Of a DNA stretch of 64,000 nucleotides, positions 1-64,000 are shown one piece after another. Both the position numbers and the translations under genes were made by a program. The stretch lies in NCBI RefSeq assembly GCF_900143535.1, contig NZ_FRFA01000004.1, positions 62,001 through 126,000 on the forward strand, in the 5' to 3' direction. Under the pieces are notes generated by a model. That model made no database searches. It was not told where the DNA came from and saw only the letters and a list, made by a program, of their open reading frames with translations. Numbering within the stretch: the stretch's first letter is position 1; each line of letters begins with the position of its first letter. The stretch is from Tateyamaria sp. Alg231-49. GTDB lineage: Bacteria > Pseudomonadota > Alphaproteobacteria > Rhodobacterales > Rhodobacteraceae.

Positions 1-230
1 GCCGCATGGCTAATCCCAAGATTACGGGCCTCAGAAATGTTGGGGCGGTCAAAGGGCACAACCTTGATCTGCTCCGCCCAGCGCGCCACGGCAGTGCAGC
101 CCGCATCGTCCGCCACGACGACAATTTCAAACGGCGTGTACTGGACCTGCAACAGACCCAAGAGACAGCGCGCCAAAGCTTCCGGCCGGTCGCGGCTGAC
201 CACCACAACACTGACCGGAGGGCGGGTCAT
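1..230 (-). CDS. Family 2 glycosyltransferase, N-terminal part (runs off the window)
   Basis: The ATG is at 230-228 and the reading frame stays open to the window edge, giving 76 residues. The start MTRPPVSVVVVSRDRPEAL, followed by FEIVVVADD and then NISEARNLGI, is the nucleotide-sugar binding half of a GT-A fold family 2 glycosyltransferase (VSVVVVSRDR strand, ADD in the DxD-type region, the SEARNLG helix). Such enzymes transfer a sugar from an activated nucleotide donor during LPS or capsule synthesis on the cytoplasmic side of the inner membrane. The start overlaps the kdsB stop by four bases (ATGA), so it should be co-transcribed with kdsB and cysQ. The acceptor and sugar cannot be told from this fragment. 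Confidence 0.85.
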   Translation of the reverse strand, partial: MTRPPVSVVVVSRDRPEALARCLLGLLQVQYTPFEIVVVADDAGCTAVARWAEQIKVVPFDRPNISEARNLGISHA

Positions 231-1027
231 TCGAGACCCATTTGCGCCATCATTGCCTCGATCCGGGGGACGTCAGCGGGGTTGTTCAATTCCCAAAACT
301 GCCGCCCACGCGCGTCAACCTCGACGCACAGAACTTGTCGGCCATTCTCAAGAAACCGGAGCTGTTCCAGCCCCTCTAGCGTCTCAAGCGGTCCGACAGA
401 CCAATCTGAATACGCCGCGAGTGCGTCAGGACGATAAGCATAGACCCCAACATGGTGAAACACGGGCGTTTCAGCGTCATCCGGATAGGTCGTATTGGTG
501 TAAGGGATCACCTCTTTGGAAAAGTAGAGCCCCTCGTTCTGCGCCCCGAACACCGCAGTCGTGCCACCAACACGGCCCGCTTTGCGGTCCTCTAAAAACC
601 CGTTAAGCGTGGCGCCATCACAACGCAAAACAGGCGTTGCAATCTCTGCCTCAGGGCCAGCGCGCAAACCATCCACCAAACCTTCAATAAACCACGCAGG
701 GGTCAACGGGGCGTCGCCCTGCAAATTCACCACGATATCGTAGGTGCCGCCCAGCTTAGCATGCGCTTCAGCACACCGTTCAGTTCCGTTGCCGCACGCC
801 TCAGAAGTCATGACAACTTCGGCCCCAAAGGCTTTGGACGCTGCGCTGATCCTGTCATCATCTGTCGCAACGACCACCCGATCGATACCAGACACTTCCA
901 TGGCGGCACGCCAACTGCGTTCGATCAGGCTCTGGGCAACACCCGTCGCACCTGTCAACGGCACCAATGGCTTGCCGGGATAGCGGCTTGAGGCATAGCG
1001 CGCGGGGATGACTAAAAGGACGGACAT
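227..1027 (-). CDS. kdsB: 3-deoxy-manno-octulosonate cytidylyltransferase (CMP-Kdo synthetase)
   Basis: A 266-residue protein close to the usual KdsB length (about 250). It should join CTP and Kdo to give CMP-Kdo, the activated sugar used for the LPS inner core and for capsule. Visible marks are the N-terminal nucleotide-binding run VIPARYASSRYPGKPL, the VVATDDDRI segment, NLQGDAPL, and the C-terminal ENG...VEVDARGRQFWELNNPADV region, which corresponds to the family's HIGxYAYR/GxDTPEDL area in diverged form. This divergence makes a relative acting on a similar sugar acid possible. It sits between cysQ (1-bp overlap, TGATG) and a glycosyltransferase (4-bp overlap), a tight polysaccharide operon. 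Confidence 0.88.
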   Translation of the reverse strand: MSVLLVIPARYASSRYPGKPLVPLTGATGVAQSLIERSWRAAMEVSGIDRVVVATDDDRISAASKAFGAEVVMTSEACGNGTERCAEAHAKLGGTYDIVVNLQGDAPLTPAWFIEGLVDGLRAGPEAEIATPVLRCDGATLNGFLEDRKAGRVGGTTAVFGAQNEGLYFSKEVIPYTNTTYPDDAETPVFHHVGVYAYRPDALAAYSDWSVGPLETLEGLEQLRFLENGRQVLCVEVDARGRQFWELNNPADVPRIEAMMAQMGLE

Positions 1028-1824
1028 CAGGCTGGCTTCAGATCAACAGAAGGCGCGTAAGCGATAAAGAATGGGTTCGCGTACCCTTCTTTGCCGTAAA
1101 CCAGCGGTTCGTGGTTATCAAAGCGCACAACATGGCCCCCAGCCCCCGCCAGAACAGCATGTCCCGCGGCTGTGTCCCATTCCATCGTGCGGCCAACACG
1201 CGGATACAAATCCGCCTCGCCCGTGGCAACCAGACAAAACTTCAGGGATGAGCCCGCGCTTTTCATGTCCTGAACACTGTATGTATTGATGTAGTCATCC
1301 GTCGCCTGATCCCGGTGCGATTTTGAGGCAACAACCATCAAAGCAGCATTGTCGCTGTCAGCGACCCGTATCGGAGTAACCTCTCCAACGGTTTCCTTAT
1401 CAAACGCACCCGTTTCCTCGACGGCCTGCCCATCAGCGAGCGTGAAAAACATGCGACCCTTGGCCGGGGCATAGACGACACCGCGCGTGGGCACACCGGC
1501 CTCGACCAATGCGATATTGACGGTGAAATCGCCACGGCGATGAACAAATTCCTTGGTGCCATCAAGCGGGTCAACAATCAAAAACGTGTCGCCTGTCGTG
1601 GAATGCGTGGCTGCCTGTTCTTCTGTGACCAACATCACATCGGGAAATGCCGCGCGCAGGCCATCCGAAATAAGTGCATCCGCCGCCTCATCAGCTGCGG
1701 TGACAGGGCTGTCATCAGACTTCGACTTTACGTCAAAATCGTCAGTTCCATAGATCTCCATAATCTTGTCACCAGCCTCGAGTGCCAGCTTTCGCATGAC
1801 GGGGATCAAGTCTTCATATGTCAT
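1027..1824 (-). CDS. cysQ: 3'(2'),5'-bisphosphate nucleotidase CysQ
   Basis: A 265-residue member of the inositol-monophosphatase-like, Mg-dependent, Li-sensitive phosphatase family. CysQ hydrolyses PAP (3'-phosphoadenosine 5'-phosphate), the by-product of sulfation, to AMP. The metal-binding motifs are clear: the glutamate pair in VTEEQ, IVDPLDGTKEF near residue 83, and EWDTAAGHAVL near residue 214. The start at 1824 leaves a 119-bp divergent spacer to the capsule permease. First gene of the cysQ-kdsB-glycosyltransferase unit. Its place among sugar genes hints that the polymer may be sulfated or that it recycles PAP during export, but this is inference. Confidence 0.9.
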   Translation of the reverse strand: MTYEDLIPVMRKLALEAGDKIMEIYGTDDFDVKSKSDDSPVTAADEAADALISDGLRAAFPDVMLVTEEQAATHSTTGDTFLIVDPLDGTKEFVHRRGDFTVNIALVEAGVPTRGVVYAPAKGRMFFTLADGQAVEETGAFDKETVGEVTPIRVADSDNAALMVVASKSHRDQATDDYINTYSVQDMKSAGSSLKFCLVATGEADLYPRVGRTMEWDTAAGHAVLAGAGGHVVRFDNHEPLVYGKEGYANPFFIAYAPSVDLKPA

Positions 1825-1943
1825 AAAAGCGCTCCTAGGCCGGGCATTTGTTGAAAAGCAACTAAGAGGCCCTTATGCTGCGGCGCTAACGGAACGGCAA
1901 GATTTCCCTGCGTAGATAATCGCAACCCGAGGCAGCAGCGCAC

Positions 1944-2768
1944 ATGTTTCAATCCACGCGTAAACCGCAGACGAACTTGGGCACTGCCCTTGCGATGTCA
2001 GATGTGATCTACCACTCGATCGTGCGATCGGTGCGCAAGACCCACAACAATGCGTTTATGGCCATCGCAATGAACATGCTGCAAATGGTGATCTTCGTGA
2101 TGGCCTTCTACGTCATGTTCTCGGTACTTGGCCTGCGCGGTGCAGCGGTCCGGGGCGATTTCCTGCTCTACATTATGTCAGGCATCTTCCTTTTTATGAC
2201 CCACACCAAAACACTGGGCGCCGTCGTGGGTTCTGAAGGACCGGCTAGTCCGATGATGCTGCACGCGCCTATGAACACGATTGTGGCGATCTTTTCGTCA
2301 GCCTTGGGTGCGCTCTACATTCAGGTTCTTTCCCTGTTCATGATCCTGTTTATTTATCACGTCGCTTTTACCCCGGTTGTGATTGAACAGCCCTTTCCTG
2401 CCTTTGGAATGCTTTTGTTGTCATGGTTTACCGGGGCAGCACTCGGTTTGGTCTTGCTCGCAATCAAACCATGGTTTCCAACCTTTGTAAGCATCTTCAC
2501 CCAGATCTACTCGCGTGCGAACATGATCGCATCCGGCAAGATGTTTGTCGCCAATTCACTGCCTGCCTTCATGATCGCAATGTTCGATTGGAACCCCCTG
2601 TTTCACTTTATCGATCAAGCGCGGGGCTTCATTTTCATCAACTACAGCCCACGCTATACCTCGTGGGAATATGGGTTCTGGGTAGGGGTTGTGCTTGTGA
2701 TGATCGGGTTGATGGGCGAATTTTACACCCGGCGCCATGCCTCTGCCAGCTGGGGTGCGCGGCGCTAG
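1944..2768 (+). CDS. Capsule/polysaccharide ABC exporter permease (KpsM/Wzm type)
   Basis: A 274-residue integral membrane protein of the ABC-2 permease family. About six hydrophobic segments can be seen, for example MVIFVMAFYVMFSVLG, LFMILFIYHVAF, MLLLSWFTGAALGLVLLAI and GFWVGVVLVMIGLMG. The late stretch FDWNPLFHFIDQARGFIFINY is the conserved region of KpsM/RfbD-type permeases preceding the last helices. The role would be to move capsular or O-antigen polysaccharide across the inner membrane with an ATPase partner (KpsT-like). No ATPase gene is adjacent, so the partner must lie elsewhere. Divergent from cysQ-kdsB. Its stop codon shares bases with the stop of a decayed gene on the other strand. 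Confidence 0.82.
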   Translation: MFQSTRKPQTNLGTALAMSDVIYHSIVRSVRKTHNNAFMAIAMNMLQMVIFVMAFYVMFSVLGLRGAAVRGDFLLYIMSGIFLFMTHTKTLGAVVGSEGPASPMMLHAPMNTIVAIFSSALGALYIQVLSLFMILFIYHVAFTPVVIEQPFPAFGMLLLSWFTGAALGLVLLAIKPWFPTFVSIFTQIYSRANMIASGKMFVANSLPAFMIAMFDWNPLFHFIDQARGFIFINYSPRYTSWEYGFWVGVVLVMIGLMGEFYTRRHASASWGARR

Positions 2769-2872
2769 AATGTCCAACGCGCTCCAATGATGTAGAATGA
2801 GACATCCTTGAACGTGGACGAAGTGTAATCGTCATGTGAATACTTGCGGTACTCTGCACCGTGCGACCTCCA
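2765..2872 (-). pseudogene. Remnant: C-terminal strands of an outer-membrane beta-barrel protein
   Basis: The minus strand encodes HGAEYRKYSHDDY followed by DVSFYIIGARWTF and a TAG stop. Alternating hydrophobic residues ending in a terminal Phe are the signature of the last two strands (BAM recognition signal) of an outer-membrane barrel, most like the Omp25/OmpA-type small barrels of alphaproteobacteria. Reading upstream in the same frame, the sequence stops looking like a barrel, and stop codons appear around 3000-3020. No start codon or signal peptide is found, so the rest of the gene is lost. The stop (2767-2765) overlaps the permease stop as CTAG. I read it as the tail of a gene deleted or replaced here, perhaps when the porin-like gene at 3044 arrived. 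Confidence 0.55.
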
Positions 2873-3043
2873 TGTCAGACACGCTTGGGCCGTTCTTTCC
2901 TCTTCCATGGAGAGGGAAGCCCATATGAAAACGTATCGACTTTTCCACTCAATAACCTCAGGATTGCGTGCCGCAGCGCTGGCGATCTCAGTGCGTGCTC
3001 AGTAATTGCTAGGATTACGTCAACTTTGTCTGAGGAGGACTGA

Positions 3044-4267
3044 ATGCACGGCACTTTCTCATTTCTGATCTGGCTGATGGCCAGCGCGTTCTGGGTGTGC
3101 ACCGCACAAATCAGCAAAGCGCAGGAATCTGACCTGCCTGCCGAGCTGGATACATCGCAAGACTGGTCCAACAACTGGTCCGGAACTTGGCAGGAACGCC
3201 GCCAGCGACGACAGGACCGGTTCGATCGCTTCTTGAATTGGGAATTGTCCGACAACACCCTGCTCAGCTTCTACGGGCAACTCAATTTCCTTTATCTGGA
3301 TTATGATGACGACATTGATCCGTTCACCTCCTTTCGGGACAACGCGAATTCGCCGGGTCGACTGGGTTTGAGGCTGGAGACCAATTTCGACAACGGTACC
3401 GGGCTTTTGGTCAATCTTGAAACTGGCTTGCGACGCAGCACCTATGACGGGATCATAAGAGGCGGCGGTGTTCAAGACGACTTCGAGGACTGGGACAAAA
3501 CGCTTTTACGCAAAGCCGAAATGCGCCTTTCGATCCCGTCCTTTGGATTCCTGTCGATCGGTCAAGGCAGCATGGCGGGCGATGGCATCACCGGCTTTGA
3601 TTTCTCAAGAACCGGAGTGATCGCAACAAACAGCGTCGGCGACACGATTTCTGGCGTACCTGCCTATTTCGCAAACGGCGAGCAATCCGCTTCGCAATTA
3701 CAAGCCTTCTTTCCGACCTTCGACGGGTCGCGTCGGTTTCGGGTAAGGTATGACAGCGTCACCAAACGCGGCCTGTCTTGGGCCGCATCGGCCGGACGGG
3801 AAGTCCTGATCGATGATGACAACAACACCTATGCAGATGTTGCCCTGCGCTACGAGACGGAATGGCGCAACTTTCGGATCAAAACAGGTGTGGCCGCGAC
3901 CTATAACGATACATCTCCCGATTTCTTTTCCGGCTCGGTTGCCGGAATCGACGAAAAGACTGGGCTAAACTTTACCATCGCTGGCGGGGCAAATTCGCGC
4001 CAAGGCCGCTATTTGTATGGGAAGGTTGGCCTCATTCGTTCGTTCTTTGACTTTGGCGATACGTCCGTTTCTCTCGACTACTATCATAGCGACGAGCCCC
4101 TCGCCGGAACAAACAATTCACGATCCTGGGGGGCATCCATCGTTCAAAGTATCAAAACGAGCCAAACCGAGATTTATGCCACGTACCGCCAGTATGACGT
4201 AGATGCCATCGGGCGTGAAATTCAGGACGCCCGTGTCGTCGCGGCGGGCATTCGCTTCCTCTGGTAG
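3044..4267 (+). CDS. Porin-like outer-membrane protein
   Basis: A 407-residue protein with a signal peptide (MHGTFSFLIWLMASAFWVC, cleavage probably after ISKAQ) preceded by a strong ribosome site (gaggagg, 8 bases before ATG). The mature part has repeated amphipathic strands such as LSFYGQLNFLYLDYDDD, GRLGLRLETNF, AEMRLSIPSFGFLSIGQGS and RRFRVRYDSV. It ends in VVAAGIRFLW, with an aromatic C-terminal residue as expected for BAM-inserted barrels. The GQGSMAGDGI segment resembles the loop-3 region of proteobacterial general porins. It probably forms a diffusion pore; the substrate is unknown. Monocistronic: the flanking regions carry no partner. Confidence 0.75.
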   Translation: MHGTFSFLIWLMASAFWVCTAQISKAQESDLPAELDTSQDWSNNWSGTWQERRQRRQDRFDRFLNWELSDNTLLSFYGQLNFLYLDYDDDIDPFTSFRDNANSPGRLGLRLETNFDNGTGLLVNLETGLRRSTYDGIIRGGGVQDDFEDWDKTLLRKAEMRLSIPSFGFLSIGQGSMAGDGITGFDFSRTGVIATNSVGDTISGVPAYFANGEQSASQLQAFFPTFDGSRRFRVRYDSVTKRGLSWAASAGREVLIDDDNNTYADVALRYETEWRNFRIKTGVAATYNDTSPDFFSGSVAGIDEKTGLNFTIAGGANSRQGRYLYGKVGLIRSFFDFGDTSVSLDYYHSDEPLAGTNNSRSWGASIVQSIKTSQTEIYATYRQYDVDAIGREIQDARVVAAGIRFLW

Positions 4268-4583
4268 CCGCGCAAGCGACGCGCCAAAGGTTACTCTTGT
4301 CTACCCGCCCAACCGGGTCGCGTCCTCGCAATGGACAAACACCCCTCCGCTCACGGCTTCATAGGCCGGGCAACTGTGGGAACAAGTGGCAAGAGCAAAG
4401 AGAACAAGGGTTCAAATCAGCAACGTCTAGGCGATCTGTGACATGATGGTCCGGTTTGGTCAGCCCATCGCATCGCCAAATGTCAGTCGGTTTTAGATGG
4501 ATGCGGGATACAAGCAGGCAACCGCTTTTCCATCAAAGACAGAAATCAAATACAGCAATAATGGCTAGGATGCCAAAGCTTGG
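4268..4583. other. Gene-poor spacer with a possible decayed lipoprotein fragment
   Basis: About 316 bases lie between the convergent porin-like gene and alkB. No good terminator is visible. On the minus strand, 4411-4301 encodes TLVLFALATCSHSCPAYEAV and then SGGVFVHCEDATRLGG before a TAG. This reads like the lipobox and short mature part of a small lipoprotein, but a TGA lies just before it and no in-frame start exists, so it is at best a remnant. Nothing else was recognised. Confidence 0.3.
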
Positions 4584-5183
4584 TCAAAAAACTACGCGAC
4601 AGGTCAGATTTATCCTTCCGCCTTTGGGGAGCAAAGAGGATGATCCAAACCGGATCCGGTCTACACCATGGTAGGTCCGTCGGGCCGCGCCTCCCATAAC
4701 CACCACATCGCCGCTTTCCAGCCATAACGACTCTGTCTTGCCACCGCGTGTGGTGTTGCCAATGCGGAACAGCCCCGCATCACCCAGAGACACTGACAGA
4801 ACGGGCCAGTCGAAACTGGCCTCGTCTTTGTCTTGATGCATCCCCATGCGCGCATCCTCCCCGTAGTAGTTGATCAAACAGCAATCCGGAGCACGCTCAA
4901 GCCCTGTCAGTGTGTGCCAAAGCTGCAGAACCGATGCCGGGATCGGAGGCCATGGCCCACCGTCAGGATGGGTCGGTGCGTAGCGATATCCTGAACGGTC
5001 GGCATACCATCCCACGGCCCCAGCCGACGTCATTCGCACGGACATCGGCTTGCCATAGGGTGTCTGAGGCGAGAACATCGGCGCTTGTTTGGCAATATCG
5101 CGCACATCTGCGACCAATCCGGCCTGTGCGGCGCTATTCAACTGGCCTTTGTAGACGTCAAAACCCCGGATGTGCGCGTGCAT
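4584..5183 (-). CDS. alkB: AlkB-type Fe(II)/2-oxoglutarate DNA dealkylase
   Basis: A 199-residue protein that should remove 1-methyladenine and 3-methylcytosine lesions by oxidative demethylation. The iron triad is visible: H116 and D118 in MGMHQDKDE, and H172 in RTYHGVDRI. The two arginines that bind 2-oxoglutarate lie in GRINLTCRV (R190, R196). LINYYGEDARMG is also typical. The ATG at 5183 is preferred over an ATG nine codons upstream because GAAGAGGG sits just before it and homologues start near the HIRGFDVY segment. It is divergent from dnaK across about 190 bp and shares that promoter region. No ada partner is adjacent. Confidence 0.93.
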   Translation of the reverse strand: MHAHIRGFDVYKGQLNSAAQAGLVADVRDIAKQAPMFSPQTPYGKPMSVRMTSAGAVGWYADRSGYRYAPTHPDGGPWPPIPASVLQLWHTLTGLERAPDCCLINYYGEDARMGMHQDKDEASFDWPVLSVSLGDAGLFRIGNTTRGGKTESLWLESGDVVVMGGAARRTYHGVDRIRFGSSSLLPKGGRINLTCRVVF

Positions 5184-5238
5184 AGGCCCTCTTCTCAACT
5201 TTATGTGCAATTTTGGCGGATTCCGTCCCGGTAGAACG

Positions 5239-5267
5239 GTTGCAGCGTCAAATGACCCTCCTTATAT
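5239..5267 (+). promoter_or_regulatory. Possible heat-shock (RpoH) promoter of dnaK
   Basis: GTTGCA at 5239-5244 and CTTATAT at 5261-5267 are separated by 16 bases. The second box fits the CYTATNT type -10 of alphaproteobacterial RpoH promoters and the first resembles CTTG. The site lies about 110 bases before the dnaK ATG. No CIRCE element is seen here, so sigma-32 control is the likelier route. Weak by eye. Confidence 0.3.
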
Positions 5268-5377
5268 ACGCCGCAGCGCGCAAGGAATCTTGCGCAAAAC
5301 CTATCGTGGCGTCGATGCCGACTTCGGGTCGACGCTTCGTGTCATCGCCTTGAACTAGATAAAGGGATCGAAAAAAC

Positions 5378-7288
5378 ATGGCTAAAGTCATTGGTATTGA
5401 CCTTGGAACAACAAACAGCTGCATCGCCATCATGGATGGTAGCCAGCCTCGCGTAATCGAAAACGCCGAAGGCGCACGGACAACACCGTCCATCGTCGCT
5501 TTCACAGAAAGCGAACGCCTCGTCGGCCAGCCGGCCAAACGGCAAGCGGTTACCAACCCCGACAACACAATTTTTGGTGTTAAGCGCCTGATTGGCCGCC
5601 GCAACGACGATGCGGATCTGGCCAAAGACAAGAAAAACCTGCCCTTCAACGTGATTGATGGCGGCAACGGCGACGCATGGGTCGAAGCCCGTGACGAGAA
5701 GTACTCGCCCAGCCAAATCTCTGCGTTCATCCTCGGCAAAATGAAAGAGACAGCGGAAAGCTATCTCGGCGAAGACGTGACCCAAGCGGTCATCACAGTC
5801 CCCGCCTATTTCAACGACGCCCAGCGCCAGGCAACCAAAGACGCCGGCAAAATCGCCGGCCTCGAAGTGCTGCGGATCATCAACGAACCGACAGCCGCCG
5901 CTTTGGCCTACGGTCTGGACAAAGAGAACAGCCAAACCATCGCGGTCTATGACCTTGGTGGTGGTACGTTCGACGTGACCATCCTCGAAATCGACGACGG
6001 CCTGTTCGAAGTAAAATCCACCAACGGTGATACGTTCCTTGGCGGTGAAGACTTTGACATGCGCATCGTGAACTACCTCGCGGCTGAGTTCAAAAAAGAG
6101 CACTCGGTCGACCTGACAGCCGACAAAATGGCCCTGCAGCGTCTCAAAGAGGCGGCAGAAAAGGCCAAGATCGAACTGTCCAGCGCGAACCAGACAGAAA
6201 TCAACCAGCCCTTCATCTCGATGGGCAGCAACGGCCAACCGTTGCACATGGTGATGAAGCTGACGCGTGCCAAATTGGAAAGCCTTGTTGGTGATCTGAT
6301 CAAAGCGTCCATGAAGCCGTGCGCTGCCGCGTTGAAAGACGCCGGTTTGTCAGCGTCTGACATCGATGAAGTCGTTCTGGTCGGCGGTATGACCCGTATG
6401 CCCAAAGTGGTCGAAGAAGTGACCAAGTTCTTCGGCAAAGAGCCCCACAAGGGTGTGAACCCTGACGAAGTGGTCGCCATGGGTGCCGCCATTCAGGCCG
6501 GTGTTCTGCAAGGCGACGTCAAAGACGTGGTTCTGCTCGACGTAACGCCTCTGTCGCTTGGCATCGAAACGCTTGGTGGCGTGTTCACACGCCTGATCGA
6601 CCGCAACACGACAATCCCGACGAAGAAATCGCAAATCTTCTCGACTGCGGAAGACAACCAGAACGCCGTGACAATCCGCGTGTTCCAGGGTGAGCGCGAG
6701 ATGGCCTCCGACAACAAGATCCTCGGTGCCTTCAACCTCGAAAACATCCCGCCCGCTCCACGCGGTATGCCCCAAATCGAAGTGACCTTCGACATCGACG
6801 CCAACGGCATCGTGTCGGTGGGCGCAAAAGACAAAGGCACTGGCAAGGAACAGCAGATCACGATCCAGGCCTCTGGCGGTCTGTCCGATGATGACATCGA
6901 ACAAATGGTCAAAGACGCCGAGGACAATGCCGAGGCGGATAAGGAACGTCGCGAGCTGATCGAGGCGAAAAACCAAGCCGAAAGCCTGATCCATTCGACA
7001 GAAAAATCTGTCGAAGAGCATTCGGACAAGGTTGATCCGACCACGGTCGAAGCGATCGAACTGGCCATTGCCGCACTCAAGGACGAGTTGGAAACCGACA
7101 GTGCTGACAAGATCAAGTCCGGCATTCAGAACGTGACCGAAGCGGCCATGAAACTGGGCGAGGCGATCTACAAGTCAGCACAGGAAGAGGGCGATGATGA
7201 GCCCGCCGGTGCTGATGAGCCCCGCGACGCGGACGATGACATCGTCGATGCCGAGTTCGAAGACCTGGACAACGACAAGCGCGCCTAA
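5378..7288 (+). CDS. dnaK: Hsp70 chaperone DnaK
   Basis: A 636-residue chaperone that binds exposed hydrophobic segments in an ATP-driven cycle with DnaJ and GrpE. The start [15 protein letters not shown] holds the phosphate-1 loop. [12 protein letters not shown] and [14 protein letters not shown] are Hsp70 signatures, and the linker/substrate-domain entry [13 protein letters not shown] is intact near residue 390. The acidic, helical lid ends in [11 protein letters not shown]. Length is normal for the family. dnaJ follows 82 bp downstream with a strong hairpin between them, while grpE and hrcA lie about 47 kb away in this window. Probably heat-induced. Confidence 0.99.
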
Positions 7289-7315
7289 GCGGTGACGCTC
7301 AAGGAACCAATCGCA

Positions 7316-7342
7316 GGGGCCGGTTCGCACAGGACCGGCCCC
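7316..7342 (+). promoter_or_regulatory. Strong hairpin between dnaK and dnaJ
   Basis: A perfect 9-bp stem, GGGGCCGGT (7316-7324) with ACCGGCCCC (7334-7342), closes a 9-base loop. No T-run follows, so it is unlikely to terminate fully. It could lower readthrough into dnaJ or protect the 3' end of a dnaK transcript after processing, giving more dnaK than dnaJ. Confidence 0.6.
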
Positions 7343-7370
7343 ACGACGTTCCAGCTGAAGGATATGATCC

Positions 7371-8528
7371 ATGGCAAAACGTGACTATTATGATGTGTTG
7401 GGCGTCCAAAAGGGCGCCAACGCTGACGAAATCAAGAAGGGGTTTCGCTCTAAGGCCAAAGAACTGCACCCGGATCGCAATGCCGACAAACCGGACGCCG
7501 AAGCGCAGTTCAAAGAAGCCAACGAAGCCTATGACGTTCTAAAAGACCCCGACAAAAAGGCGGCCTATGACCGCTTTGGCCACGCAGCCTTTGAGGGCGG
7601 CATGGGCGGCGGTGGTGGACGACCCGGCGGCGGCTTTGGCGGCCAGCAGGGCGACTTTGGCTCTGCCTTTTCGGACGTGTTTGACGACCTATTTGGCGAC
7701 TTCATGGGCGGCCAACGCGGAGGCGGCGGCGGACGCCGTGCTGCGCGCGGCTCTGACCTGCGCTATAACCTGCGCGTCACGCTCGAAGACGCTTTTGCGG
7801 GCATGCAAAAAACCATCAACGTTCCCACATCCGTCAGCTGTGACAGTTGCGATGGTTCGGGCGCCGAAGGTGGCTCCGAACCTACCACCTGTCCCACGTG
7901 CTCCGGCATGGGCAAGGTGCGTGCACAACAAGGCTTCTTCACCGTCGAACGCACCTGCCCGACCTGTTCGGGCATGGGCCAGATCATTCAGAACCCTTGT
8001 AAGGTCTGTAATGGTGCAGGGCGCACTGAAAAGGATCGTTCGCTGAGCGTGAACATCCCCGCAGGCGTCGAAACCGGCACGCGCATTCGCCTCGCTGGCG
8101 AAGGTGAGGCAGGCATGCGCGGCGGCCCGTCAGGTGATCTCTACATCTTTATCGACGTGGCAACGCACGACCTGTTTGAACGCGACGGCAAGAACCTGTT
8201 CTGCCGTGTACCCGTGTCCATGAGTTCGGCCGCCCTTGGCGGATCGATCGAGGTGCCAACCATCGACGGCGGCCGGGGTCGGGTGCAAATCCCTGCCGGA
8301 TCGCAATCGGGTCGGCAAATGCGCCTGCGCTCCAAGGGTATGCCTGCCCTGCGCGGCGGTGGTCCGGGGGACATGTTCATCGAACTGGCCGTTGAAACTC
8401 CAGTGAACCTCACCAGCCGTCAAAAAGAATTGCTGCGCGAATTCGAAGAATTGTCCGAAGAGAACAACCCTGAATCCAGTAGCTTCTTTTCTTCTGTCAA
8501 ATCCTTCTGGGATTCGATGAAGGGCTGA
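7371..8528 (+). CDS. dnaJ: Hsp40 co-chaperone DnaJ (type I)
   Basis: A 385-residue J-protein that stimulates DnaK ATPase and delivers substrates. Order of parts: J domain (residues 1-70, HPD triad in LHPDRNADK), a Gly/Phe-rich stretch ([16 protein letters not shown]), a zinc domain with four CxxCxGxG repeats ([16 protein letters not shown] twice, CKVCNGAG), then the two C-terminal beta domains. All eight zinc cysteines are present. The start ATG has an AAGGA site upstream. Co-transcribed with dnaK subject to the intervening hairpin. Confidence 0.99.
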
Positions 8529-8532
8529 TAGG

Positions 8533-8558
8533 GTAAGGCGGGTTAACATCCGCCTTAC
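8533..8558 (+). terminator. Hairpin after dnaJ, possible terminator
   Basis: GTAAGGCGG (8533-8541) pairs with CCGCCTTAC (8550-8558) around an 8-base loop, five bases after the dnaJ stop. Only a scattered T-rich stretch (ttccatttt) follows, so it is a weak intrinsic terminator or a 3' stabilising stem. Confidence 0.5.
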
Positions 8559-8678
8559 GTCTCCGTTCCATTTTCCCAAACTGTATCACGGGCGGTGCAC
8601 AGGTGGTGCACTCATTGGTCATACCCAATTTAGCCTCGCGTTAACCCATCACTAACCACAGGTCGGCAAAGTTGGCAT

Positions 8679-9428
8679 ATGTCACATTTTGCCGAACAAC
8701 CTCTGCCTTTCGACTTTGACGAGGCGACACCCGCAACGATACCCAACGGAAAAACGCCGTCTTATATGGCTGACCACCGCAAGCGTTTGCGCACGCGGTT
8801 CATGGACGGCGGGGCGAGTGCCATGCCCGACTACGAACTGCTGGAACTGGTCCTGTTCCGCGCCATCCCCCGCCAAGACGTGAAACCACTGGCGCATCTG
8901 CTGATGGCCGAATTTGGCGATTTTAATCGGGTGGTGTCTGCACCCGTGGACCGATTGCGTGGCATCAAGGGTGTCGGCGACGCTATCATCATTGAACTGA
9001 AAGTTGTCGAAGCAGCCGCCCAGCGCCTCGCACGTGCCAAAGTATTGAATCAGCACGTGATTTCCGGCTGGGATGCTTTGATTGATTACTGCCACACCAC
9101 CATGGCGCACCGTGAAACAGAGCAGTTTCGTGTGCTGTTTCTCGACCGTAAAAACGTGCTGATCGCGGATGAGGAACAAGGCAAGGGCACAGTCGATCAC
9201 GTGCCAGTCTATCCACGCGAAGTTGCCAAACGCGCGCTGGAACTCAACGCTTCTGCACTGATCCTTGTGCACAACCATCCGTCGGGCGATCCTACGCCCA
9301 GCCAATCCGACATCAATATGACCAACCAGATGGAAAACGCCTGCGAGGCATTGGGGTTAACGCTGCATGATCATCTGATCGTGGGCAAATCCCGCGAACT
9401 CAGCTTCAAATCCGAAGGGTATCTGTGA
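8679..9428 (+). CDS. radC: RadC family JAB/MPN metalloprotein
   Basis: A 249-residue protein. The N-terminal half has a helix-hairpin-helix region (RLRGIKGVGDAIIIELKVVEAA). The C-terminal half is the JAMM/MPN+ domain, with zinc ligands in LILVHNHPSGDPTPSQSD (HxH...SxxD). RadC was once linked to DNA repair, but that role has been questioned, and the biochemical activity of chromosomal RadC proteins is unsettled. Followed at once by the convergent PstS-OmpA gene (3-bp gap). About 120 bp upstream to the dnaJ hairpin could hold its own promoter. Confidence 0.95.
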   Translation: MSHFAEQPLPFDFDEATPATIPNGKTPSYMADHRKRLRTRFMDGGASAMPDYELLELVLFRAIPRQDVKPLAHLLMAEFGDFNRVVSAPVDRLRGIKGVGDAIIIELKVVEAAAQRLARAKVLNQHVISGWDALIDYCHTTMAHRETEQFRVLFLDRKNVLIADEEQGKGTVDHVPVYPREVAKRALELNASALILVHNHPSGDPTPSQSDINMTNQMENACEALGLTLHDHLIVGKSRELSFKSEGYL

Positions 9429-9431
9429 GAG

Positions 9432-10985
9432 CTAGCGCACCCAAACCTCGACCCGCCGATTCGCCTGACGTCCCCACGCGCTGTTGTCACAGGCCATAGG
9501 CAACGCTTCGCCAAATGCGTCCACATCCAATTGAATCCGCTCGAAATTTGCGGTCTCAGCAGCAGCCATGACCGCACGGCGCACGGCCTCAGCACGGCGC
9601 AGGGCAATGTTGCGGTTGGCTGTTGCAGGTCCGTCTCCATCGCTGAACCCGACCAGCAACATCTGGCGCGCGTCATAGGTGCCCTGCTCCAACGCGCGGG
9701 CCAATTGCTGCACATTAGAGCGTGATTGTGCATCGAGGCGGGCTGATCCCGCTTCGAACCGGAACGACGTGGTCAACCGAGCCATGCCGTAAAGCGTCCG
9801 GGTCATGCGCTGCAACTCTTCCAGCGACACTTCGGGCCCGGCAGAGGTCACCGCATTTGCAAAGCGGTAGCCCTGGTCATTTATTGACACCTCCTCGGGT
9901 GCTTGATCCACGAAACCAGCCCGGCGGATCACAATCTGAGAAGACGCGCCGCGCATATAGGCCAACAACTCGCGCGCAACCTTGGGTAAACGTCGCGCGG
10001 GGATGTAAAGGAACATGGGTGCAGTCAGCGGATAATCCTCGGTCTTGATCGTGCCGCGCTGCGCAGACAGCGAAAACCCACAGTCTCCGGTTAGCGTCAA
10101 TGCACGCCCATCGCCAGTTTCGGCATAGCTGGCGATCCCGATGGCGAACGGATCGGATAACACCGCATCAACAACGTCACCCGCCAGATCGTGACGGATG
10201 ATCCCTTCGGCAAATGGCAGATCAATCGGCCCCATCACTTTGTCTTCCACTGACTGGCCTAAACCGGTCCGCGCACCGGGCAAGTGCAGTGAAATAGGTG
10301 CGTCGGCCCCACCCAACTCTGCCCAATTGGTGATCTGCCCGGCAAACACCTCTGCCAATGCTTGTGGCGAAATCTGATCTACGGGATTGGAGGGGGCCAC
10401 AATCGGCACCATCGCATCCAGCGCCAGAACGCGGCTGCGGTTTGCATCCGTCATGTCACCCATTCCCGCTTCGCGGGCACGGGCGCGTTCTTCGGGTCGA
10501 ATTTCGCGTAGCGCCATCACGATATCCGCGTCATTGGCCAGCAGATCGGCAAATCCCTCGTCCGTGGTCGATGCTTGGACATAGAACCGCGCAACAGGTT
10601 TCTCTGTGTCCGCATCGACGAGAGTATATGTAAAACCAACGGGCTCCAGCGGTTCGCGGCGCACGATATAGTCGCTGCGCAACGCAAACCCTTCGATCAA
10701 GGCAGGCAGCAGAACTGCACCCATGGTGGAAGAGCCCGAGATGGACACTTCGGCTACAAAATCTTGAAGGTTCGGACATGCAGGGCCCTCGCACAGAACA
10801 CCCGACCCATCGACCGTCAATTCGCCATAGACAGTTTCGATCCGATAAAATTCGCCATCAAAACCCAACAAGGTCCCGCTGAGTTCAACGGCCCCATCAG
10901 GCGACGTAAGTGTCACATCCTGCGCAACAAGCGCAGTGCACCAAAAAGAAAGTGCGGCGAAGATCGCCGCACGTGCCCAAGCCAT
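9432..10985 (-). CDS. Periplasmic phosphate-binding-like protein fused to an OmpA domain
   Basis: A 517-residue exported protein with signal peptide MAWARAAIFAALSFWCTALVAQ. Residues about 22-75 are a small beta domain (DVTLTSPDGAVELSGTLLGFD). Residues about 80-370 form a PstS-type substrate-binding domain, with SISGSSTMGAVLLPALIEGF resembling the phosphate-binding TGAGSS loop and ARTGLGQSVEDKV the second contact. Residues about 395-517 are an OmpA-like peptidoglycan-binding domain (SARLDAQSRSNVQQLARAL, VGFSDGDGPATANRNIALRRAEAV, RQANRRVEVWV). The fusion would tether a ligand sensor or scavenger to the cell wall rather than serve a classical transporter. Its neighbours are an unknown envelope protein and secA on the same strand, with 22 bp to the next gene. 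Confidence 0.85.
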   Translation of the reverse strand: MAWARAAIFAALSFWCTALVAQDVTLTSPDGAVELSGTLLGFDGEFYRIETVYGELTVDGSGVLCEGPACPNLQDFVAEVSISGSSTMGAVLLPALIEGFALRSDYIVRREPLEPVGFTYTLVDADTEKPVARFYVQASTTDEGFADLLANDADIVMALREIRPEERARAREAGMGDMTDANRSRVLALDAMVPIVAPSNPVDQISPQALAEVFAGQITNWAELGGADAPISLHLPGARTGLGQSVEDKVMGPIDLPFAEGIIRHDLAGDVVDAVLSDPFAIGIASYAETGDGRALTLTGDCGFSLSAQRGTIKTEDYPLTAPMFLYIPARRLPKVARELLAYMRGASSQIVIRRAGFVDQAPEEVSINDQGYRFANAVTSAGPEVSLEELQRMTRTLYGMARLTTSFRFEAGSARLDAQSRSNVQQLARALEQGTYDARQMLLVGFSDGDGPATANRNIALRRAEAVRRAVMAAAETANFERIQLDVDAFGEALPMACDNSAWGRQANRRVEVWVR

Positions 10986-11007
10986 AAAGTGCCCTTTGTC
11001 GCAACGG

Positions 11008-12015
11008 TCAGTTGCTGGCGACTTTCAGGTCTGAGACAAGATTGTTCAACACCAGAAAAGTACCAACCGCGTCGCAATCCGGTACGGACAGGGTGAGGTT
11101 GCGGGTTTTTAACGTGCCTTCAGGCCCAAATTCGAGTGTCTGCGCCTCGATCTCGCGGCCGCAATTGTTGACGGTAACTTCGGTCTCGACACTCATGTCG
11201 ATCACACCGGGCTGCGTCGTCATCGCACGGGCAAATGTGTAGACTTCGGCCATCAATGGCTCAGGCGACAATGTATCGCCCAATCGGGTGATCATACCAT
11301 TGGTACCCGCAGTAAAACCTTCTACGTTTGGTTTGCGACCAGACCACTGGTGCCCGTTGTCGCCGTAGTCAGCCCCGAACTCACGGGCGTGCAATTCAAA
11401 CCCGGCATCGCCGCGCCATTGCAGTACGACGCGGTCGTAGTTTGCGATGTCGGCAACTTTGGCTTGTGCAACAGCCCCGTCACCGTTGGCAAACGCCATG
11501 ATAAAAACCGCGTCCTGAGAAAGGGCAGGTACAGTAAATGTCGCGCCACCACTTTCGTCCGTTGCCTCAGTGAACATGATCCCGTTGTGGTGCACGGTCA
11601 GTCGCTCGTTTGGCGCGCAAGGCGCATCCAGCGTCAACGTCACCATGGCGCCAGGCGCCGTCACAGCGTGCGCTGAAATCTCGCAAGTCGGATGCTCGGC
11701 AAGTACCTCTGGTGCAGGTGGCAGGTCATCAAGCGTCACTGCGGCAAGCTGCACCTCTTCATCAGTTTGCGGAACCGTAACTTCGGGCATGTCACTGGCC
11801 GAAGTCAGTTCGATGTCTTGCACTTGAAGGAGAATGTCAGCGCTTGCGGCAGTGGCCAGTGGCACTGCCGTGATGTCGCTTGGTTCTTGCGATATTGGCC
11901 GGGCTTGCGCGCCGTACCGTTCTTTTGCGGTTTCGCTGCTTTGCATTACGAAACCAATTCCGACAGCGATACCCAAGGTCCCTGCAGCTGTCAGCACTTC
12001 CTTAATATGTTTCAT
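11008..12015 (-). CDS. Membrane-anchored envelope protein of unknown function beside secA
   Basis: A 335-residue protein, start taken at ATG 12015 (MKHIKEVLTAAGTLGIAVGIGF) because this gives a clean N-terminal membrane anchor; an in-frame extension of 16 residues upstream looks non-coding. After the helix comes a Pro/Thr/Val-rich stretch, then periplasmic-looking beta-rich sequence with CEISAHAVTAPGAMVTLTLD and PCAPNERLTVHHNGIMF. The mature part has several cysteines (CEIS, APCAPN, NNCGRE, PDCDAV), possibly two disulfides. It lies between secA and the PstS-OmpA gene on the same strand, which suggests an envelope role. I do not recognise the family and assign no function. Confidence 0.7.
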   Translation of the reverse strand: MKHIKEVLTAAGTLGIAVGIGFVMQSSETAKERYGAQARPISQEPSDITAVPLATAASADILLQVQDIELTSASDMPEVTVPQTDEEVQLAAVTLDDLPPAPEVLAEHPTCEISAHAVTAPGAMVTLTLDAPCAPNERLTVHHNGIMFTEATDESGGATFTVPALSQDAVFIMAFANGDGAVAQAKVADIANYDRVVLQWRGDAGFELHAREFGADYGDNGHQWSGRKPNVEGFTAGTNGMITRLGDTLSPEPLMAEVYTFARAMTTQPGVIDMSVETEVTVNNCGREIEAQTLEFGPEGTLKTRNLTLSVPDCDAVGTFLVLNNLVSDLKVASN

Positions 12016-12120
12016 TTCCCACGTCCCTTCCCGGACTTCCCTGCATGAGAGATCGCATGTCAAAGGGGCTGGGTTATGACCGCCAAAGGGAGTCTTTGGG
12101 GCAGGAATGGGGCAATCAGC

Positions 12121-14820
12121 TTAAATCAGCCGACCGTGACAATGCTTAAACTTCTTCCCGGACCCGCAGGGGCAGGGCTCGTTTCGACCAGGATTTCCCC
12201 ATGTGGACTGGTCGTCTTCGTCAAATCCCTTTTCGACGGCTTCTTCAGTCGGCGCTGGAAGTGCATCCTGTTCCGCCATCTGGGTCGCGGCCTGCTGTTG
12301 TGCCGCAATGTCGGCCAACATTTGTTCACGTTCTTCATCCGTCATGGGGCGAATCATCGACAGTTTCTGCGTCACTTCGTTGCGCAGGCTATCCAGCATG
12401 GATTCAAAAAGCTGGAACGCTTCGTTCTTGTATTCATTCAGCGGATCGCGTTGCGCATAGCTGCGGAAGCCAACAACAGACCGTAGGTGTTCTAGCGTCA
12501 ACAGGTGCTCACGCCACTTGCCGTCGATGGCCTGAAGCAAGAGCTGCTTTTCGATGCTGCGCATGTTTTCCGGGCCAAAGGCTTCGGTCTTTTGTGCCAT
12601 CAGCGCATCACTCGCCTCAATCAGACGGTCGCGCATCTGTTCATCGTCTACGCCTTCTTCTTCGCCCCACGCCACCACAGGAGCATCAAGGCCAAGATGT
12701 TCCAGAACCGCGGCGTGCAGTCCTTCGGTATCCCACTGATCGGCATAGCTGTTGGGCGGCAGGAACTGATCAATCAGATCGTCCACCACCTGATCGCGCA
12801 TATCCGCTGTGATTTCCGACAGGTCCTCTGCTTCCATGATGTCCCGGCGCTGGGTGAAGATCACCTTGCGCTGTTCGTTCATCACGTCGTCAAATTTCAA
12901 AAGCTGTTTGCGGATGTCAAAGTTACGGCCTTCGACCTTTGCCTGCGCGCGTTCCAGCGACTTGTTTACCCATGGGTGTACAATCGCCTCGCCCTCTTCG
13001 AGGCCCAGCGTCTTGAGAACCTTATCCAGGCGGCCCGAACCAAAGATGCGCATAAGGTCGTCTTCGAGGCTGAGGTAAAAGGACGTGCGGCCCGCATCCC
13101 CCTGACGGCCCGAGCGTCCGCGCAGCTGGTTATCGATGCGACGGCTTTCGTGACGTTCAGAGGCGAGGACGAATAATCCACCCGCTTCCAGAACCTTTTT
13201 GTTCTCTTCCAGATGTTCGGATTCGATCCGCGCGCGTACCTCGGCCGGGTCGGCCTCGGGGTTAGCTGTGATCGCTTCCAGCACCTTCATCTCGACGTTG
13301 CCGCCCAGCTGAATGTCTGTACCGCGCCCGGCCATGTTGGTCGCGATAGTCACCGCTCCCAGCTTGCCAGCATCGGCGATGATCTGGGCTTCTTGTTCGT
13401 GTTGGCGCGCGTTCAAAACGTTGTGCGGAATGTTCTCCGCAGCCAGCAGGTTAGAAAACATCTCGGACTTGTCGATGGATGTCGTGCCAACCAGAACTGG
13501 CTGACCCTTGGCGTGTGCGGTCTTGATCTCTTCGATCATCGCTTTGTATTTTTCAGCAGCAGTCCGAAAGACCTGATCGTCTTCGTCCACCCGTGTGATG
13601 GGTTTGTTCGTAGGCACTTCGACCACACCCAACCCATAAATTTCACGGAATTCTTCAGCCTCGGTCGCCGCCGTCCCGGTCATCCCAGCCAGCTTGTCAT
13701 AAAGACGGAAGTAGTTTTGGAAGGTTACAGATGCCAACGTCTGGTTCTCTGGCTGGATCTGGACGTTTTCCTTAGCTTCGATCGCCTGATGCAAACCTTC
13801 AGACAACCGGCGGCCGGTCATCATGCGCCCCGTAAATTCGTCAATCAGAACAACTTCGCCATTCCGAACGATGTAATCCTTGTCTTTGCGGAACAGTTTG
13901 TGCGCGCGCAGACCCTGATTGACGTGGTGCACGATGGATGTGCTCTCAGGATCATAAAGCGAGGCGTTTTCCTCGATCAGGCCATCGGAACGCAATTTTT
14001 CTTCGAGGAACTCGTTGCCCTCGTCTGTAAAGGTCACACTGCGCTGCTTTTCATCCAGCTCAAAATGCGCTTCTTCAATCAACGGGATGATCGCGTCGAT
14101 GGTCACATACATTTCGGAACGGTCCTGAAGCGGACCGGAAATGATCAAAGGCGTTCGGGCTTCATCGATCAGGATACTGTCGACCTCATCCACCACGGCA
14201 AAGTTATGGCCACGTTGAACCATCTGATCGATGGACGGTTTCATGTTGTCGCGCAGATAATCAAAGCCCAACTCATTGTTGGTGGCATAGGTCACGTCGC
14301 AAGCATAAGCCGCGCGCTTGTTCTCTTCACCAATCCCGTTGATGGCAACGCCGGTGGTCATGCCAAGGGCAGCAAACACCTTGCCCATCCATTCCGCGTC
14401 ACGCTGCACAAGATAGTCATTGACCGTGACAACATGCACACCCTTGCCCGTGAGGGCGTTCAGGTAGCAGGCAAACGTGGCGGTCAGCGTTTTGCCCTCG
14501 CCCGTCTTTTGTTCGGCGATGTTGCCTTGGTGCAAAAAGATCGCACCTAACAACTGCGTGTCATAGGCGCGCAGACCCAGCGTACGGCGGGCCGCTTCGC
14601 GGCAATTCGCAAAGGCTTCGGGCAACAGGTCATCAAGGCTCTCGCCACCCATCGCACGTTTGGCGAGCTCTTCGGTCTTGTCCTTAAGGCCTTCGTCGCT
14701 CAGCGCCTTGGCCTCAGCCTCCAATGCATTGATCTGCTCGACCAGGGGTCGCGTCGCTTTAACCTTGCGGTCATTTGGCGTGCCAAACACCTTCTTTGTG
14801 AGGGTTTTGAAACCGAGCAT
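12121..14820 (-). CDS. secA: Preprotein translocase ATPase SecA
   Basis: An 899-residue motor that pushes unfolded preproteins through SecYEG. Walker A is in [15 protein letters not shown] (near residue 105), and the DEAD-type Walker B in [18 protein letters not shown] (near residue 205). [15 protein letters not shown] and [10 protein letters not shown] mark the second nucleotide domain. The C-terminal zinc tail [19 protein letters not shown], which binds SecB and ribosomes, is intact. Standard proteobacterial length. Divergent from ppiC across 178 bp. A small CCAAAG/CTTTGG hairpin lies about 20 bp after the stop (12083-12099) without a T-run. Confidence 0.99.
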
Positions 14821-14998
14821 GCGTTCTCCAGGCGATCAATTCATGTTCATCAGCAACTGCTTGCCGGGCGCGCGCCAAGCCCATAGAAACGGTAAGGCAA
14901 AAGCGGTCCCAGCCGCGTCCATAGGGCGATGTAAGGGTCACGCTAAACCGTGTCAATGCACGCGCCCTCCGCGTGCCCAGCCCAAGGACTTAACATTC

Positions 14999-15835
14999 AT
15001 GAAACACCTTCTTTCTTTGCCCACGCTGGGCCTTGTCGTCGCGATGGCCCTACCGGTCGCCGCACAAGACGCCGATCAGGTCGTGGCAACGGTAAACGGG
15101 ACGGACATCACCGTCGGGCACATGATCGTTGCCCGCGCTACCTTGCCCCAGCAGTTTCAGGAATTGCCAGACGAAGTTCTGTTCAACGGCATTCTCGAGC
15201 AACTGGTACAACAGACCCTTCTGGCGCAGTCCTTTGACAGTGACCTGCCCAAACGCGCGCAACTTTCGCTGGAAAACGAAACACGTTCTTTGACAGCAGG
15301 TGAAGCGCTTGAGGAACTGTTTGCGGTTGCTTTGACAGACACTGCACTTCAGGACGCGTATGAGGCGCGGTTTGAAGACGCCGAAGCCGCCGAAGAATAC
15401 AACGCCTCCCATATTCTGGTCGAGACGGAAGAAGCAGCATTGGCCGTAAAAGAAGAAATCGAAGGCGGCGCCGACTTTGCAGCCGTCGCCCGCGAAAAAT
15501 CGACCGGTCCGTCCGGTCCCAATGGTGGGCAATTGGGCTGGTTCGGGACAGGCGCCATGGTTCCCAGTTTTGAAGCGGCAGTCGTTGCGCTTGAAGTTGG
15601 TGAAGTGTCCGCACCCGTCCAGACACAGTTTGGCTGGCACGTCATCATTCTGAACGAATCCCGCGTTCAGGAACGTCCAACTCTGGATGCCATCCGCTCC
15701 GAACTCGAAGAGGGTCTCCGCGCAACGGCGCTTGAAGCCCGGATCGAAGAGCTGACAGTCGGGGCAAAGATTGATCAGACTGGCGCAGAAGGTGTTGACC
15801 CAGCGGTCATCAAAGACCTCACACTGGTCGATTAA
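14999..15835 (+). CDS. Periplasmic parvulin-type peptidyl-prolyl isomerase
   Basis: A 278-residue protein, start at ATG 14999 (MKHLLSLPTLGLVVAMALPV then AAQDA, a signal peptide); a long in-frame extension upstream runs antisense to secA and is rejected. An N-terminal SurA-like helical region (QVVATVNGTDITVGHMIVAR) is followed by the parvulin domain: ASHILVETEEAALAV, ADFAAVAREKSTGPS, GGQLGWFGTGAMVPSFEAA and VQTQFGWHVIILNE. It should catalyse prolyl cis-trans isomerisation during folding of exported, especially outer-membrane, proteins. It lies beside secA (divergent) and 2 bp before argJ, and is likely co-transcribed with argJ and mutT. Confidence 0.9.
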   Translation: MKHLLSLPTLGLVVAMALPVAAQDADQVVATVNGTDITVGHMIVARATLPQQFQELPDEVLFNGILEQLVQQTLLAQSFDSDLPKRAQLSLENETRSLTAGEALEELFAVALTDTALQDAYEARFEDAEAAEEYNASHILVETEEAALAVKEEIEGGADFAAVAREKSTGPSGPNGGQLGWFGTGAMVPSFEAAVVALEVGEVSAPVQTQFGWHVIILNESRVQERPTLDAIRSELEEGLRATALEARIEELTVGAKIDQTGAEGVDPAVIKDLTLVD

Positions 15836-15837
15836 AG

Positions 15838-17064
15838 ATGGCCGGCACAGGCAAGGTATCCCCATTGGCACCGGCGGCGTTTCCAGCGCTGCCGGTGATT
15901 TCCGGAGTGACATTCTCGGCCGTTGCGGCGGGCGTAAAGTACACCGGGCGTACCGACGTGATGCTGGCGCAATGCGTGCTGGGAACCACCATCGCCGGCA
16001 CATTCACCCGATCAGCGACCCGATCAGCTCCGGTTCTGGACTGTCAGGCAAAATTGGGTGAGGCGTCTGATGCCGGGGCGGCCATACTTGTAAATTCGGG
16101 CAATTCGAATGCCTTCACAGGGCGCAATGGTCAGGCAGCAACGGATGCCATCGTTGAGGCCACTGCCGCCGCAACAGGTATTCCGGCCTCCCGTGTTTTC
16201 ACTGCATCGACCGGAGTGATCGGGGAACCGCTTCCGTTTGAGCGGATCACGTCTAAACTGACTGAGTTGCACCAATCGCTATCGCCCGATGCGATCGGCG
16301 ACGCTGCCCACGCGATCATGACAACTGACACCTATCCCAAGGGGGCGTCCGCGACCTGTCTGATCGGCGGCAAAACTGTAAACATCGCTGGCATCGCAAA
16401 AGGCAGCGGCATGATCGCGCCGGACATGGCGACAATGCTGGTCTACATCTTTACCGACGCTCAAGTCGATCAACCAACGTTGCAGGGCATGACGACCAAG
16501 TGCTGCAACGCGACCTTCAATTGCATCACTGTGGACAGCGACACGTCCACCTCGGACAGCCTTTTGGTCGCAGCGACCGGCGCCAGCGGCGTGGACGCAA
16601 GCGAAGACCCAAAATTTGAGGCCGCGTTGCACGACGTGATGCTGGATCTTGCCCACCAAGTTGTGCGGGACGGTGAGGGAGCAACAAAGTTTGTCGAAGT
16701 CACTGTAACGGGCGCAGAGGACGAGGCCAGTGCCCGTATTCACGGCCTGTCGATCGCGAATTCGCCACTAGTGAAAACCGCCATTGCGGGCGAGGATCCC
16801 AATTGGGGCCGCGTCGTTATGGCCTTGGGAAAATCTGGCGCAGCTGCAGATCGGGATAAACTGTCGATTTGGTTTGGCGATGTACTCGTGGCGGAAGATG
16901 GGTGGGTCAGCCCAAATTATGTTGAGGCAGACGCCGCAGCTCATATGAAATCTGATCACATTCATATCCGCGTGGACTGTGGGATAGGCAGCGGGTCTTC
17001 AACCGTTTGGACCTGTGACCTGACCCACGGCTATATTGAGATCAACGCGGATTATCGTTCGTGA
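15838..17064 (+). CDS. argJ: Glutamate N-acetyltransferase / ornithine acetyltransferase ArgJ
   Basis: A 408-residue enzyme that moves the acetyl group from N-acetylornithine to glutamate (cyclic arginine pathway) and may also use acetyl-CoA. The precursor cleaves itself before the Thr in KGSGMIAPDMATMLVYIF, making alpha and beta chains; that motif is intact near residue 197. LVNSGNSNAFTGRNG, STGVIGEPLP and EDPNWGRVVMALGKSG are further family marks. Two bases separate it from ppiC, and its TGA overlaps the mutT GTG. argG, a later step of the pathway, is also in this window at 45459. Confidence 0.97.
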   Translation: MAGTGKVSPLAPAAFPALPVISGVTFSAVAAGVKYTGRTDVMLAQCVLGTTIAGTFTRSATRSAPVLDCQAKLGEASDAGAAILVNSGNSNAFTGRNGQAATDAIVEATAAATGIPASRVFTASTGVIGEPLPFERITSKLTELHQSLSPDAIGDAAHAIMTTDTYPKGASATCLIGGKTVNIAGIAKGSGMIAPDMATMLVYIFTDAQVDQPTLQGMTTKCCNATFNCITVDSDTSTSDSLLVAATGASGVDASEDPKFEAALHDVMLDLAHQVVRDGEGATKFVEVTVTGAEDEASARIHGLSIANSPLVKTAIAGEDPNWGRVVMALGKSGAAADRDKLSIWFGDVLVAEDGWVSPNYVEADAAAHMKSDHIHIRVDCGIGSGSSTVWTCDLTHGYIEINADYRS

Positions 17065-17459
17065 AGGTCGTTCTGGTCTCTGCCGTCGCCCTTATCGACA
17101 CTGACGGTCGAATTCTTCTTGCACAACGACCCGAAGGTAAGTCGATGGCAGGTCTATGGGAGTTTCCCGGCGGCAAAATCGAGCACGGCGAAACGCCCGA
17201 AGTCGCCCTAATCCGAGAGTTAGAAGAAGAGCTGGGAATAAACACATGGCAGTCCTGCCTTGCCCCGCTGACGTTCGCAAGCCACAGATATGACACTTTC
17301 CATCTGTTGATGCCGCTGTTCGCCTGCCGCAAATGGGAAGGCACACCGCAGTCAAAAGAAGGGCAAGTCTTGAAATGGGTCAAACCACATGACTTAAAAT
17401 CCTACCCAATGCCCGCTGCCGACGTCCCTTTGATCCCGATATTGCGGGATTGGCTCTGA
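17061..17459 (+). CDS. mutT: 8-oxo-dGTP diphosphatase MutT
   Basis: A 132-residue Nudix hydrolase that removes oxidised dGTP (and related nucleotides) from the pool, preventing A:T to C:G transversions. The Nudix box is complete in GGKIEHGETPEVALIRELEE followed by ELGI. LAQRPEGKSMAGLWEFPGG before it is the MutT-type substrate loop. The start is GTG at 17061, overlapping the argJ stop by four bases (GTGA), typical translational coupling. Length matches E. coli MutT. Confidence 0.95.
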   Translation: MKVVLVSAVALIDTDGRILLAQRPEGKSMAGLWEFPGGKIEHGETPEVALIRELEEELGINTWQSCLAPLTFASHRYDTFHLLMPLFACRKWEGTPQSKEGQVLKWVKPHDLKSYPMPAADVPLIPILRDWL

Positions 17460-17578
17460 CCAATGAGCGATATTTTTCTCATATTGCACAAAAAGTGTCA
17501 TTTTCGTGAAATTGTTGGTGACATTTCACCTTAAAATTGTGCAAAATGCGAAAAGGTTTTTCTTGGGGAGGAAGAACA

Positions 17579-17713
17579 ATGATCAGAACTATCGCAATGG
17601 GTACTGCGATATTGGTACAGGGGATATACGTCAAAACCTTGCCAGACGGTCGTATGACAGTTCGGGTGGGCGGGACAAACTACTCTGGAAAACCGATTTC
17701 TCAGGCCGCCTGA
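17579..17713 (+). CDS. 44-residue protein of unknown function
   Basis: ATG at 17579 follows a strong ribosome site (ggggaggaag, 5 bases away) and encodes MIRTIAMGTAILVQGIYVKT, then LPDGRMTVRVGGTNYSGKPI and SQAA before TGA. A T/A-rich 120-bp stretch lies before it (possible promoter), and an excellent intrinsic terminator starts 21 bp after the stop. The N-terminal 15 residues are hydrophobic but short, and the second half looks like a small beta hairpin. The well-formed gene structure argues it is translated. From memory, similar short proteins occur next to infB in other Rhodobacterales, but this was not checked. Confidence 0.7.
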   Translation: MIRTIAMGTAILVQGIYVKTLPDGRMTVRVGGTNYSGKPISQAA

Positions 17714-17734
17714 CTTAAGACAGACGACCAATTA

Positions 17735-17764
17735 AAAAGGGGACAGTGCTCACTGTCCCCTTTT
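17735..17764. terminator. Bidirectional intrinsic terminator
   Basis: AAAAGGGGACAGT (17735-17747) pairs perfectly with ACTGTCCCCTTTT (17752-17764) around loop GCTC, followed by ATTTTTG on the plus strand and preceded by an A-rich run that gives Ts on the minus strand. It ends the small-gene transcript on the plus strand and the rimP-nusA-ylxR-infB transcript on the minus strand. Confidence 0.93.
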
Positions 17765-17786
17765 ATTTTTGTATTCACCGAACTTG

Positions 17787-20267
17787 TCAGTCGAGCGAAC
17801 GAGAGATTTCTTCGCGCTCAAATATTTCGATGACATCCTTAGGCCGAATATCCTCGTAATTCTCAAACGCCATCCCGCATTCCTGACCAGACTGCACCTC
17901 GGCAACCTCATCTTTGAAGCGTTTCAGGGTTTTCAGAGTGCCTTCGTGGATCACGACGTTGTCACGCAGCAAACGCACACCAGCGCTACGACGCGCCACA
18001 CCTTCAGTGACCAGACAACCAGCGACTTTGCCGACGTTGGATACTTTGAACACTTCTTTGATCTCGGCATAACCGATAAAGGTCTCGCGGATTTCGTTGC
18101 TGAGCAGACCAGAGGCGGCCGCTTTCACGTCGTCCACAAGGTCGTAGATCACCGAATAATACCGGATCTCGACACCTTTTTGGTTGGCCGTGTTCCGCGC
18201 AGAGGCGTTGGCCCGCACGTTAAAGCCCATGATCGGTGCACCAGACGCTTCGGCCAGACCCACATCCGTTTCGGTGATGGCGCCGACGCCCGAATGCAGC
18301 ACGCGCACGCGCACTTCATCGTTGCCGATCTTCTCCATCGCCTGAACGATCGCTTCGGCAGACCCTTGCACGTCGGCTTTGACCAGAATGGGCAATTCGC
18401 TGACATCCTCATCGGCCTTGGCATTCGCCATAAGCTGCTCAAGTGTCGTGGCCGCACCGGCAGCCGCACGTTTGTCCTTGGCGGCGTTGGCACGATATTC
18501 CGCAATCTCGCGGGCCTGTGCCTCGGTCTCTGTCACGTTCAAAACGTCGCCCGCTTCGGGTGTGCCGTTGAGGCCAAGAACCTCGACCGGCACCGATGGG
18601 CCCGCTTCTTTGACGCGCTCACCCTGGTCGTTGATCAGCGCACGGACCTTACCGTACTGCTCACCCACAACAAAGATGTCGCCCTGACGCAGCGTACCGT
18701 TCTGGATCAGAACAGTCGCAACAGGGCCGCGGCCCACGTCCAACTGCGCTTCGATCACGGCACCTTGGGCCGCACGATCCGGGTTCGCCTTCAATTCCAA
18801 GAGTTCGGACTGCAGAGCAATCGCCTCAAGCAACTCGTCCAGACCTTGCCCCGTGATGGCCGAGACTTCGACGTCCTGCACTTCGCCTGACATCTTTTCA
18901 ACGATCACTTCGTGCTGCAACAGATCGGTACGCACCTTGTCCGGGTTGGCGGCAGGTTTGTCGATCTTGTTGATCGCGACGATCATCGGCACTTCGGCAG
19001 CCTTGGCATGCGCAATCGCTTCGATCGTCTGCGGCATCACCGCGTCGTCGGCAGCAACAACCAGAACCACGATGTCCGTGACCTGTGCACCCCGCGAGCG
19101 CATCGACGTAAACGCTGCGTGGCCGGGTGTATCAAGGAAGCTGAGCATCGTGCCGCCATCGGTCTTTACCTGATAGGCACCAATGTGCTGCGTGATGCCG
19201 CCTGCTTCGCCTGCGACGACTTTGGCGTCCCGGATGGCGTCCAGAAGGGACGTTTTACCGTGGTCAACGTGGCCCATGATGGTGATGACCGGTGGACGCG
19301 GAATAAGGTCAGCCTCATCATCGACAATCTCTTTGATCACGTCTTCGACGTCGGCATCAGACACACGTTGTACGGTGTGGCCAAACTCTTCGATTATCAA
19401 CTCAGCGGTATCAGCATCAATGGTCTCGTTCTGTGTGACCATCATGCCCATTTGCATAAGGGATTTCACAACATCACCGACCCGTTCCGTCATGCGGTTC
19501 GCAAGTTCGGAAACCACAATAGCTTCTGGCAGAGCAACGGTGCGCATGACCTTTTCACGCTCAACCGTACCGCCCATCGCCTTTTGACGAGCGCGCTCTT
19601 GTTTGCGTTTCATCGCAGCCATCGACCGGTGACGGCCTGCGCCGCCACCCGTGGCTTCTGACAGCGTCAGTTTGCCGGAACGGCGATTATCTTCGCCACG
19701 CCCTTTTGGACGTTGTTGCTGGTCACGTTCGTTTTTGCGCGGAGTCGCCGCAGGCGGTGGCCCGCCACGATTTGGCGCAGCCCGCGCGGGTTGCTGAGTA
19801 TCCACAGGTGCGGGGTTGGCCGCAGCCTGAGCCGCCGCTTCAGCTTCGCGCCTTTTGTTTTCTTCTTCCTCGGCTTTCGCCTTGAGGCTTTCCTCACGCT
19901 CTTTTTCTTCGCGTTCCTTGGCCTCAATCTCGGCACGGCGGCGCTCACGCTCTTTTTCGCGGGCCTTTTCAGCAGCCTCACGTTCCGCAGCCTCATCGGC
20001 CTCGCGCGACTTGGCCGCCTGCAGCGCTTTCATGCGGCGCTCCATCTCGGCATCAGTTATGCCAGCGGGGCGACGGCTTGGGTCACCTCCGGCCGCAGCA
20101 GATCCGCCAGCAGGCTTGGTCGCACCCGGCTTGGGTACGACGACCCGCTTGCGCTTGGTCTCGACGACAACATTCTTGGTCCGTCCATGGCTGAAACTCT
20201 GTTTCACATTGCCCGGACGCGCGCCGCTGCGCAGACCCAAAGTCTTTTTCCCGTCTGTATCGCTCAA
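17787..20267 (-). CDS. infB: Translation initiation factor IF-2
   Basis: An 826-residue GTPase that places initiator tRNA on the ribosome. The start is taken as TTG at 20267 ([19 protein letters not shown]), which fits the usual N-terminus of the family and has GGGAAGGA 11-12 bases upstream. The longer frame to 20318 would overlap ylxR by 44 bases. After an IF2_N-like segment comes a long charged Ala/Glu/Arg stretch ([20 protein letters not shown]), then a second IF2 N-domain ([18 protein letters not shown]). The G domain follows ([36 protein letters not shown]), with domains II-IV completing the C-terminus. Last gene of the operon, ended by the terminator at 17735-17764. Confidence 0.98.
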
Positions 20268-20274
20268 AGCTCGT

Positions 20275-20895
20275 CTATCCTTCCCGGCGACCGTTGCCGC
20301 CGTCATTTTCGCGCACACCGCGTAAACGGTTGGCTTCCTCTACAACACGTTGCGTGAGTCCACCAGAGGCGAGCGCGCCGTGTATCACAGTTTGGCGGCC
20401 AAAGGCCAAACCCAACTCATCTGCTGTTAGCCAGCCGATGTAACTGCCGTAATGCGGTGTGCTGAGTTTGGACTTGCCACGTCCAGACCCATCAACCGCT
20501 TGTATCAACACCTGAGCCTCTTCATTTTGAAGCCAGGTTTTGACTTTTTCGTATCCAGCCACCGCTCTACCCGACTTTCGGGACAGCGCGATCAAGTCGA
20601 CAACGCGCCGCGCCAGTTGGCGTTCGACCTCAGCCACCAGACCATCTGACACCTGCACGGGCATCTTAGCCCCCCGAGCAAACAGCTTTTTGGCCACTGC
20701 CTTGTCGAGCGCGTCGCGATCAGCCGCAACATAAATACCACGGCCCGGCAGCTTTCCAGCGATATCCGGCACAATCTGCGCATCCGGCCCAACAACAAAG
20801 CGGATCAACCCATGTTTAGGTTGTACCTCGCCCGTTGCGATGCACTTACGCTCTGCACCGTCACTGCGGTCTTTTGAGGCGCCACCGCGTCCCAT
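20275..20895 (-). CDS. YlxR-type RNA-binding protein fused to an L7Ae-like domain
   Basis: A 206-residue basic protein between nusA and infB. The N-terminal YlxR (DUF448) fold shows [20 protein letters not shown] and [17 protein letters not shown]. The C-terminal half ([20 protein letters not shown], then a Rossmann-like beta-alpha region) resembles L7Ae/L30e RNA-binding proteins, a fusion common in alphaproteobacteria. It probably binds structured RNA and works with NusA or the ribosome; the exact role is not established. 22 bp after nusA and 7 bp before the proposed infB start. Confidence 0.9.
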
Positions 20896-20917
20896 GAGGT
20901 TGCCCCGAGGCCTGAGA

Positions 20918-22537
20918 TCAGGCCTCGGTCTCCTCGGTCAGATCAGCGTCTTCTTGTTCTTCTTCGTCAGCTTCCAATTCGGTCGGATCGACCCAGCCCA
21001 GCATAATGCGCGCTGTCATGACCAGATGCTGCGCTTCTTCCAGTGACACCTCAAAGGGCTCAAGAACGCCATCATCTTTATGACGTTCACCATCAACTGT
21101 CGTCCAGCCACCGGCCAGTTCCCAGTCCGCGCAGGTTGCAAAGTCTTCGAGAGTTTTCACGTCGTCTTTGGCCAACGCCTCAATCATTTGGGGTGTGAGC
21201 CCGTCAAAATCAATAAGGCTGTCTTCGGCACCCAAGGCGCGTGCGCTTTCCAACGCCGCTTTGGCCGCGGCCTCAAGCACGTCACGGGCACGGGCCTGCA
21301 ATTCAGCAGCGGTGCCTTCGTCCACTCCGTCGATGACCAGCAGCTCGTCTACCTCAACATAGGCAACCTCTTCGAGGTTGGTGAAGCCTTCGGACACCAG
21401 CAACTGGGCAAAGAATTCATCGAGGTCCAGATTGTCCATGAACAGCTTGGTGCGCTGCTCAAACTCGGCCTGACGACGAGCCGATTCGTCGGCCTCGGTC
21501 ATGATGTCGATGTCCAGACCGGTCAGCTGGCTGGCCAGACGCACGTTCTGACCGCGGCGACCAATGGCGAGGGACAGTTGTTCTTCGGGCACGACCACTT
21601 CGATCTTGCCCGCCTCTTCGTCCAGAACCACTTTGCTCACTTCAGCAGGCTGCAACGCGTTCACAAGGAAAGTCGGCTGATCCTCATTCCATGGAATGAT
21701 GTCGATCTTTTCGCCCTGCAACTCGTTCACAACGGCCTGCACGCGCGAACCACGCATACCAACACATGCCCCAACAGGGTCGATGGAGCCGTCATAAGAA
21801 ATAACAGCAATCTTGGCGCGCGATCCGGGGTCACGGGCAACGGCTTTGATCTCGATGATGCCGTCATAGATTTCTGGCACTTCCATCTTGAACAACTCGG
21901 CCATGAACTCGGGCGCGGTGCGGCTCAGGAAAATCTGGGGTCCACGCTGCTCGCGGCGCACATCTTTGATGTAGCAGCGGATGCGATCGTTCGGGCGATA
22001 GGATTCGCGGCCAATCTTTTCGTTGCGGCGCAGGATCGCTTCGCCTGCGCCCACATCGACGATGACGTTGCCGTACTCTTCGCGCTTGACCAAAGCGTTG
22101 ATGATGGTGCCTGCGCGGTCTTTGAACTCTTCGAACTGGCGATCCCGTTCAGCTTCGCGCACTTTTTGCAGGATGACCTGCTTGGCAGACTGTGCCGCAA
22201 TCCGGCCCATCTCGACAGGAGGAACCTCTTCGATCAGCTGCTGACCAACCTCGGGGTCTTCCATATATTGCTTGGCCTGCTCAACTGTGAATTCGGCCTG
22301 ATAGTTTTCCAGCAATTCGTCTTCGACCACTGTGCGCACACGAGTAAAGGTGGCGCGGCCTGTCTTGCGGTCAATGCTGACACGGATGTCCATTTCCGCG
22401 CCGTAACGCGACTTCGCCGCACGGGCGAGCGATTCTTCCATCGCCTCGATGACCAGCACAGGGTCGATCATCTTTTCGCGGGCAACCGCCTCGGCGGTTT
22501 GCAACAGCTCAAGCTGGTTTGCAGATGTAATGGCCAT
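20918..22537 (-). CDS. nusA: Transcription termination/antitermination factor NusA
   Basis: A 539-residue protein that binds RNA polymerase and nascent RNA, affecting pausing, termination and rRNA antitermination. Order of parts: N-terminal RNAP-binding domain, S1 domain (RESYRPNDRIRCYIKDVRRE), two KH domains (VGACVGMRGSRVQAVVNEL and LSLAIGRRGQNVRLASQL), and a C-terminal helix-hairpin-helix region and acidic repeats (LDEFFAQLLVSEGFTNLEEV; DDVKTLEDFATCADWELAGG), ending in an acidic tail. The start overlaps the rimP stop by one base (TGATG). Confidence 0.98.
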   Translation of the reverse strand: MAITSANQLELLQTAEAVAREKMIDPVLVIEAMEESLARAAKSRYGAEMDIRVSIDRKTGRATFTRVRTVVEDELLENYQAEFTVEQAKQYMEDPEVGQQLIEEVPPVEMGRIAAQSAKQVILQKVREAERDRQFEEFKDRAGTIINALVKREEYGNVIVDVGAGEAILRRNEKIGRESYRPNDRIRCYIKDVRREQRGPQIFLSRTAPEFMAELFKMEVPEIYDGIIEIKAVARDPGSRAKIAVISYDGSIDPVGACVGMRGSRVQAVVNELQGEKIDIIPWNEDQPTFLVNALQPAEVSKVVLDEEAGKIEVVVPEEQLSLAIGRRGQNVRLASQLTGLDIDIMTEADESARRQAEFEQRTKLFMDNLDLDEFFAQLLVSEGFTNLEEVAYVEVDELLVIDGVDEGTAAELQARARDVLEAAAKAALESARALGAEDSLIDFDGLTPQMIEALAKDDVKTLEDFATCADWELAGGWTTVDGERHKDDGVLEPFEVSLEEAQHLVMTARIMLGWVDPTELEADEEEQEDADLTEETEA

Positions 22538-23124
22538 CAGGTGTTCTCCTCAGACTCTTCGGTCGTTTCGTCTTCTGATATTTCGTCAAATTCAGTTTCT
22601 TTGATCACACCGGCGGCTTTGCGCTGGCGCAACATTTCTTTGATCAGCTCGTCCGTCAGAACCAGCTTGGCATCGCTCAACCAATCAAACTTCAGACCAA
22701 TCGTGCCTTCGGCCACGTTGATCAGCACTTCGTCGTCCTCAACGCCTGCCAATATGCCCTTAAAGCGGCGGCGTCCGTCGATCAGCTCATCTGTTTCCAG
22801 CTTGGCATCGTAGCCTTCGAACATGTCGAAGTCCTTGAGGCGCGTCAGCGGGCGGTCAATGCCCGGGCTGCTCACTTCGAGCGTGTAGGCGTCCAAAATC
22901 GGGTCTTCGACATCCAGCGTTGCACTGACAGCCGTCGAGATAGCACTGCAATCATCGACTTCAATTCCGCCTTCAGGCTTGTCAGCCATGATCTGGAGCG
23001 TGGTTTCTTTGCCGCTCATCAGACGAACGCGCACCAGTTCATAGCCCAGATCCTCGATCACCGGGGTGATGATCTCGGCCAGGCGACGGTCGATGGCAGC
23101 TTTGGCGATCAGGTCGTTGTTCAT
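22537..23124 (-). CDS. rimP: Ribosome maturation factor RimP
   Basis: A 195-residue protein needed for 30S subunit assembly. The start is taken at ATG 23124 ([20 protein letters not shown]) with GAAAGA before it. The in-frame extension upstream would translate straight through a terminator hairpin and is unlikely. [38 protein letters not shown] and the C-terminal SH3-like part ([16 protein letters not shown]) are typical. A 40-residue acidic tail ends it. First gene of rimP-nusA-ylxR-infB, with its own leader (see 23145-23246). Confidence 0.95.
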
Positions 23125-23144
23125 GGTTCTTTCAGGCACAAAAA

Positions 23145-23163
23145 AACGGGCGCGCGGCCCGTT
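23145..23163 (-). terminator. Intrinsic terminator in the rimP leader (attenuator-like)
   Basis: On the minus strand, AACGGGC pairs with GCCCGTT around loop CGCGC, followed by seven Ts, ending about 15 bases before the rimP ATG. A segment of the upstream leader (23199-23205, GGCGCGC on the minus strand) is complementary to GCGCGCC within the terminator (23149-23155), so an alternative antiterminator pairing is possible. It may also stop readthrough from the pip operon. Confidence 0.75.
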
Positions 23164-23217
23164 GATGGTTCTCGGTGGAGCGTCGGGTTTGGACCCCAGC
23201 GCGCCGCTGTTGAAGGG

Positions 23218-23246
23218 CATATACGCACGTCGGGATGAGTCTGCAA
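23218..23246 (-). promoter_or_regulatory. Possible sigma-70 promoter of the rimP operon
   Basis: On the minus strand, TTGCAG (23246-23241), a 17-base spacer and TATATG (23223-23218) give a plausible housekeeping promoter. Transcription would begin about 55 bases before the leader terminator. Boxes match the consensus at 3-4 of 6 positions each, so this is tentative. Confidence 0.35.
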
Positions 23247-23259
23247 GGCCCCTCAGGCC

Positions 23260-23282
23260 ATCCACCACCGCTCAGCCATGCG
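23260..23282. repeat. Left 23-bp direct repeat (likely att-type half)
   Basis: Begins atccaccaccgctcagccat and is identical over all 23 bases to 23996-24018; flanking bases on both sides differ. On the minus strand it continues into GGCC TGA, the presumed original 3' end of the binding-protein gene, ahead of the rimP promoter. Confidence 0.85.
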
Positions 23283-23339
23283 TGAGTTTTTGATCAACTA
23301 TAGGTTGTCGAAGCCATAGTTTCGGTTATTCAATTACTT

Positions 23340-23750
23340 ATGGAATTTACTTTGGATGAACTCATCGATTTGCTGGCAGGTCGCAGGGGTGACCTTCAGG
23401 TCGGAGTCATTCCGCTTGAAGTTAGGCAACACTTTGGTTGTTCTCGCGAAGAGGTGTTCCTATCCTCAGAGTCTGCGAGACATATCATTGATGAACATGG
23501 AGACCATATAGGCAAGAATGAGCTTTTGCGGATTCCAGAAATTTTGACGAAAGGGATGTGGGTAGCAGACCGAAAGCTCGCATGTTCTGTTTCTTTTCAG
23601 ACAGAGACTCCGGCCATTCGTTTACTTGCAGCCATAAAAATAACGCGCAATCACTCACGAATGTACGTTTCTACTTTGCATCGAGCAAAGAAAAGACAAA
23701 CCAAGTCAAAGCTAAAACGCGGCCAATTGCTTAGGCCGCACTGGACCTGA
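23340..23750 (+). CDS. BECR/PBECR-like nuclease domain protein (cassette cargo)
   Basis: A 136-residue protein, the only clear gene of the cassette. A short helix-rich start (DELIDLLAGRRGDLQVGVIP) is followed by a domain with the layout VFLSSESARHIIDEHGD, LLRIPEILTKGMWVADRK, LLAAIKITRNHSRMYVSTLH and a basic end RAKKRQTKSKLKRG. This order (Ser-strand, Arg/His helix with a downstream His, Pro-Glu-Ile-Leu segment, Lys strand, S/T-strand with His-Arg) resembles the phage Barnase-EndoU-ColicinE5/D-RelE-like (PBECR) domains found at the ends of phage MuF and related proteins; H48, H53, K100, T112, H114 and R115 are candidate active-site residues. I infer an RNase or similar toxin-like activity. There is no clear ribosome site before the ATG and no obvious antitoxin. 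Family call by eye only. Confidence 0.55.
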   Translation: MEFTLDELIDLLAGRRGDLQVGVIPLEVRQHFGCSREEVFLSSESARHIIDEHGDHIGKNELLRIPEILTKGMWVADRKLACSVSFQTETPAIRLLAAIKITRNHSRMYVSTLHRAKKRQTKSKLKRGQLLRPHWT

Positions 23751-23769
23751 ATGAGTTGGTTGCCATGCG

Positions 23770-23817
23770 GTGGGGCCTGCCTGGAACCCCACAATGCGCT
23801 CCCATTTTCCCAAATGG
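23770..23817 (+). terminator. Two hairpins after the cassette gene
   Basis: GTGGGG (23770-23775) pairs with CCCCAC (23787-23792), then CCATTT (23802-23807) pairs with AAATGG (23812-23817). Neither has a T-run, so termination is uncertain. A 46-codon frame beginning right after the upstream stop (23751-23891) runs through both and is not convincing as a gene. The remaining 180 bp to the right repeat hold nothing I recognise. Confidence 0.35.
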
Positions 23818-23988
23818 TGCTACGGCCGGCAGATTTTCACCGTGTCGCGCATGGCATATGCTTGGTCAGCGGGATACTTCAAAGCACATGAGAAAAGTAT
23901 TCCGATCGCGTAGATTAATCAACCGAAAAATTGGATTCCTTGTTTTGAATCAAATACTTACTTAAGTCATTGAAAAGAATCCGAAATC

Positions 23989-24765
23989 TCAACTTATCCA
24001 CCACCGCTCAGCCATGCGCAGATTGTCGAGTGGCCAGGATTTGCCGACAGACAACGGCACGGCGACAGACGTGGCTGCGATGTGTGTCGGCGACCGACCC
24101 CCGGGCAGGATCTGGAAATCACGCGGGTCGGACAAGGGGTCAAGCGCCGCGATATCTGCGACATCGACCATCCCGTCGCGCAGCGCCTCGGAACGGACGG
24201 CATCTACGCTGAATTGCACAAACTCGACACTGTCAAACCAACCAGACTGCTTTTTCCAGTGGTTCGCCACACGCGCACCGATGAAATGGCGGCCCGGCTC
24301 CAGTTTTTGCACCGCATACAAGCCAGTGCCTGCACCAGTTTCAGATCTGATCTCGTATCCGGGATGCGCAAGAAGATAGGGCAGGTTTGGATTGGGCGTA
24401 TCGAGCACGATATCTGCGGTGACCGGATCAATAACCTCGACAGTCATGGGCAGTGACCGCAGATGTTCAGCGCTAAATACTTCACCGTCGTGAAACGCGA
24501 CATCGTCGCGCAACGTGAATCGCCAGCGCATCGCTTGTGCGTCTGATGACCAACCAGTCGCAAGATCACCGCGCAAAGTTCCGTCAGCGGCCACTTCAGT
24601 CAGGTTGTCGAACACGGTGGCTGCAACTGCCTGATCAAAAAGCAGCATGGACAATGCCGCCCGCAACCGCCCACCGCGCTGCGGTTGCGCGGACACACCC
24701 GTTGCCGCCAGCAACGCGGCTGCGGCGCCAGAGGTAAAGAGTGCGCGGCGGTCAATTCGGGTCAT
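23989..24765 (-). CDS. Short peptide-type ABC solute-binding protein, 3' end rebuilt by the cassette
   Basis: A 258-residue exported protein with a twin-arginine style signal (RIDRRALFTSGAAAALLAAT). It resembles family 5 (oligopeptide/dipeptide) binding proteins: VFDNLTEVAADGTLRGDLAT, then WSSDAQAMRWRFTLRDDVAF and HDGEVFSAEHL, IDPVTADIVLDTPNPNLPYL, and GTGLYAVQKLEPG. The family is usually about 500 residues, so this is a condensed form; the reading frame is clean, which argues for a stable short variant rather than fresh decay. No permease or ATPase genes are near. Its start overlaps the pip stop by four bases. The last two residues and the stop codon derive from the inserted cassette; the inferred original end is WWMA. 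Confidence 0.8.
   Translation of the reverse strand: MTRIDRRALFTSGAAAALLAATGVSAQPQRGGRLRAALSMLLFDQAVAATVFDNLTEVAADGTLRGDLATGWSSDAQAMRWRFTLRDDVAFHDGEVFSAEHLRSLPMTVEVIDPVTADIVLDTPNPNLPYLLAHPGYEIRSETGAGTGLYAVQKLEPGRHFIGARVANHWKKQSGWFDSVEFVQFSVDAVRSEALRDGMVDVADIAALDPLSDPRDFQILPGGRSPTHIAATSVAVPLSVGKSWPLDNLRMAERWWIS
23996..24018. repeat. Right 23-bp direct repeat (likely att-type half)
   Basis: Identical to 23260-23282 and lying inside the 3' end of the solute-binding-protein gene. A DnaA-box-like TTATCCACC overlaps its left edge but looks incidental. Confidence 0.85.
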
Positions 24766-25733
24766 TTCCCTGCAATCCTGTCCATGGTGCGCACCAGTTC
24801 AGCCGAAATTCCCGGCTCAGACAAGGCATGCCCGGCATTTCGGATCATCTTGAGATCTGCATTGGGCCACGCTTTGGCCAGCGCATAGGCGCTTTCGGGC
24901 GGGCAGATCATGTCATAGCGGCCCTGCACGATTGTACCCGGAATATGTTTGATCCGGCCCGCATGGGCGAGAATTTGGCCATCAAACTCCAAAAAGCCCG
25001 CATTGGTGAAATAGTGATTCTCAAGTCGCGCAAAGGCGCGGGCATAGTCCCCCGGGGCCTCTCCACCGGACCCGGTCGAATGGATCGAAGCAAGCGCATT
25101 TTCCCAAGACGACCACGCACGGGCAAACCGCGTCTCTATCGCCATGTCGCCTGAAAAGAGGCGGCGGTGATAGGCGGCAATCAAATCGCCACGCTCATCT
25201 TCGGGCACAAGCGTCTCAAAGCGGCTCCAAACTTCGGGCCAGAACCGGCCAGCACCACCGCCATAGAACCAATCCAGCTCGCGCTGAGTCATGAGGAACA
25301 CGCCGCGCAGGACAATGTTACGCACGCGCGCCGGATGGGATTGGGCATAGATCAGCGCCAAGGTCGCACCCCAACTGCCGCCAAAAACGATCCACGCATC
25401 AATATCCAACGTCCGTCGGATCATCTCGATATCATCGACCAAGTGCCAAGTCGTGTTGTTGGTCACGGACGCGTGCGGGCGCGAACGTCCACATCCGCGC
25501 TGATCAAACAGAATCACACGGTAGCGTTCAGGGTCAAAATAACGGCGCATCGTCGGGCTGCACCCACCGCCGGGGCCACCATGCAGCACCACAACCGGGA
25601 TGCCAGACGGGTTGCCGCATTGCTCAACATAGATGCGATGCCCCTGTCCAACGTCCAACATCTGTTGGTCGTAGGGGTCGATCGGCGGGTACAGATATTG
25701 CACCGCGCGCTTTTGGTCACTGTGTTTGTCCAT
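24762..25733 (-). CDS. pip: Proline iminopeptidase
   Basis: A 323-residue alpha/beta hydrolase that releases N-terminal proline from peptides in the cytoplasm. [20 protein letters not shown] (oxyanion region), [13 protein letters not shown] and the nucleophile elbow [16 protein letters not shown] (Ser in GGSWG) are diagnostic. The catalytic Asp lies in [11 protein letters not shown] and the His in NAGHALSEP. Length fits family S33. The next gene, a short peptide-binding protein, overlaps by four bases, so the pair probably serves peptide scavenging. Divergent from ubiG. Confidence 0.95.
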
Positions 25734-25782
25734 TACTGACCTACATAGGGCGTTAGACGCACATGAGCATACGGAGACGAAA

Positions 25783-26532
25783 ATGCAAACGCATCAAACC
25801 ACCGTCGACCCATCCGAGATCGCTAAATTTGAGGCGATGGCGGCGGAATGGTGGGACCCAAACGGAAAATTCAAGCCACTACACATGCTGAATCCCTGTC
25901 GGCTGGACTACATCACAAGCCAAATTGCTGCTGAATTTGACCGCGATTTGACCAAAACATCGGCGTTTGAAGGTCTGCGCATTCTGGACATCGGCTGCGG
26001 CGGGGGGCTGTTGGCAGAACCCATGGCGCGGCTTGGGGCAGAAGTGGTTGGTGCCGATGCGGCAGAACGGAATATTCCCGTTGCAAAGGTACACGCCGAA
26101 CAATCCGGATTAACCATCGATTACCGCCACACCACAGCCGAGGATATGGCCGCGGCCGGTGAACAGTTCGACGTGGTGCTGAATATGGAAGTCGTTGAGC
26201 ATGTCGCAGACCCACTGGCCTACCTCACCGCCTGTCGTGAGTTGCTGAAACCCGGAGGGTTACATATCTGCTCGACCCTAAATCGCAATCCAAAGTCCTT
26301 TGTCATGGCGATCATCGGCGCGGAACATGTGATGCGCTGGTTGCCCAAAGGCACGCATGAATGGAACAAGTTCATCACTCCAGACGAACTGTTTGATCTG
26401 CTGCGCAATGCGGGCCTTGATCCGGTGGACCGTCAGGGATTCGTCTTCAATCCGCTGACTTGGGGTTGGAAACTGTCAGATCGAGACCTGAGCGTGAACT
26501 ACGTCACCGCAAGTTTGAAACCAAAGGCCTAG
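25783..26532 (+). CDS. ubiG: Ubiquinone biosynthesis O-methyltransferase UbiG
   Basis: A 249-residue SAM-dependent enzyme for both O-methylation steps of ubiquinone synthesis. The ATG at 25783 ([20 protein letters not shown]) is chosen because GGAGACG precedes it; an upstream in-frame extension overlaps pip. [20 protein letters not shown] and RLDYI form the substrate-side start. SAM motif I is [20 protein letters not shown], and [11 protein letters not shown] and [16 protein letters not shown] follow. Ends convergently with marR, sharing CTAG. Confidence 0.97.
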
Positions 26533-26981
26533 TTTGGCTTGGGTTTGTCTGACATCTGAACGCGCAATTGGCGCAGGATCGGTAGGGTTTCCCTGACCCG
26601 ATCCTCGCCCAAGCTATCGATGACTTCACCGACCATTGGGGCAATCGCGCTTAGGGCCTGATCGCGGGCACGCCGCCCTGCCGGGCTGATGGCGACCATC
26701 TTGCGACGCGCATCATCCCAATCGGGGCGGATATGGATATGTCCGGCCCACTCCAATCGATTGAGAGTGTTGGTCATCGCACCGCGTGTGACGTTGAACG
26801 TTTCGGCCAACTGTGCCGGACTGCGCTCATCATCGTGCCAAACAAGATGGTTCAGCACCGAAAAATGAGAAATCTCCATGCCCTTGGGCAACACACGGCT
26901 CAGCCGGTAACGGACCATTTGATCCGCTGCGAGCACTTCGCTGAACAGCGAAATGGCCAGTGCGTTCTTTTCTGTACTCAT
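26529..26981 (-). CDS. MarR-family transcriptional regulator
   Basis: A 150-residue winged-helix protein. [20 protein letters not shown] and [20 protein letters not shown] form the helix-turn-helix with recognition helix, and [20 protein letters not shown] the wing with the DxRxxxV pattern. It likely binds DNA as a dimer and responds to a small ligand. Overlaps the nitrilase gene by four bases (ATGA), so it lies in the nitrilase-grx unit, but nothing here shows what it controls. Confidence 0.92.
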
Positions 26982-27817
26982 GCACCCGAAGGACCTTCAA
27001 AGGGGCGCGCATTGTCCCTTGCAGGGATGCGGCGCCTCGCCTCGGCCACTTTATCTAATTCCATATCAAATACATAAACGCCAGGCGCCTCGCCCGCGTC
27101 AAGCACGACCTCGCCCCACGGGTTGATGGCGAGGCTGTGGCCATAGGTGCTGCGTGTCTTGTTTTTCTGACTGGGGTGGGTGCCTGTCTGGGCCGGAGCC
27201 AGCACCCATGCGCCCGCTTCTATCGCGCGAGCACGCAGCAGGCTGTGCCAATGGGCCGCACCAGTCACAGGCGAAAAAGCGGCTGGGTATGTCAGGATAT
27301 GGGCACCAGCGCTAACAAGGGCGTCTGATAGTTTAGGAAAGCGCATGTCGTAGCAAACGGCCATACCTATCGGCGCAAAATTCGTTCGGGCAAGGACGGC
27401 TTTCGTCCCAGGGCGATAGCCCGAAGACTCCGCATATGTCTCTGTTTTTGAGATGGCGACATCAAACATGTGGATTTTGTCGTAGCGCGCCAGAATTGAT
27501 CCATCCGGCCCAATCAAGAACGATCTGTTCGCGAACCGACCGTCCGGATCATCCGTGGTCAACGCCAGCGAACCAATAAGAAGGTGAATGCCACGCGCCG
27601 CTGCCACATCGCGCAAGGCGGCGAGCGTGGCATCGCTCGCCTCGTCCGTGAGAACCTGAGCTTGGTGGGTGCGGCTGGTGCTAAGGCAATTGGTGACCTC
27701 GGGGGTCAGCACAAACTCCGCCCCCATATCCGCAGCCTGCTGCACCATCTCAACCGTCCGAGGCAGATTCGCCGTCGGATCATCGGATACATTCAGTTGC
27801 AGCAGCGCTGTTTTCAT
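26978..27817 (-). CDS. Carbon-nitrogen hydrolase (Nit1-type, possible deaminated-glutathione amidase)
   Basis: A 279-residue nitrilase-superfamily enzyme. The Glu-Lys-Cys triad can be placed: Glu in FVLTPEVTNCLS, Lys in YDKIHMFDVAIS, and Cys in MAVCYDMRFPKLSDAL. The Nit1 branch cleaves the amide of deaminated glutathione, a metabolite-repair step, and this protein fits by length and by the DVAISKTETYAESSGYRPG segment. Placement directly after grxC (0-bp gap) is consistent with a glutathione link. Substrate not proven. Confidence 0.88.
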   Translation of the reverse strand: MKTALLQLNVSDDPTANLPRTVEMVQQAADMGAEFVLTPEVTNCLSTSRTHQAQVLTDEASDATLAALRDVAAARGIHLLIGSLALTTDDPDGRFANRSFLIGPDGSILARYDKIHMFDVAISKTETYAESSGYRPGTKAVLARTNFAPIGMAVCYDMRFPKLSDALVSAGAHILTYPAAFSPVTGAAHWHSLLRARAIEAGAWVLAPAQTGTHPSQKNKTRSTYGHSLAINPWGEVVLDAGEAPGVYVFDMELDKVAEARRRIPARDNARPFEGPSGA

Positions 27818-28075
27818 TCAGGCCGCCAGAAGCCCGTCAAGTTTGCCTGCCCGTTCCAACGCATAGAGATCGTCGCAACCTCCGACATGAGTATCACCCA
27901 CAAAAATCTGCGGAACCGTCCGGCCACCATTTGCACGCTGGATCATCTCAGGCTTGCGCTCTGGTTGTTTCAAAACATCAACCTCGGCGAATTCGACGCC
28001 TTTTTCGTTCAGCAAACGTTTGGCGGCATGGCAAAAGCCGCACAACGGAGAGGTATAAATTTCAACGGATTTCAT
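27818..28075 (-). CDS. grxC: Glutaredoxin 3
   Basis: An 85-residue thioredoxin-fold protein that reduces disulfides with glutathione. The start is placed at ATG 28075 (MKSVEIYTSPLCGFCHAAKR); a 12-residue extension upstream lacks support. The active site is CGFC rather than the usual CPYC. The cis-Pro is in GGRTVPQIFVGDTHVGGCDD, a clear glutaredoxin signature for glutathione binding. Directly abuts the nitrilase gene downstream. Confidence 0.95.
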   Translation of the reverse strand: MKSVEIYTSPLCGFCHAAKRLLNEKGVEFAEVDVLKQPERKPEMIQRANGGRTVPQIFVGDTHVGGCDDLYALERAGKLDGLLAA

Positions 28076-28115
28076 GCCCTTTGTCCTTTTGACGCAAATT
28101 CTGTTGATCACAGAC

Positions 28116-28841
28116 TTAGGTGTCTTTGGCCGCCCGCGCCAGTACGCTCACGCAGACCTGATCGGCCCCGGCATTTGTTAGTACATCTGCGCAAGCGGCC
28201 AATGTGGCCCCAGTCGTCATCACATCATCCACAATCAGAACAGGCCGCCCGATGATTCGATGACTGCGACGCGGATTTATGCGAATGGCGCCATCGAGAA
28301 TTTCCGCACGCTGCGCCCGTGTCTTGCCATTCAAAGAGGGCGTTCGGATGGGGCGTTCAAGCAAGTCAGCGCACCAGTCACACCCTGTCAGATCAGACAG
28401 GTTCTTGGCGATAAGGGCAGATTGATTGTAGCGGCGTTTCGCCAGACGTAGCCAGTGCAACGGGACAGGCGCGATCAGTGTCTGATCAGAGATCATGCCT
28501 TGAATCGACGTTCGCATCCACGCCGCGGCTGGGCGCGCAATCTCTTGTCTGTCTCCGTGTTTGAGACCCAAAACCAGCTTGCGCCCCATCCCTGTATAGA
28601 TCAGTGCTGCGCGCCCATGTGCCCAGGGTTTTGGCGCCCGCATACAGGCATCACAGTGCAATCTATCTTCGGCCTCAGCACCCGGTAGCGGCGCGCTGCA
28701 ACTGTCGCAGAACGCGCCACCGATGAACTGTGCCTGACCCCAGCAATGTCCACACAGACCAAAGTCGCTGTCGACCGTTTCACCACACCCCAAACAGCGC
28801 GGCGGGTAGATAGCGGCAAGTGTTGTTTGTAATAGGCCCAT
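28116..28841 (-). CDS. ComF family phosphoribosyltransferase-like protein
   Basis: A 241-residue protein with an N-terminal zinc-ribbon-like region (CLGCGETV, CGHCWGQ, CDSCSAPL, CDACMRAPK) and a C-terminal type I PRTase fold (PVLIVDDVMTTGATLAACAD, the PRPP-binding loop). The family includes ComF/GntX, needed for DNA uptake in naturally competent bacteria; here the role could be in transformation or carbon use. Its ATG overlaps, in the opposite direction, the ATG of the neighbouring methyltransferase-like frame. Confidence 0.93.
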   Translation of the reverse strand: MGLLQTTLAAIYPPRCLGCGETVDSDFGLCGHCWGQAQFIGGAFCDSCSAPLPGAEAEDRLHCDACMRAPKPWAHGRAALIYTGMGRKLVLGLKHGDRQEIARPAAAWMRTSIQGMISDQTLIAPVPLHWLRLAKRRYNQSALIAKNLSDLTGCDWCADLLERPIRTPSLNGKTRAQRAEILDGAIRINPRRSHRIIGRPVLIVDDVMTTGATLAACADVLTNAGADQVCVSVLARAAKDT

Positions 28842-28863
28842 GTTGTCCTCTAGTTATGCGGCC

Positions 28864-29685
28864 ATGCCAAACCCTGACCCTACGCCCCGTCTGACCGATA
28901 CAACCGCGCTGGCTCGCAACCGTGCGCGCGCCGACGCTCTGTTTCTGCAAGAGGTCGCACAGGATGAGATCGAGGATCGCCTTGAACTGGTTAACAAAAC
29001 CTTTCAGGTGCCCGCGATTGTCGCAGCCTTTCCTGAATTGTGGCGCGCGCGACGCACGGACGCAGTTGTTGTGGCAGAAACCGACACACTCCCTCTTGAG
29101 GTCGGCGGGCATGATCTTGTGATTCACAGCCTGGGTCTGCACTGGGCGAACGATCCCGTCGGCCAGCTGATCCAGTGTCGCCGGGCCCTCAAGCCGGATG
29201 GAATGCTGTTGGCCGTGGCGCTGGGCGGGCAAACCTTGCAGGAATTGCGCAGCGTTCTTGCCGAGGCAGAAGTGGCTGTCACTGGTGGCCTATCCCCCCG
29301 TGTCGCGCCCATGGGAGAAGTGCGCGATCTGGGTGCGTTGTTACAACGGGCGGGGCTGGCGCTGCCCGTCGCCGATACCGTCGTCTTGACTGTCCGGTAT
29401 CAAACCATGTGGCACCTGATGCGCGATTTGCGCGCAATGGGTGAGGGGAACGCGTTGCAAACACGACTGCGTTATCCGACGCGGCGCGCAATTCTGGAAG
29501 CAGCAGCAAAGCTTTATGCCGACAACTTTGCGCATCCTGATGGCGGGATTGCCGCAACCTTTGAATTGATCGTTCTGACCGGGTGGGCCCCTGACGATAG
29601 TCAACCAAAGCCGCTCCGCCCTGGTTCAGCACAAGCACGGTTGGCAGATGCCTTGCGGACGGACGAAACGTCGCTGTCAGATTGA
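28864..29685 (+). CDS. Methyltransferase-fold protein, NDUFAF5/BioC-like, degenerate SAM site
   Basis: A 273-residue protein. The N-terminal pattern RLTDTTALARNRARADALFL matches the NDUFAF5-type methyltransferase-fold family, whose mitochondrial member modifies a complex I subunit. The usual glycine-rich SAM motif I is absent: where it should be the sequence reads VPAIVAAFPELWRARRTDAV. Later motifs (GHDLVIHSLGLHWANDP, ALKPDGMLLAVALGG) remain. Start taken at ATG 28864; ATG 28840 is also possible. It may bind SAM poorly or have a non-methyltransferase role. Confidence 0.78.
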   Translation: MPNPDPTPRLTDTTALARNRARADALFLQEVAQDEIEDRLELVNKTFQVPAIVAAFPELWRARRTDAVVVAETDTLPLEVGGHDLVIHSLGLHWANDPVGQLIQCRRALKPDGMLLAVALGGQTLQELRSVLAEAEVAVTGGLSPRVAPMGEVRDLGALLQRAGLALPVADTVVLTVRYQTMWHLMRDLRAMGEGNALQTRLRYPTRRAILEAAAKLYADNFAHPDGGIAATFELIVLTGWAPDDSQPKPLRPGSAQARLADALRTDETSLSD

Positions 29686-29740
29686 CCTGAGGGCGAATCC
29701 GTTTATTTGACCAGACAATAGACATAGGAAACCGCCACAA

Positions 29741-30802
29741 ATGCTTGATACCAGCAAAGCGATGACGCGCCCGCAACATGCCGCCGACGATCACCCGGCG
29801 TTCCCGCCTGCGCGGGTGGGCGTGCTGCTGGCCAATCTGGGCACGCCAGACAATTACGATTACTGGTCAATGCGTCGGTACCTGAACGAATTTCTGTCAG
29901 ACAGGCGAGTGATCGATTACTCACCTTGGATTTGGCAGCCACTTTTGCAGCTGATCATTCTGACGAAACGCCCGTTCACATCCGGGGCGGCCTATAAATC
30001 CATCTGGAATCACGAGGCCGGTGAAAGCCCGCTGATGACGATCACCAAAGACCAGACGGCCAAGATCAAAGCAGCGATGCAAGAACGATACGGCGATAAG
30101 GTGTTGGTTGATTTCTGCATGCGCTACGGCAACCCATCTACCAAATCCAAAGTGCGTGAAATGCGGGACGCTGGATGTCAAAAGATACTATTTTTCCCAC
30201 TCTACCCACACTACGCCGGGGCCACATCCGCGACGGCGAATGATGAATTCTTTCGGGCCATGATGCAGGAAAAATGGCAACCTACCACGCGAACGGTTGA
30301 GCCCTATTACCAGCATCCCAAGTACATTGAGGCATTGGCGCAATCAATCGAACGGGCCTATGCAGACCTTGAAACGCGCCCGGATATACTGGTGTGCAGC
30401 TATCATGGTGTCCCTATCAGATATCTGATGGAAGGTGATCCATACCACTGCCAGTGTCAGAAAACGACGCGTCTGCTGAAGGAACGGCTGGGTTGGGCAG
30501 ACACCGAAATCAAAACGACATTCCAATCAAAGTTCGGACCCGAAGAGTGGTTGAAACCCTACACCGTCGAAGAAGTTGCGCGCCTTGCAGAGGCTGGCAA
30601 AAAGAATATCGCGGTGTGCGCCCCTGCATTTTCGGCTGACTGCATCGAAACGCTCGAAGAGATAAACGAAGAGATCAAAGAAAGCTTTGAGCATGCTGGA
30701 GGCGAGCATTTCACCTATATCCCATGCCTCAACGATGATGACGCCCATATTGAGGCGCTTAGTACTGTAATCGGAGAAAACTTGCAGGGTTGGCTGGATT
30801 AA
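29741..30802 (+). CDS. hemH: Ferrochelatase
   Basis: A 353-residue enzyme inserting Fe(II) into protoporphyrin IX, the last step of heme synthesis. VGVLLANLGTPDNYDYWSMR at the start, FFPLYPHYAGATSATANDEF (metal-site region), and the His in LVCSYHGVPIRYLMEGDPYH are clear. Slightly longer than the E. coli enzyme. A strong terminator follows 28 bp after the stop. hemW is also in this window. 55 bp from the preceding methyltransferase-like gene, possibly same transcript. Confidence 0.97.
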   Translation: MLDTSKAMTRPQHAADDHPAFPPARVGVLLANLGTPDNYDYWSMRRYLNEFLSDRRVIDYSPWIWQPLLQLIILTKRPFTSGAAYKSIWNHEAGESPLMTITKDQTAKIKAAMQERYGDKVLVDFCMRYGNPSTKSKVREMRDAGCQKILFFPLYPHYAGATSATANDEFFRAMMQEKWQPTTRTVEPYYQHPKYIEALAQSIERAYADLETRPDILVCSYHGVPIRYLMEGDPYHCQCQKTTRLLKERLGWADTEIKTTFQSKFGPEEWLKPYTVEEVARLAEAGKKNIAVCAPAFSADCIETLEEINEEIKESFEHAGGEHFTYIPCLNDDDAHIEALSTVIGENLQGWLD

Positions 30803-30830
30803 TACCAGAATCCGACCATCAGACATAAAA

Positions 30831-30854
30831 AAGGCGGTGCAATTGCACCGCCTT
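30831..30854. terminator. Bidirectional intrinsic terminator after hemH
   Basis: AAGGCGGTGC (30831-30840) and GCACCGCCTT (30845-30854) form a perfect 10-bp stem with loop AATT; Ts follow at 30856-30861 and As precede at 30827-30832. It ends hemH on the plus strand and the small membrane protein on the minus strand. Confidence 0.95.
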
Positions 30855-30878
30855 CTTTTTTAGTGATGTTACGAACGA

Positions 30879-31058
30879 TTAGTCCGCAAGAGCCGCAGCA
30901 ACAACTACCAGCAGCAGGATGGGAAGAACCCAACCACCTGAGGAACCTGTTGTTTCTTCAACAATGACAGGTGCTTCGATGATCGGATCGGCAGGAGCGC
31001 CGGCGAATGCAGTCGAAGCAGCAGCAGTCAGAGCAGCGGCGAGAACGAGTTTTTTCAT
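30879..31058 (-). CDS. Small exported or inner-membrane protein (59 residues), unknown function
   Basis: ATG at 31058 follows a good ribosome site (GGAGG). The protein reads MKKLVLAAALTAAASTAFAG (signal peptide), a short APADPIIEAPVIVEETTGSS linker rich in acidic residues, then GGWVLPILLLVVVAAALAD, a C-terminal membrane segment. After cleavage about 40 residues would remain, anchored by the C-terminal helix with the linker on the periplasmic side. It has its own terminator shared with hemH. I recall similar tiny proteins beside hemH in roseobacters but have not verified it. Confidence 0.8.
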   Translation of the reverse strand: MKKLVLAAALTAAASTAFAGAPADPIIEAPVIVEETTGSSGGWVLPILLLVVVAAALAD

Positions 31059-31199
31059 ATTAATTACCTCCAGTTACGCGCGCGGGAAATTAGTGCCCCA
31101 ACGCGCCCAAGACTTACCTCGTGATCTTGTGTAAACAGCAATGCGGCATGAATGCAAAGTGTGATTTAAAGTTGAACACTCCGAACCGGGCAGATGTCG

Positions 31200-31790
31200 T
31201 CAAATAAGCAACACTTGTGTGCCGACCTTCGCCATTCCGTACAGTTCTTCGATATGTTCATTGTAGAGGCCAATGCAGCCATTTGAAGATTTACGCCCAA
31301 TCTTGCGCGTGTCGTGCGTGCCGTGGATACGATAATAGGTCCAGCTAAGGTGCAATGACCGCGTGCCCAAAGGGTTCTGAGGTCCGGGGCCGATATAATC
31401 AGGCCATTCAGGGTTCCGCTTTTTCATTGACGGAGTTGGACGCCAATCTGGCTCAGGGTCTTTCAGGATAACCTGCGTGCGCCCACGGCGAGTCAGATCG
31501 TCTGTCAACGGCACACTGGATGGATACAGTTTATATATCGTCTGCTCTTGGTTCCAGTAGTGCACTGCGCGACTGTCGATATCGACAAGGATTGCACCAT
31601 TGCGCAGGCTGTCAAAGTAAGGCTGCCAATCCAGCGTGCGAAAGCTGGAGATATTGCGGCGCACAGAAAGAGCAGGATCGCGTTCGGCCTGCCCAGCGGC
31701 AGTTTGCGCGATAGCCGGTGCGCCCAAGAAAGCTGCAGATCCAGCCAAAAAGGCGCGGCGGCTGGTCGTGTTGAACGGTGATTTGGACAT
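31200..31790 (-). CDS. L,D-transpeptidase (YkuD domain), Tat-exported
   Basis: A 196-residue periplasmic enzyme with a twin-arginine signal (TSRRAFLAGSAAFLGAPAIA). The YkuD domain shows YYRIHGTHDTRKIGRKSSNG running into CIGLYNEHIEELY, that is the HGT...S-x-GC motif with catalytic Cys; the more common SHGCIR is here SNGCIG. Such enzymes make 3-3 peptide cross-links in peptidoglycan or attach proteins to it. A second, unrelated copy lies at 32609, with a CAP-domain lipoprotein between them. Confidence 0.9.
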   Translation of the reverse strand: MSKSPFNTTSRRAFLAGSAAFLGAPAIAQTAAGQAERDPALSVRRNISSFRTLDWQPYFDSLRNGAILVDIDSRAVHYWNQEQTIYKLYPSSVPLTDDLTRRGRTQVILKDPEPDWRPTPSMKKRNPEWPDYIGPGPQNPLGTRSLHLSWTYYRIHGTHDTRKIGRKSSNGCIGLYNEHIEELYGMAKVGTQVLLI

Positions 31791-31963
31791 TTTATGCCTC
31801 TCCTAAGAGTGATCTCGCGAATTTGAGCATAAGTTATTGCGGGAATGTCGCAGTCGCAAATCAAAGGACTGTCATCTCGCAGGTTCACGCCGATGTGCGT
31901 TTGTAATGCAACGCGCAAGCGGCTATCGACGTTAACGAACATCACAATAAATGTGCAGGATCA

Positions 31964-32605
31964 ATGCGTACAATCTCTTTCCTTCTGGTTGCTCTTTTGA
32001 CCCTCGCCGCATGTGGCTCTGCTCCGGTTCAGACCACTGTGGGTGCGGATGGGAGTACTGCGCCCAAACTCTACCGTATTCGCAACAACGACACAGACAA
32101 GCTGCAGTTCCGTATGCTGGACTCGGTAAACGCCTTGCGGGCTGCCCAAGGCGCAGCAGCGGTTGTGCTGAATCCAAAACTGAACGCTGCGGCTGCGACT
32201 CATTCAAAAGACATGTCCCTTCAAAACCGCCCTTGGCACTTCGGATCTGATGGATCGTCCCCAATCGACCGACTGGCTCGCGTTGGATACCAAGGCACCC
32301 TTGTAGGTGAAAACATCTCTGAGACCTACGAGACCGAGCTAGAAACACTTGGCGCCTGGATGGAGCAAAACGACACCCGCCGCACCATCATGTCGCCACG
32401 AGCGCGCGAGATGGGGTTCGCTTGGTTCCAAGAATCTAATGGTAAGATCTGGTGGACCATGGTGATGGGCGACCCGACAAATGCGCCTACAATCCCAGCT
32501 TCTAACCCGGCAGCAACACGGCTCGTTCCCGAAGCTGTCGACAATCCAGATGGCGCAGCTATCGATGGGACAAATGCAGACGTCGCATCGGCGCCGTCGA
32601 CCTGA
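31964..32605 (+). CDS. CAP (SCP/PR-1) domain lipoprotein
   Basis: A 213-residue lipoprotein: MRTISFLLVALLTLAAC has a lipobox (LAAC), so the mature Cys17 is lipid-modified and the protein anchored in the outer or inner membrane. The CAP domain includes MLDSVNALRAAQGAAAVVLN, LNAAAATHSKDMSLQNRPWH, VGENISETYETELETLGAWM and a final MSPRAREMGFAWFQES. The family's His/Glu cavity residues seem present (HSKDM, GENIS). Bacterial CAP proteins have been linked to envelope integrity and cell-wall binding, but the activity is unknown. It sits between two L,D-transpeptidases. Confidence 0.88.
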   Translation: MRTISFLLVALLTLAACGSAPVQTTVGADGSTAPKLYRIRNNDTDKLQFRMLDSVNALRAAQGAAAVVLNPKLNAAAATHSKDMSLQNRPWHFGSDGSSPIDRLARVGYQGTLVGENISETYETELETLGAWMEQNDTRRTIMSPRAREMGFAWFQESNGKIWWTMVMGDPTNAPTIPASNPAATRLVPEAVDNPDGAAIDGTNADVASAPST

Positions 32606-32608
32606 TCG

Positions 32609-33106
32609 TCAGGGATTGATCTGGATAGGCGTCCCGTTGCGGACCATCGCATAGACGTCTTCCATTTCGCGATTCGAAACCGCGATACAGCCCCACGTCC
32701 AATCTTTCTTGCCCGTTCGGAATCCGGTTGTATTCCCGTGTATAAAGATGTCACCGCCGGGGGGTTTGCCCAGCCTTGCCGCTTCCGCCCGATCGAGAGC
32801 GTTGGGGTATGAGATTCCCAAGGATAAGTGAAACTGGCTGTTGGGATTGCGCCGGTCGATCAGGTACGTGCCTTCCGGGGTGCGCCCGTCACCTTCAAAG
32901 AATTTGTCGCCGATGGGGGCAAAGCCAAGGTCGATCTTGTAGTCTTCGATGACCTGACCGTTGTGTAGAAGAAACATTTCTCGTTCTCCTTTGTTCACAA
33001 CAATGCCGGTGATTCTGGGGCCGTAATACTGGCGGAATTTCGATTGAGTACACGCGCCCAAACCGACCGCTGCTACTCCGCCCATCAATAAGTTTCTGCG
33101 CTTCAT
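32609..33106 (-). CDS. L,D-transpeptidase lipoprotein (YkuD domain)
   Basis: A 165-residue protein with a lipobox (MKRRNLLMGGVAAVGLGAC). The YkuD domain shows FLLHNGQVIEDYKIDLGFAP, GDGRTPEGTYLIDRRNPNS, IFIHGNTTGFRTGKKDWTWG and CIAVSNREMEDVYAM, so catalytic HGN...WGC is present. Likely acts on peptidoglycan stem peptides from a membrane-anchored position. Converges with the CAP lipoprotein (stop codons three bases apart). Confidence 0.92.
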   Translation of the reverse strand: MKRRNLLMGGVAAVGLGACTQSKFRQYYGPRITGIVVNKGEREMFLLHNGQVIEDYKIDLGFAPIGDKFFEGDGRTPEGTYLIDRRNPNSQFHLSLGISYPNALDRAEAARLGKPPGGDIFIHGNTTGFRTGKKDWTWGCIAVSNREMEDVYAMVRNGTPIQINP

Positions 33107-33195
33107 CGAAATCCTGTCCCAACACTGCTTTTTTGTATTTTGTAGGGATTTACCACCTTATTCCACAAATCGCATAGCGGGTTTTTGCCGCAACC

Positions 33196-33213
33196 GATCA
33201 CCTGACCGTGATC
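33196..33213 (-). terminator. Hairpin after the ion-channel gene
   Basis: GATCAC and GTGATC pair around a 6-base loop just downstream of the channel stop codon on the minus strand, extendable by one or two pairs; the following bases are only loosely T-rich. Weak candidate. Confidence 0.3.
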
Positions 33214-33218
33214 AGCGT

Positions 33219-33995
33219 TTATGATTCGCGATTGTCGAGCTTTGCCTCGATCTCATCCAACCGCTTGATCACAAGGTCACGATACTCATCCGTCGCCGCA
33301 TTTGACTCCTCCGAATGGGCGTCCTGCATCGAATTCACGATCAGGCCGACCAGAAGGTTCACCACCGCAAAGGTACTGACCAAAATGAACGGCACAAAGA
33401 ATGCCCAAGCGTAGGGGAACTCCTTCATAACCGGACGCACAATTCCCATGGACCAGGATTCAAGCGTCATGATCTGGAAGAGGGAATAGCCGCTAAGGCC
33501 GAGCGTCCCGAACCATTCTGGAAAGGCAGACCCAAAGAGTTTCGTGGCCATAACGGAACCAATGTAAAAAATCATTGCCATCAAGACGAACACACTGCCC
33601 ATGCCGGGTAGGGCGGTTACGAACCCCTCAACCACACGGCGCAGACTTGGCGCAACGGAAATGACCCGCAGCACCCGGAGAATACGCAGGGCGCGCAGGA
33701 CAGACAGCCCTTCGGTGCCCGGCGCCAACGCAATGCCGACAATAACGAAGTCAAAGATGTTCCATCCGCTTTTGAAAAAGCTCAGGCGGAAGGTAAACAG
33801 CTTTGCAATGATCTCGATCACAAATATCGCAAGGCAGATCTGGTCAATCGCATTGATCAGCCCACCAGCCACCGACACTGCTGTCGCAGACGTTTCCAAC
33901 CCCAGCGTGATGGCGTTCACGACGATCACACCCATGATAAAGTTGCTGAATTTGGGGCCTTCCAAAAATTCGGCCAAGCGTGCGCGATCAAACAT
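33219..33995 (-). CDS. NavBac-type voltage-gated sodium channel
   Basis: A 258-residue protein with six membrane segments of the one-domain voltage-gated channel type. S4 is plain in SVLRALRILRVLRVISVAPS followed by LRRV, with arginines every third residue. The pore filter TLESWSM is the Na-selective form known from bacterial channels (NaChBac TLESWAS). A C-terminal coiled-coil (EYRDLVIKRLDEIEAKLDNR) helps tetramer assembly. Such channels are common in marine and alkaliphilic bacteria, linked to Na homeostasis and motility. The gene stands alone, 18 bp before the methyltransferase gene upstream. Confidence 0.95.
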   Translation of the reverse strand: MFDRARLAEFLEGPKFSNFIMGVIVVNAITLGLETSATAVSVAGGLINAIDQICLAIFVIEIIAKLFTFRLSFFKSGWNIFDFVIVGIALAPGTEGLSVLRALRILRVLRVISVAPSLRRVVEGFVTALPGMGSVFVLMAMIFYIGSVMATKLFGSAFPEWFGTLGLSGYSLFQIMTLESWSMGIVRPVMKEFPYAWAFFVPFILVSTFAVVNLLVGLIVNSMQDAHSEESNAATDEYRDLVIKRLDEIEAKLDNRES

Positions 33996-34013
33996 GCGGG
34001 GTCTCCTTTATGG

Positions 34014-35240
34014 TTATCGCGTATGCGCCAGACGGAACGATCCGACAAGTTCTACGTGCGCGGACCATCGAAACTGATCCACAGGTTGCACCCATTCGAG
34101 CACATATCCAGCATCTTGCAGCGTGGCCGCATCCCGCGCAAAGGTCTGTGGATTGCAAGACACATGGGCGATGATCGGTGGTTTGGCTTTGGCAAGTTCA
34201 GCAATTTGCGCTGCGGCCCCGGCGCGTGGCGGATCGAGAACAACAGCGTCAAATCGGGCAAGTTCATCCGGCAACAGCGGACGACGAAACAGATCGCGCG
34301 CCTCTGTCCGGACCCGTTTAAGGCCCTGCGCCTGCCGCCAACCTGCATCAAGAGCGGCGATCATGTCGGATGCACCCTCAACCGCCAACACCTCGGCCTT
34401 TTCTGCGAGAGGTAGGGCAAAGGTGCCACATCCAGCAAACAGATCGGCCACAGATTTCGCACCGCCTACAATTTTCTGCACCAACGCGGTCAAAGTGTCC
34501 TGCCCATGCTGGGTGGCCTGTAGGAACGCACCCGGCGGGGGTATCACCGATGCGTTTCCGATGGCCTGAGCTGGGGGAACGCGCATGCCGATCAACTCAT
34601 CCTCCCATGTCAGGCGGGCAAGGCGGTGTGCCTCACACAGGCCTGCCAACAAAATGCGCAACGGCCCATCGAGCGGTTTGCCTCCGGCCACCGCCACATC
34701 CAAGCCCTCAAGCCCTTCGGTGACTGTCACACTCAGCGCGCCTTTTCGGCTGGCCCCAGCAACCGCCAATGCTTCGGCCAAAGGCGCGACGCCCGCCAAG
34801 CCATCCGTCACCAGAATGCAATTCGGCACAGGAATGATTGCGTCAGACTTGCGGGCGTGAAATCCAACCATCGCTCCCTTTTTGGTGCGCCGCGCGGCAA
34901 ATGTCGCTCGCCTGCGGGACTTCTCAGGCGATGTGATGGTCGGATGAACCTCCGTTTCAATCCCATGAACGGCTAACGCAGTGACGACCAGATCCCGTTT
35001 CCATGCAGCCACCAGATCATCACTGGCATGCTGCAACTGACAGCCGCCACAGGATCGGAAATGCGAACAGGGTGCTTTGACACGGTCAGATGACGGCGCT
35101 TCGATGGAAATATCCACCAACGCATCGCCTTCCAGCGTCCCGCTCACTATTTCACCGGGTAGGGTCAGGGGAACAAACAAAGGTCCAGGCGCAACGCCAT
35201 CACCTTGTTGGCCCAATCGTTCAATGGTCACTGTGGTCAT
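34014..35240 (-). CDS. Class I SAM-dependent RNA uracil C5-methyltransferase (RlmD/TrmA family)
   Basis: A 408-residue enzyme that methylates uracil C5 in 23S rRNA or tRNA. N-terminal TRAM-like segment (TIERLGQQGDGVAPG), Fe-S cysteines in CSHFRSCGGCQLQH with a fourth in VPNCILV, SAM motif VADLFAGCGTFALPLA, and the catalytic region VVLDPPRAGAAAQ / AHVSCNPQTFARDA with the nucleophile Cys. RlmD-like (U1939) is most likely, but the exact target cannot be told. Forty bases upstream of the ABC pair's last stop; may be a separate unit. Confidence 0.93.
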   Translation of the reverse strand: MTTVTIERLGQQGDGVAPGPLFVPLTLPGEIVSGTLEGDALVDISIEAPSSDRVKAPCSHFRSCGGCQLQHASDDLVAAWKRDLVVTALAVHGIETEVHPTITSPEKSRRRATFAARRTKKGAMVGFHARKSDAIIPVPNCILVTDGLAGVAPLAEALAVAGASRKGALSVTVTEGLEGLDVAVAGGKPLDGPLRILLAGLCEAHRLARLTWEDELIGMRVPPAQAIGNASVIPPPGAFLQATQHGQDTLTALVQKIVGGAKSVADLFAGCGTFALPLAEKAEVLAVEGASDMIAALDAGWRQAQGLKRVRTEARDLFRRPLLPDELARFDAVVLDPPRAGAAAQIAELAKAKPPIIAHVSCNPQTFARDAATLQDAGYVLEWVQPVDQFRWSAHVELVGSFRLAHTR

Positions 35241-35279
35241 GAGCCTAGGCCTAACTGGCCGAACGCTCAGAAAAAACCC

Positions 35280-37112
35280 CTATTCGGCGGCTTGGGTTCT
35301 GATGAAACCCCCGGACTGACGCTGCCAGTACCGAGCATAAAGACCACCCTTGGCCAACAAAGTCTCGTGCGGCCCTTGTTCCACAACCTGCCCCGCATCC
35401 ATCACCACAATGCGATCCATCTCCGTTAGGGTGGAAAGTCGGTGGGCGATGGCCAGCACAGTCTTGCCCTCCATCACGCGGGACAGGGCGGTTTGAATGG
35501 CGGCTTCGACCTCAGAATCCAACGCACTTGTCGCCTCGTCCAACACAAGAATCGGTGCATCCTTGAGGATCGCGCGGGCCAGTGCGATGCGTTGACGCTG
35601 ACCACCGGACAATTTTACACCCCGTTCGCCAAGATGCGCCTCGTACCCACGACGACCCCTGTGGTCCTCCAGATCAAGGATGAAATCATGCGCCTCCGCC
35701 TTCTTGGCGGCAGCTATCATTGCGCTCTCATCCGCACCGGGCTGGCCGTACAGAATGTTGTCACGGGCCGAGCGGTTAAACATCGCGGTCTCCTGCGTGA
35801 CCATCCCGATGTTGTGGCGCAGACTGTCTTGTGTGACGCCAGAAGTATCCTGGCCGTCGATCAGAATACGCCCGTTTTCCGGTTCATAGAGCCGCAAAAG
35901 CAAGGACACGAGGGTGGACTTGCCTGCACCCGATGCGCCGACAATGCCCACCTTTTCGCCCGGTTTGATCGTCAGCGAAATATCGTCAATACCGCCTGTG
36001 TCCCGACCATATGCAAAGCCAAGGTGTTCCAAGGTGATCTCACCCTGCGGGACATCCAGCACCTTGGCCTCACCCGCATCCTCAACCCGTGCGCGGGGAG
36101 TAAGCGTGCGCATACCATCCTCAACTTCGCCAATGTTGGAATAAATCTGCATCAGCGTGAAGCTAACCCACCCGGTCATCTGCGCAATCCGAATGGCGAT
36201 GGCCCCCGAAGCGACGATATCGCCCGGACTAGCAAGCCCGCGCTGCCACATCAGGATGGTACCGCCCAGCAACAGAACGGGCAGCAAACCGGCCAGCGCC
36301 ATCAAGGCAAAGCGAAATCCGGCAGACAGGATACCGAACTTGACCGCATCCTTGCGGAAAGCCGCCATGGCGCCCAGCGCAGCCTGATCCTCATGATCGT
36401 CATGGGCAAACAGCTTGACCGTTTTGATGTTGGTAATCGTGTCGACAACCTGCCCCGACACCATCGCCCGAGAAGATGCCCGCGCAGCTGAACGTTTGCG
36501 GATGCGCGGCAGATACCAGCGGATGAGCGAGAAATAGAAGACAAGCCAAACGGCAAACCCCAACGCCACACGCCAGTCGATGGCCAGCAACAAGACAACC
36601 GATCCGATGAGCGAGGCCAATGCGAATGCCACCACATTGATGAATTCCGAAACGACATCCGTGACCGCCCGCGCTGTCTGCATCTGCTTTTGCGCGATGC
36701 GCCCGGCAAAATCGTCATCAAAAAAGCCGACCGATTGACCCAGCGTCCATCGATGCAGGCGCGACAGCACCAGTGGGTTCACGTTGGGCTGGACAATGAT
36801 TGCGTTCGTCGCCGCGCTAAACCCAAACAGGATTGGACGCGCAATCAGGAAAAAGGCCAAAGACCCCATGATCAGAGCCACATTCCCAACCGAAAAGAAC
36901 CCATCCGGGCCAAGGGCCACAGTCGCATCAATGACGCGCCCCAAGATCAGGGCCGTTCCCGCCTCTAGCGCACCAGCCGCCGCCGAACAAAACGCGGCCA
37001 GCCACAAGGCAGGCCATGCGCCGGACAAACACCAGCGCATGAAGGGCCACAATTTCTGCGGCGGAGGTCCTTCCGCATGGCGAAAGGAATCGATCCAGTC
37101 AGATATTCTCAC
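35280..37112 (-). CDS. ABC exporter, fused membrane and ATPase domains (second of a pair)
   Basis: A 610-residue half-transporter: six-helix membrane domain (about residues 25-320) then an ATPase domain with Walker A GIVGASGAGKSTLVSLLLRL, signature LSGGQRQRIALARA, Walker B ILVLDEATSALDSE and the H-loop IAHRLSTLTEMDRI. The family exports lipids, drugs or peptides. Starts at GTG 37112, overlapping the upstream exporter's stop (GTGA), so the two probably form a heterodimer. Both ATPase domains keep all catalytic residues, unlike many asymmetric heterodimers. Substrate unknown. Confidence 0.93.
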   Translation of the reverse strand: MRISDWIDSFRHAEGPPPQKLWPFMRWCLSGAWPALWLAAFCSAAAGALEAGTALILGRVIDATVALGPDGFFSVGNVALIMGSLAFFLIARPILFGFSAATNAIIVQPNVNPLVLSRLHRWTLGQSVGFFDDDFAGRIAQKQMQTARAVTDVVSEFINVVAFALASLIGSVVLLLAIDWRVALGFAVWLVFYFSLIRWYLPRIRKRSAARASSRAMVSGQVVDTITNIKTVKLFAHDDHEDQAALGAMAAFRKDAVKFGILSAGFRFALMALAGLLPVLLLGGTILMWQRGLASPGDIVASGAIAIRIAQMTGWVSFTLMQIYSNIGEVEDGMRTLTPRARVEDAGEAKVLDVPQGEITLEHLGFAYGRDTGGIDDISLTIKPGEKVGIVGASGAGKSTLVSLLLRLYEPENGRILIDGQDTSGVTQDSLRHNIGMVTQETAMFNRSARDNILYGQPGADESAMIAAAKKAEAHDFILDLEDHRGRRGYEAHLGERGVKLSGGQRQRIALARAILKDAPILVLDEATSALDSEVEAAIQTALSRVMEGKTVLAIAHRLSTLTEMDRIVVMDAGQVVEQGPHETLLAKGGLYARYWQRQSGGFIRTQAAE

Positions 37113-38947
37113 TCAGCAGCCTCAGACCCTATGAACCCGCCAGATTGACGTGCCCAGAACTCCGAATATAGGCCTCCTTGCGCCAAAAGCGCGTCATGAT
37201 GGCCGTCTTCGACGATTTTCCCGCCATCAAGCACCAGAATGCGATCCATTTCAGCAATGGTGGACAGGCGGTGCGCAATGGCGATCACCGTTTTGCCTTC
37301 CATCATTTTGTAGAGCGTATCTTGAATTGCCGCTTCGACCTCGGAATCGAGCGCGCTTGTCGCCTCGTCCAGCAACAGGATTGGCGCGTTCTTCAGAATC
37401 ACACGGGCCAAAGTCACACGCTGGCGCTGTCCACCGGACAATTTCACACCGCGCTCACCCACTTGGGCTTCATAACCAGAGCGGCCCTGTGGGTCGGCTA
37501 GATCAAGGATGAACTCATGCGCCTGCGCTTGATTTGCAGCCTCGATCATTTGCTCTTCGGTGGCGTCAGGCCGGCCGTACAGAATGTTTTCGCGCACAGA
37601 CCGGTGGAGCAACGAACTGTCCTGCTGCACCATGCCGATGTTCAAACGCAAACTGCCCTGCGTCACGGTCGTAATGTCTTGCCCGTCCACCTCGATCCGA
37701 CCCGAATCTGGGTCATAGAACCGCAAAAGCAGCTTGACCAACGTGGACTTGCCCGCGCCCGAACGCCCCACAAGACCCACCTTCTCGCCGGGACGAATGG
37801 TGACGTTAATCCCGTCCAGACCACCGCTGTCACGTCCATAGTGGTGGGTCAGGTTGTGTAGGGCAATCTCACCTGTGCCGATCTGCAACGGCTTGGCATC
37901 CTTGGAATCGACCAGCGTAATGGGTTGCGCAATCGTCTCCATCCCTTCTGAAACCACACCCAATTCCTGAAAGAACGAAGTCAGGGCCCACATGATCCAG
38001 CCGGTCATCGCATTCAGCCGCAGGGTCAGCGCCGTAGCTGCTGCGACTACACCCACGCTCGCCGCACCTTGAGTCCACAGCAGGATCGCCCAGCCAACAA
38101 CGCCGACGATCAGCAAACCGTTCAGGAAAACCAGGATCACGTCCATGATCGTGAACAGACGCATTTCGCGAATGAATGTGGTGCGTGTGTGCTGAATGGC
38201 GTCCTTCGCGTAATCAAGTTCGCGTTCATGATGGGCAAACATCTTAACCGAATGGATGTTGGTATATGCATCGACGATCTTGCCAGTCAGCTGCGACCGG
38301 GCATCGGATGACGCCTTGGATGCAGGACCAATGCGACGGACCGTCCACACCACCAACATGGCATAAAGAGCAAACCAGATGACAAGCGGCAGGAGCAAAC
38401 GCACATCTGCGACGATCAGCAACACCGCTGCGCCGACAAGGTAGGCCAGCGAAAACGAGATAGCGTCGAAAACCTGAAAAATCACCTCACCCGCAGAGCG
38501 CGGGGTTTGCATGATCCGGTTGGCAATTCGACCAGCAAAATCGTTCTCGAACCAACCCACAGACTGGCGCAGAACGTGTTTGTGCGACCGCCAGCGGATC
38601 AATGTCGGAAAGTTCGGCAGGATCGCGTTATTGAGCAGCAAGACGTCAAGGCCCTGCAACATCGGGCGGGCTACCAGCACGAATACGGCCACCAACCCAG
38701 CCTCGGTCCCATGCGCCGCCCAGAAATCACCCGGCGCAGTGCCCAGCAGATCGACGACGCGGCCCATATAGTAAATCAGCCCGACCTCGATCGAGGCAAC
38801 GATCACTGACATTATGGCCGCAAGCAAAAACACCCGTTTGAAGGGCTGCGAATAGTCCAGCAGAAACGGCCAGATCCGCGTAGGAGGCGTGTCGATTTCG
38901 GTGTAAGATGTGTACGGATCGACAAGTGATTCAAAGTATTTGAACAT
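37109..38947 (-). CDS. ABC exporter, fused membrane and ATPase domains (first of a pair)
   Basis: A 612-residue half-transporter parallel in layout to its neighbour: six transmembrane segments (for example VFLLAAIMSVIVASIEVGLI, ILVFLNGLLIVGVVGWAILL), Walker A GLVGRSGAGKSTLVKLLLRF, signature LSGGQRQRVTLARV, Walker B ILLLDEATSALDSE and IAHRLSTIAEMDRI. Clear similarity between the two proteins over their whole length indicates an old duplication. First gene of the pair, with about 165 bp of non-coding sequence before it. Confidence 0.93.
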   Translation of the reverse strand: MFKYFESLVDPYTSYTEIDTPPTRIWPFLLDYSQPFKRVFLLAAIMSVIVASIEVGLIYYMGRVVDLLGTAPGDFWAAHGTEAGLVAVFVLVARPMLQGLDVLLLNNAILPNFPTLIRWRSHKHVLRQSVGWFENDFAGRIANRIMQTPRSAGEVIFQVFDAISFSLAYLVGAAVLLIVADVRLLLPLVIWFALYAMLVVWTVRRIGPASKASSDARSQLTGKIVDAYTNIHSVKMFAHHERELDYAKDAIQHTRTTFIREMRLFTIMDVILVFLNGLLIVGVVGWAILLWTQGAASVGVVAAATALTLRLNAMTGWIMWALTSFFQELGVVSEGMETIAQPITLVDSKDAKPLQIGTGEIALHNLTHHYGRDSGGLDGINVTIRPGEKVGLVGRSGAGKSTLVKLLLRFYDPDSGRIEVDGQDITTVTQGSLRLNIGMVQQDSSLLHRSVRENILYGRPDATEEQMIEAANQAQAHEFILDLADPQGRSGYEAQVGERGVKLSGGQRQRVTLARVILKNAPILLLDEATSALDSEVEAAIQDTLYKMMEGKTVIAIAHRLSTIAEMDRILVLDGGKIVEDGHHDALLAQGGLYSEFWARQSGGFIGSEAAE

Positions 38948-39112
38948 TGGAGTATCTCTTAAAGATGTGGTGCAACATGGGTGTGACGCAGGCCAAAGCC
39001 CGGTTCGTCACTTCAGACGATCGGCGACAATATCAGGTGTCGTTCCAGATCCCGCGAAACATGTTGTTACCCTCCGTGTTCGCGACATACGTAGCGCCAC
39101 GCACACAATTTG

Positions 39113-40285
39113 TCACGTACTCAAAAGCTGGCTTTTCGTTTTTGTAAGATCAGAAGCCAACCAATCCGCCTTGAGTGAGGAAAGAGTGTCGCCCAGCGCC
39201 TTGCCTTGCAGATGGCTCAAGTCGCTGGCTTTGATAGGAAAAGCGGTCGCCGCCCCCTCTTTCACTGCGGATACAGCAGAGGGCTCCAGCGGGCTATTGG
39301 CCATCGCCGCGCGCAGCAGAATCGCGCCCAAACCCGCCTGTTCACCCGCAACATGACCTATTGCCTTAGCACCCAATGCACTCACGCTTTGCATACGAAT
39401 TGACTGAAGCCGCTTTTGTTCGGATCGCCACAAACGCAACCCAGCAACAACGTCCTCACCGCCCAGCGCAGCCAGACGAGCCATAGGATCAGGCCCAACA
39501 CCTGCGAGTTGTTCAAGATGAACCAAAGGCGCGATCAATGTCGCATCTGCACCCGGCAACACCTGACCAAGAACCCCAGTCTGCGCCATAACAGCCAAAG
39601 CCGGTGCCGGGTCGGGCGCTGTTAGTAGTTTGGTCATCTCACCACCAACACGCTCGGCCGAAAGTGTCTCTAACCCGTCTAAATTTGTAGAAATTCCGGC
39701 CAAAGCATCTGCATCCCACCCCTCATCCGGCGCCGCGTAGTAGGCGTGAAAGCGAAAGAACCGCAACGTGCGCAGATAATCCTCGCGGATACGCTGTCCT
39801 GCATCTTCTATGAACCGCACGCGCCCAGCACGCAGATCTGGCATACCATCCAGCGGATCCACAATGGCGCCCGTCCTGTCAGCATAAATGGCGTTCATCG
39901 TAAAATCGCGGCGGCGCGCATCCTCTGCCACGTCTTTGGAAAAGGCGACAACCGCGCGGCGTCCATCTGTTTCCACGTCGCGGCGAAAGGTGGTGACTTC
40001 AAACGCGCTGCCGTCAACGACAACGGTTACTGTGCCATGCGCGATTCCGGTTGGCACGGCGCGAAACCCTGATTGTGCAGCAACTTCGATGACCTGATCC
40101 GGTGTGGCGTCCGTGGCGATGTCGATGTCGCTTGCCGGTCGTTGCAAAAGAGCGTTGCGCACACATCCGCCCACAAACAGCGCCCTAAACCCCGCCGCCT
40201 CAAGGGCGGCACACAGGCTTTGCGCCGCCGGATCGCTCAGAAACGGTGTGTTTGGGTCTAATTCTGCGGCAGTGCGTCGGTCCAT
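39113..40285 (-). CDS. CCA tRNA nucleotidyltransferase / poly(A) polymerase family
   Basis: A 390-residue class II nucleotidyltransferase. Start at ATG 40285 (MDRRTAAELDPNTPFLSDPA), limiting the overlap with the Nudix gene to 28 bp; the longer frame to 40369 would overlap 112 bp. The head domain has FRALFVGGCVRNALLQRPAS, DIDIATDATPDQV with the two metal Asp residues, GTVTVVVDGSAFEVTTFRRD, DARRRDFTMNAIYAD and RIREDYLRTLRFFRFHAYYA. It adds or repairs the CCA end of tRNAs. Alphaproteobacterial members follow this length. Confidence 0.93.
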   Translation of the reverse strand: MDRRTAAELDPNTPFLSDPAAQSLCAALEAAGFRALFVGGCVRNALLQRPASDIDIATDATPDQVIEVAAQSGFRAVPTGIAHGTVTVVVDGSAFEVTTFRRDVETDGRRAVVAFSKDVAEDARRRDFTMNAIYADRTGAIVDPLDGMPDLRAGRVRFIEDAGQRIREDYLRTLRFFRFHAYYAAPDEGWDADALAGISTNLDGLETLSAERVGGEMTKLLTAPDPAPALAVMAQTGVLGQVLPGADATLIAPLVHLEQLAGVGPDPMARLAALGGEDVVAGLRLWRSEQKRLQSIRMQSVSALGAKAIGHVAGEQAGLGAILLRAAMANSPLEPSAVSAVKEGAATAFPIKASDLSHLQGKALGDTLSSLKADWLASDLTKTKSQLLST

Positions 40286-40857
40286 GCCCGCAATATACGC
40301 GCGGTCGCGCCCCAGATGTAATAGGGACCGTAAGGGACGGCGTAGTAAGATCGCCGCTGGCCACGCCAACGCCGGGATTCGACGACAAAGTTTGCCTTGT
40401 CCAGAACATGAGACAACGGCACCCGAAACACTTCGGCCACCTCACCTGCTTCGGGCGTGGCATCGAAGTCTTCAGTGATCAATGCAACGACCGGCGTCAC
40501 AGTAAATGCCGTCACAGTCTCATGCGGGGAAAACGTGCCCAACACCTGAGCATTGGCGAGCGGAAGTCCAATTTCCTCCTGCGCCTCGCGCAAAGCGGTC
40601 ACTATCAGGTCTTTGTCGCCCTCATCCTGCTTGCCACCGGGAAAGGCGATCTGACCTGGATGGTGTTTCAGAGCCGAAGACCGTTTGGTCAGGATCAGAT
40701 CGTAGCCGTCCGGTCCCGCGATGATAGGCGCAAGCACGGCAGCAGGGCGTAAGCGCCGACCCTCAGCCAGTAGAACATCAGGGTTCAGATCAAAGTCCGA
40801 AGATGCACCGCTGCCCCGCGCCAAAGCGGCGCGGGTGCGGTTTATCAGGTCACTCAC
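40258..40857 (-). CDS. CoA pyrophosphatase-like Nudix hydrolase
   Basis: A 199-residue Nudix enzyme of the NudL/CoAse branch. AAVLAPIIAGPDGYDLILTK is followed by HPGQIAFPGGKQDEGDKDLI and TALREAQEEIGLPLA; the Nudix helix (GX5EX7REUXEEXGU) is complete, with the UPF0035-like HxGQIaFPGGk signature just ahead. Likely cleaves CoA or its derivatives to phosphopantetheine and 3',5'-ADP. Starts with GTG at 40857, overlapping the hslO stop by 8 bp, and runs into cca. Confidence 0.93.
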   Translation of the reverse strand: MSDLINRTRAALARGSGASSDFDLNPDVLLAEGRRLRPAAVLAPIIAGPDGYDLILTKRSSALKHHPGQIAFPGGKQDEGDKDLIVTALREAQEEIGLPLANAQVLGTFSPHETVTAFTVTPVVALITEDFDATPEAGEVAEVFRVPLSHVLDKANFVVESRRWRGQRRSYYAVPYGPYYIWGATARILRAWTDALPQN

Positions 40858-41836
40858 TGCTTTGAGCTTCGGCCTCGAACCCGACGGTTACGGGATCAAG
40901 GTCATAATGCGCGCTACAGAACTGACAGTCGGCCGTCACGCGACCCTCGTCGGTGGTCATCTTTTCGATGTCACGGGCCGAATAGATCGACAGGCTTTGA
41001 CGCACACGCTCTTCTGAACAGGTACAACCAAAGCGGACCGGCTGTGTGTCAAACACGCGCGGCGTTTCCTCGTGGAACAGACGCAGCAGCAGATCGTTTG
41101 GCGGCACTTGAGGCCCGATCAACTCCATTTCCTCGACCGTATCAAGCAGGATGTTGACGCGGTTCCAGTCTTCGGACGCATCGCCGTCCAGCAGATCATC
41201 AGCGTTGAGCAACTCGCCTGAGCCTTCGCCCTTGGCAACCAGCGGCGACGCTTTGGGCATGTGTTGCAACATTACGCCCCCCGCCCGCCAATGTTCGGCG
41301 ACACCGGGTTCAGAAGACTTACCAAAGCTGAGCTGGAATCGCGTTGGCAATTGCTCGGACTGAGCAAAGTATGCCTCGGAACAGGCCGCAAGCGACCCGC
41401 CTTCCAGTGGCGTAATGCCCTGATAGGGGGTCATGCCCTCGCCCTGATCGATCAGGATGGCAAAGTACCCTTCGCCCACCTGATCAAAGGGGGCGTCATC
41501 ACTCAGCCGATCAGCATCATAGCTGGCATAGGCGCGAATACGGGCCTCGGACCCTTCACCGTCAGGGGCGTAGTAATCCGTGGCAATCATCCGGACAGCG
41601 CCCTTGGACTGCACTTGCAAAGACAGCTTCCAGCGCAGCTTTATCGTTTGACCGATCAGCGCAGTAAGCAAAGCCATCTCAGCCACCAGAGCTTCGACCT
41701 GAGGCGGGTAATTGTGTTGCTTTAGGATACCACCCAACACTCCGTCCAGACGCGCGACGCGTCCGCGGATGTCAGCGGCATCAAGTTGGAATGGCAAGAC
41801 GGTGTCGTCCCACACGATTTGCGAACCAAGAGTCAT
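40850..41836 (-). CDS. hslO: Redox-regulated chaperone Hsp33
   Basis: A 328-residue chaperone activated by oxidation. The start is ATG 41836 (MTLGSQIVWDDTVLPFQLDA) with AAAGGAA ahead. The C-terminal zinc switch is visible as FGCTCSEERV and ADCQFCSAHYDL: four cysteines (CxC and CxxC) that release zinc and form disulfides under oxidative stress, exposing the binding surface. SLAACSEAYFAQSEQLPTRF is the family's central motif. First of the hslO-Nudix-cca unit. Confidence 0.96.
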   Translation of the reverse strand: MTLGSQIVWDDTVLPFQLDAADIRGRVARLDGVLGGILKQHNYPPQVEALVAEMALLTALIGQTIKLRWKLSLQVQSKGAVRMIATDYYAPDGEGSEARIRAYASYDADRLSDDAPFDQVGEGYFAILIDQGEGMTPYQGITPLEGGSLAACSEAYFAQSEQLPTRFQLSFGKSSEPGVAEHWRAGGVMLQHMPKASPLVAKGEGSGELLNADDLLDGDASEDWNRVNILLDTVEEMELIGPQVPPNDLLLRLFHEETPRVFDTQPVRFGCTCSEERVRQSLSIYSARDIEKMTTDEGRVTADCQFCSAHYDLDPVTVGFEAEAQSSE

Positions 41837-41914
41837 GGGGTTTCCTTTGGCGCCAAGCGTTGGCATATCGAAGCCCTATATAGGATTGCATCGCGAAACT
41901 GAAAGAGGGCGCCG

Positions 41915-42364
41915 ATGAACCGCCGTATAGGACATCCCCCCGATGCCACCCGCCGTTACAAAGCGCGCCCCGGCGCCTATGCCATACTACCCCATGGCGA
42001 CGACGTGTTGCTTACCTGCCAAATGGATATCGAACCGGATGTCCAACTGCCCGGCGGGGGAATTGATCCCGGTGAAAGCCCATTGCAGGCATTGCATCGC
42101 GAAGTGTTTGAGGAAACCGGATGGCACATCTCGCGACCACGCCGATTGGGCGTATTTCGCCGATTTGTTTATATGCCCGAATACACGCTTTGGGCGGAAA
42201 AGCTGTGCCATATCTATGTTGCGCGCCCGACGCTGCGCATCGGCGATCCAACAGAACCCGATCATCAGGCGATCTGGGCCACCCCAAACGAGGCGGTGCG
42301 CATCCTTGGTAACGACGGGGATCGCCACTTTTTGACGCGCTACTTCTTTGGATCGGCCCCGTGA
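41915..42364 (+). CDS. Nudix hydrolase of unknown substrate
   Basis: A 149-residue Nudix protein. YKARPGAYAILPHGDDVLLT leads to the Nudix box in PGGGIDPGESPLQALHREVF continuing EETGWHI. C-terminal VYMPEYTLWAEKLCHIYVAR suggests an ADP-sugar or dinucleotide polyphosphate type substrate but is not decisive. Ribosome site AGAGGG lies before ATG. Convergent with the response regulator gene, overlapping by 25 bp at the 3' ends. Confidence 0.9.
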   Translation: MNRRIGHPPDATRRYKARPGAYAILPHGDDVLLTCQMDIEPDVQLPGGGIDPGESPLQALHREVFEETGWHISRPRRLGVFRRFVYMPEYTLWAEKLCHIYVARPTLRIGDPTEPDHQAIWATPNEAVRILGNDGDRHFLTRYFFGSAP

Positions 42365-43635
42365 TATTCGAACAGAATACCTGAAACGTCGTCAGGGAAA
42401 GACTGCGCGCCCGCAAATTCGCCCAGCCTCCACAACATCGCCTCAAAGAATGCGGGCCCACACACGTCGGCGAGGTCACGCATCATCTCTTCGACCCCTG
42501 ATTCTTCTACCATGTCGCCGTACAAATTTGGGCATTCCGTCACGCCGTCCGACAGAAGCAAAAGCCGATCTCCAGGCTCTAGCTGTGTTTCAAATTGTGT
42601 GAATGAAATCCCCGACATGAGCCCTACCGGAAAGCCGCCCGGTCCGTTCTGTTCGATCGTGCCGTCCTTGCGCTGAACCGCGGGGTGCGGGTGACCAGCC
42701 TGTGCCATTCTCACATGGCCATTGGTCAAATCAACATCTGCCAGCAATAGGGTAAAGTAGTGTTCCGTCTCCATCTCATCTAGGACAAGGTCGTTCAGCG
42801 TTTCGATCACATTTTCGGGCGGCAAAAATGCATAAGTCCCATCCACCAGCCGTTGCAGCGCCACATTCTGATCAGGCGCGGCGGCGGACAGGTACCCGGC
42901 AAGGCGGGCCGTCATGAGCGCCGAGCTGATCCCATGGCCAGATACATCGATGGAAAACAGCCCCAGATGCCCGGGGCCAGCGGCAAAGAATCCCACCAAA
43001 TCGCCACCCACATGCCCACTGGATCGCAGCATCAGCGACACGTCACCTGTGTCAAAAGACTTGTTCCGTTCGCGGATGAGGGATTGCTGGAGCTTTTTCG
43101 CTTCTAACAGATCATTGTCGAGCGAATCGTAGACGCGCTGCAATTCTCCCAACGTCTCCGAAATCAGATCGTTTTTTCGGGTTAGTTCCCGCTGCATTAC
43201 AAGGATTCGCTCGCCCGCCGCGATCCGGGCACGCAATTCGTTGGCATCCACAGGTTTTGTCAAAAAGTCGTCGGCACCCGATTCAAGGCCCATCGCGACT
43301 TCATTTTTCTCGCTCTTGGAGGTCAGAAGAATAAAATACCCATAGCGCTCTCCGGATTGGGTGCGAAATGCTTTGCAGAATTCCAGACCGTTCATCCCTG
43401 GCATCATCCAGTCGCTCAATACCAGATCAGGTTGGACTTCAGCGGCAATTTTCAGCGCTTCGGCGCCAGATTCCGCCTCGTAAACATCAAAGCCCCAGCG
43501 TTTTACGGAACTGCACAGAATCTTGCGTTGTAAACGGCTGTCATCAACCACCAAGACGCGATGCGCCGGCGGCGCACCTATCGACATAGGCACGGTCGCC
43601 GTTTCCACATCAATTTGTCTGCTGCTAACGCTCAT
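42340..43635 (-). CDS. Response regulator with PP2C/SpoIIE-type phosphatase output
   Basis: A 431-residue cytoplasmic signalling protein (start at ATG 43635; ATG 43656 is possible). Residues about 25-145 are a receiver domain: RVLVVDDSRLQRKILCSSVK, phosphoacceptor Asp in PDLVLSDWMMPGMNGLEFCK, and LLTSKSEKNEVAMGLESGAD with DDFLTKPV. A coiled-coil linker follows (LTRKNDLISETLGELQRVYD), then a SpoIIE phosphatase domain (SSGHVGGDLVGFFAAGPGHL, SIDVSGHGISSALMTARLAG, LLLLSDGVTECPN). Such proteins dephosphorylate anti-sigma antagonists. The divergent Hpt gene next door is the natural phosphodonor. Confidence 0.93.
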   Translation of the reverse strand: MSVSSRQIDVETATVPMSIGAPPAHRVLVVDDSRLQRKILCSSVKRWGFDVYEAESGAEALKIAAEVQPDLVLSDWMMPGMNGLEFCKAFRTQSGERYGYFILLTSKSEKNEVAMGLESGADDFLTKPVDANELRARIAAGERILVMQRELTRKNDLISETLGELQRVYDSLDNDLLEAKKLQQSLIRERNKSFDTGDVSLMLRSSGHVGGDLVGFFAAGPGHLGLFSIDVSGHGISSALMTARLAGYLSAAAPDQNVALQRLVDGTYAFLPPENVIETLNDLVLDEMETEHYFTLLLADVDLTNGHVRMAQAGHPHPAVQRKDGTIEQNGPGGFPVGLMSGISFTQFETQLEPGDRLLLLSDGVTECPNLYGDMVEESGVEEMMRDLADVCGPAFFEAMLWRLGEFAGAQSFPDDVSGILFEYHGADPKK

Positions 43636-43783
43636 CTTACCCGGACATCCCACCATTAAACTATCTGCCTAGGCCATACCGTTTAATGGCGTGTGAAGCC
43701 GAGCCGCAGAGTGCGTAAACCTTTAACCGTAACCAGTTCTTAATCTGCGGAGGTGTCTGCTAGGGGGAATTTGGCGGAGCTTA

Positions 43784-44119
43784 ATGATGATTGATTGGAC
43801 GCGAGTGGCAAGTTTGAAGGCAGAAACCGGTGACGAGGATTTCGAAGAGATCGTACTCCTGTTTATCGAGGAAGTATCTGAAATCACTGACAGGCTGAGG
43901 GAGAACATAAACCTGTGCAGCCTTGAAGAGGATTTGCACTGTCTCAAAGGCAGCGCGATCAACCTCGGTTTTGCCGAGTTTTCCGACTTGTGCAGTATCG
44001 GCGAATCAATGTCAGCGAAGGGCAAAGGCACCGCCGTTGATATGGCTGAGATCCTTGCCAGCTTTGATCGGTCGAAACAGGCGTTTCTGGCCGGGCTGCA
44101 AAAGGGGATTGCCGCTTAG
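43784..44119 (+). CDS. Histidine-phosphotransfer (Hpt) domain protein
   Basis: A 111-residue, all-helical protein. The phosphorylated His lies in EEDLHCLKGSAINLGFAEFS (HxLKGSA is the diagnostic motif). It should shuttle phosphate between a hybrid kinase and a receiver. Divergent from the receiver-phosphatase gene with about 150 bp between, implying a phosphorelay pair. No kinase is nearby. Its stop overlaps the ilvA stop (TTAG). Confidence 0.92.
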   Translation: MMIDWTRVASLKAETGDEDFEEIVLLFIEEVSEITDRLRENINLCSLEEDLHCLKGSAINLGFAEFSDLCSIGESMSAKGKGTAVDMAEILASFDRSKQAFLAGLQKGIAA

Positions 44120-45342
44120 ATCACGAACTGCGCCAGCATTTCGTCATTGGTAATGTCGGTGTAGGTGAACCCGCCCGCATCCAAAGCAGCCCTAAATCGA
44201 TCAAAGTTCTCAGGTTTGAGTGTTTCGATCCCAATCAGGACCGAGCCAAAGTTGCGCGCCGATTTCTTCAGATATTCAAACCTGGCAATGTCGTCTTCGG
44301 GGCCTAGGATGCTCAGGAAATCCTTTAGCGCGCCGGGACGTTGCGGCATACGAAGGATGAAGTACTTCTTTACCCCAGAATAACGCTGGGCACGTTCTTT
44401 GACTTCTGGCAGCCGCTCAAAATCGAAATTCCCACCGGACGTTACACACACAACCGTCTGTCCAGCAATCTGTTCCGAGACATCCTTGAGGGCATCGACA
44501 GCCAGCGCGCCCGCAGGTTCCAACACCAAACCCTCTACATTCAACATCTCAACAATCGTTGTGCAAATGCGATCCTCTGGGATGTTCAAAACATCACCCA
44601 AATCTGCACCTACCAGCCGTGCAAAGGTCCGTTGCCCGATCTTGGCAACGGCTGCCCCGTCCACAAAATTGTTGATAGGCGAGACATCGACAGGCGCGCC
44701 GGCCTTCAATGCTTCGGCCAAGGACATCGCACCTTGAGGCTCTACAAAGGTGTATTGCACATTTGTGCCAAAGTGACTGCGCGTTCCTGCCGACAAGCCA
44801 CCACCTCCAACGGGAAGAATGATGCGATCCGGCAGACGACCCAACTGCGCCTCGATCTCCACCGCGACAGACGCCTGACCCTCAATCACATCCTCATCGT
44901 CAAAAGGTGACAAGAAATGGCCCCCGGTCTCGGCGCAAAACTTTTGGGCAGAGGCCAATGTTTCGTCGAAGTAGTCGCCCGTCAGCTGAATCTCGACCTG
45001 CGCCCCACCAAACATCTGGGTCTTGAGGATTTTTTGCTGCGGCGTTGTCACCGGCATGAAAACGACGCCGCGCACCCCAAAATGCTTGCACATAAAGGCG
45101 ACGCCCTGCGCATGATTCCCCGCGCTGGCACAGACAAACACCGCATCGTCGCGCATCACCTTGCGCATGGCGTTGAACGCGCCGCGCAATTTGTAGGATC
45201 GGACCGGGCTCAAGTCTTCGCGTTTCAACCAGATGTCGGCGCCGTACCGATCTGACAGCAAATCATTGCGCAACAAAGGTGTAGGCGGAAACACTCGGCG
45301 CATCGCCTGTTCTGCCGCGCGCGCGCCGTCCTGAAAGCTCAT
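44116..45342 (-). CDS. ilvA: Threonine dehydratase (biosynthetic type)
   Basis: A 408-residue PLP enzyme making 2-oxobutanoate from threonine, the first step of isoleucine synthesis. Start at ATG 45342 (MSFQDGARAAEQAMRRVFPP) with AAGGGG ahead. The catalytic Lys is in REDLSPVRSYKLRGAFNAM, and the PLP phosphate loop in LPVGGGGLSAGTRS. The C-terminal part (KYFILRMPQRPGALKDFLSI) is a single ACT-like regulatory domain, shorter than the E. coli two-ACT form; such short forms are sometimes only weakly feedback-inhibited. Divergent from argG. Confidence 0.93.
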   Translation of the reverse strand: MSFQDGARAAEQAMRRVFPPTPLLRNDLLSDRYGADIWLKREDLSPVRSYKLRGAFNAMRKVMRDDAVFVCASAGNHAQGVAFMCKHFGVRGVVFMPVTTPQQKILKTQMFGGAQVEIQLTGDYFDETLASAQKFCAETGGHFLSPFDDEDVIEGQASVAVEIEAQLGRLPDRIILPVGGGGLSAGTRSHFGTNVQYTFVEPQGAMSLAEALKAGAPVDVSPINNFVDGAAVAKIGQRTFARLVGADLGDVLNIPEDRICTTIVEMLNVEGLVLEPAGALAVDALKDVSEQIAGQTVVCVTSGGNFDFERLPEVKERAQRYSGVKKYFILRMPQRPGALKDFLSILGPEDDIARFEYLKKSARNFGSVLIGIETLKPENFDRFRAALDAGGFTYTDITNDEMLAQFVI

Positions 45343-45458
45343 GAATTGACCCCTTTTCGCAATCACGCAGACCTACACGGCGCAGCATGTGTGGGTCAAT
45401 CTTGCCCCGGATGCACAAAACCGATATCGGCATCCAAACCTGATGAGGAACACGAAAA

Positions 45459-46676
45459 ATGAGCGCCCCAAAGAAAGTTGTGCTGGCCTATTCTGGTGGT
45501 CTGGACACCTCCATCATTCTGAAATGGTTGCAAACCGAATATGGCTGTGAAGTTGTCACATTCACCGCCGATCTCGGACAGGGAGAAGAGCTGGAACCGG
45601 CCCGTGCCAAAGCCGAGATGATGGGTGCATCCTCGATCTACATCGAAGACGTGCGCGAAGAGTTCGTGCGCGATTTCGTTTTCCCGATGTTCCGCGCCAA
45701 TGCACTTTATGAAGGCCTATACTTGCTGGGTACCTCCATTGCGCGCCCCCTCATCTCCAAACGTCTGGTCGAAATTGCCGCTGCCGAAGGTGCAGATGCG
45801 GTGGCCCACGGGGCAACCGGCAAGGGCAACGATCAGGTCCGGTTTGAACTTGCCGCCTATGCGCTGAACCCTGACATCAAAGTTATTGCGCCGTGGCGTG
45901 AATGGGATCTGAGCAGCCGGACCAAACTGATCGACTTTGCCGAAAAGAACCAAATTCCGATCGCGAAAGACAAGCGAGGCGAAGCGCCGTTCAGCGTCGA
46001 TGCAAACCTGCTGCACACTTCATCTGAAGGCAAAGTACTAGAAGATCCGGCCGTTGACGCGCCCGATTATGTCTACCAACGCACGGTTGCGCCCGAGGAT
46101 GCACCAAACGAACCGGAATACATCGAGGTCGGTTTTGAAAAGGGTGATGCAGTCTCTATCAATGGCGAAATGATGTCTCCAGCCACCATCCTGACCGAGT
46201 TGAACCGGTTGGGTGGCAAACATGGAATTGGTCGCCTTGATCTGGTTGAAGGGCGATTTGTTGGTATGAAATCCCGCGGTATCTACGAAACGCCCGGCGG
46301 CACAGTTCTGCTTGAGGCGCACCGGGGTATCGAACAAATCACACTGGATCGCGGGGCCGCGCATCTCAAGGATGAGATGATGCCGCGCTATGCCGAACTG
46401 ATCTATAACGGCTTTTGGTTCTCGCCCGAGCGCGAGATGCTGCAAGCGCTGATCGACAAGAGCCAGGAGCATGTCACCGGAACAGTCCGCCTGAAACTTT
46501 ACAAAGGCCTGGCGCGTACAGTGGGCCGCTGGTCAGACCACAGTCTGTATTCCGAGGCGCATGTCACCTTTGAGGATGACGCAGGCGCGTACGATCAGAA
46601 AGACGCAGCTGGGTTTATTCAGCTTAACGCGTTGCGTCTGAAACTACTGGCGGCACGAGATCGTCGGCTTAAGTAA
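45459..46676 (+). CDS. argG: Argininosuccinate synthase
   Basis: A 405-residue enzyme joining citrulline and aspartate with ATP, the seventh step of arginine synthesis. [20 protein letters not shown] is the ATP pyrophosphatase loop, [20 protein letters not shown] the citrulline-site region, and [20 protein letters not shown] another signature. Type 1 length. argH is not adjacent. Its end overlaps the sulfotransferase-like gene by 8 bp. Confidence 0.98.
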
Positions 46677-47373
46677 TCTTATGGGCGGCCATAGCCTCGT
46701 AATGGGGCATGGCCGCTTCTACCAATTCCGCGAGCGGCCCGGTCACCTCGGGCAAAGGTCCTTCGGGTCCAGCGAACCCGGTCGAGCGGTGTACCGCCCC
46801 GTACCAATGCGCCGCCCAAACACCATCCGACGAATGCCCGCCAGCCGGCCAATGTAGCATGTCATCCGTCCACGGGATGCCCAGCGCAGCACAAAGGCCT
46901 TGTAACATATGAGACGGATCAAGGCGGATATCGGACGCATCCACGACAATTGGATTATCGACCCGCTCCATGATCTGCGCCTGCTGGACAAAGCCTATGT
47001 CATCCAGAGTTGGTGCTTCGCGCTTGGCCGCGTAACTGGCCACAACCCGCGCCGGGTGTCGGATAAGAAAGACATTTTGCACCTCTTCCATCCATGCCAT
47101 TGGCCAATCGGGTAGCATGTGGTGGGTCATGTGTTTTTGATAGAAAATAGGCTCTAATAAGGGTGAAATCAGCGATTCTGCTATCTCAACAGGATTGCTA
47201 CTCTGGCTGGCCAGAATAGCATCTCGCATTGGATGATCTGAACCAGTTTCCGCCAGATAGGCGGCGTAAAACGGTTCATCCACCACACGGCAATCTCCAC
47301 GTGCGGCAAAGCTGTACATCATGGCGGTGGACAGGTTTCGAGGCCCCGACCACATGGCGATACGAGTTGTCAT
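46669..47373 (-). CDS. Sulfotransferase-like P-loop protein
   Basis: A 234-residue protein, start at ATG 47373 ([20 protein letters not shown]); longer frames add a basic segment without support. [20 protein letters not shown] matches the PAPS-binding loop of sulfotransferases, and [20 protein letters not shown] the 3'-phosphate binding strand-helix. Family members are sometimes annotated as branched-chain aminotransferase-like by error. It may sulfate a small molecule; substrate unknown. cysQ near 1027 could recycle the resulting PAP. Confidence 0.78.
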
Positions 47374-47496
47374 GCGCGGCACGCTAGAACGACGAAGCGA
47401 CCGGGTAAACGACCAATCACGGATGCGCGACCTCCCCGGCTCGTGAATTGTGTGACGGCGCTCTTTCCCCCAAGCTGGAACCAAAGGAGAGCCGCC

Positions 47497-48156
47497 ATGA
47501 CCTTACGTCGTACTTTCAAAACTGTAGTTCTCGCACTGTCTATTGCTGTGGGCCTCGTTGCCCATACCAAGACCAGCCACGCACAGACCTTGGAGACGCT
47601 AACCGTTGCCGGGGGGTGTTTCTGGTGCGTTGAGGCGGATTTTGAAAAGGTAGACGGCGTGAAGGAAGCCGTGTCAGGATTTGCCGGCGGCTCGACTGCG
47701 AATCCGACTTACAAGCAAGTGACCGGAGGCAACACTGGTCACTATGAGGCCGTTCAGATCACTTTTGATCCGGCACAAGTCGACGTCGAAACGCTGCTAT
47801 CTCTCTTTTTCCGTTCGATTGATCCAACAGACGCGGGTGGACAGTTTTGCGATCGAGGGGACAGCTACCGCACCGCGATCTTTGCGACACCTTCCCAGAC
47901 AAATGCTGCAAATCAAGCCAAAGCATCCGCCCAAGCCCAACTGGGCCAAACAGTGGTTACACCAGTTCTGAAATCAGGCCCTTTCTATCCTGCCGACACA
48001 TACCATCAGAATTTCTACAAAGAGGGCGGAATCATCCTGACCCGTTTTGGCCCAAAGTCGAAAGCTAAGGCGTACAAAGCCTATCGGGATGCCTGTGGAC
48101 GGGACGCGCGTGTCAAAGCACTATGGGGGTCCGATGCACCCTTTGTTGGCGGCTAG
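47497..48156 (+). CDS. msrA: Peptide-methionine (S)-S-oxide reductase, exported
   Basis: A 219-residue protein: signal peptide (MTLRRTFKTVVLALSIAVGL, then HTKTSHAQ), so periplasmic. The catalytic loop AGGCFWCVEADFEKVDGV holds the sulfenic-acid Cys41, and GHYEAVQITFDPAQVDVETL plus FYPADTYHQNFYKEG complete the fold. It reduces methionine-S-sulfoxide in oxidised envelope proteins. Start at ATG 47497 with AAAGGAG. Shares CTAG stop bases with the convergent kinase. Confidence 0.95.
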   Translation: MTLRRTFKTVVLALSIAVGLVAHTKTSHAQTLETLTVAGGCFWCVEADFEKVDGVKEAVSGFAGGSTANPTYKQVTGGNTGHYEAVQITFDPAQVDVETLLSLFFRSIDPTDAGGQFCDRGDSYRTAIFATPSQTNAANQAKASAQAQLGQTVVTPVLKSGPFYPADTYHQNFYKEGGIILTRFGPKSKAKAYKAYRDACGRDARVKALWGSDAPFVGG

Positions 48157-49031
48157 GCCAAACGCGCGTCTTCTATATCTTTGAGGTCCGGAATCACATC
48201 TGCCGTCCCCTGACGCGTGACCATCAGTGCGCCAGCCTGCGTGGCAAGCGCCAGTGCTTGCAACATCGGCATGCCCCGATCCAGACCTGCAACGAGGTAA
48301 CCGGTAAAAGTGTCGCCAGCCCCTGTCGTGTCGACAGTTGTGACGGGAATCGCGGGCATATGTGTCTCTGATCCAGCGGAAACGTCCAACCATTTGGATC
48401 CTTCACTGCCCAAAGTGACAACAATTGATGGCACGCCGAGTTCACTCAATTCCTTCTTCATCACTGCCATCAACTGCCCGGCCTCAACTTCGTTCAGGAC
48501 AAGCAAATCAGTATAGGGAAGCACCTTTGCCACCGCATCTGCGTCAAACGGGGCAGCAGCATAGACAACTTGCAAACCCAATGCCTTGGCAATCTTGGCG
48601 GCATATTTCTGACAATTCGTCTCGTTCTGCATCACCAGGATGTCACCTGCTGCGGCGTCAGACAAAGCGGCACCAACCATGTCCTCAGTAATTGATTTGT
48701 TGGCGCCAGAGAACACGACAATCTGGTTCTCGCCATCCTCGGCGACAGAGATATTGGCATGCCCGGTCGCCTGATCGCCAAGTGTTGCGATATGCCCTGT
48801 ATCGACACCATATTCCAGCAAACGCTCAACGGTCCAAGAACCAGCAGGACCCACAGCACCAATATGCGTCACACGCGCCGCGGCGCGCGCAATCGCAACC
48901 GACATATTTGCGCCCTTACCGCCCAAACCTTGGGTGTAATCAGCTGCGTGCAAAGTCTCACCCGGCGCGGGCAGGTGGCTTACGCGGTAGACATTGTCGA
49001 TGTTGATCGAGCCCAGATTCCAGACGGCCAT
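48153..49031 (-). CDS. PfkB-family sugar kinase (ribokinase-like)
   Basis: A 292-residue kinase. VWNLGSINIDNVYRVSHLPA and GLGGKGANMSVAIARAAA are the N-terminal substrate motif, and TTVDTTGAGDTFTGYLVAGL the anion-hole signature with catalytic Asp. Closest by look to ribokinase, but the sugar is not certain. One-base overlap with maeB upstream (TGATG). No transport or regulatory genes for a sugar are adjacent, unlike rbs operons. Confidence 0.9.
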   Translation of the reverse strand: MAVWNLGSINIDNVYRVSHLPAPGETLHAADYTQGLGGKGANMSVAIARAAARVTHIGAVGPAGSWTVERLLEYGVDTGHIATLGDQATGHANISVAEDGENQIVVFSGANKSITEDMVGAALSDAAAGDILVMQNETNCQKYAAKIAKALGLQVVYAAAPFDADAVAKVLPYTDLLVLNEVEAGQLMAVMKKELSELGVPSIVVTLGSEGSKWLDVSAGSETHMPAIPVTTVDTTGAGDTFTGYLVAGLDRGMPMLQALALATQAGALMVTRQGTADVIPDLKDIEDARLA

Positions 49032-51286
49032 CAGCCCACCTTGCAGGCCGCAAGCACCGCCATGTTGAGAATGTCATTGGCGGTAGAACCGCTAGAACAC
49101 ATCTGGATCGATCCATCCACTCCGGCAAGAATGGGCCCGATCACCGTCGCTCCGCCCATTTCTTGCATCAGCTTGACCGAAATGCTCGCCGAATGGCGTG
49201 CAGGCACCACCAGTATGTTCGCGGGGCCCGTCAGCCGCGAGAACGGATAGGACGCCTGCGCTTGGGTGTTCAGCGCGACATCCACCGTCATTTCACCCTC
49301 ATACTCGAAATCCACACCGCGGGCGTCCAGCACACGCGGCGCCATATGCATCTTTTCCGCACGCTCGGACACAGGATAGCCAAACGTCGAAAAGCTGACA
49401 AAAGCCACGCGCGGTTCAAGGCCCATATTGCGCGCGACAACAGCCGCTTGAGTGGCAATGTCGGCCAGGTCTTCTTCGTCTGGCCATTCGTGGACCAGAG
49501 TGTCGGCAATGAATACGATACGCCCCTTGTGGATCAGCGCGGTGATACCTGCCGCCTTGCTACTCTCTCCGGCGTCAAACACATGGTTGATCCGGTCAAG
49601 AATATGCGCCGATTTTCGCGTTGCCCCAGTGACCAGACCGTCGCCATGACCATGAGCCAGCATAAGAGCGGAAAACACGTGGCGGTCGCGCGCGGCAAGG
49701 CGGTGAATGTCCTGACTGTCAAACCCACGACGCTGCAACCGGTCATATAGGTGCGTCTTGTACTGCTCCAGGTGCGTTGTATTGGCAGCATTCACAACTT
49801 CTAGCTCGCGCACAGCATCGGCCAGCCCGGTTTCGGTCAGCTTGGCCTTTACATCTTCAATCCGCCCCACAACCAACGCCTTACCGAACCCGGCACGCTG
49901 GTACATGACCGCGGCACGCAGCACGCGGGGGTCGTCTCCCTCGGCAAAGATCATGCGGGCCTGAGCCGCGCGTGCCCGGGCGTTAATCCCTGTCAGAATG
50001 CTGGCCGTTGGGTCCATCCGGGACTTTAGGCTAACTTCATAGGCATCCATGTCGATGATCGGGCGACGGGCTACTCCGGTGTCCATCCCTGCTTTGGCCA
50101 CAGCAGTTGGAATGCGGTGGATCAGCCGCGGATCAAATGGCGTCGGAATAATGTAGTCACGTCCAAACGACAGCGATTTACCATAGGCCAGCGCAACCTC
50201 ATCCGGCACGTCTTCGCGTGCAAGGGCGGCCAGCGCGTGGGCGCAAGCGATCTTCATCTCATCGTTGATCGCGCGGGCGTGGATGTCGAGCGCGCCGCGA
50301 AACAAGTAGGGAAAGCCAAGCACGTTGTTGACCTGATTTGGATAATCGCTGCGCCCTGTCGCAACGATGGCGTCCATGCGGACCTCGTGCGCTTCTTCCG
50401 GTGTGATTTCGGGGTCCGGATTTGCCATCGCAAAAATGACCGGATTGTCTGCCATGGACTCAACCATCGCCGGTGTCACCGCACCCTTAACGCTGACGCC
50501 CAAGAAAACATCTGCGCCCTTCATCGCCTCTTCGAGGCTGCGCATCTCTGTCTTCACCGCATGGGCGGACTTCCATTGGTTCATACCCTCGGTACGACCC
50601 TGATAAATCACGCCCTTGGTGTCGCAAACGATGCAATTGTCGTATCGCGCACCCATAGCTTTCAGCAGCTCGATACAGGCAATGCCAGCAGCGCCAGCGC
50701 CATTCAGAACGATTTTAACGTCTTCGATCTTCTTTCCCGAGATGTGCAGGGCATTGATTAACCCAGCGGCGCAAATCACAGCTGTCCCATGCTGGTCATC
50801 GTGAAAGACGGGAATGTCCATTTCCTCTTTCAGCCGTTGTTCAATGATAAAACATTCAGGCGCTTTGATGTCCTCAAGATTGATGCCGCCAAAGGTGGGG
50901 CCCATCAACTTGACTGCATTGCAAAATGCGTCCGGATCTTCGGTATCCAGCTCGATGTCGATGGAGTTCACATCAGCAAAGCGTTTGAACAATACCGCCT
51001 TGCCTTCCATGACCGGTTTCGACCCTAATGCGCCCAAATTACCCAATCCAAGCACCGCTGTGCCATTGGAAATGACCGCAACCAGGTTGCCCTTGTTTGT
51101 GTAGTCGTATGCCAGCTCCGGGTTCTCTGCGATCGCCTCGCAAGGGACAGCAACACCGGGCGAATAGGCAAGGCTCAGATCGCGCTGCGTGGTCATTGGC
51201 ACGGTGGCCTGAATCTCGAACTTGCCGGGGGTGGGCTCCAAGTGGAACGCCAAAGCCTCTTCTGCTGTCACCTTGTTGCTTGCCAT
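49031..51286 (-). CDS. maeB: NADP-dependent malic enzyme with C-terminal phosphotransacetylase-like domain
   Basis: A 751-residue enzyme converting malate to pyruvate with CO2 release and NADPH formation. The malic-enzyme half shows SLAYSPGVAVPCEAIAENPE, FHDDQHGTAVICAAGLINAL and VLNGAGAAGIACIELLKAMG (NADP loop). From about residue 435 comes a Pta-like domain (RMIFAEGDDPRVLRAAVMYQ, LVTGATRKSAHILDRINHVF), usually without transacetylase activity and thought to be regulatory (acetyl-CoA). Divergent from mutS. Confidence 0.96.
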   Translation of the reverse strand: MASNKVTAEEALAFHLEPTPGKFEIQATVPMTTQRDLSLAYSPGVAVPCEAIAENPELAYDYTNKGNLVAVISNGTAVLGLGNLGALGSKPVMEGKAVLFKRFADVNSIDIELDTEDPDAFCNAVKLMGPTFGGINLEDIKAPECFIIEQRLKEEMDIPVFHDDQHGTAVICAAGLINALHISGKKIEDVKIVLNGAGAAGIACIELLKAMGARYDNCIVCDTKGVIYQGRTEGMNQWKSAHAVKTEMRSLEEAMKGADVFLGVSVKGAVTPAMVESMADNPVIFAMANPDPEITPEEAHEVRMDAIVATGRSDYPNQVNNVLGFPYLFRGALDIHARAINDEMKIACAHALAALAREDVPDEVALAYGKSLSFGRDYIIPTPFDPRLIHRIPTAVAKAGMDTGVARRPIIDMDAYEVSLKSRMDPTASILTGINARARAAQARMIFAEGDDPRVLRAAVMYQRAGFGKALVVGRIEDVKAKLTETGLADAVRELEVVNAANTTHLEQYKTHLYDRLQRRGFDSQDIHRLAARDRHVFSALMLAHGHGDGLVTGATRKSAHILDRINHVFDAGESSKAAGITALIHKGRIVFIADTLVHEWPDEEDLADIATQAAVVARNMGLEPRVAFVSFSTFGYPVSERAEKMHMAPRVLDARGVDFEYEGEMTVDVALNTQAQASYPFSRLTGPANILVVPARHSASISVKLMQEMGGATVIGPILAGVDGSIQMCSSGSTANDILNMAVLAACKVG

Positions 51287-51410
51287 GTCACATCCTCCCC
51301 TGACTCAACACGACATATCCCAGCATACCCGCCGCCTCAATCGACTTTGGGTTTCGCTTGGGCCAAGCAGTTTGTAAGGTCCCCAAACGATTGCCTTGGG
51401 GGGCTTGTCC

Positions 51411-54050
51411 ATGTCGACCACGCCAATGATGGCGCAATATCTCGAGATCAAAGCGGCACACCCCGGTGCGCTGCTTTTTTATCGCATGGGCGATTTCTAC
51501 GAGATGTTCTTTGAGGATGCGGTCAACGCTGCCGCTGCACTCGACATTGCTCTCACAAAACGCGGCAAACATGACGGCGAAGATATCCCGATGTGCGGCG
51601 TTCCGGTTCATGCCGCCGAAGGGTATTTGCTGACGCTCATCCGCAAAGGGTTCCGTGTCGCAGTGTGCGAACAGATGGAAACCCCGGCTGAGGCCAAAAA
51701 GCGCGGCTACAAGTCAGTCGTCAAACGGGATGTGGTGCGGCTTGTCACACCCGGCACGCTGATCGAGGACTCGCTGCTTGAGGCCCGTCGGCACAACTTT
51801 TTGGCAGCTTTTAGCGATATCAGAGGCAGTTGCGCATTGGCGTGGGTCGACATTTCGACCGGGGCATTTTTCGTTATGGCAGTTGATTTGGCCCAGTTAG
51901 GGCCTGAATTGGCGCGCCTTTCCCCATCAGAATTGGTGGTCGCGGACAGCAAAGAAGAAGTGCTGCGCCCCATTACCGAAGATTTCGGAATTCCGATCAC
52001 GACGCTTGGACCAGCCGCCTTTGATAGTGCGGCTGGCCTGGGACGCGTAACAAACCTGTTCAAGGTCGCAACTTTGGATGCCTACGGATCGTTCTCGCGG
52101 GCTGAGATCGGAGCCATGGGTGCATTGGTCGAATACCTTGAGATCACGCAAAAGGGGAACCTGCCCTTGCTGCGCCCACCACAACAGGAAGCGCAGGCAA
52201 AGACAGTGCAGATCGACGCCGCAACGCGGAGAAATCTGGAACTGACGGCGGGTTTGTCCGGAGGGCGTGGTGGATCGCTCTTGGATGCCATTGATCACAC
52301 TGTGACCGCGGCAGGTGCGCGACTACTCGAACGAAGGATCGCATCGCCTTCTCGCGTGCTGGAAACGGTATCAGATCGACTGGAAGCCGTGGCATTTGCG
52401 GTGTCTGATCAACAGATGTGCCAAGAGCTGCGGACCAAGTTGCGCAGCGTCCCTGACATGGACCGCGCATTGTCTCGATTGTCGCTCGACCGTGGCGGGC
52501 CACGCGACCTAACTGCGTTGCGCGCTGGTTTGATCCAAGCGCAAGAGATTGCGGCATTGTCACAGGCGGCGTTTCCAACACTGCTTTCCAACGCATTTGA
52601 TGATCTTGGAGGGCACAATGCCCTGATCGACCGGCTGGACAATGATTTGGTTGCCGAGCCTCCGCTTTTGGTGCGCGACGGCGGATTTATCGCGCAAGGC
52701 TGCGATGCCGAGCTGGACGAGGCACGCACCCTACGAGATGAAGGGCGCTCCGTCATCGCTCAGCTTCAGCAGGATTATGCAGCGCAAAGCGGCGTCCAAA
52801 CCCTGAAAATCAAGCATAACAATGTGCTCGGTTATTTCATCGAAGTGACTGCGACACATGCCGACAAGATGATGTCGGCACCTCTGAATGAATCCTTTAT
52901 TCACCGCCAGACGACGGCAAGTCAGGTCCGGTTCACCACGGTTGACCTATCAAGCTTGGAAACTCGGATTCTGAATGCTGGTGCACAGGCCATCGAAATC
53001 GAAAAGCGTCACTATGAAGCGTTAAAGACCCTTATTTTGGACGCAGCGGCACAGATCAGCCAGACAGCACGCGCATTAGCAGAAATCGACCTTGCAACCG
53101 GTTTGGCGCATTTGGCGGTGACTGAAAGTTGGTGCAAACCAACCCTCGACACATCGCGCGCGTTTGAGATCGAAGGCGGGCGGCATCCAGTTGTAGAAAA
53201 AGCGCTGCGCCAGCAAGGCGGCGCCCCTTTCATCGCAAATGATTGCGACATCAGCGCCCAGGATACCGCAGCCATTTGGTTGCTTACTGGTCCGAACATG
53301 GCGGGTAAGTCGACATTTCTGCGTCAGAATGCGCTGATCGCAATTCTGGCTCAAACCGGCAGTTTTGTTCCGGCCGCGTCTGCGCATATCGGACTGGTTA
53401 GCCAGATTTTCAGCCGCGTCGGCGCTTCGGATGATTTGGCGCGTGGGCGATCCACATTTATGGTCGAGATGGTGGAAACGGCGGCCATCCTCAATCAGGC
53501 AGACGACCGGGCATTGGTGATCCTTGACGAAATCGGGCGGGGCACGGCCACTTATGACGGATTGTCTATCGCGTGGGCCGCTCTCGAACATCTGCACGAT
53601 GTGAACAAATCACGGGCCCTCTTTGCCACCCATTACCACGAGATGACCGCGCTGGCAGGGAAATTGGACGGCGTCGAAAACGCAACCGTCACGGTCAAGG
53701 AGTGGGAAGGCGAAGTCGTGTTTTTGCACGAAGTTCGGCGCGGCGCGGCGGATCGGTCATATGGGGTGCAGGTGGCGCAACTCGCCGGATTGCCCAGCGC
53801 GGTAATCGCCCGTGCACGCGTGGTCCTTGATGCTTTGGAAAGCGGCGAACGTCAGGGCGGCGCGACCCAAAAGACGCTGATCGACGACTTGCCCCTATTC
53901 GCCGCAACGCCGCAACCGCCAGTCACAAAATCCAAAGCCTCCCCAGCTTTGGACATGCTGACCGCGATCCATCCCGACGACCTGAGCCCAAGAGATGCCC
54001 TTGATCTGATCTACAAGCTGAAGGCAGCGCAGGACGAAAGCGATACATAA
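51411..54050 (+). CDS. mutS: DNA mismatch repair protein MutS
   Basis: An 879-residue mismatch-recognition ATPase. Start at ATG 51411 (MSTTPMMAQYLEIKAAHPGA) with a G-rich site before it. The mismatch-contacting Phe and Glu lie in LFYRMGDFYEMFFEDAVN. Connector, lever and clamp regions follow, and the ATPase end has LLTGPNMAGKSTFLRQNALI, DDLARGRSTFMVEMVETAAI and VILDEIGRGTATYDGLSIAW. Full length for MutS1. mutL is not in this window. About 125 bp of spacer to maeB. Confidence 0.99.
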   Translation: MSTTPMMAQYLEIKAAHPGALLFYRMGDFYEMFFEDAVNAAAALDIALTKRGKHDGEDIPMCGVPVHAAEGYLLTLIRKGFRVAVCEQMETPAEAKKRGYKSVVKRDVVRLVTPGTLIEDSLLEARRHNFLAAFSDIRGSCALAWVDISTGAFFVMAVDLAQLGPELARLSPSELVVADSKEEVLRPITEDFGIPITTLGPAAFDSAAGLGRVTNLFKVATLDAYGSFSRAEIGAMGALVEYLEITQKGNLPLLRPPQQEAQAKTVQIDAATRRNLELTAGLSGGRGGSLLDAIDHTVTAAGARLLERRIASPSRVLETVSDRLEAVAFAVSDQQMCQELRTKLRSVPDMDRALSRLSLDRGGPRDLTALRAGLIQAQEIAALSQAAFPTLLSNAFDDLGGHNALIDRLDNDLVAEPPLLVRDGGFIAQGCDAELDEARTLRDEGRSVIAQLQQDYAAQSGVQTLKIKHNNVLGYFIEVTATHADKMMSAPLNESFIHRQTTASQVRFTTVDLSSLETRILNAGAQAIEIEKRHYEALKTLILDAAAQISQTARALAEIDLATGLAHLAVTESWCKPTLDTSRAFEIEGGRHPVVEKALRQQGGAPFIANDCDISAQDTAAIWLLTGPNMAGKSTFLRQNALIAILAQTGSFVPAASAHIGLVSQIFSRVGASDDLARGRSTFMVEMVETAAILNQADDRALVILDEIGRGTATYDGLSIAWAALEHLHDVNKSRALFATHYHEMTALAGKLDGVENATVTVKEWEGEVVFLHEVRRGAADRSYGVQVAQLAGLPSAVIARARVVLDALESGERQGGATQKTLIDDLPLFAATPQPPVTKSKASPALDMLTAIHPDDLSPRDALDLIYKLKAAQDESDT

Positions 54051-54128
54051 CACTTAATGATCAGAGCCTTTGGGGGTTATGTACCTGAGTCTGGCCATTT
54101 TGGCCGTTCATCCTTGCTCCCACTCACA

Positions 54129-54162
54129 AAAAAGGCGCAGTGATGAAACACCGCGCCCTTTT
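54129..54162 (-). terminator. Intrinsic terminator after grpE
   Basis: On the minus strand, a 14-bp stem with two G-T wobbles (AAAAGGGCGCGGTG with CACTGCGCCTTTTT) closes a 6-base loop and ends in a T-run, 20 bp after the grpE stop. The plus strand could also use it behind mutS, 79 bp away. Confidence 0.9.
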
Positions 54163-54181
54163 GAACCAGTGGTCAGTTAGA

Positions 54182-54745
54182 TCAGCTGGCTGGCATTGAT
54201 GACACGCCGACTTGCGCAGGGCGCAATAGGCGGTCGTGCAACATAAACCCTTCGGCTGCGACCTGAATGATTTCCCCTGCCTTAGTTCCTGGCACTGGTG
54301 CCTCAAACATCGCCTGGTGGTGCTGCGGATCAAACGTATCACCGACTTCTGGTGCAATCACCTCGATGCCGTGTTTTTTGAACACGTTCAAAAGTTCGCG
54401 CATCGTCAGCTCAACACCTTCAAGAACCGCGCCAGACACCGCGCGCTGTTCTTCCGTGATCGACTCAAGCGCGCGCTTCATGTTGTCATAGACAGGCAAC
54501 ATATCACGAGCGAGCTTGGATCCGCCGTAGTTCTCAGCTTCGCGACGATCCTTTTCCGACCGTTTCCGCGCGTTCTCTGCATCCGCAAGTGCACGCATGA
54601 ACCGGTCTTTCAGCTCATCACGCTCGGCGCGCAACTCGTCAAGCTCCAGCGCCTCGTCATCAATCTCCATCATATCGTCGGCGTACTCTTCATCTTCCGC
54701 CAACTCGATGTCGTCCAGAAACTCTTCGTTTTTTGGCTCAGCCAT
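54182..54745 (-). CDS. grpE: DnaK nucleotide exchange factor GrpE
   Basis: A 187-residue dimeric exchange factor releasing ADP from DnaK. A long acidic, coiled-coil N-terminal half (EEYADDMMEIDDEALELDEL, ALADAENARKRSEKDRREAE) is followed by the small beta domain around GIEVIAPEVGDTFDPQHHQA and VPGTKAGEIIQVAAEGFML, both family signatures. 3 bp after hrcA, same transcript; ended by the terminator at 54129. Confidence 0.97.
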   Translation of the reverse strand: MAEPKNEEFLDDIELAEDEEYADDMMEIDDEALELDELRAERDELKDRFMRALADAENARKRSEKDRREAENYGGSKLARDMLPVYDNMKRALESITEEQRAVSGAVLEGVELTMRELLNVFKKHGIEVIAPEVGDTFDPQHHQAMFEAPVPGTKAGEIIQVAAEGFMLHDRLLRPAQVGVSSMPAS

Positions 54746-54748
54746 TTT

Positions 54749-55819
54749 TCACCTTTCACTGCGGTCTGACAGCATCCGCCCGACCAGCTGGGCTGTGTAA
54801 TCCACGATCGGAACGATCCGGGCATAGTTAAGCCTGGTAGGACCAATCACCCCAACCGCACCCACAATCTTTCGATCAGCGTTCATATATGGGGAAACCA
54901 CCAAAGAGGAACCCGAAAGTGAGAAAAGTTTGTTCTCTGAGCCGATAAAAATGCGCACACCGTCCCCCGCTTGGGTCAGGTTCAAAAACTCAGCAATGTC
55001 ACGCTTGCGTTCGAGGTCATCAAACAGGCTGCGGATTAGGTCCAGATCACCCGCTTCGGCCGTTTCATCTAACAGATTCGCGCGGCCACGCACGATAAGC
55101 CGCTCTGGCGAATCCCCTGCCCCCTCCCATGAAGCAAGACCGCTTTGGACCAGCGCCTGCGACAACGTGTCGATTTCCTGCCTGCGGTTTTCAATCTCAT
55201 GCTGAACGACGGTTTTCACCTCGCTCAACGTGTGGCCTTCGATCATTGCGTTTAGGAAATTCGCGGCTTCACGCATGGACGATTGTGTTTGCCCGGGGGG
55301 CGGTTGGAACAATCGGTTCTCCACATGCCCGTCAGCAAAAACGATAACGACCAGCGCCTGTTCGGGACCAAGTGGCACAAAATCCAGATGCTTGATCGGC
55401 GCTTCGCGTTTTGGCGTCAAAACCAGCGACGCCCCGTGAGTCACACCGGACAAAGCAGAGCCTACACGGTCCAATATGCCTGAAACGTCGGTTTCGTTAC
55501 TGCCAAGTGTCGCGTCGATTTTTTCACGGTCGGACTCGTCTGGCAGGCCAACTTCTAGCAGCCCGTCCACAAACATACGCAGCCCCAACTGCGTTGGCAC
55601 ACGTCCCGCGCTGATGTGTGGGCTGCCCAGTAACCCCATGAACTCCAAATCCTGCATGACGTTGCGAATAGTGGCCGCACTTACTTTTTCACTGAACTCA
55701 CGCGTGAGAGTTCGAGACCCGACAGGATCACCGGATTCCAGATAGCCTTCGACCACGCGGCGAAACACTTCGCGCGAGCGGTCGTTCATATCATTCAACA
55801 TTTTCTGGGTCTCGGTCAT
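54749..55819 (-). CDS. hrcA: Heat-inducible transcription repressor HrcA
   Basis: A 356-residue winged-helix repressor that binds CIRCE elements before groESL and other heat-shock operons and needs GroEL for activity. The DNA-binding start reads [20 protein letters not shown] and [20 protein letters not shown], then the GAF-like dimer domain and [21 protein letters not shown] see no full CIRCE (TTAGCACTC-N9-GAGTGCTAA) before it or before dnaK. Divergent from rph. Confidence 0.97.
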
Positions 55820-55917
55820 GCACTGCTATTAAAGTGCTCGAAAATCAAAGGTCAATCGGGGTTGCACCTGCACGCACGCTGGCGTTATCCCCGATGAGCA
55901 GCCGAAAAGGATATCCC

Positions 55918-56631
55918 ATGCGCCCGTCTGGACGAGAGTTAAGCGAAATGCGTGCCGTTTCAATTGAAACGGGATTTACGAAACACGCAGAAGGGTCCGC
56001 CCTGATCAAGATGGGCGACACCCATGTATTGTGCACCGCAACAATCGAAGAACGCGTGCCGCCGTTCATAAAAGGATCTGGCTTGGGTTGGGTCACCGCC
56101 GAATACGGTATGCTGCCCCGCGCCACCAACACCCGCATGCGCCGTGAGGCCGCGAGTGGAAAGCAAGGCGGGCGCACCGTCGAAATCCAACGTTTGATCG
56201 GACGCGCGCTGCGCGCCGGCGTGGATCGTGTGGCATTGGGCGAACGCCAGATCACAGTCGATTGCGATGTTTTGCAAGCCGACGGCGGAACCCGCTGCGC
56301 CTCGATCACCGGTGGTTGGGTCGCACTGCGCCTTGCAGTGGACAAACTGATGAAAGCGGGCGACGTGACCAGCAATCCGCTGATCTCTCCGGTCGCGGCT
56401 GTAAGCTGCGGTATTTATGCAGGACAGCCCGTGCTTGACCTCGATTACCCCGAAGACAGCGAAGCCGGTGTGGATGGCAATTTCATCTTGATGGGCGATG
56501 GCCAGTTGATTGAAATCCAGATGAGCGCCGAAGGCTCGACGTTCTCTCGCGATCAGATGAACAGCCTAATGGATCTGGCTGAAAAAGGCGTGGGAGAACT
56601 GGCTGCCGCTCAATTGGCTGCCTGCGCATGA
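55918..56631 (+). CDS. rph: Ribonuclease PH
   Basis: A 237-residue phosphorolytic 3' exoribonuclease trimming tRNA precursors. Start at ATG 55918 ([20 protein letters not shown]) with [27 protein letters not shown] and [20 protein letters not shown] hold the phosphate-binding and RNA-contact residues; [20 protein letters not shown] is the family signature. Overlaps rdgB by four bases (ATGA). Divergent from hrcA, a common alphaproteobacterial arrangement. Confidence 0.98.
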
Positions 56632-57239
56632 CGCGTCGCTTTGACGACACGCGCATCCTGATCGCCACGCACAACGCGGGCAAGCTGGAAGAGATGGAGC
56701 AGTTGTTTGCTCCATTCGGTGTAGAGGTCGTTGGGGCAAAGGCCATGAACCTGCCCGAGCCTGAAGAAACTGAAACGACCTTTGTCGGCAACGCCCGGAT
56801 CAAAGCCCATGCTGCTGTGGCGGCAACAGGGATGCCCGCGCTCGCGGACGATTCTGGCATTGAAGTCGACGGGCTCAACGGCGCGCCAGGTGTTTACACG
56901 GCTGATTGGGCTGAGACTCCGAATGGGCGTGATTTTATGATGGCAATGACGCGCACTCATAGCGAATTGGTGGAACGTAACGCTCCTCAACCATGGACAG
57001 CTCGTTTTTGTTCGACCCTCGTCCTCGCCTGGCCCGATGGACATGACGAAGTTTTTGCAGGCACTGTTGACGGTACGTTGTGCTGGCCAGTGCGCGGCGC
57101 TTTGGGTCATGGATACGATCCGATGTTCCAGCCCATCGGCCATACGCGCACGTTCGCTGAAATGTCGGCAGACGAAAAAAACGCCATCAGTCACCGCGCA
57201 GACAGTTTTGCCAAACTGATCGCAGGTTGCTTTGACTGA
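56628..57239 (+). CDS. rdgB: dITP/XTP pyrophosphatase RdgB (HAM1 family)
   Basis: A 203-residue enzyme hydrolysing dITP, XTP and similar to monophosphates, keeping deaminated purines out of DNA and [23 protein letters not shown] (substrate loop), [20 protein letters not shown] (metal-binding Asp) and [16 protein letters not shown] are the family motifs. Translationally coupled to rph and hemW; the hemW start lies inside its last codons. Confidence 0.97.
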
Positions 57240-58377
57240 GGATTGGGAAGCAGGCGGCTTTGGCCTTTACCTGCATTGGCCGTTTTGTGCTGCGAAATGC
57301 CCCTACTGCGATTTCAACAGTCATGTCACGGCATCTGTCGATCATGATGCTTGGTCCAAGGCCTTTGTCTCCGAGATCGAACGGGTTGGCGCGCTCACCA
57401 AGGGCCGTGTTTTACACTCCGTCTTTTTCGGCGGCGGAACGCCCAGCCTGATGGCGCCATCAACTGTGGGCGCGATCATGGACGCCATTCAAAGGACTTG
57501 GCCAACCGCCAACGATCTGGAAGTGACGCTTGAAGCAAACCCAACGTCTGTCGAGGCAGGGAAGTTTTCTGATTTTCGTTCCGCCGGGATTAATCGGGTC
57601 TCAATGGGCATTCAGGCACTGAATGACGGCGATTTGCGTAAACTGGGTCGGATGCATAACGCCGCTGAGGCGCTCGCCGCGTTTGATGTCGCTCGCAAGA
57701 CTTTCGAACGCGTTAGTTTTGATCTGATGTACGGACGGCAAAACCAGTCACTGTCTCAATGGGAAATGGAACTGAAGCAAGCGTTGGACCTAGGGCTTGA
57801 TCACGTGTCTCTCTACCAACTGACGATCGAACCGGGCACGGTGTTTGGTGACCGCTACAAAGTTGGCAAACTGCGCGGTTTGCCAGACGATGATCTGTCT
57901 GCGGACATGTATGCGCTTACCCAAGACATTTGCGCAGATCACAACATGCCCCGGTATGAGGTGTCCAACCACGCGGCATACGGTGCCGAATCCCGACACA
58001 ACAAGATCTATTGGCGCTATGGCGACTATGTAGGAATTGGACCGGGCGCACATGGGCGTCTGACCCTGGATGGAATCAGAACAGCTACGGACCAAGTCCG
58101 TATGCCTACAGCATGGCTATCAGGCGTTGATCGCGAAAGGCAGGAGTCTTTGTCCGGCATGGATCAAGCGGTCGAATTTCTCATGATGGGTTTGAGGCTG
58201 ACCGACGGCGTCGATCCCGCTCGTTATGAAAGGCTGGCGGGTCAGGCCCTTTCTGGGTCCCGCATCGCAGATTTGCAGAACATGGGTCTATTAACTGCAA
58301 CAAAAGATAAAATTAGTGTTACAAATCAAGGATTTACACTTCTAAACGGTGTCCTAAGAACTCTTCTTGAGGACTAA
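57232..58377 (+). CDS. hemW: Heme chaperone HemW (radical SAM)
   Basis: A 381-residue radical SAM protein related to HemN, now regarded as a heme chaperone rather than a coproporphyrinogen oxidase. Start is TTG at 57232, overlapping rdgB by 8 bp. The 4Fe-4S motif CxxxCxxC is in YLHWPFCAAKCPYCDFNSHV (Cys19, 23, 26); HemN's extra fourth cysteine after the motif is replaced (CDF), as in HemW. SVFFGGGTPSLMAPSTVGAI and NRVSMGIQALNDGDLRKLGR follow. Stop overlaps that of parB convergently. Confidence 0.95.
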   Translation: MTEDWEAGGFGLYLHWPFCAAKCPYCDFNSHVTASVDHDAWSKAFVSEIERVGALTKGRVLHSVFFGGGTPSLMAPSTVGAIMDAIQRTWPTANDLEVTLEANPTSVEAGKFSDFRSAGINRVSMGIQALNDGDLRKLGRMHNAAEALAAFDVARKTFERVSFDLMYGRQNQSLSQWEMELKQALDLGLDHVSLYQLTIEPGTVFGDRYKVGKLRGLPDDDLSADMYALTQDICADHNMPRYEVSNHAAYGAESRHNKIYWRYGDYVGIGPGAHGRLTLDGIRTATDQVRMPTAWLSGVDRERQESLSGMDQAVEFLMMGLRLTDGVDPARYERLAGQALSGSRIADLQNMGLLTATKDKISVTNQGFTLLNGVLRTLLED

Positions 58378-59249
58378 GAAACGCTCAATTTACGGCACAG
58401 ATCATCCAACTGTTCCAATGTGTCGTACTTCAGTGTCATCAACCCAGACTCACCATCAGGCTTGTGCGCCAGCGTCACCTTTACCCCGGTCGCCGCAGAC
58501 AAATCATCCTCTAATGCGCGGGTATCGGCATCCTTGGTGGCAGCCTTTGGTTTCGGCTCTGAGGTTTGGGGGGGCAGATTTGCCTTTTTTACTAACGCTT
58601 CGGTGGCACGCACAGACAGATCACCGGCGATGACCTTTTTGGCCAACGTTTCTGGATCTGCAGATGTAATCAACGCGCGCGCGTGACCCGCGCTCAACGC
58701 ACCTTCAGATACAAACCGCTGAACAGAGTCAGGCAACGACAGCAAGCGAAGCAAGTTGGCAATATGGCTTCGGCTTTTCCCAAGCGCCTCAGCCATTTTT
58801 TCCTGTGTATGGCCAAACTTGTCCATCAACTGGCGATAACCGGCTGCTTCTTCCACCGGGTTCAGGTCAGCACGCTGAATGTTCTCGATAATCGCGACTT
58901 CCAAAACCTCGATATCCGAAAACTCACGGACAACCACTGGCAGGCTGTGCAGTTGCGCTTGTTGCGCGGCGCGCCAGCGGCGCTCTCCTGCAACAATTTC
59001 ATACCCATCACCGGATGGCCGGACGATAAGCGGCTGCAACACACCCTTTTCCTTGATGGACGCGACCAGGTCATCCAACGGGGCTGATTCAAATCTTTTG
59101 CGCGGTTGGTTTGGGTTTGGGTGGATTTGTTCGATTGGGATCTGCTGATCGCCGGGGGTCTGAGACGCGGCTGTTTTGTTGATCTCTGAAACATCCGCCA
59201 TCAATGCGGACAAACCGCGCCCCAACCCACGTTTTTTATCACCGGCCAT
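58374..59249 (-). CDS. parB: Chromosome partitioning protein ParB
   Basis: A 291-residue DNA-binding CTPase that loads at parS and spreads to organise the origin region. RGLGRGLSALMADV start, IHPNPNQPRKRFESAPLDDL and GYEIVAGERRWRAAQQAQLH (CTP-binding arginine patch), ENIQRADLNPVEEAAGYRQL, helix-turn-helix KMAEALGKSRSHIANLLRLL, and a C-terminal dimer domain. Two perfect parS sites are in this window, both within 4.2 kb upstream. 2 bp after parA. Confidence 0.98.
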   Translation of the reverse strand: MAGDKKRGLGRGLSALMADVSEINKTAASQTPGDQQIPIEQIHPNPNQPRKRFESAPLDDLVASIKEKGVLQPLIVRPSGDGYEIVAGERRWRAAQQAQLHSLPVVVREFSDIEVLEVAIIENIQRADLNPVEEAAGYRQLMDKFGHTQEKMAEALGKSRSHIANLLRLLSLPDSVQRFVSEGALSAGHARALITSADPETLAKKVIAGDLSVRATEALVKKANLPPQTSEPKPKAATKDADTRALEDDLSAATGVKVTLAHKPDGESGLMTLKYDTLEQLDDLCRKLSVS

Positions 59250-59251
59250 TT

Positions 59252-60061
59252 TTATGCTCCCACAGTCATGTCGTTACCAACCAGTTCCTTCGCCAGATCG
59301 CGATAGGCAAGTGCCCCTTTGGACGCGCTGTCATAGGACAGTACTGGCATTGAATAGGACGGTGCTTCGCTCACCCTGACATTTCGGGGAATTCGGGTTT
59401 TGAACACCAGCTCGCCCAAATTGTCGCGCGCATCCTGCTCCACTTGCTGAGACAGGTTGTTCCGTGCGTCGTGCATGGTCATAACAACGCCTTCGATTCG
59501 CAATTTTGGATTGCCGGTCTGTCGCACCTCACGCACCGTAAGCATCAACTGAGACAAGCCTTCCAACGCGAAGAATTCGCTTTGTAGCGGCACAAGAACC
59601 GAATGTGATGCGATCATTGCATTGACCGTCAGAAGATTCAGCGACGGCGGACAATCAATCAGAATGTAATCCAAGTTGAATTTGGCCATCTGCGGTTGGC
59701 GCAAGGCGTCATGCAGCAAGAAGCTTCGTTTCTCGTTTGAAATCAGCTCGATATCCGCAGAGCTCAGGTCAACAGTCGCCGGGATAACCATCAGGTTTTT
59801 AAAGGCTGTTTCTTGAATGACGTCCTGCAGGTCTATGTCTTCGAGCAGCAGTTCGTAAGTTGTGAATTCCCGGTCATCCAGCGCAATGCCAAGTCCCGTG
59901 GATGCGTTACCTTGGGGGTCCAGATCAACAACCAAGACGCGGTATCCCAACTCAACAAGAGCCGCAGCAAGGTTTATCGTCGTGGTTGTCTTCCCAACGC
60001 CCCCTTTTTGGTTCGCGACAGAGATTATCTTTGGTCGCGTCGGTGTGAGGGGGTCAGGCAC
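59252..60061 (-). CDS. parA: Chromosome partitioning ATPase ParA
   Basis: A 269-residue deviant-Walker ATPase that moves ParB-parS complexes. ISVANQKGGVGKTTTTINLA is the deviant Walker A, VLVVDLDPQGNASTGLGIAL the Walker A-prime, and YILIDCPPSLNLLTVNAMIA Walker B. The start is GTG at 60061, overlapping rsmG by 8 bp. The lack of an N-terminal DNA-binding extension marks it as a chromosomal type Ib-like/Soj protein. Confidence 0.98.
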   Translation of the reverse strand: MPDPLTPTRPKIISVANQKGGVGKTTTTINLAAALVELGYRVLVVDLDPQGNASTGLGIALDDREFTTYELLLEDIDLQDVIQETAFKNLMVIPATVDLSSADIELISNEKRSFLLHDALRQPQMAKFNLDYILIDCPPSLNLLTVNAMIASHSVLVPLQSEFFALEGLSQLMLTVREVRQTGNPKLRIEGVVMTMHDARNNLSQQVEQDARDNLGELVFKTRIPRNVRVSEAPSYSMPVLSYDSASKGALAYRDLAKELVGNDMTVGA

Positions 60062-60662
60062 GCACGATATCCTTTATCCGCAAGATCGCTGCTTTTTCAT
60101 TCGTTTTACTCGGTGTTGCGTCACAAGAAAACCGCCAGTTTTGCTGTGCGGCCTCAAGTTCTTGCGCCCACGCCTCCCCCTTCATGAAAACGCAGGTGCC
60201 CCCGTCCGCCAGATGAGGTGCCACCAAACCCAGTAAAGCATCCAGGCTGGCCAATGCCCGCGCAGAAATAGTGCTGGCGGCGTGGATGGGCAGGCTTTCG
60301 ACCCTTTGGGTCAACACTTCAAGCGGCACTTCTAACTCGCGTGCGCAGGTGCGGAGAAAAGTTGCCTTCCTCTGATCACTTTCCACTAGTTTCAGCGAAA
60401 GGTCGTGTCCCTCCCCAGACGCGAGAACACCAACAACCACACCTGGCAGGCCACCACCGCTGCCCAAATCCAGCCAATCCCCCTGCCGAGCCTCATAAAT
60501 CTGTGCAGAATCCCAGATGTGTCGGTGCTCAAGGTCATTTTCGGACGCTTTGGACACGAGATTGATCTTTACCGTCCACTTCCGCAGCAACGCAGCGTAA
60601 GCGTCTAGCTTCTCCAATGTTTCACGTGAAACATCTCGACGATACCAATCCGGCGCCTGCAT
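60054..60662 (-). CDS. rsmG: 16S rRNA (guanine527-N7)-methyltransferase RsmG
   Basis: A 202-residue enzyme methylating G527 of 16S rRNA (loss can give low-level streptomycin resistance). The DVSRETLEKLDAYAALLRKW start, NLVSKASENDLEHRHIWDSA, SAM motif WLDLGSGGGLPGVVVGVLAS and TISARALASLDALLGLVAPH are diagnostic. ATG at 60662 overlaps the mnmG stop by one base (TGATG). The VSRET codons (residues 11-15) are encoded by the embedded parS site, as in many bacteria. Confidence 0.97.
   Translation of the reverse strand: MQAPDWYRRDVSRETLEKLDAYAALLRKWTVKINLVSKASENDLEHRHIWDSAQIYEARQGDWLDLGSGGGLPGVVVGVLASGEGHDLSLKLVESDQRKATFLRTCARELEVPLEVLTQRVESLPIHAASTISARALASLDALLGLVAPHLADGGTCVFMKGEAWAQELEAAQQNWRFSCDATPSKTNEKAAILRIKDIVRA
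60618..60633. promoter_or_regulatory. parS: parS site in rsmG
   Basis: TGTTTCACGTGAAACA is a perfect 16-bp palindrome identical to the consensus ParB binding site. It lies near the 5' end of rsmG and is read as the VSRET segment, so protein and DNA functions overlap. Confidence 0.97.
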
Positions 60663-62521
60663 CACGCCGTTTTCTTTTCCAAATAACGGATCCGCCCAAG
60701 CAAAAGGGCCAATGCCGCAGGCGTCATGCCATCGATACGGCCCGCCTGAGCCAAGTCGCTCGGCCGCACACGTTCCAGTTTGGCTGTCAGCTCCGCAGAC
60801 AGGCCTGACACCTCATCATATGTGAAGTCTGCCGGAATCGCATAGGATTCATCCTTTCGCAACCGCTCGACATCCTTCCTCTGACGCTCAATATAATTCG
60901 CATACAGCGCTTCCCGCGCCAATTGCTCACCGACATCTTTAGGCAGCGCGCCTAGGTCCTCATGTAGCCCAACAACATCTTCCAATGACACGTCCGGAAA
61001 GGCCAAGAGTTGAAAAGGAGTGCGTTTCGTTCCGTCTTGGTTGATCTTGATTCCGACGGCAGCAACTTCTTTGGGCGTATAGCTGTGAGAAGTCATCAAA
61101 GAGCGGCCAGTTTCTAAGCGCTCCATCTTATCGTCAAACGCCTTTTCGCGCTCTGCTCCGACACATCCGACTTCCAACCCAAGCGGCGTCAGACGTTGGT
61201 CTGCGTTGTCTGCCCGCAAAGACAGCCTGAATTCAGCACGCGACGTGAACATCCGATAGGGCTCCGTCACCCCCCGTGTCGTCAAATCATCGATCATCAC
61301 ACCGATATAGCTCTGATCGCGTTTGAAATAGATCGGGGCCTTGCCCGATGCGGTACGCGCTGCATTCAGGCCAGCAACCAATCCTTGGGCCGCTGCCTCT
61401 TCATATCCTGTGGTTCCATTGATCTGCCCAGCAAGGAAAAGCCCAGGAACAGATCGTAATGACAGATCCGCATCCAACACGCATGGATCAACATAATCAT
61501 ATTCAATCGCATATCCCGGTTGCAGAATTTTAACGTCCTCCAAACCCACAATCGACCTGATGTAATCGATTTGGACGTCTTCGGGCAGCGATGTAGATAC
61601 CCCATTTGGATAAACCGTGTCGTCATCCAGCCCTTCTGGCTCAAGGAAAATCTGATGCGAATCCTTGTCAGCAAAGCGCACGATTTTATCCTCGATAGAT
61701 GGGCAATAACGTGGCCCCGTACCATCGATGTGGCCCCCGTACATTGCTGAACGATCAAGGTTTTTCCGAATTATATCATGAGTTTGTGCATTCGTGTGCG
61801 TAATGCCGCATGCCACTTGTCGTAAAGGTGCCCCGTTGGACAGAAATGAGAACAGAGTTGGGGTTTCATCGCCATCCTGGCGCTCCAACCGATCCCAGTC
61901 GATTGTTTTTCCATCTAGCCGGGGCGGCGTTCCCGTCTTCAACCGCCCAAGAGGCAAATTGAACGCATCAATCCTCTGCGCGAGGAGCGAAGACTCCTTG
62001 TCACCCATACGCCCGCCAGAATACGACACGTCCCCGATATGTATACGTCCGCGCAAGAATGTACCCGAGGTCAAAACAACCGCGCGCCCATGCACAACGG
62101 TATCGTCAGCCAACATGACGCCAGACACCGCATTCTCGGCCATAACGAAGTCAACAACCTCGCCTTCGATGGTAGTAAGGTTTGCCTGTGAGCGTGTCAG
62201 CGACAGCATCTCACTCTGGTATACTTTTCGATCCGACTGGGCACGAGGCCCTTGAACTGCCGGGCCTTTGCGTCGGTTTAACAAGCGGAACTGGATACCA
62301 GAGGCGTCAGCAACACGACCCATTACGCCGTCCATCGCGTCAATCTCGCGCACGAGGTGTCCTTTTCCAAGACCGCCTATGGCAGGGTTACAGGACAAAA
62401 TGCCGATGTCAGAGGTTTTCATAGTGATGAGAGCTGTGTTTGCGCCAGTACGTGCAGCAGCATGTGCGGCTTCGCAGCCTGCATGCCCGCCTCCAACGAC
62501 AACGACATCAAATTGTTTCAC
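60662..62521 (-). CDS. mnmG: tRNA uridine-5-carboxymethylaminomethyl(34) synthesis enzyme MnmG (GidA)
   Basis: A 619-residue FAD protein working with MnmE to modify the wobble uridine of certain tRNAs. [20 protein letters not shown] is the FAD loop; [40 protein letters not shown] and [20 protein letters not shown] are family signatures. Start chosen as GTG 62521 (MKQFDVVVV) since GGAG lies 8 bases upstream; GTG 62530 or ATG 62584 (overlapping mnmE by 50 bp) are alternatives. The parS palindrome at 62514-62529 spans this start codon. Confidence 0.95.
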
Positions 62522-62529
62522 GTGAAACA
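62514..62529. promoter_or_regulatory. parS: parS site at the mnmG start
   Basis: A second perfect TGTTTCACGTGAAACA, lying between the mnmE stop (62535) and the mnmG coding body and covering the likely GTG start. Same orientation-independent palindrome as at 60618-60633, 1.9 kb apart. Confidence 0.97.
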
Positions 62530-62534
62530 CTCCA

Positions 62535-63818
62535 TCATTTACCCAAGCAAAAGCTTGAAAAAATCTCGTCCAGCAGATTTTCAACGCCTATATGCCCGAC
62601 CAAAGCCTCAAGAGATCGAATCGCGCTGCGGATTTCCTCTGCAACGATATCATATTGATCCGGTCCGTTGCCAACGCAGTTCTGCGCCATACGCAACGCA
62701 TCCAACGACGCGGCCATTGCATCCCGATGCCGGGCATGTGTCGCCAGCCCAGCAGAAGAGGTCATTGAAGACAATGCATCTGTGATACGATCAGTGAGTT
62801 CAGCGATCCCCTCCCCGGTTCTTCCTGAAACAGAAAAAACACCATCGTTGCGGGTATCGCCTTTTGGAGCCACCTGGATATCATTCACGCCCATCTGGAC
62901 AGGCACATCCTCTCCAGGTTCAATCAGAAAAACTCTCAGGTCAGCTGATTCAGCACGCTGAACCGCACGCTGAATGCCAATAACTTCGATTTCATCCACG
63001 CCGTCACGCAATCCGGCCGTGTCCAAAAGTGTCACCGCGTAACCATTAAGGTCCATACGAACTTCTATGACATCCCTTGTTGTCCCCGCCCGCTCTGAGG
63101 TTATTGCCGCTTCTCGTTTGGCCAAAGCGTTCAAAAGAGTAGATTTTCCCGCATTTGGCGGGCCAACAATGGCAACTTCAAAACCGGTGCGAATACGTTC
63201 CGCAGCAGCAAAACCGCTCAGCTCCACCTGCACCTCATCAAGCACCAAACCCAGCAAGGACTGAACTTCTGGGCTGACATCAACTGGTACATCTTCATCC
63301 GCAAAATCGATGGTTACCTCGATAAGCGACGCGGCGCGGATCAGGTTCGCACGCCATCCTTCGATCTTCTTACCCAAGGCACCATCGAATACCCGAAGCG
63401 CCTGTCGACGTTGCCCTTCCGTTTCCGACGCGATGAGATCGCCGAGTCCTTCGACCTGCGCCAAGTCCATCTTGTCGTTATCCAACGCACGGCGTGTAAA
63501 TTCTCCCGGATCTGCCATACGGGCACTGCCCGCACCCAAACAGCGCAAGACTGCCGATACAACTGCGATACTGCCATGCATATGCAGCTCAACGACATCT
63601 TCGCCCGTGAAGCTGTTCGGGCCAGCAAACGCGAGCACCAGGGCTTGATCCAGAAGTTCGCCCTGTTCGTCCTGCAAAGAACGTAATCCTGACTGCCGAA
63701 GTGGTGGCAAAGAACCACAGAGCACCCTGGCGCAGTCAAATGCTTCGGGTCCTGAAATTCTGACCACAGAAACGCCAGCACGACCCTGAGCCGTAGCCAG
63801 AGCAAAGATCGTATCCAT
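62535..63818 (-). CDS. mnmE: tRNA modification GTPase MnmE (TrmE)
   Basis: A 427-residue GTPase forming a complex with Mnm[21 protein letters not shown] and [20 protein letters not shown] form the tetrahydrofolate-binding N-domain. The G domain has [36 protein letters not shown] and [18 protein letters not shown]. The C-terminal FCLGK-stop keeps the catalytic Cys of the CxGK end. 22 bp after rho and in the same direction. Confidence 0.98.
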
Positions 63819-63840
63819 AGCTAAGACCCCGCAGGTTGCG

Positions 63841-64000
63841 TCAGGTGTTCATGGAATCGAAGAATTCTTCGTTGGTCTTTGTCTGCTTGAGCTTGGAAAT
63901 AAGGAACTCGATCGCATCCGTCGTCCCCATCGGATTCAGGATCCGACGCAATACAAAGGTTTTAGCGAGGTCGATCTTGTCGACCAGCAGTTCTTCTTTC
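63841..64000 (-). CDS. rho: Transcription termination factor Rho, C-terminal end (runs off the window)
   Basis: The last 52 codons of a gene on the minus strand: [20 protein letters not shown], then [20 protein letters not shown] and [11 protein letters not shown] before TGA (63843-63841). This matches the well-conserved C-terminus of the Rho helicase, which ends RNA synthesis at rut sites. Neighbour order rho-mnmE-mnmG is usual in alphaproteobacteria. Confidence 0.95.

Follow-up and report, generated by a model that had tools for sequence, protein, structure and literature searches.

The window analyzed here, a 64,000-nucleotide stretch of Tateyamaria sp. Alg231-49 DNA, contains a gene for a solute-binding protein (SBP) that is continued at its 3' end by the right-hand copy of an exact 23-bp direct repeat, with a second copy at a spacing of 736 bp. 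The right copy gives the gene its present end, WWIS, and the left copy reads into WWMA followed by a stop; both the identical repeats and this arrangement are as the first-pass annotation described them. A perfect 23-mer at this spacing was estimated to lie far beyond chance, and a chance repeat was ruled out on these grounds. No further copy occurs in the window on either strand, and the region matches its own genome once. Between the two copies lie a small gene for a predicted nuclease and, behind it, a folded RNA most likely read from the opposite strand (Table 1).

Table 1. Features of the SBP locus and its insert (positions in the window)
Feature	Position	Strand	Basis or remark
Left 23-bp repeat copy	23260..23282		Left edge of insertion; leads to ancestral SBP stop
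Insert, 713 bp	23283..23995		Missing from 18/18 congeneric loci read
PBECR3-like predicted endoribonuclease, 136 aa	23340..23750	+	ORF, weak Pfam match, AlphaFold2
Structured RNA, ~100 nt	23760..23857	- (most likely; aligned as + strand)	Covariance model 93 bits, covariation, strand evidence
Putative RNA promoter	23894..23922	-	TTGATT 23922-23917, 17 nt, TACTTT 23899-23894
Palindrome-like block ACTTACTTAAGT	23956..23967		~100 nt beyond RNA, conserved in four cassettes; possible operator
Right 23-bp repeat copy	23996..24018		Now codes SBP end
SBP_bac_5 gene	23989..24765	-	C-terminal end rebuilt by insert (WWIS); ORF and Pfam

The SBP sequence was searched in 101 genomes, its own included, and matched 27, its own among them; the junction was read in 18 congeneric loci (L007-L024). 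All 18 have one repeat-like copy in an uninterrupted site, with the SBP stop in the identical position, immediately followed by the rimP side. The exact WWMA end was found in 12, and in the other 6 the last one or two residues differ. In a further relative (L025/L033) both sides were joined by BLAST, at a resolution coarser than a base-by-base reading of the junction. The empty site expected in relatives was thereby borne out, and so was a clean insertion through which the SBP gene acquired its rebuilt 3' end. The simplest reading of these sequences is that the insert was gained in this lineage. Its G+C content is 45%, compared with 55% for rimP and 60% for the SBP gene.

The only ORF of at least 100 aa inside the insert is that of the nuclease, so that one nuclease-like gene is present, as had been claimed from the sequence. 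The protein matches PBECR3 (PF18812) with 20 bits (E=7e-4), below the gathering cut-off of 30 bits, in an alignment of residues 34 to 122 with profile positions 19 to 114 of 115, which is most of the domain. Scores for its relatives, where a Pfam match was obtained at all, also fell below the cut-off (17 to 21 bits for L038 and L003, 24.5 bits for the domain of L165). The domains of the free-standing cassettes and those attached to the phage head protein F align with each other by hhalign (probability 95.5%, E=1.5e-8). Among 394 family genomes, a relative of the window nuclease was found in one other (G035, locus L003; 42% identical), and two more, at 46 to 47%, came from a genome-contig scan (Rhodovulum marinum, L051, and an uncultured member of the Rhodobacteraceae, L052). 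The window nuclease is free-standing, whereas the relatives L039 and L165 are fused to Phage_Mu_F. The AlphaFold2 model, calculated from seven sequences, was confident (mean pLDDT 87.8). In a Foldseek search with it, RelE/HigB-type toxins appeared near the top (7vd7_A, probability 0.84; 3g5o_B, 0.69), as did unrelated folds, and 0 of 555 matches reached E<=0.001. The window nuclease had no match in PHROGs or PADLOC. A Lys residue is invariant in 16/16 aligned domains.

The remaining right-hand half of the insert, which is not spacer, had been passed over in the first-pass annotation, whose account of the contents thus stood for the nuclease-like gene and fell short for a conserved RNA gene on the opposite strand. 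The block behind the nuclease genes is better conserved than the protein, with 88% identity over 112 bp between the window and L003. An RNA covariance model, R1, was built from eight copies, five of them nuclease-linked, and matched 20/394 family genomes and 5/289 class genomes, with its own genome in both counts. For the insert, Rfam (4,227 models) gave no credible match at E<=5; seven related loci yielded nothing but a tRNA at E<=0.5. A 27-base core of the RNA had zero matches in the genome-contig scan. The fold comprises the helices P1, P2, P2a (missing in some copies), P3, and P4, together with a pseudoknot in which the P2 loop pairs with the P4 region. In 34 distinct aligned copies, 93.6% of cells were paired, and 23 of 35 pairs, pseudoknot included, showed changes on both sides. 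None of 500 shuffles was as high on any of five pairing measures, although these counts are not probabilities, as the copies are related, and sliding the partners by 1 to 3 columns left only 36 to 46% paired. The alignment was fitted to the helices and not to the pseudoknot, which by itself was 93.8% paired with both-sided changes in 3/5 pairs; in five window-type copies, outside the pseudoknot count, a loop CTGCC and a partner GGCAG were seen by eye. The folding energy by itself was unremarkable (z of -0.65 over 146 nt and of -1.5 and -2.0 over the core). A plain terminator was ruled out by the pseudoknot and the covariation, and no terminator was found in the insert. The comparative data thus support well an RNA family that is without an Rfam match in these searches.

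Read on the nuclease strand, the non-Watson-Crick cells of the alignment comprised 45 A-C and 16 G-U (36 and 7 without two poorly paired positions), and an excess of A-C over G-U is expected if the transcript comes from the opposite strand. The consensus energy was lower on the minus strand in 27/34 copies, and RNAalifold gave -39.5 compared with -29.8. A sigma70-like site was best at 31 to 36 nt before the minus-strand RNA in 20 of 30 noncassette loci, L094 having been left out for lack of sequence. These divided into 10/13 loci with a 100-aa ORF starting behind the RNA and 10/17 without one, and shuffles gave means of 0.53 and 0.80, respectively, with a maximum of 3 in each group. The start of head gene G could partly mimic a promoter signal in the G-followed loci; this is disfavored because the group without the ORF shows the signal too, although L081, which belongs to it, seemingly has a gene G whose open frame is not long. 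For the cassettes, the top-scoring site lay at -61 to -65 in 4/4, with a conserved leader like CCGCTGACCAAGGCAT. The single-site shuffle values were 1.00 for the window, no better than shuffles, and 0.21, 0.08, and 0.02 for the other cassettes. A general promoter scan returned nothing in the insert, and no terminator-like site was seen there. Transcription of the RNA from the minus strand, opposite the nuclease, is nevertheless well supported.

The RNA and the nuclease domain are linked. The distance from the end of the domain to the RNA is -44 to +4 nt in 17 of 35 RNA loci, and in the remaining 18 no domain was found within 6 kb or to the sequence end. The domain profile had drawn on 16 of these 17 loci, picked by sight, and five of the eight founding RNAs were themselves linked; two further linkage tests were therefore conducted. 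The first used 25 viral contigs chosen by exact RNA core patterns (L036 recurred and was not counted), all 25 of which were matched by the RNA model. In 13 of them, -59 to +11 nt separate the end of the domain from the approximate start of the RNA; in L175 it lies 972 nt from the RNA with a methylase-like ORF, named by eye, in between; and in 11 no nuclease domain was found, two of these being almost without upstream sequence. In this set, L186 and L187 seem to be copies of a single element, and L180 is the L165 contig.

In the second test, the domain profile matched 21/384 family genomes, and an unfiltered R1 match lay right or close behind the domain in 13 of these, ten with at least 76 bits and the others with 39 (L163), 37 (L161), and 28 (L164) bits. 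Behind the stop codon of seven of the other eight (L152, L155, L157-L160, and L162), a closing stem and hairpins can be made out by eye. The candidate RNAs of L158 and L160 are reversed relative to that of L159. A larger model, R2, did not match the by-eye RNAs of L152, L155, L157-L160, and L166 and reached no more than chance level for that of L162 (12 bits, E=0.87). A home-made motif finder for divergent RNAs was dropped after being positive in 397 of 600 random windows. The eighth, L156, has no RNA visible behind a domain in which Arg aligns with the otherwise invariant Lys, a single case. Among viral relatives found by protein, an RNA match was obtained in three of four distinct ones, the fourth (L166/L167) having a by-eye candidate only; protein scans of viral contigs that used the cassette nucleases and the domain of L158 yielded no confirmed match. 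Conversely, 10 of the 20 RNA-bearing family genomes are without a listed domain match, some of them perhaps because the domain search covered 384 genomes and the RNA search 394.

Many of the linked loci and viral contigs are Mu-like, with the RNA between the head genes F and G and the nuclease domain as the end of the F protein (matched by Phage_Mu_F in L039 and L165). Free-standing pairs are those of the window, L038, L003/L097, and L051. The F proteins of the phages RC1, RS1 (alike here), and vB_ThpS-P1 gave no domain match by profile, and R1 found no RNA in the stretches of these phages that were read; unfiltered R2 gave only chance-level scores in L140 and L142. Pairing is kept in the RNA-only copies, with a mean of 96.2% in 17 copies compared with 98.1% in 17 linked ones. 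A plasmid DNA search produced one convincing record, from a Komagataeibacter europaeus plasmid (L143, positions 4993 to 5089, 68 bits), in which the RNA lies directly behind other genes without a nuclease; a haemagglutinin-repeat fragment and an Imm45-family gene are found in the region. Of two phage DNA searches, one gave weak matches only and the other none. L082 and L096 each carry a tandem pair of RNA copies without a nuclease. The RNA-only copies of L078, L080, L085, L086, L089, and L094 lie in Mu-like remnants, not behind F, and beside genes that by eye are protease-like or small and HTH-like.

How the insert moved is less clear-cut. Direct repeats and an empty site at the 3' end of a gene are as in an integrative element, but the insert does not carry an integrase gene of its own. 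Site-specific integration by an integrase acting in trans, as first proposed, was not borne out. The three other free-standing cassettes (L038, L003/L097, and L051) lie elsewhere, and no shared terminal repeat was seen among them; nor did any of the 18 congeneric loci contain another insert, or a larger integrase-bearing element, at the 23-bp site. Around L038, the sequence examined contained no direct repeat of at least 8 bp. The 23 bp would fit either a recombination core or a long duplication of the target. An insertion sequence or MITE with shared ends was rejected because the cassette ends differ by eye, and an integron cassette because its features were not seen. Both repeat copies end in the 8-mer GCCATGCG, and stem P1 of the RNA is formed by the same 8-mer (23275, 23762, and 24011 on the plus strand and 23848 on the minus strand, among 9 occurrences in the window on both strands). 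This sharing is probably due to chance, because P1 of L038, a cassette at another target, has this 8-mer too.

In L003/L097 and L051, the pair lies inside transposons with an IS1595-type transposase, a call based on Pfam for L003 and on 75% DNA identity for L051; the L051 transposon has inverted ends and an 8-bp duplication by eye. These transposon-like islands (positions 3880 to 7376 of L051, and L097) also contain ORFs that by eye are HTH-like and ImmA/IrrE-like, and the pair together with the HTH-like gene forms a block that has opposite orientations in L051 and L097. The gene ahead of the L038 cassette we take to be pncB. The sequences behind it differ among relatives of G458 (L125 and L127-L132), and in L130 part of the pncB-like gene end is present a second time (143 bp, 77%). 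The end of this gene looks like a cargo hotspot.

As an explanation of the pair, we favor, with moderate confidence, a toxin with RNA immunity, in which the RNA neutralizes a PBECR-type nuclease that phages deliver in the capsid. The insert would then be a two-gene cassette of a small predicted PBECR-type RNase, presumably toxic, and a convergent folded RNA of ~100 nt. The RNA would be made from its own promoter and would most likely bind and neutralize nucleases of this family. In Mu-like phages, where the domain is the tail of head protein F, predicted in the literature to be packaged and injected, lysogens would be protected by the RNA; the RNA-only copies would be captured immunity; and the pair in the window, standing alone, would act as a toxin-antidote module. 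An antidote fits best because the RNA appears to have its own promoter, the nuclease is beside about half of the loci, and the fold stays intact without the nuclease. The other half of the loci, with no nuclease nearby, mean that the RNA may have another role. The wider proposal joins a capsid-delivered BECR-type RNase, a new pseudoknotted small-RNA family as its immunity, a promoter on the opposite strand, orphan capture by phages and plasmids, and stand-alone cassettes of ~0.7 kb; for this combination as a whole, we consider the case evenly balanced.

The position of the RNA between F and G in Mu-like prophages, its strong structural conservation, and its presence beside the nuclease whether free-standing or F-fused would also suit a working partner, an RNA that the nuclease or protein F would bind in head assembly as a cofactor, a guide, or a packaging RNA. 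This is unlikely, however, as the fold persists in the RNA-only copies, one of which is on a plasmid and outside any phage head operon, and the free-standing cassettes have no head gene; a separate promoter on the opposite strand would also fit constitutive supply better than late coexpression. A local antisense regulator, which would pair with the 3' end of the nuclease mRNA or shut off the F-G operon in a type I-like manner, would explain why the RNA is convergent and directly behind the stop codon, but such a regulator does not need a conserved pseudoknotted fold and the RNA-only copies lack such a target beside them, making this reading quite improbable. It is very doubtful that the conserved block is instead a DNA element, namely a recombination site or terminus belonging to a minimal integrative element mobilized in trans, to which the exact 23-bp duplication with its empty site and the 8-mer common to repeat and P1 might point, given that L038 has this 8-mer at a different target, that the pair is cargo of IS1595-type transposons in L003 and L051 and lies inside the head operon in phages, and that the A-C over G-U bias and the fixed promoter indicate a transcript.

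A toxin neutralized by RNA invites comparison with type III systems, in which the protein of ToxIN is of the ToxN type, as opposed to the BECR type here. The proposed logic, an endoribonuclease with a pseudoknotted RNA antitoxin, is that of ToxIN, but the tandem repeats, upstream RNA, and intervening terminator described for type III in the available part of PMC5086642 are absent. A single RNA lies here behind the gene on the opposite strand, and because the type III features are lacking, the pair was not filed under that type. In AbiF, a prophage RNA (RCd22) neutralizes a toxic protein in trans (PMC12373285, as far as the accessible text goes), and a prophage-borne toxic protein neutralized by a structured RNA is likewise what is proposed here. 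AbiF, however, is an Abi_2 protein related to Cas13, and its RNA is upstream and co-oriented with two hairpin motifs (same source), whereas the RNA described here is single, pseudoknotted, behind the nuclease, and opposite to it.

Also close are the PBECR domains of phage polyvalent proteins, including the C terminus of Mu F, which are predicted RNases packaged and injected by phages (PMC5512222, in the portion available). The predicted BECR-type domain is the same, free-standing or at the MuF end. That portion does not mention an RNA beside the domain and leaves the targets open; here the neighbor is an RNA, and these nucleases would gain a concrete, testable partner. A literature search whose coverage excludes most subscription journals found no title or abstract beginning on an RNA beside PBECR or MuF genes. 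In the MuF polymorphic toxins of temperate phages, the toxin domain is at the MuF C terminus and is argued to need immunity, which is expected right behind the gene and was sought among small ORFs there (PMC5576092, in the part accessible). The immunity sought was thus a small protein, whereas the neighbor found here is an RNA on the opposite strand. On this evidence, an RNA may serve as the immunity against a phage-delivered toxin, and such immunity would escape searches for small immunity proteins behind MuF genes.
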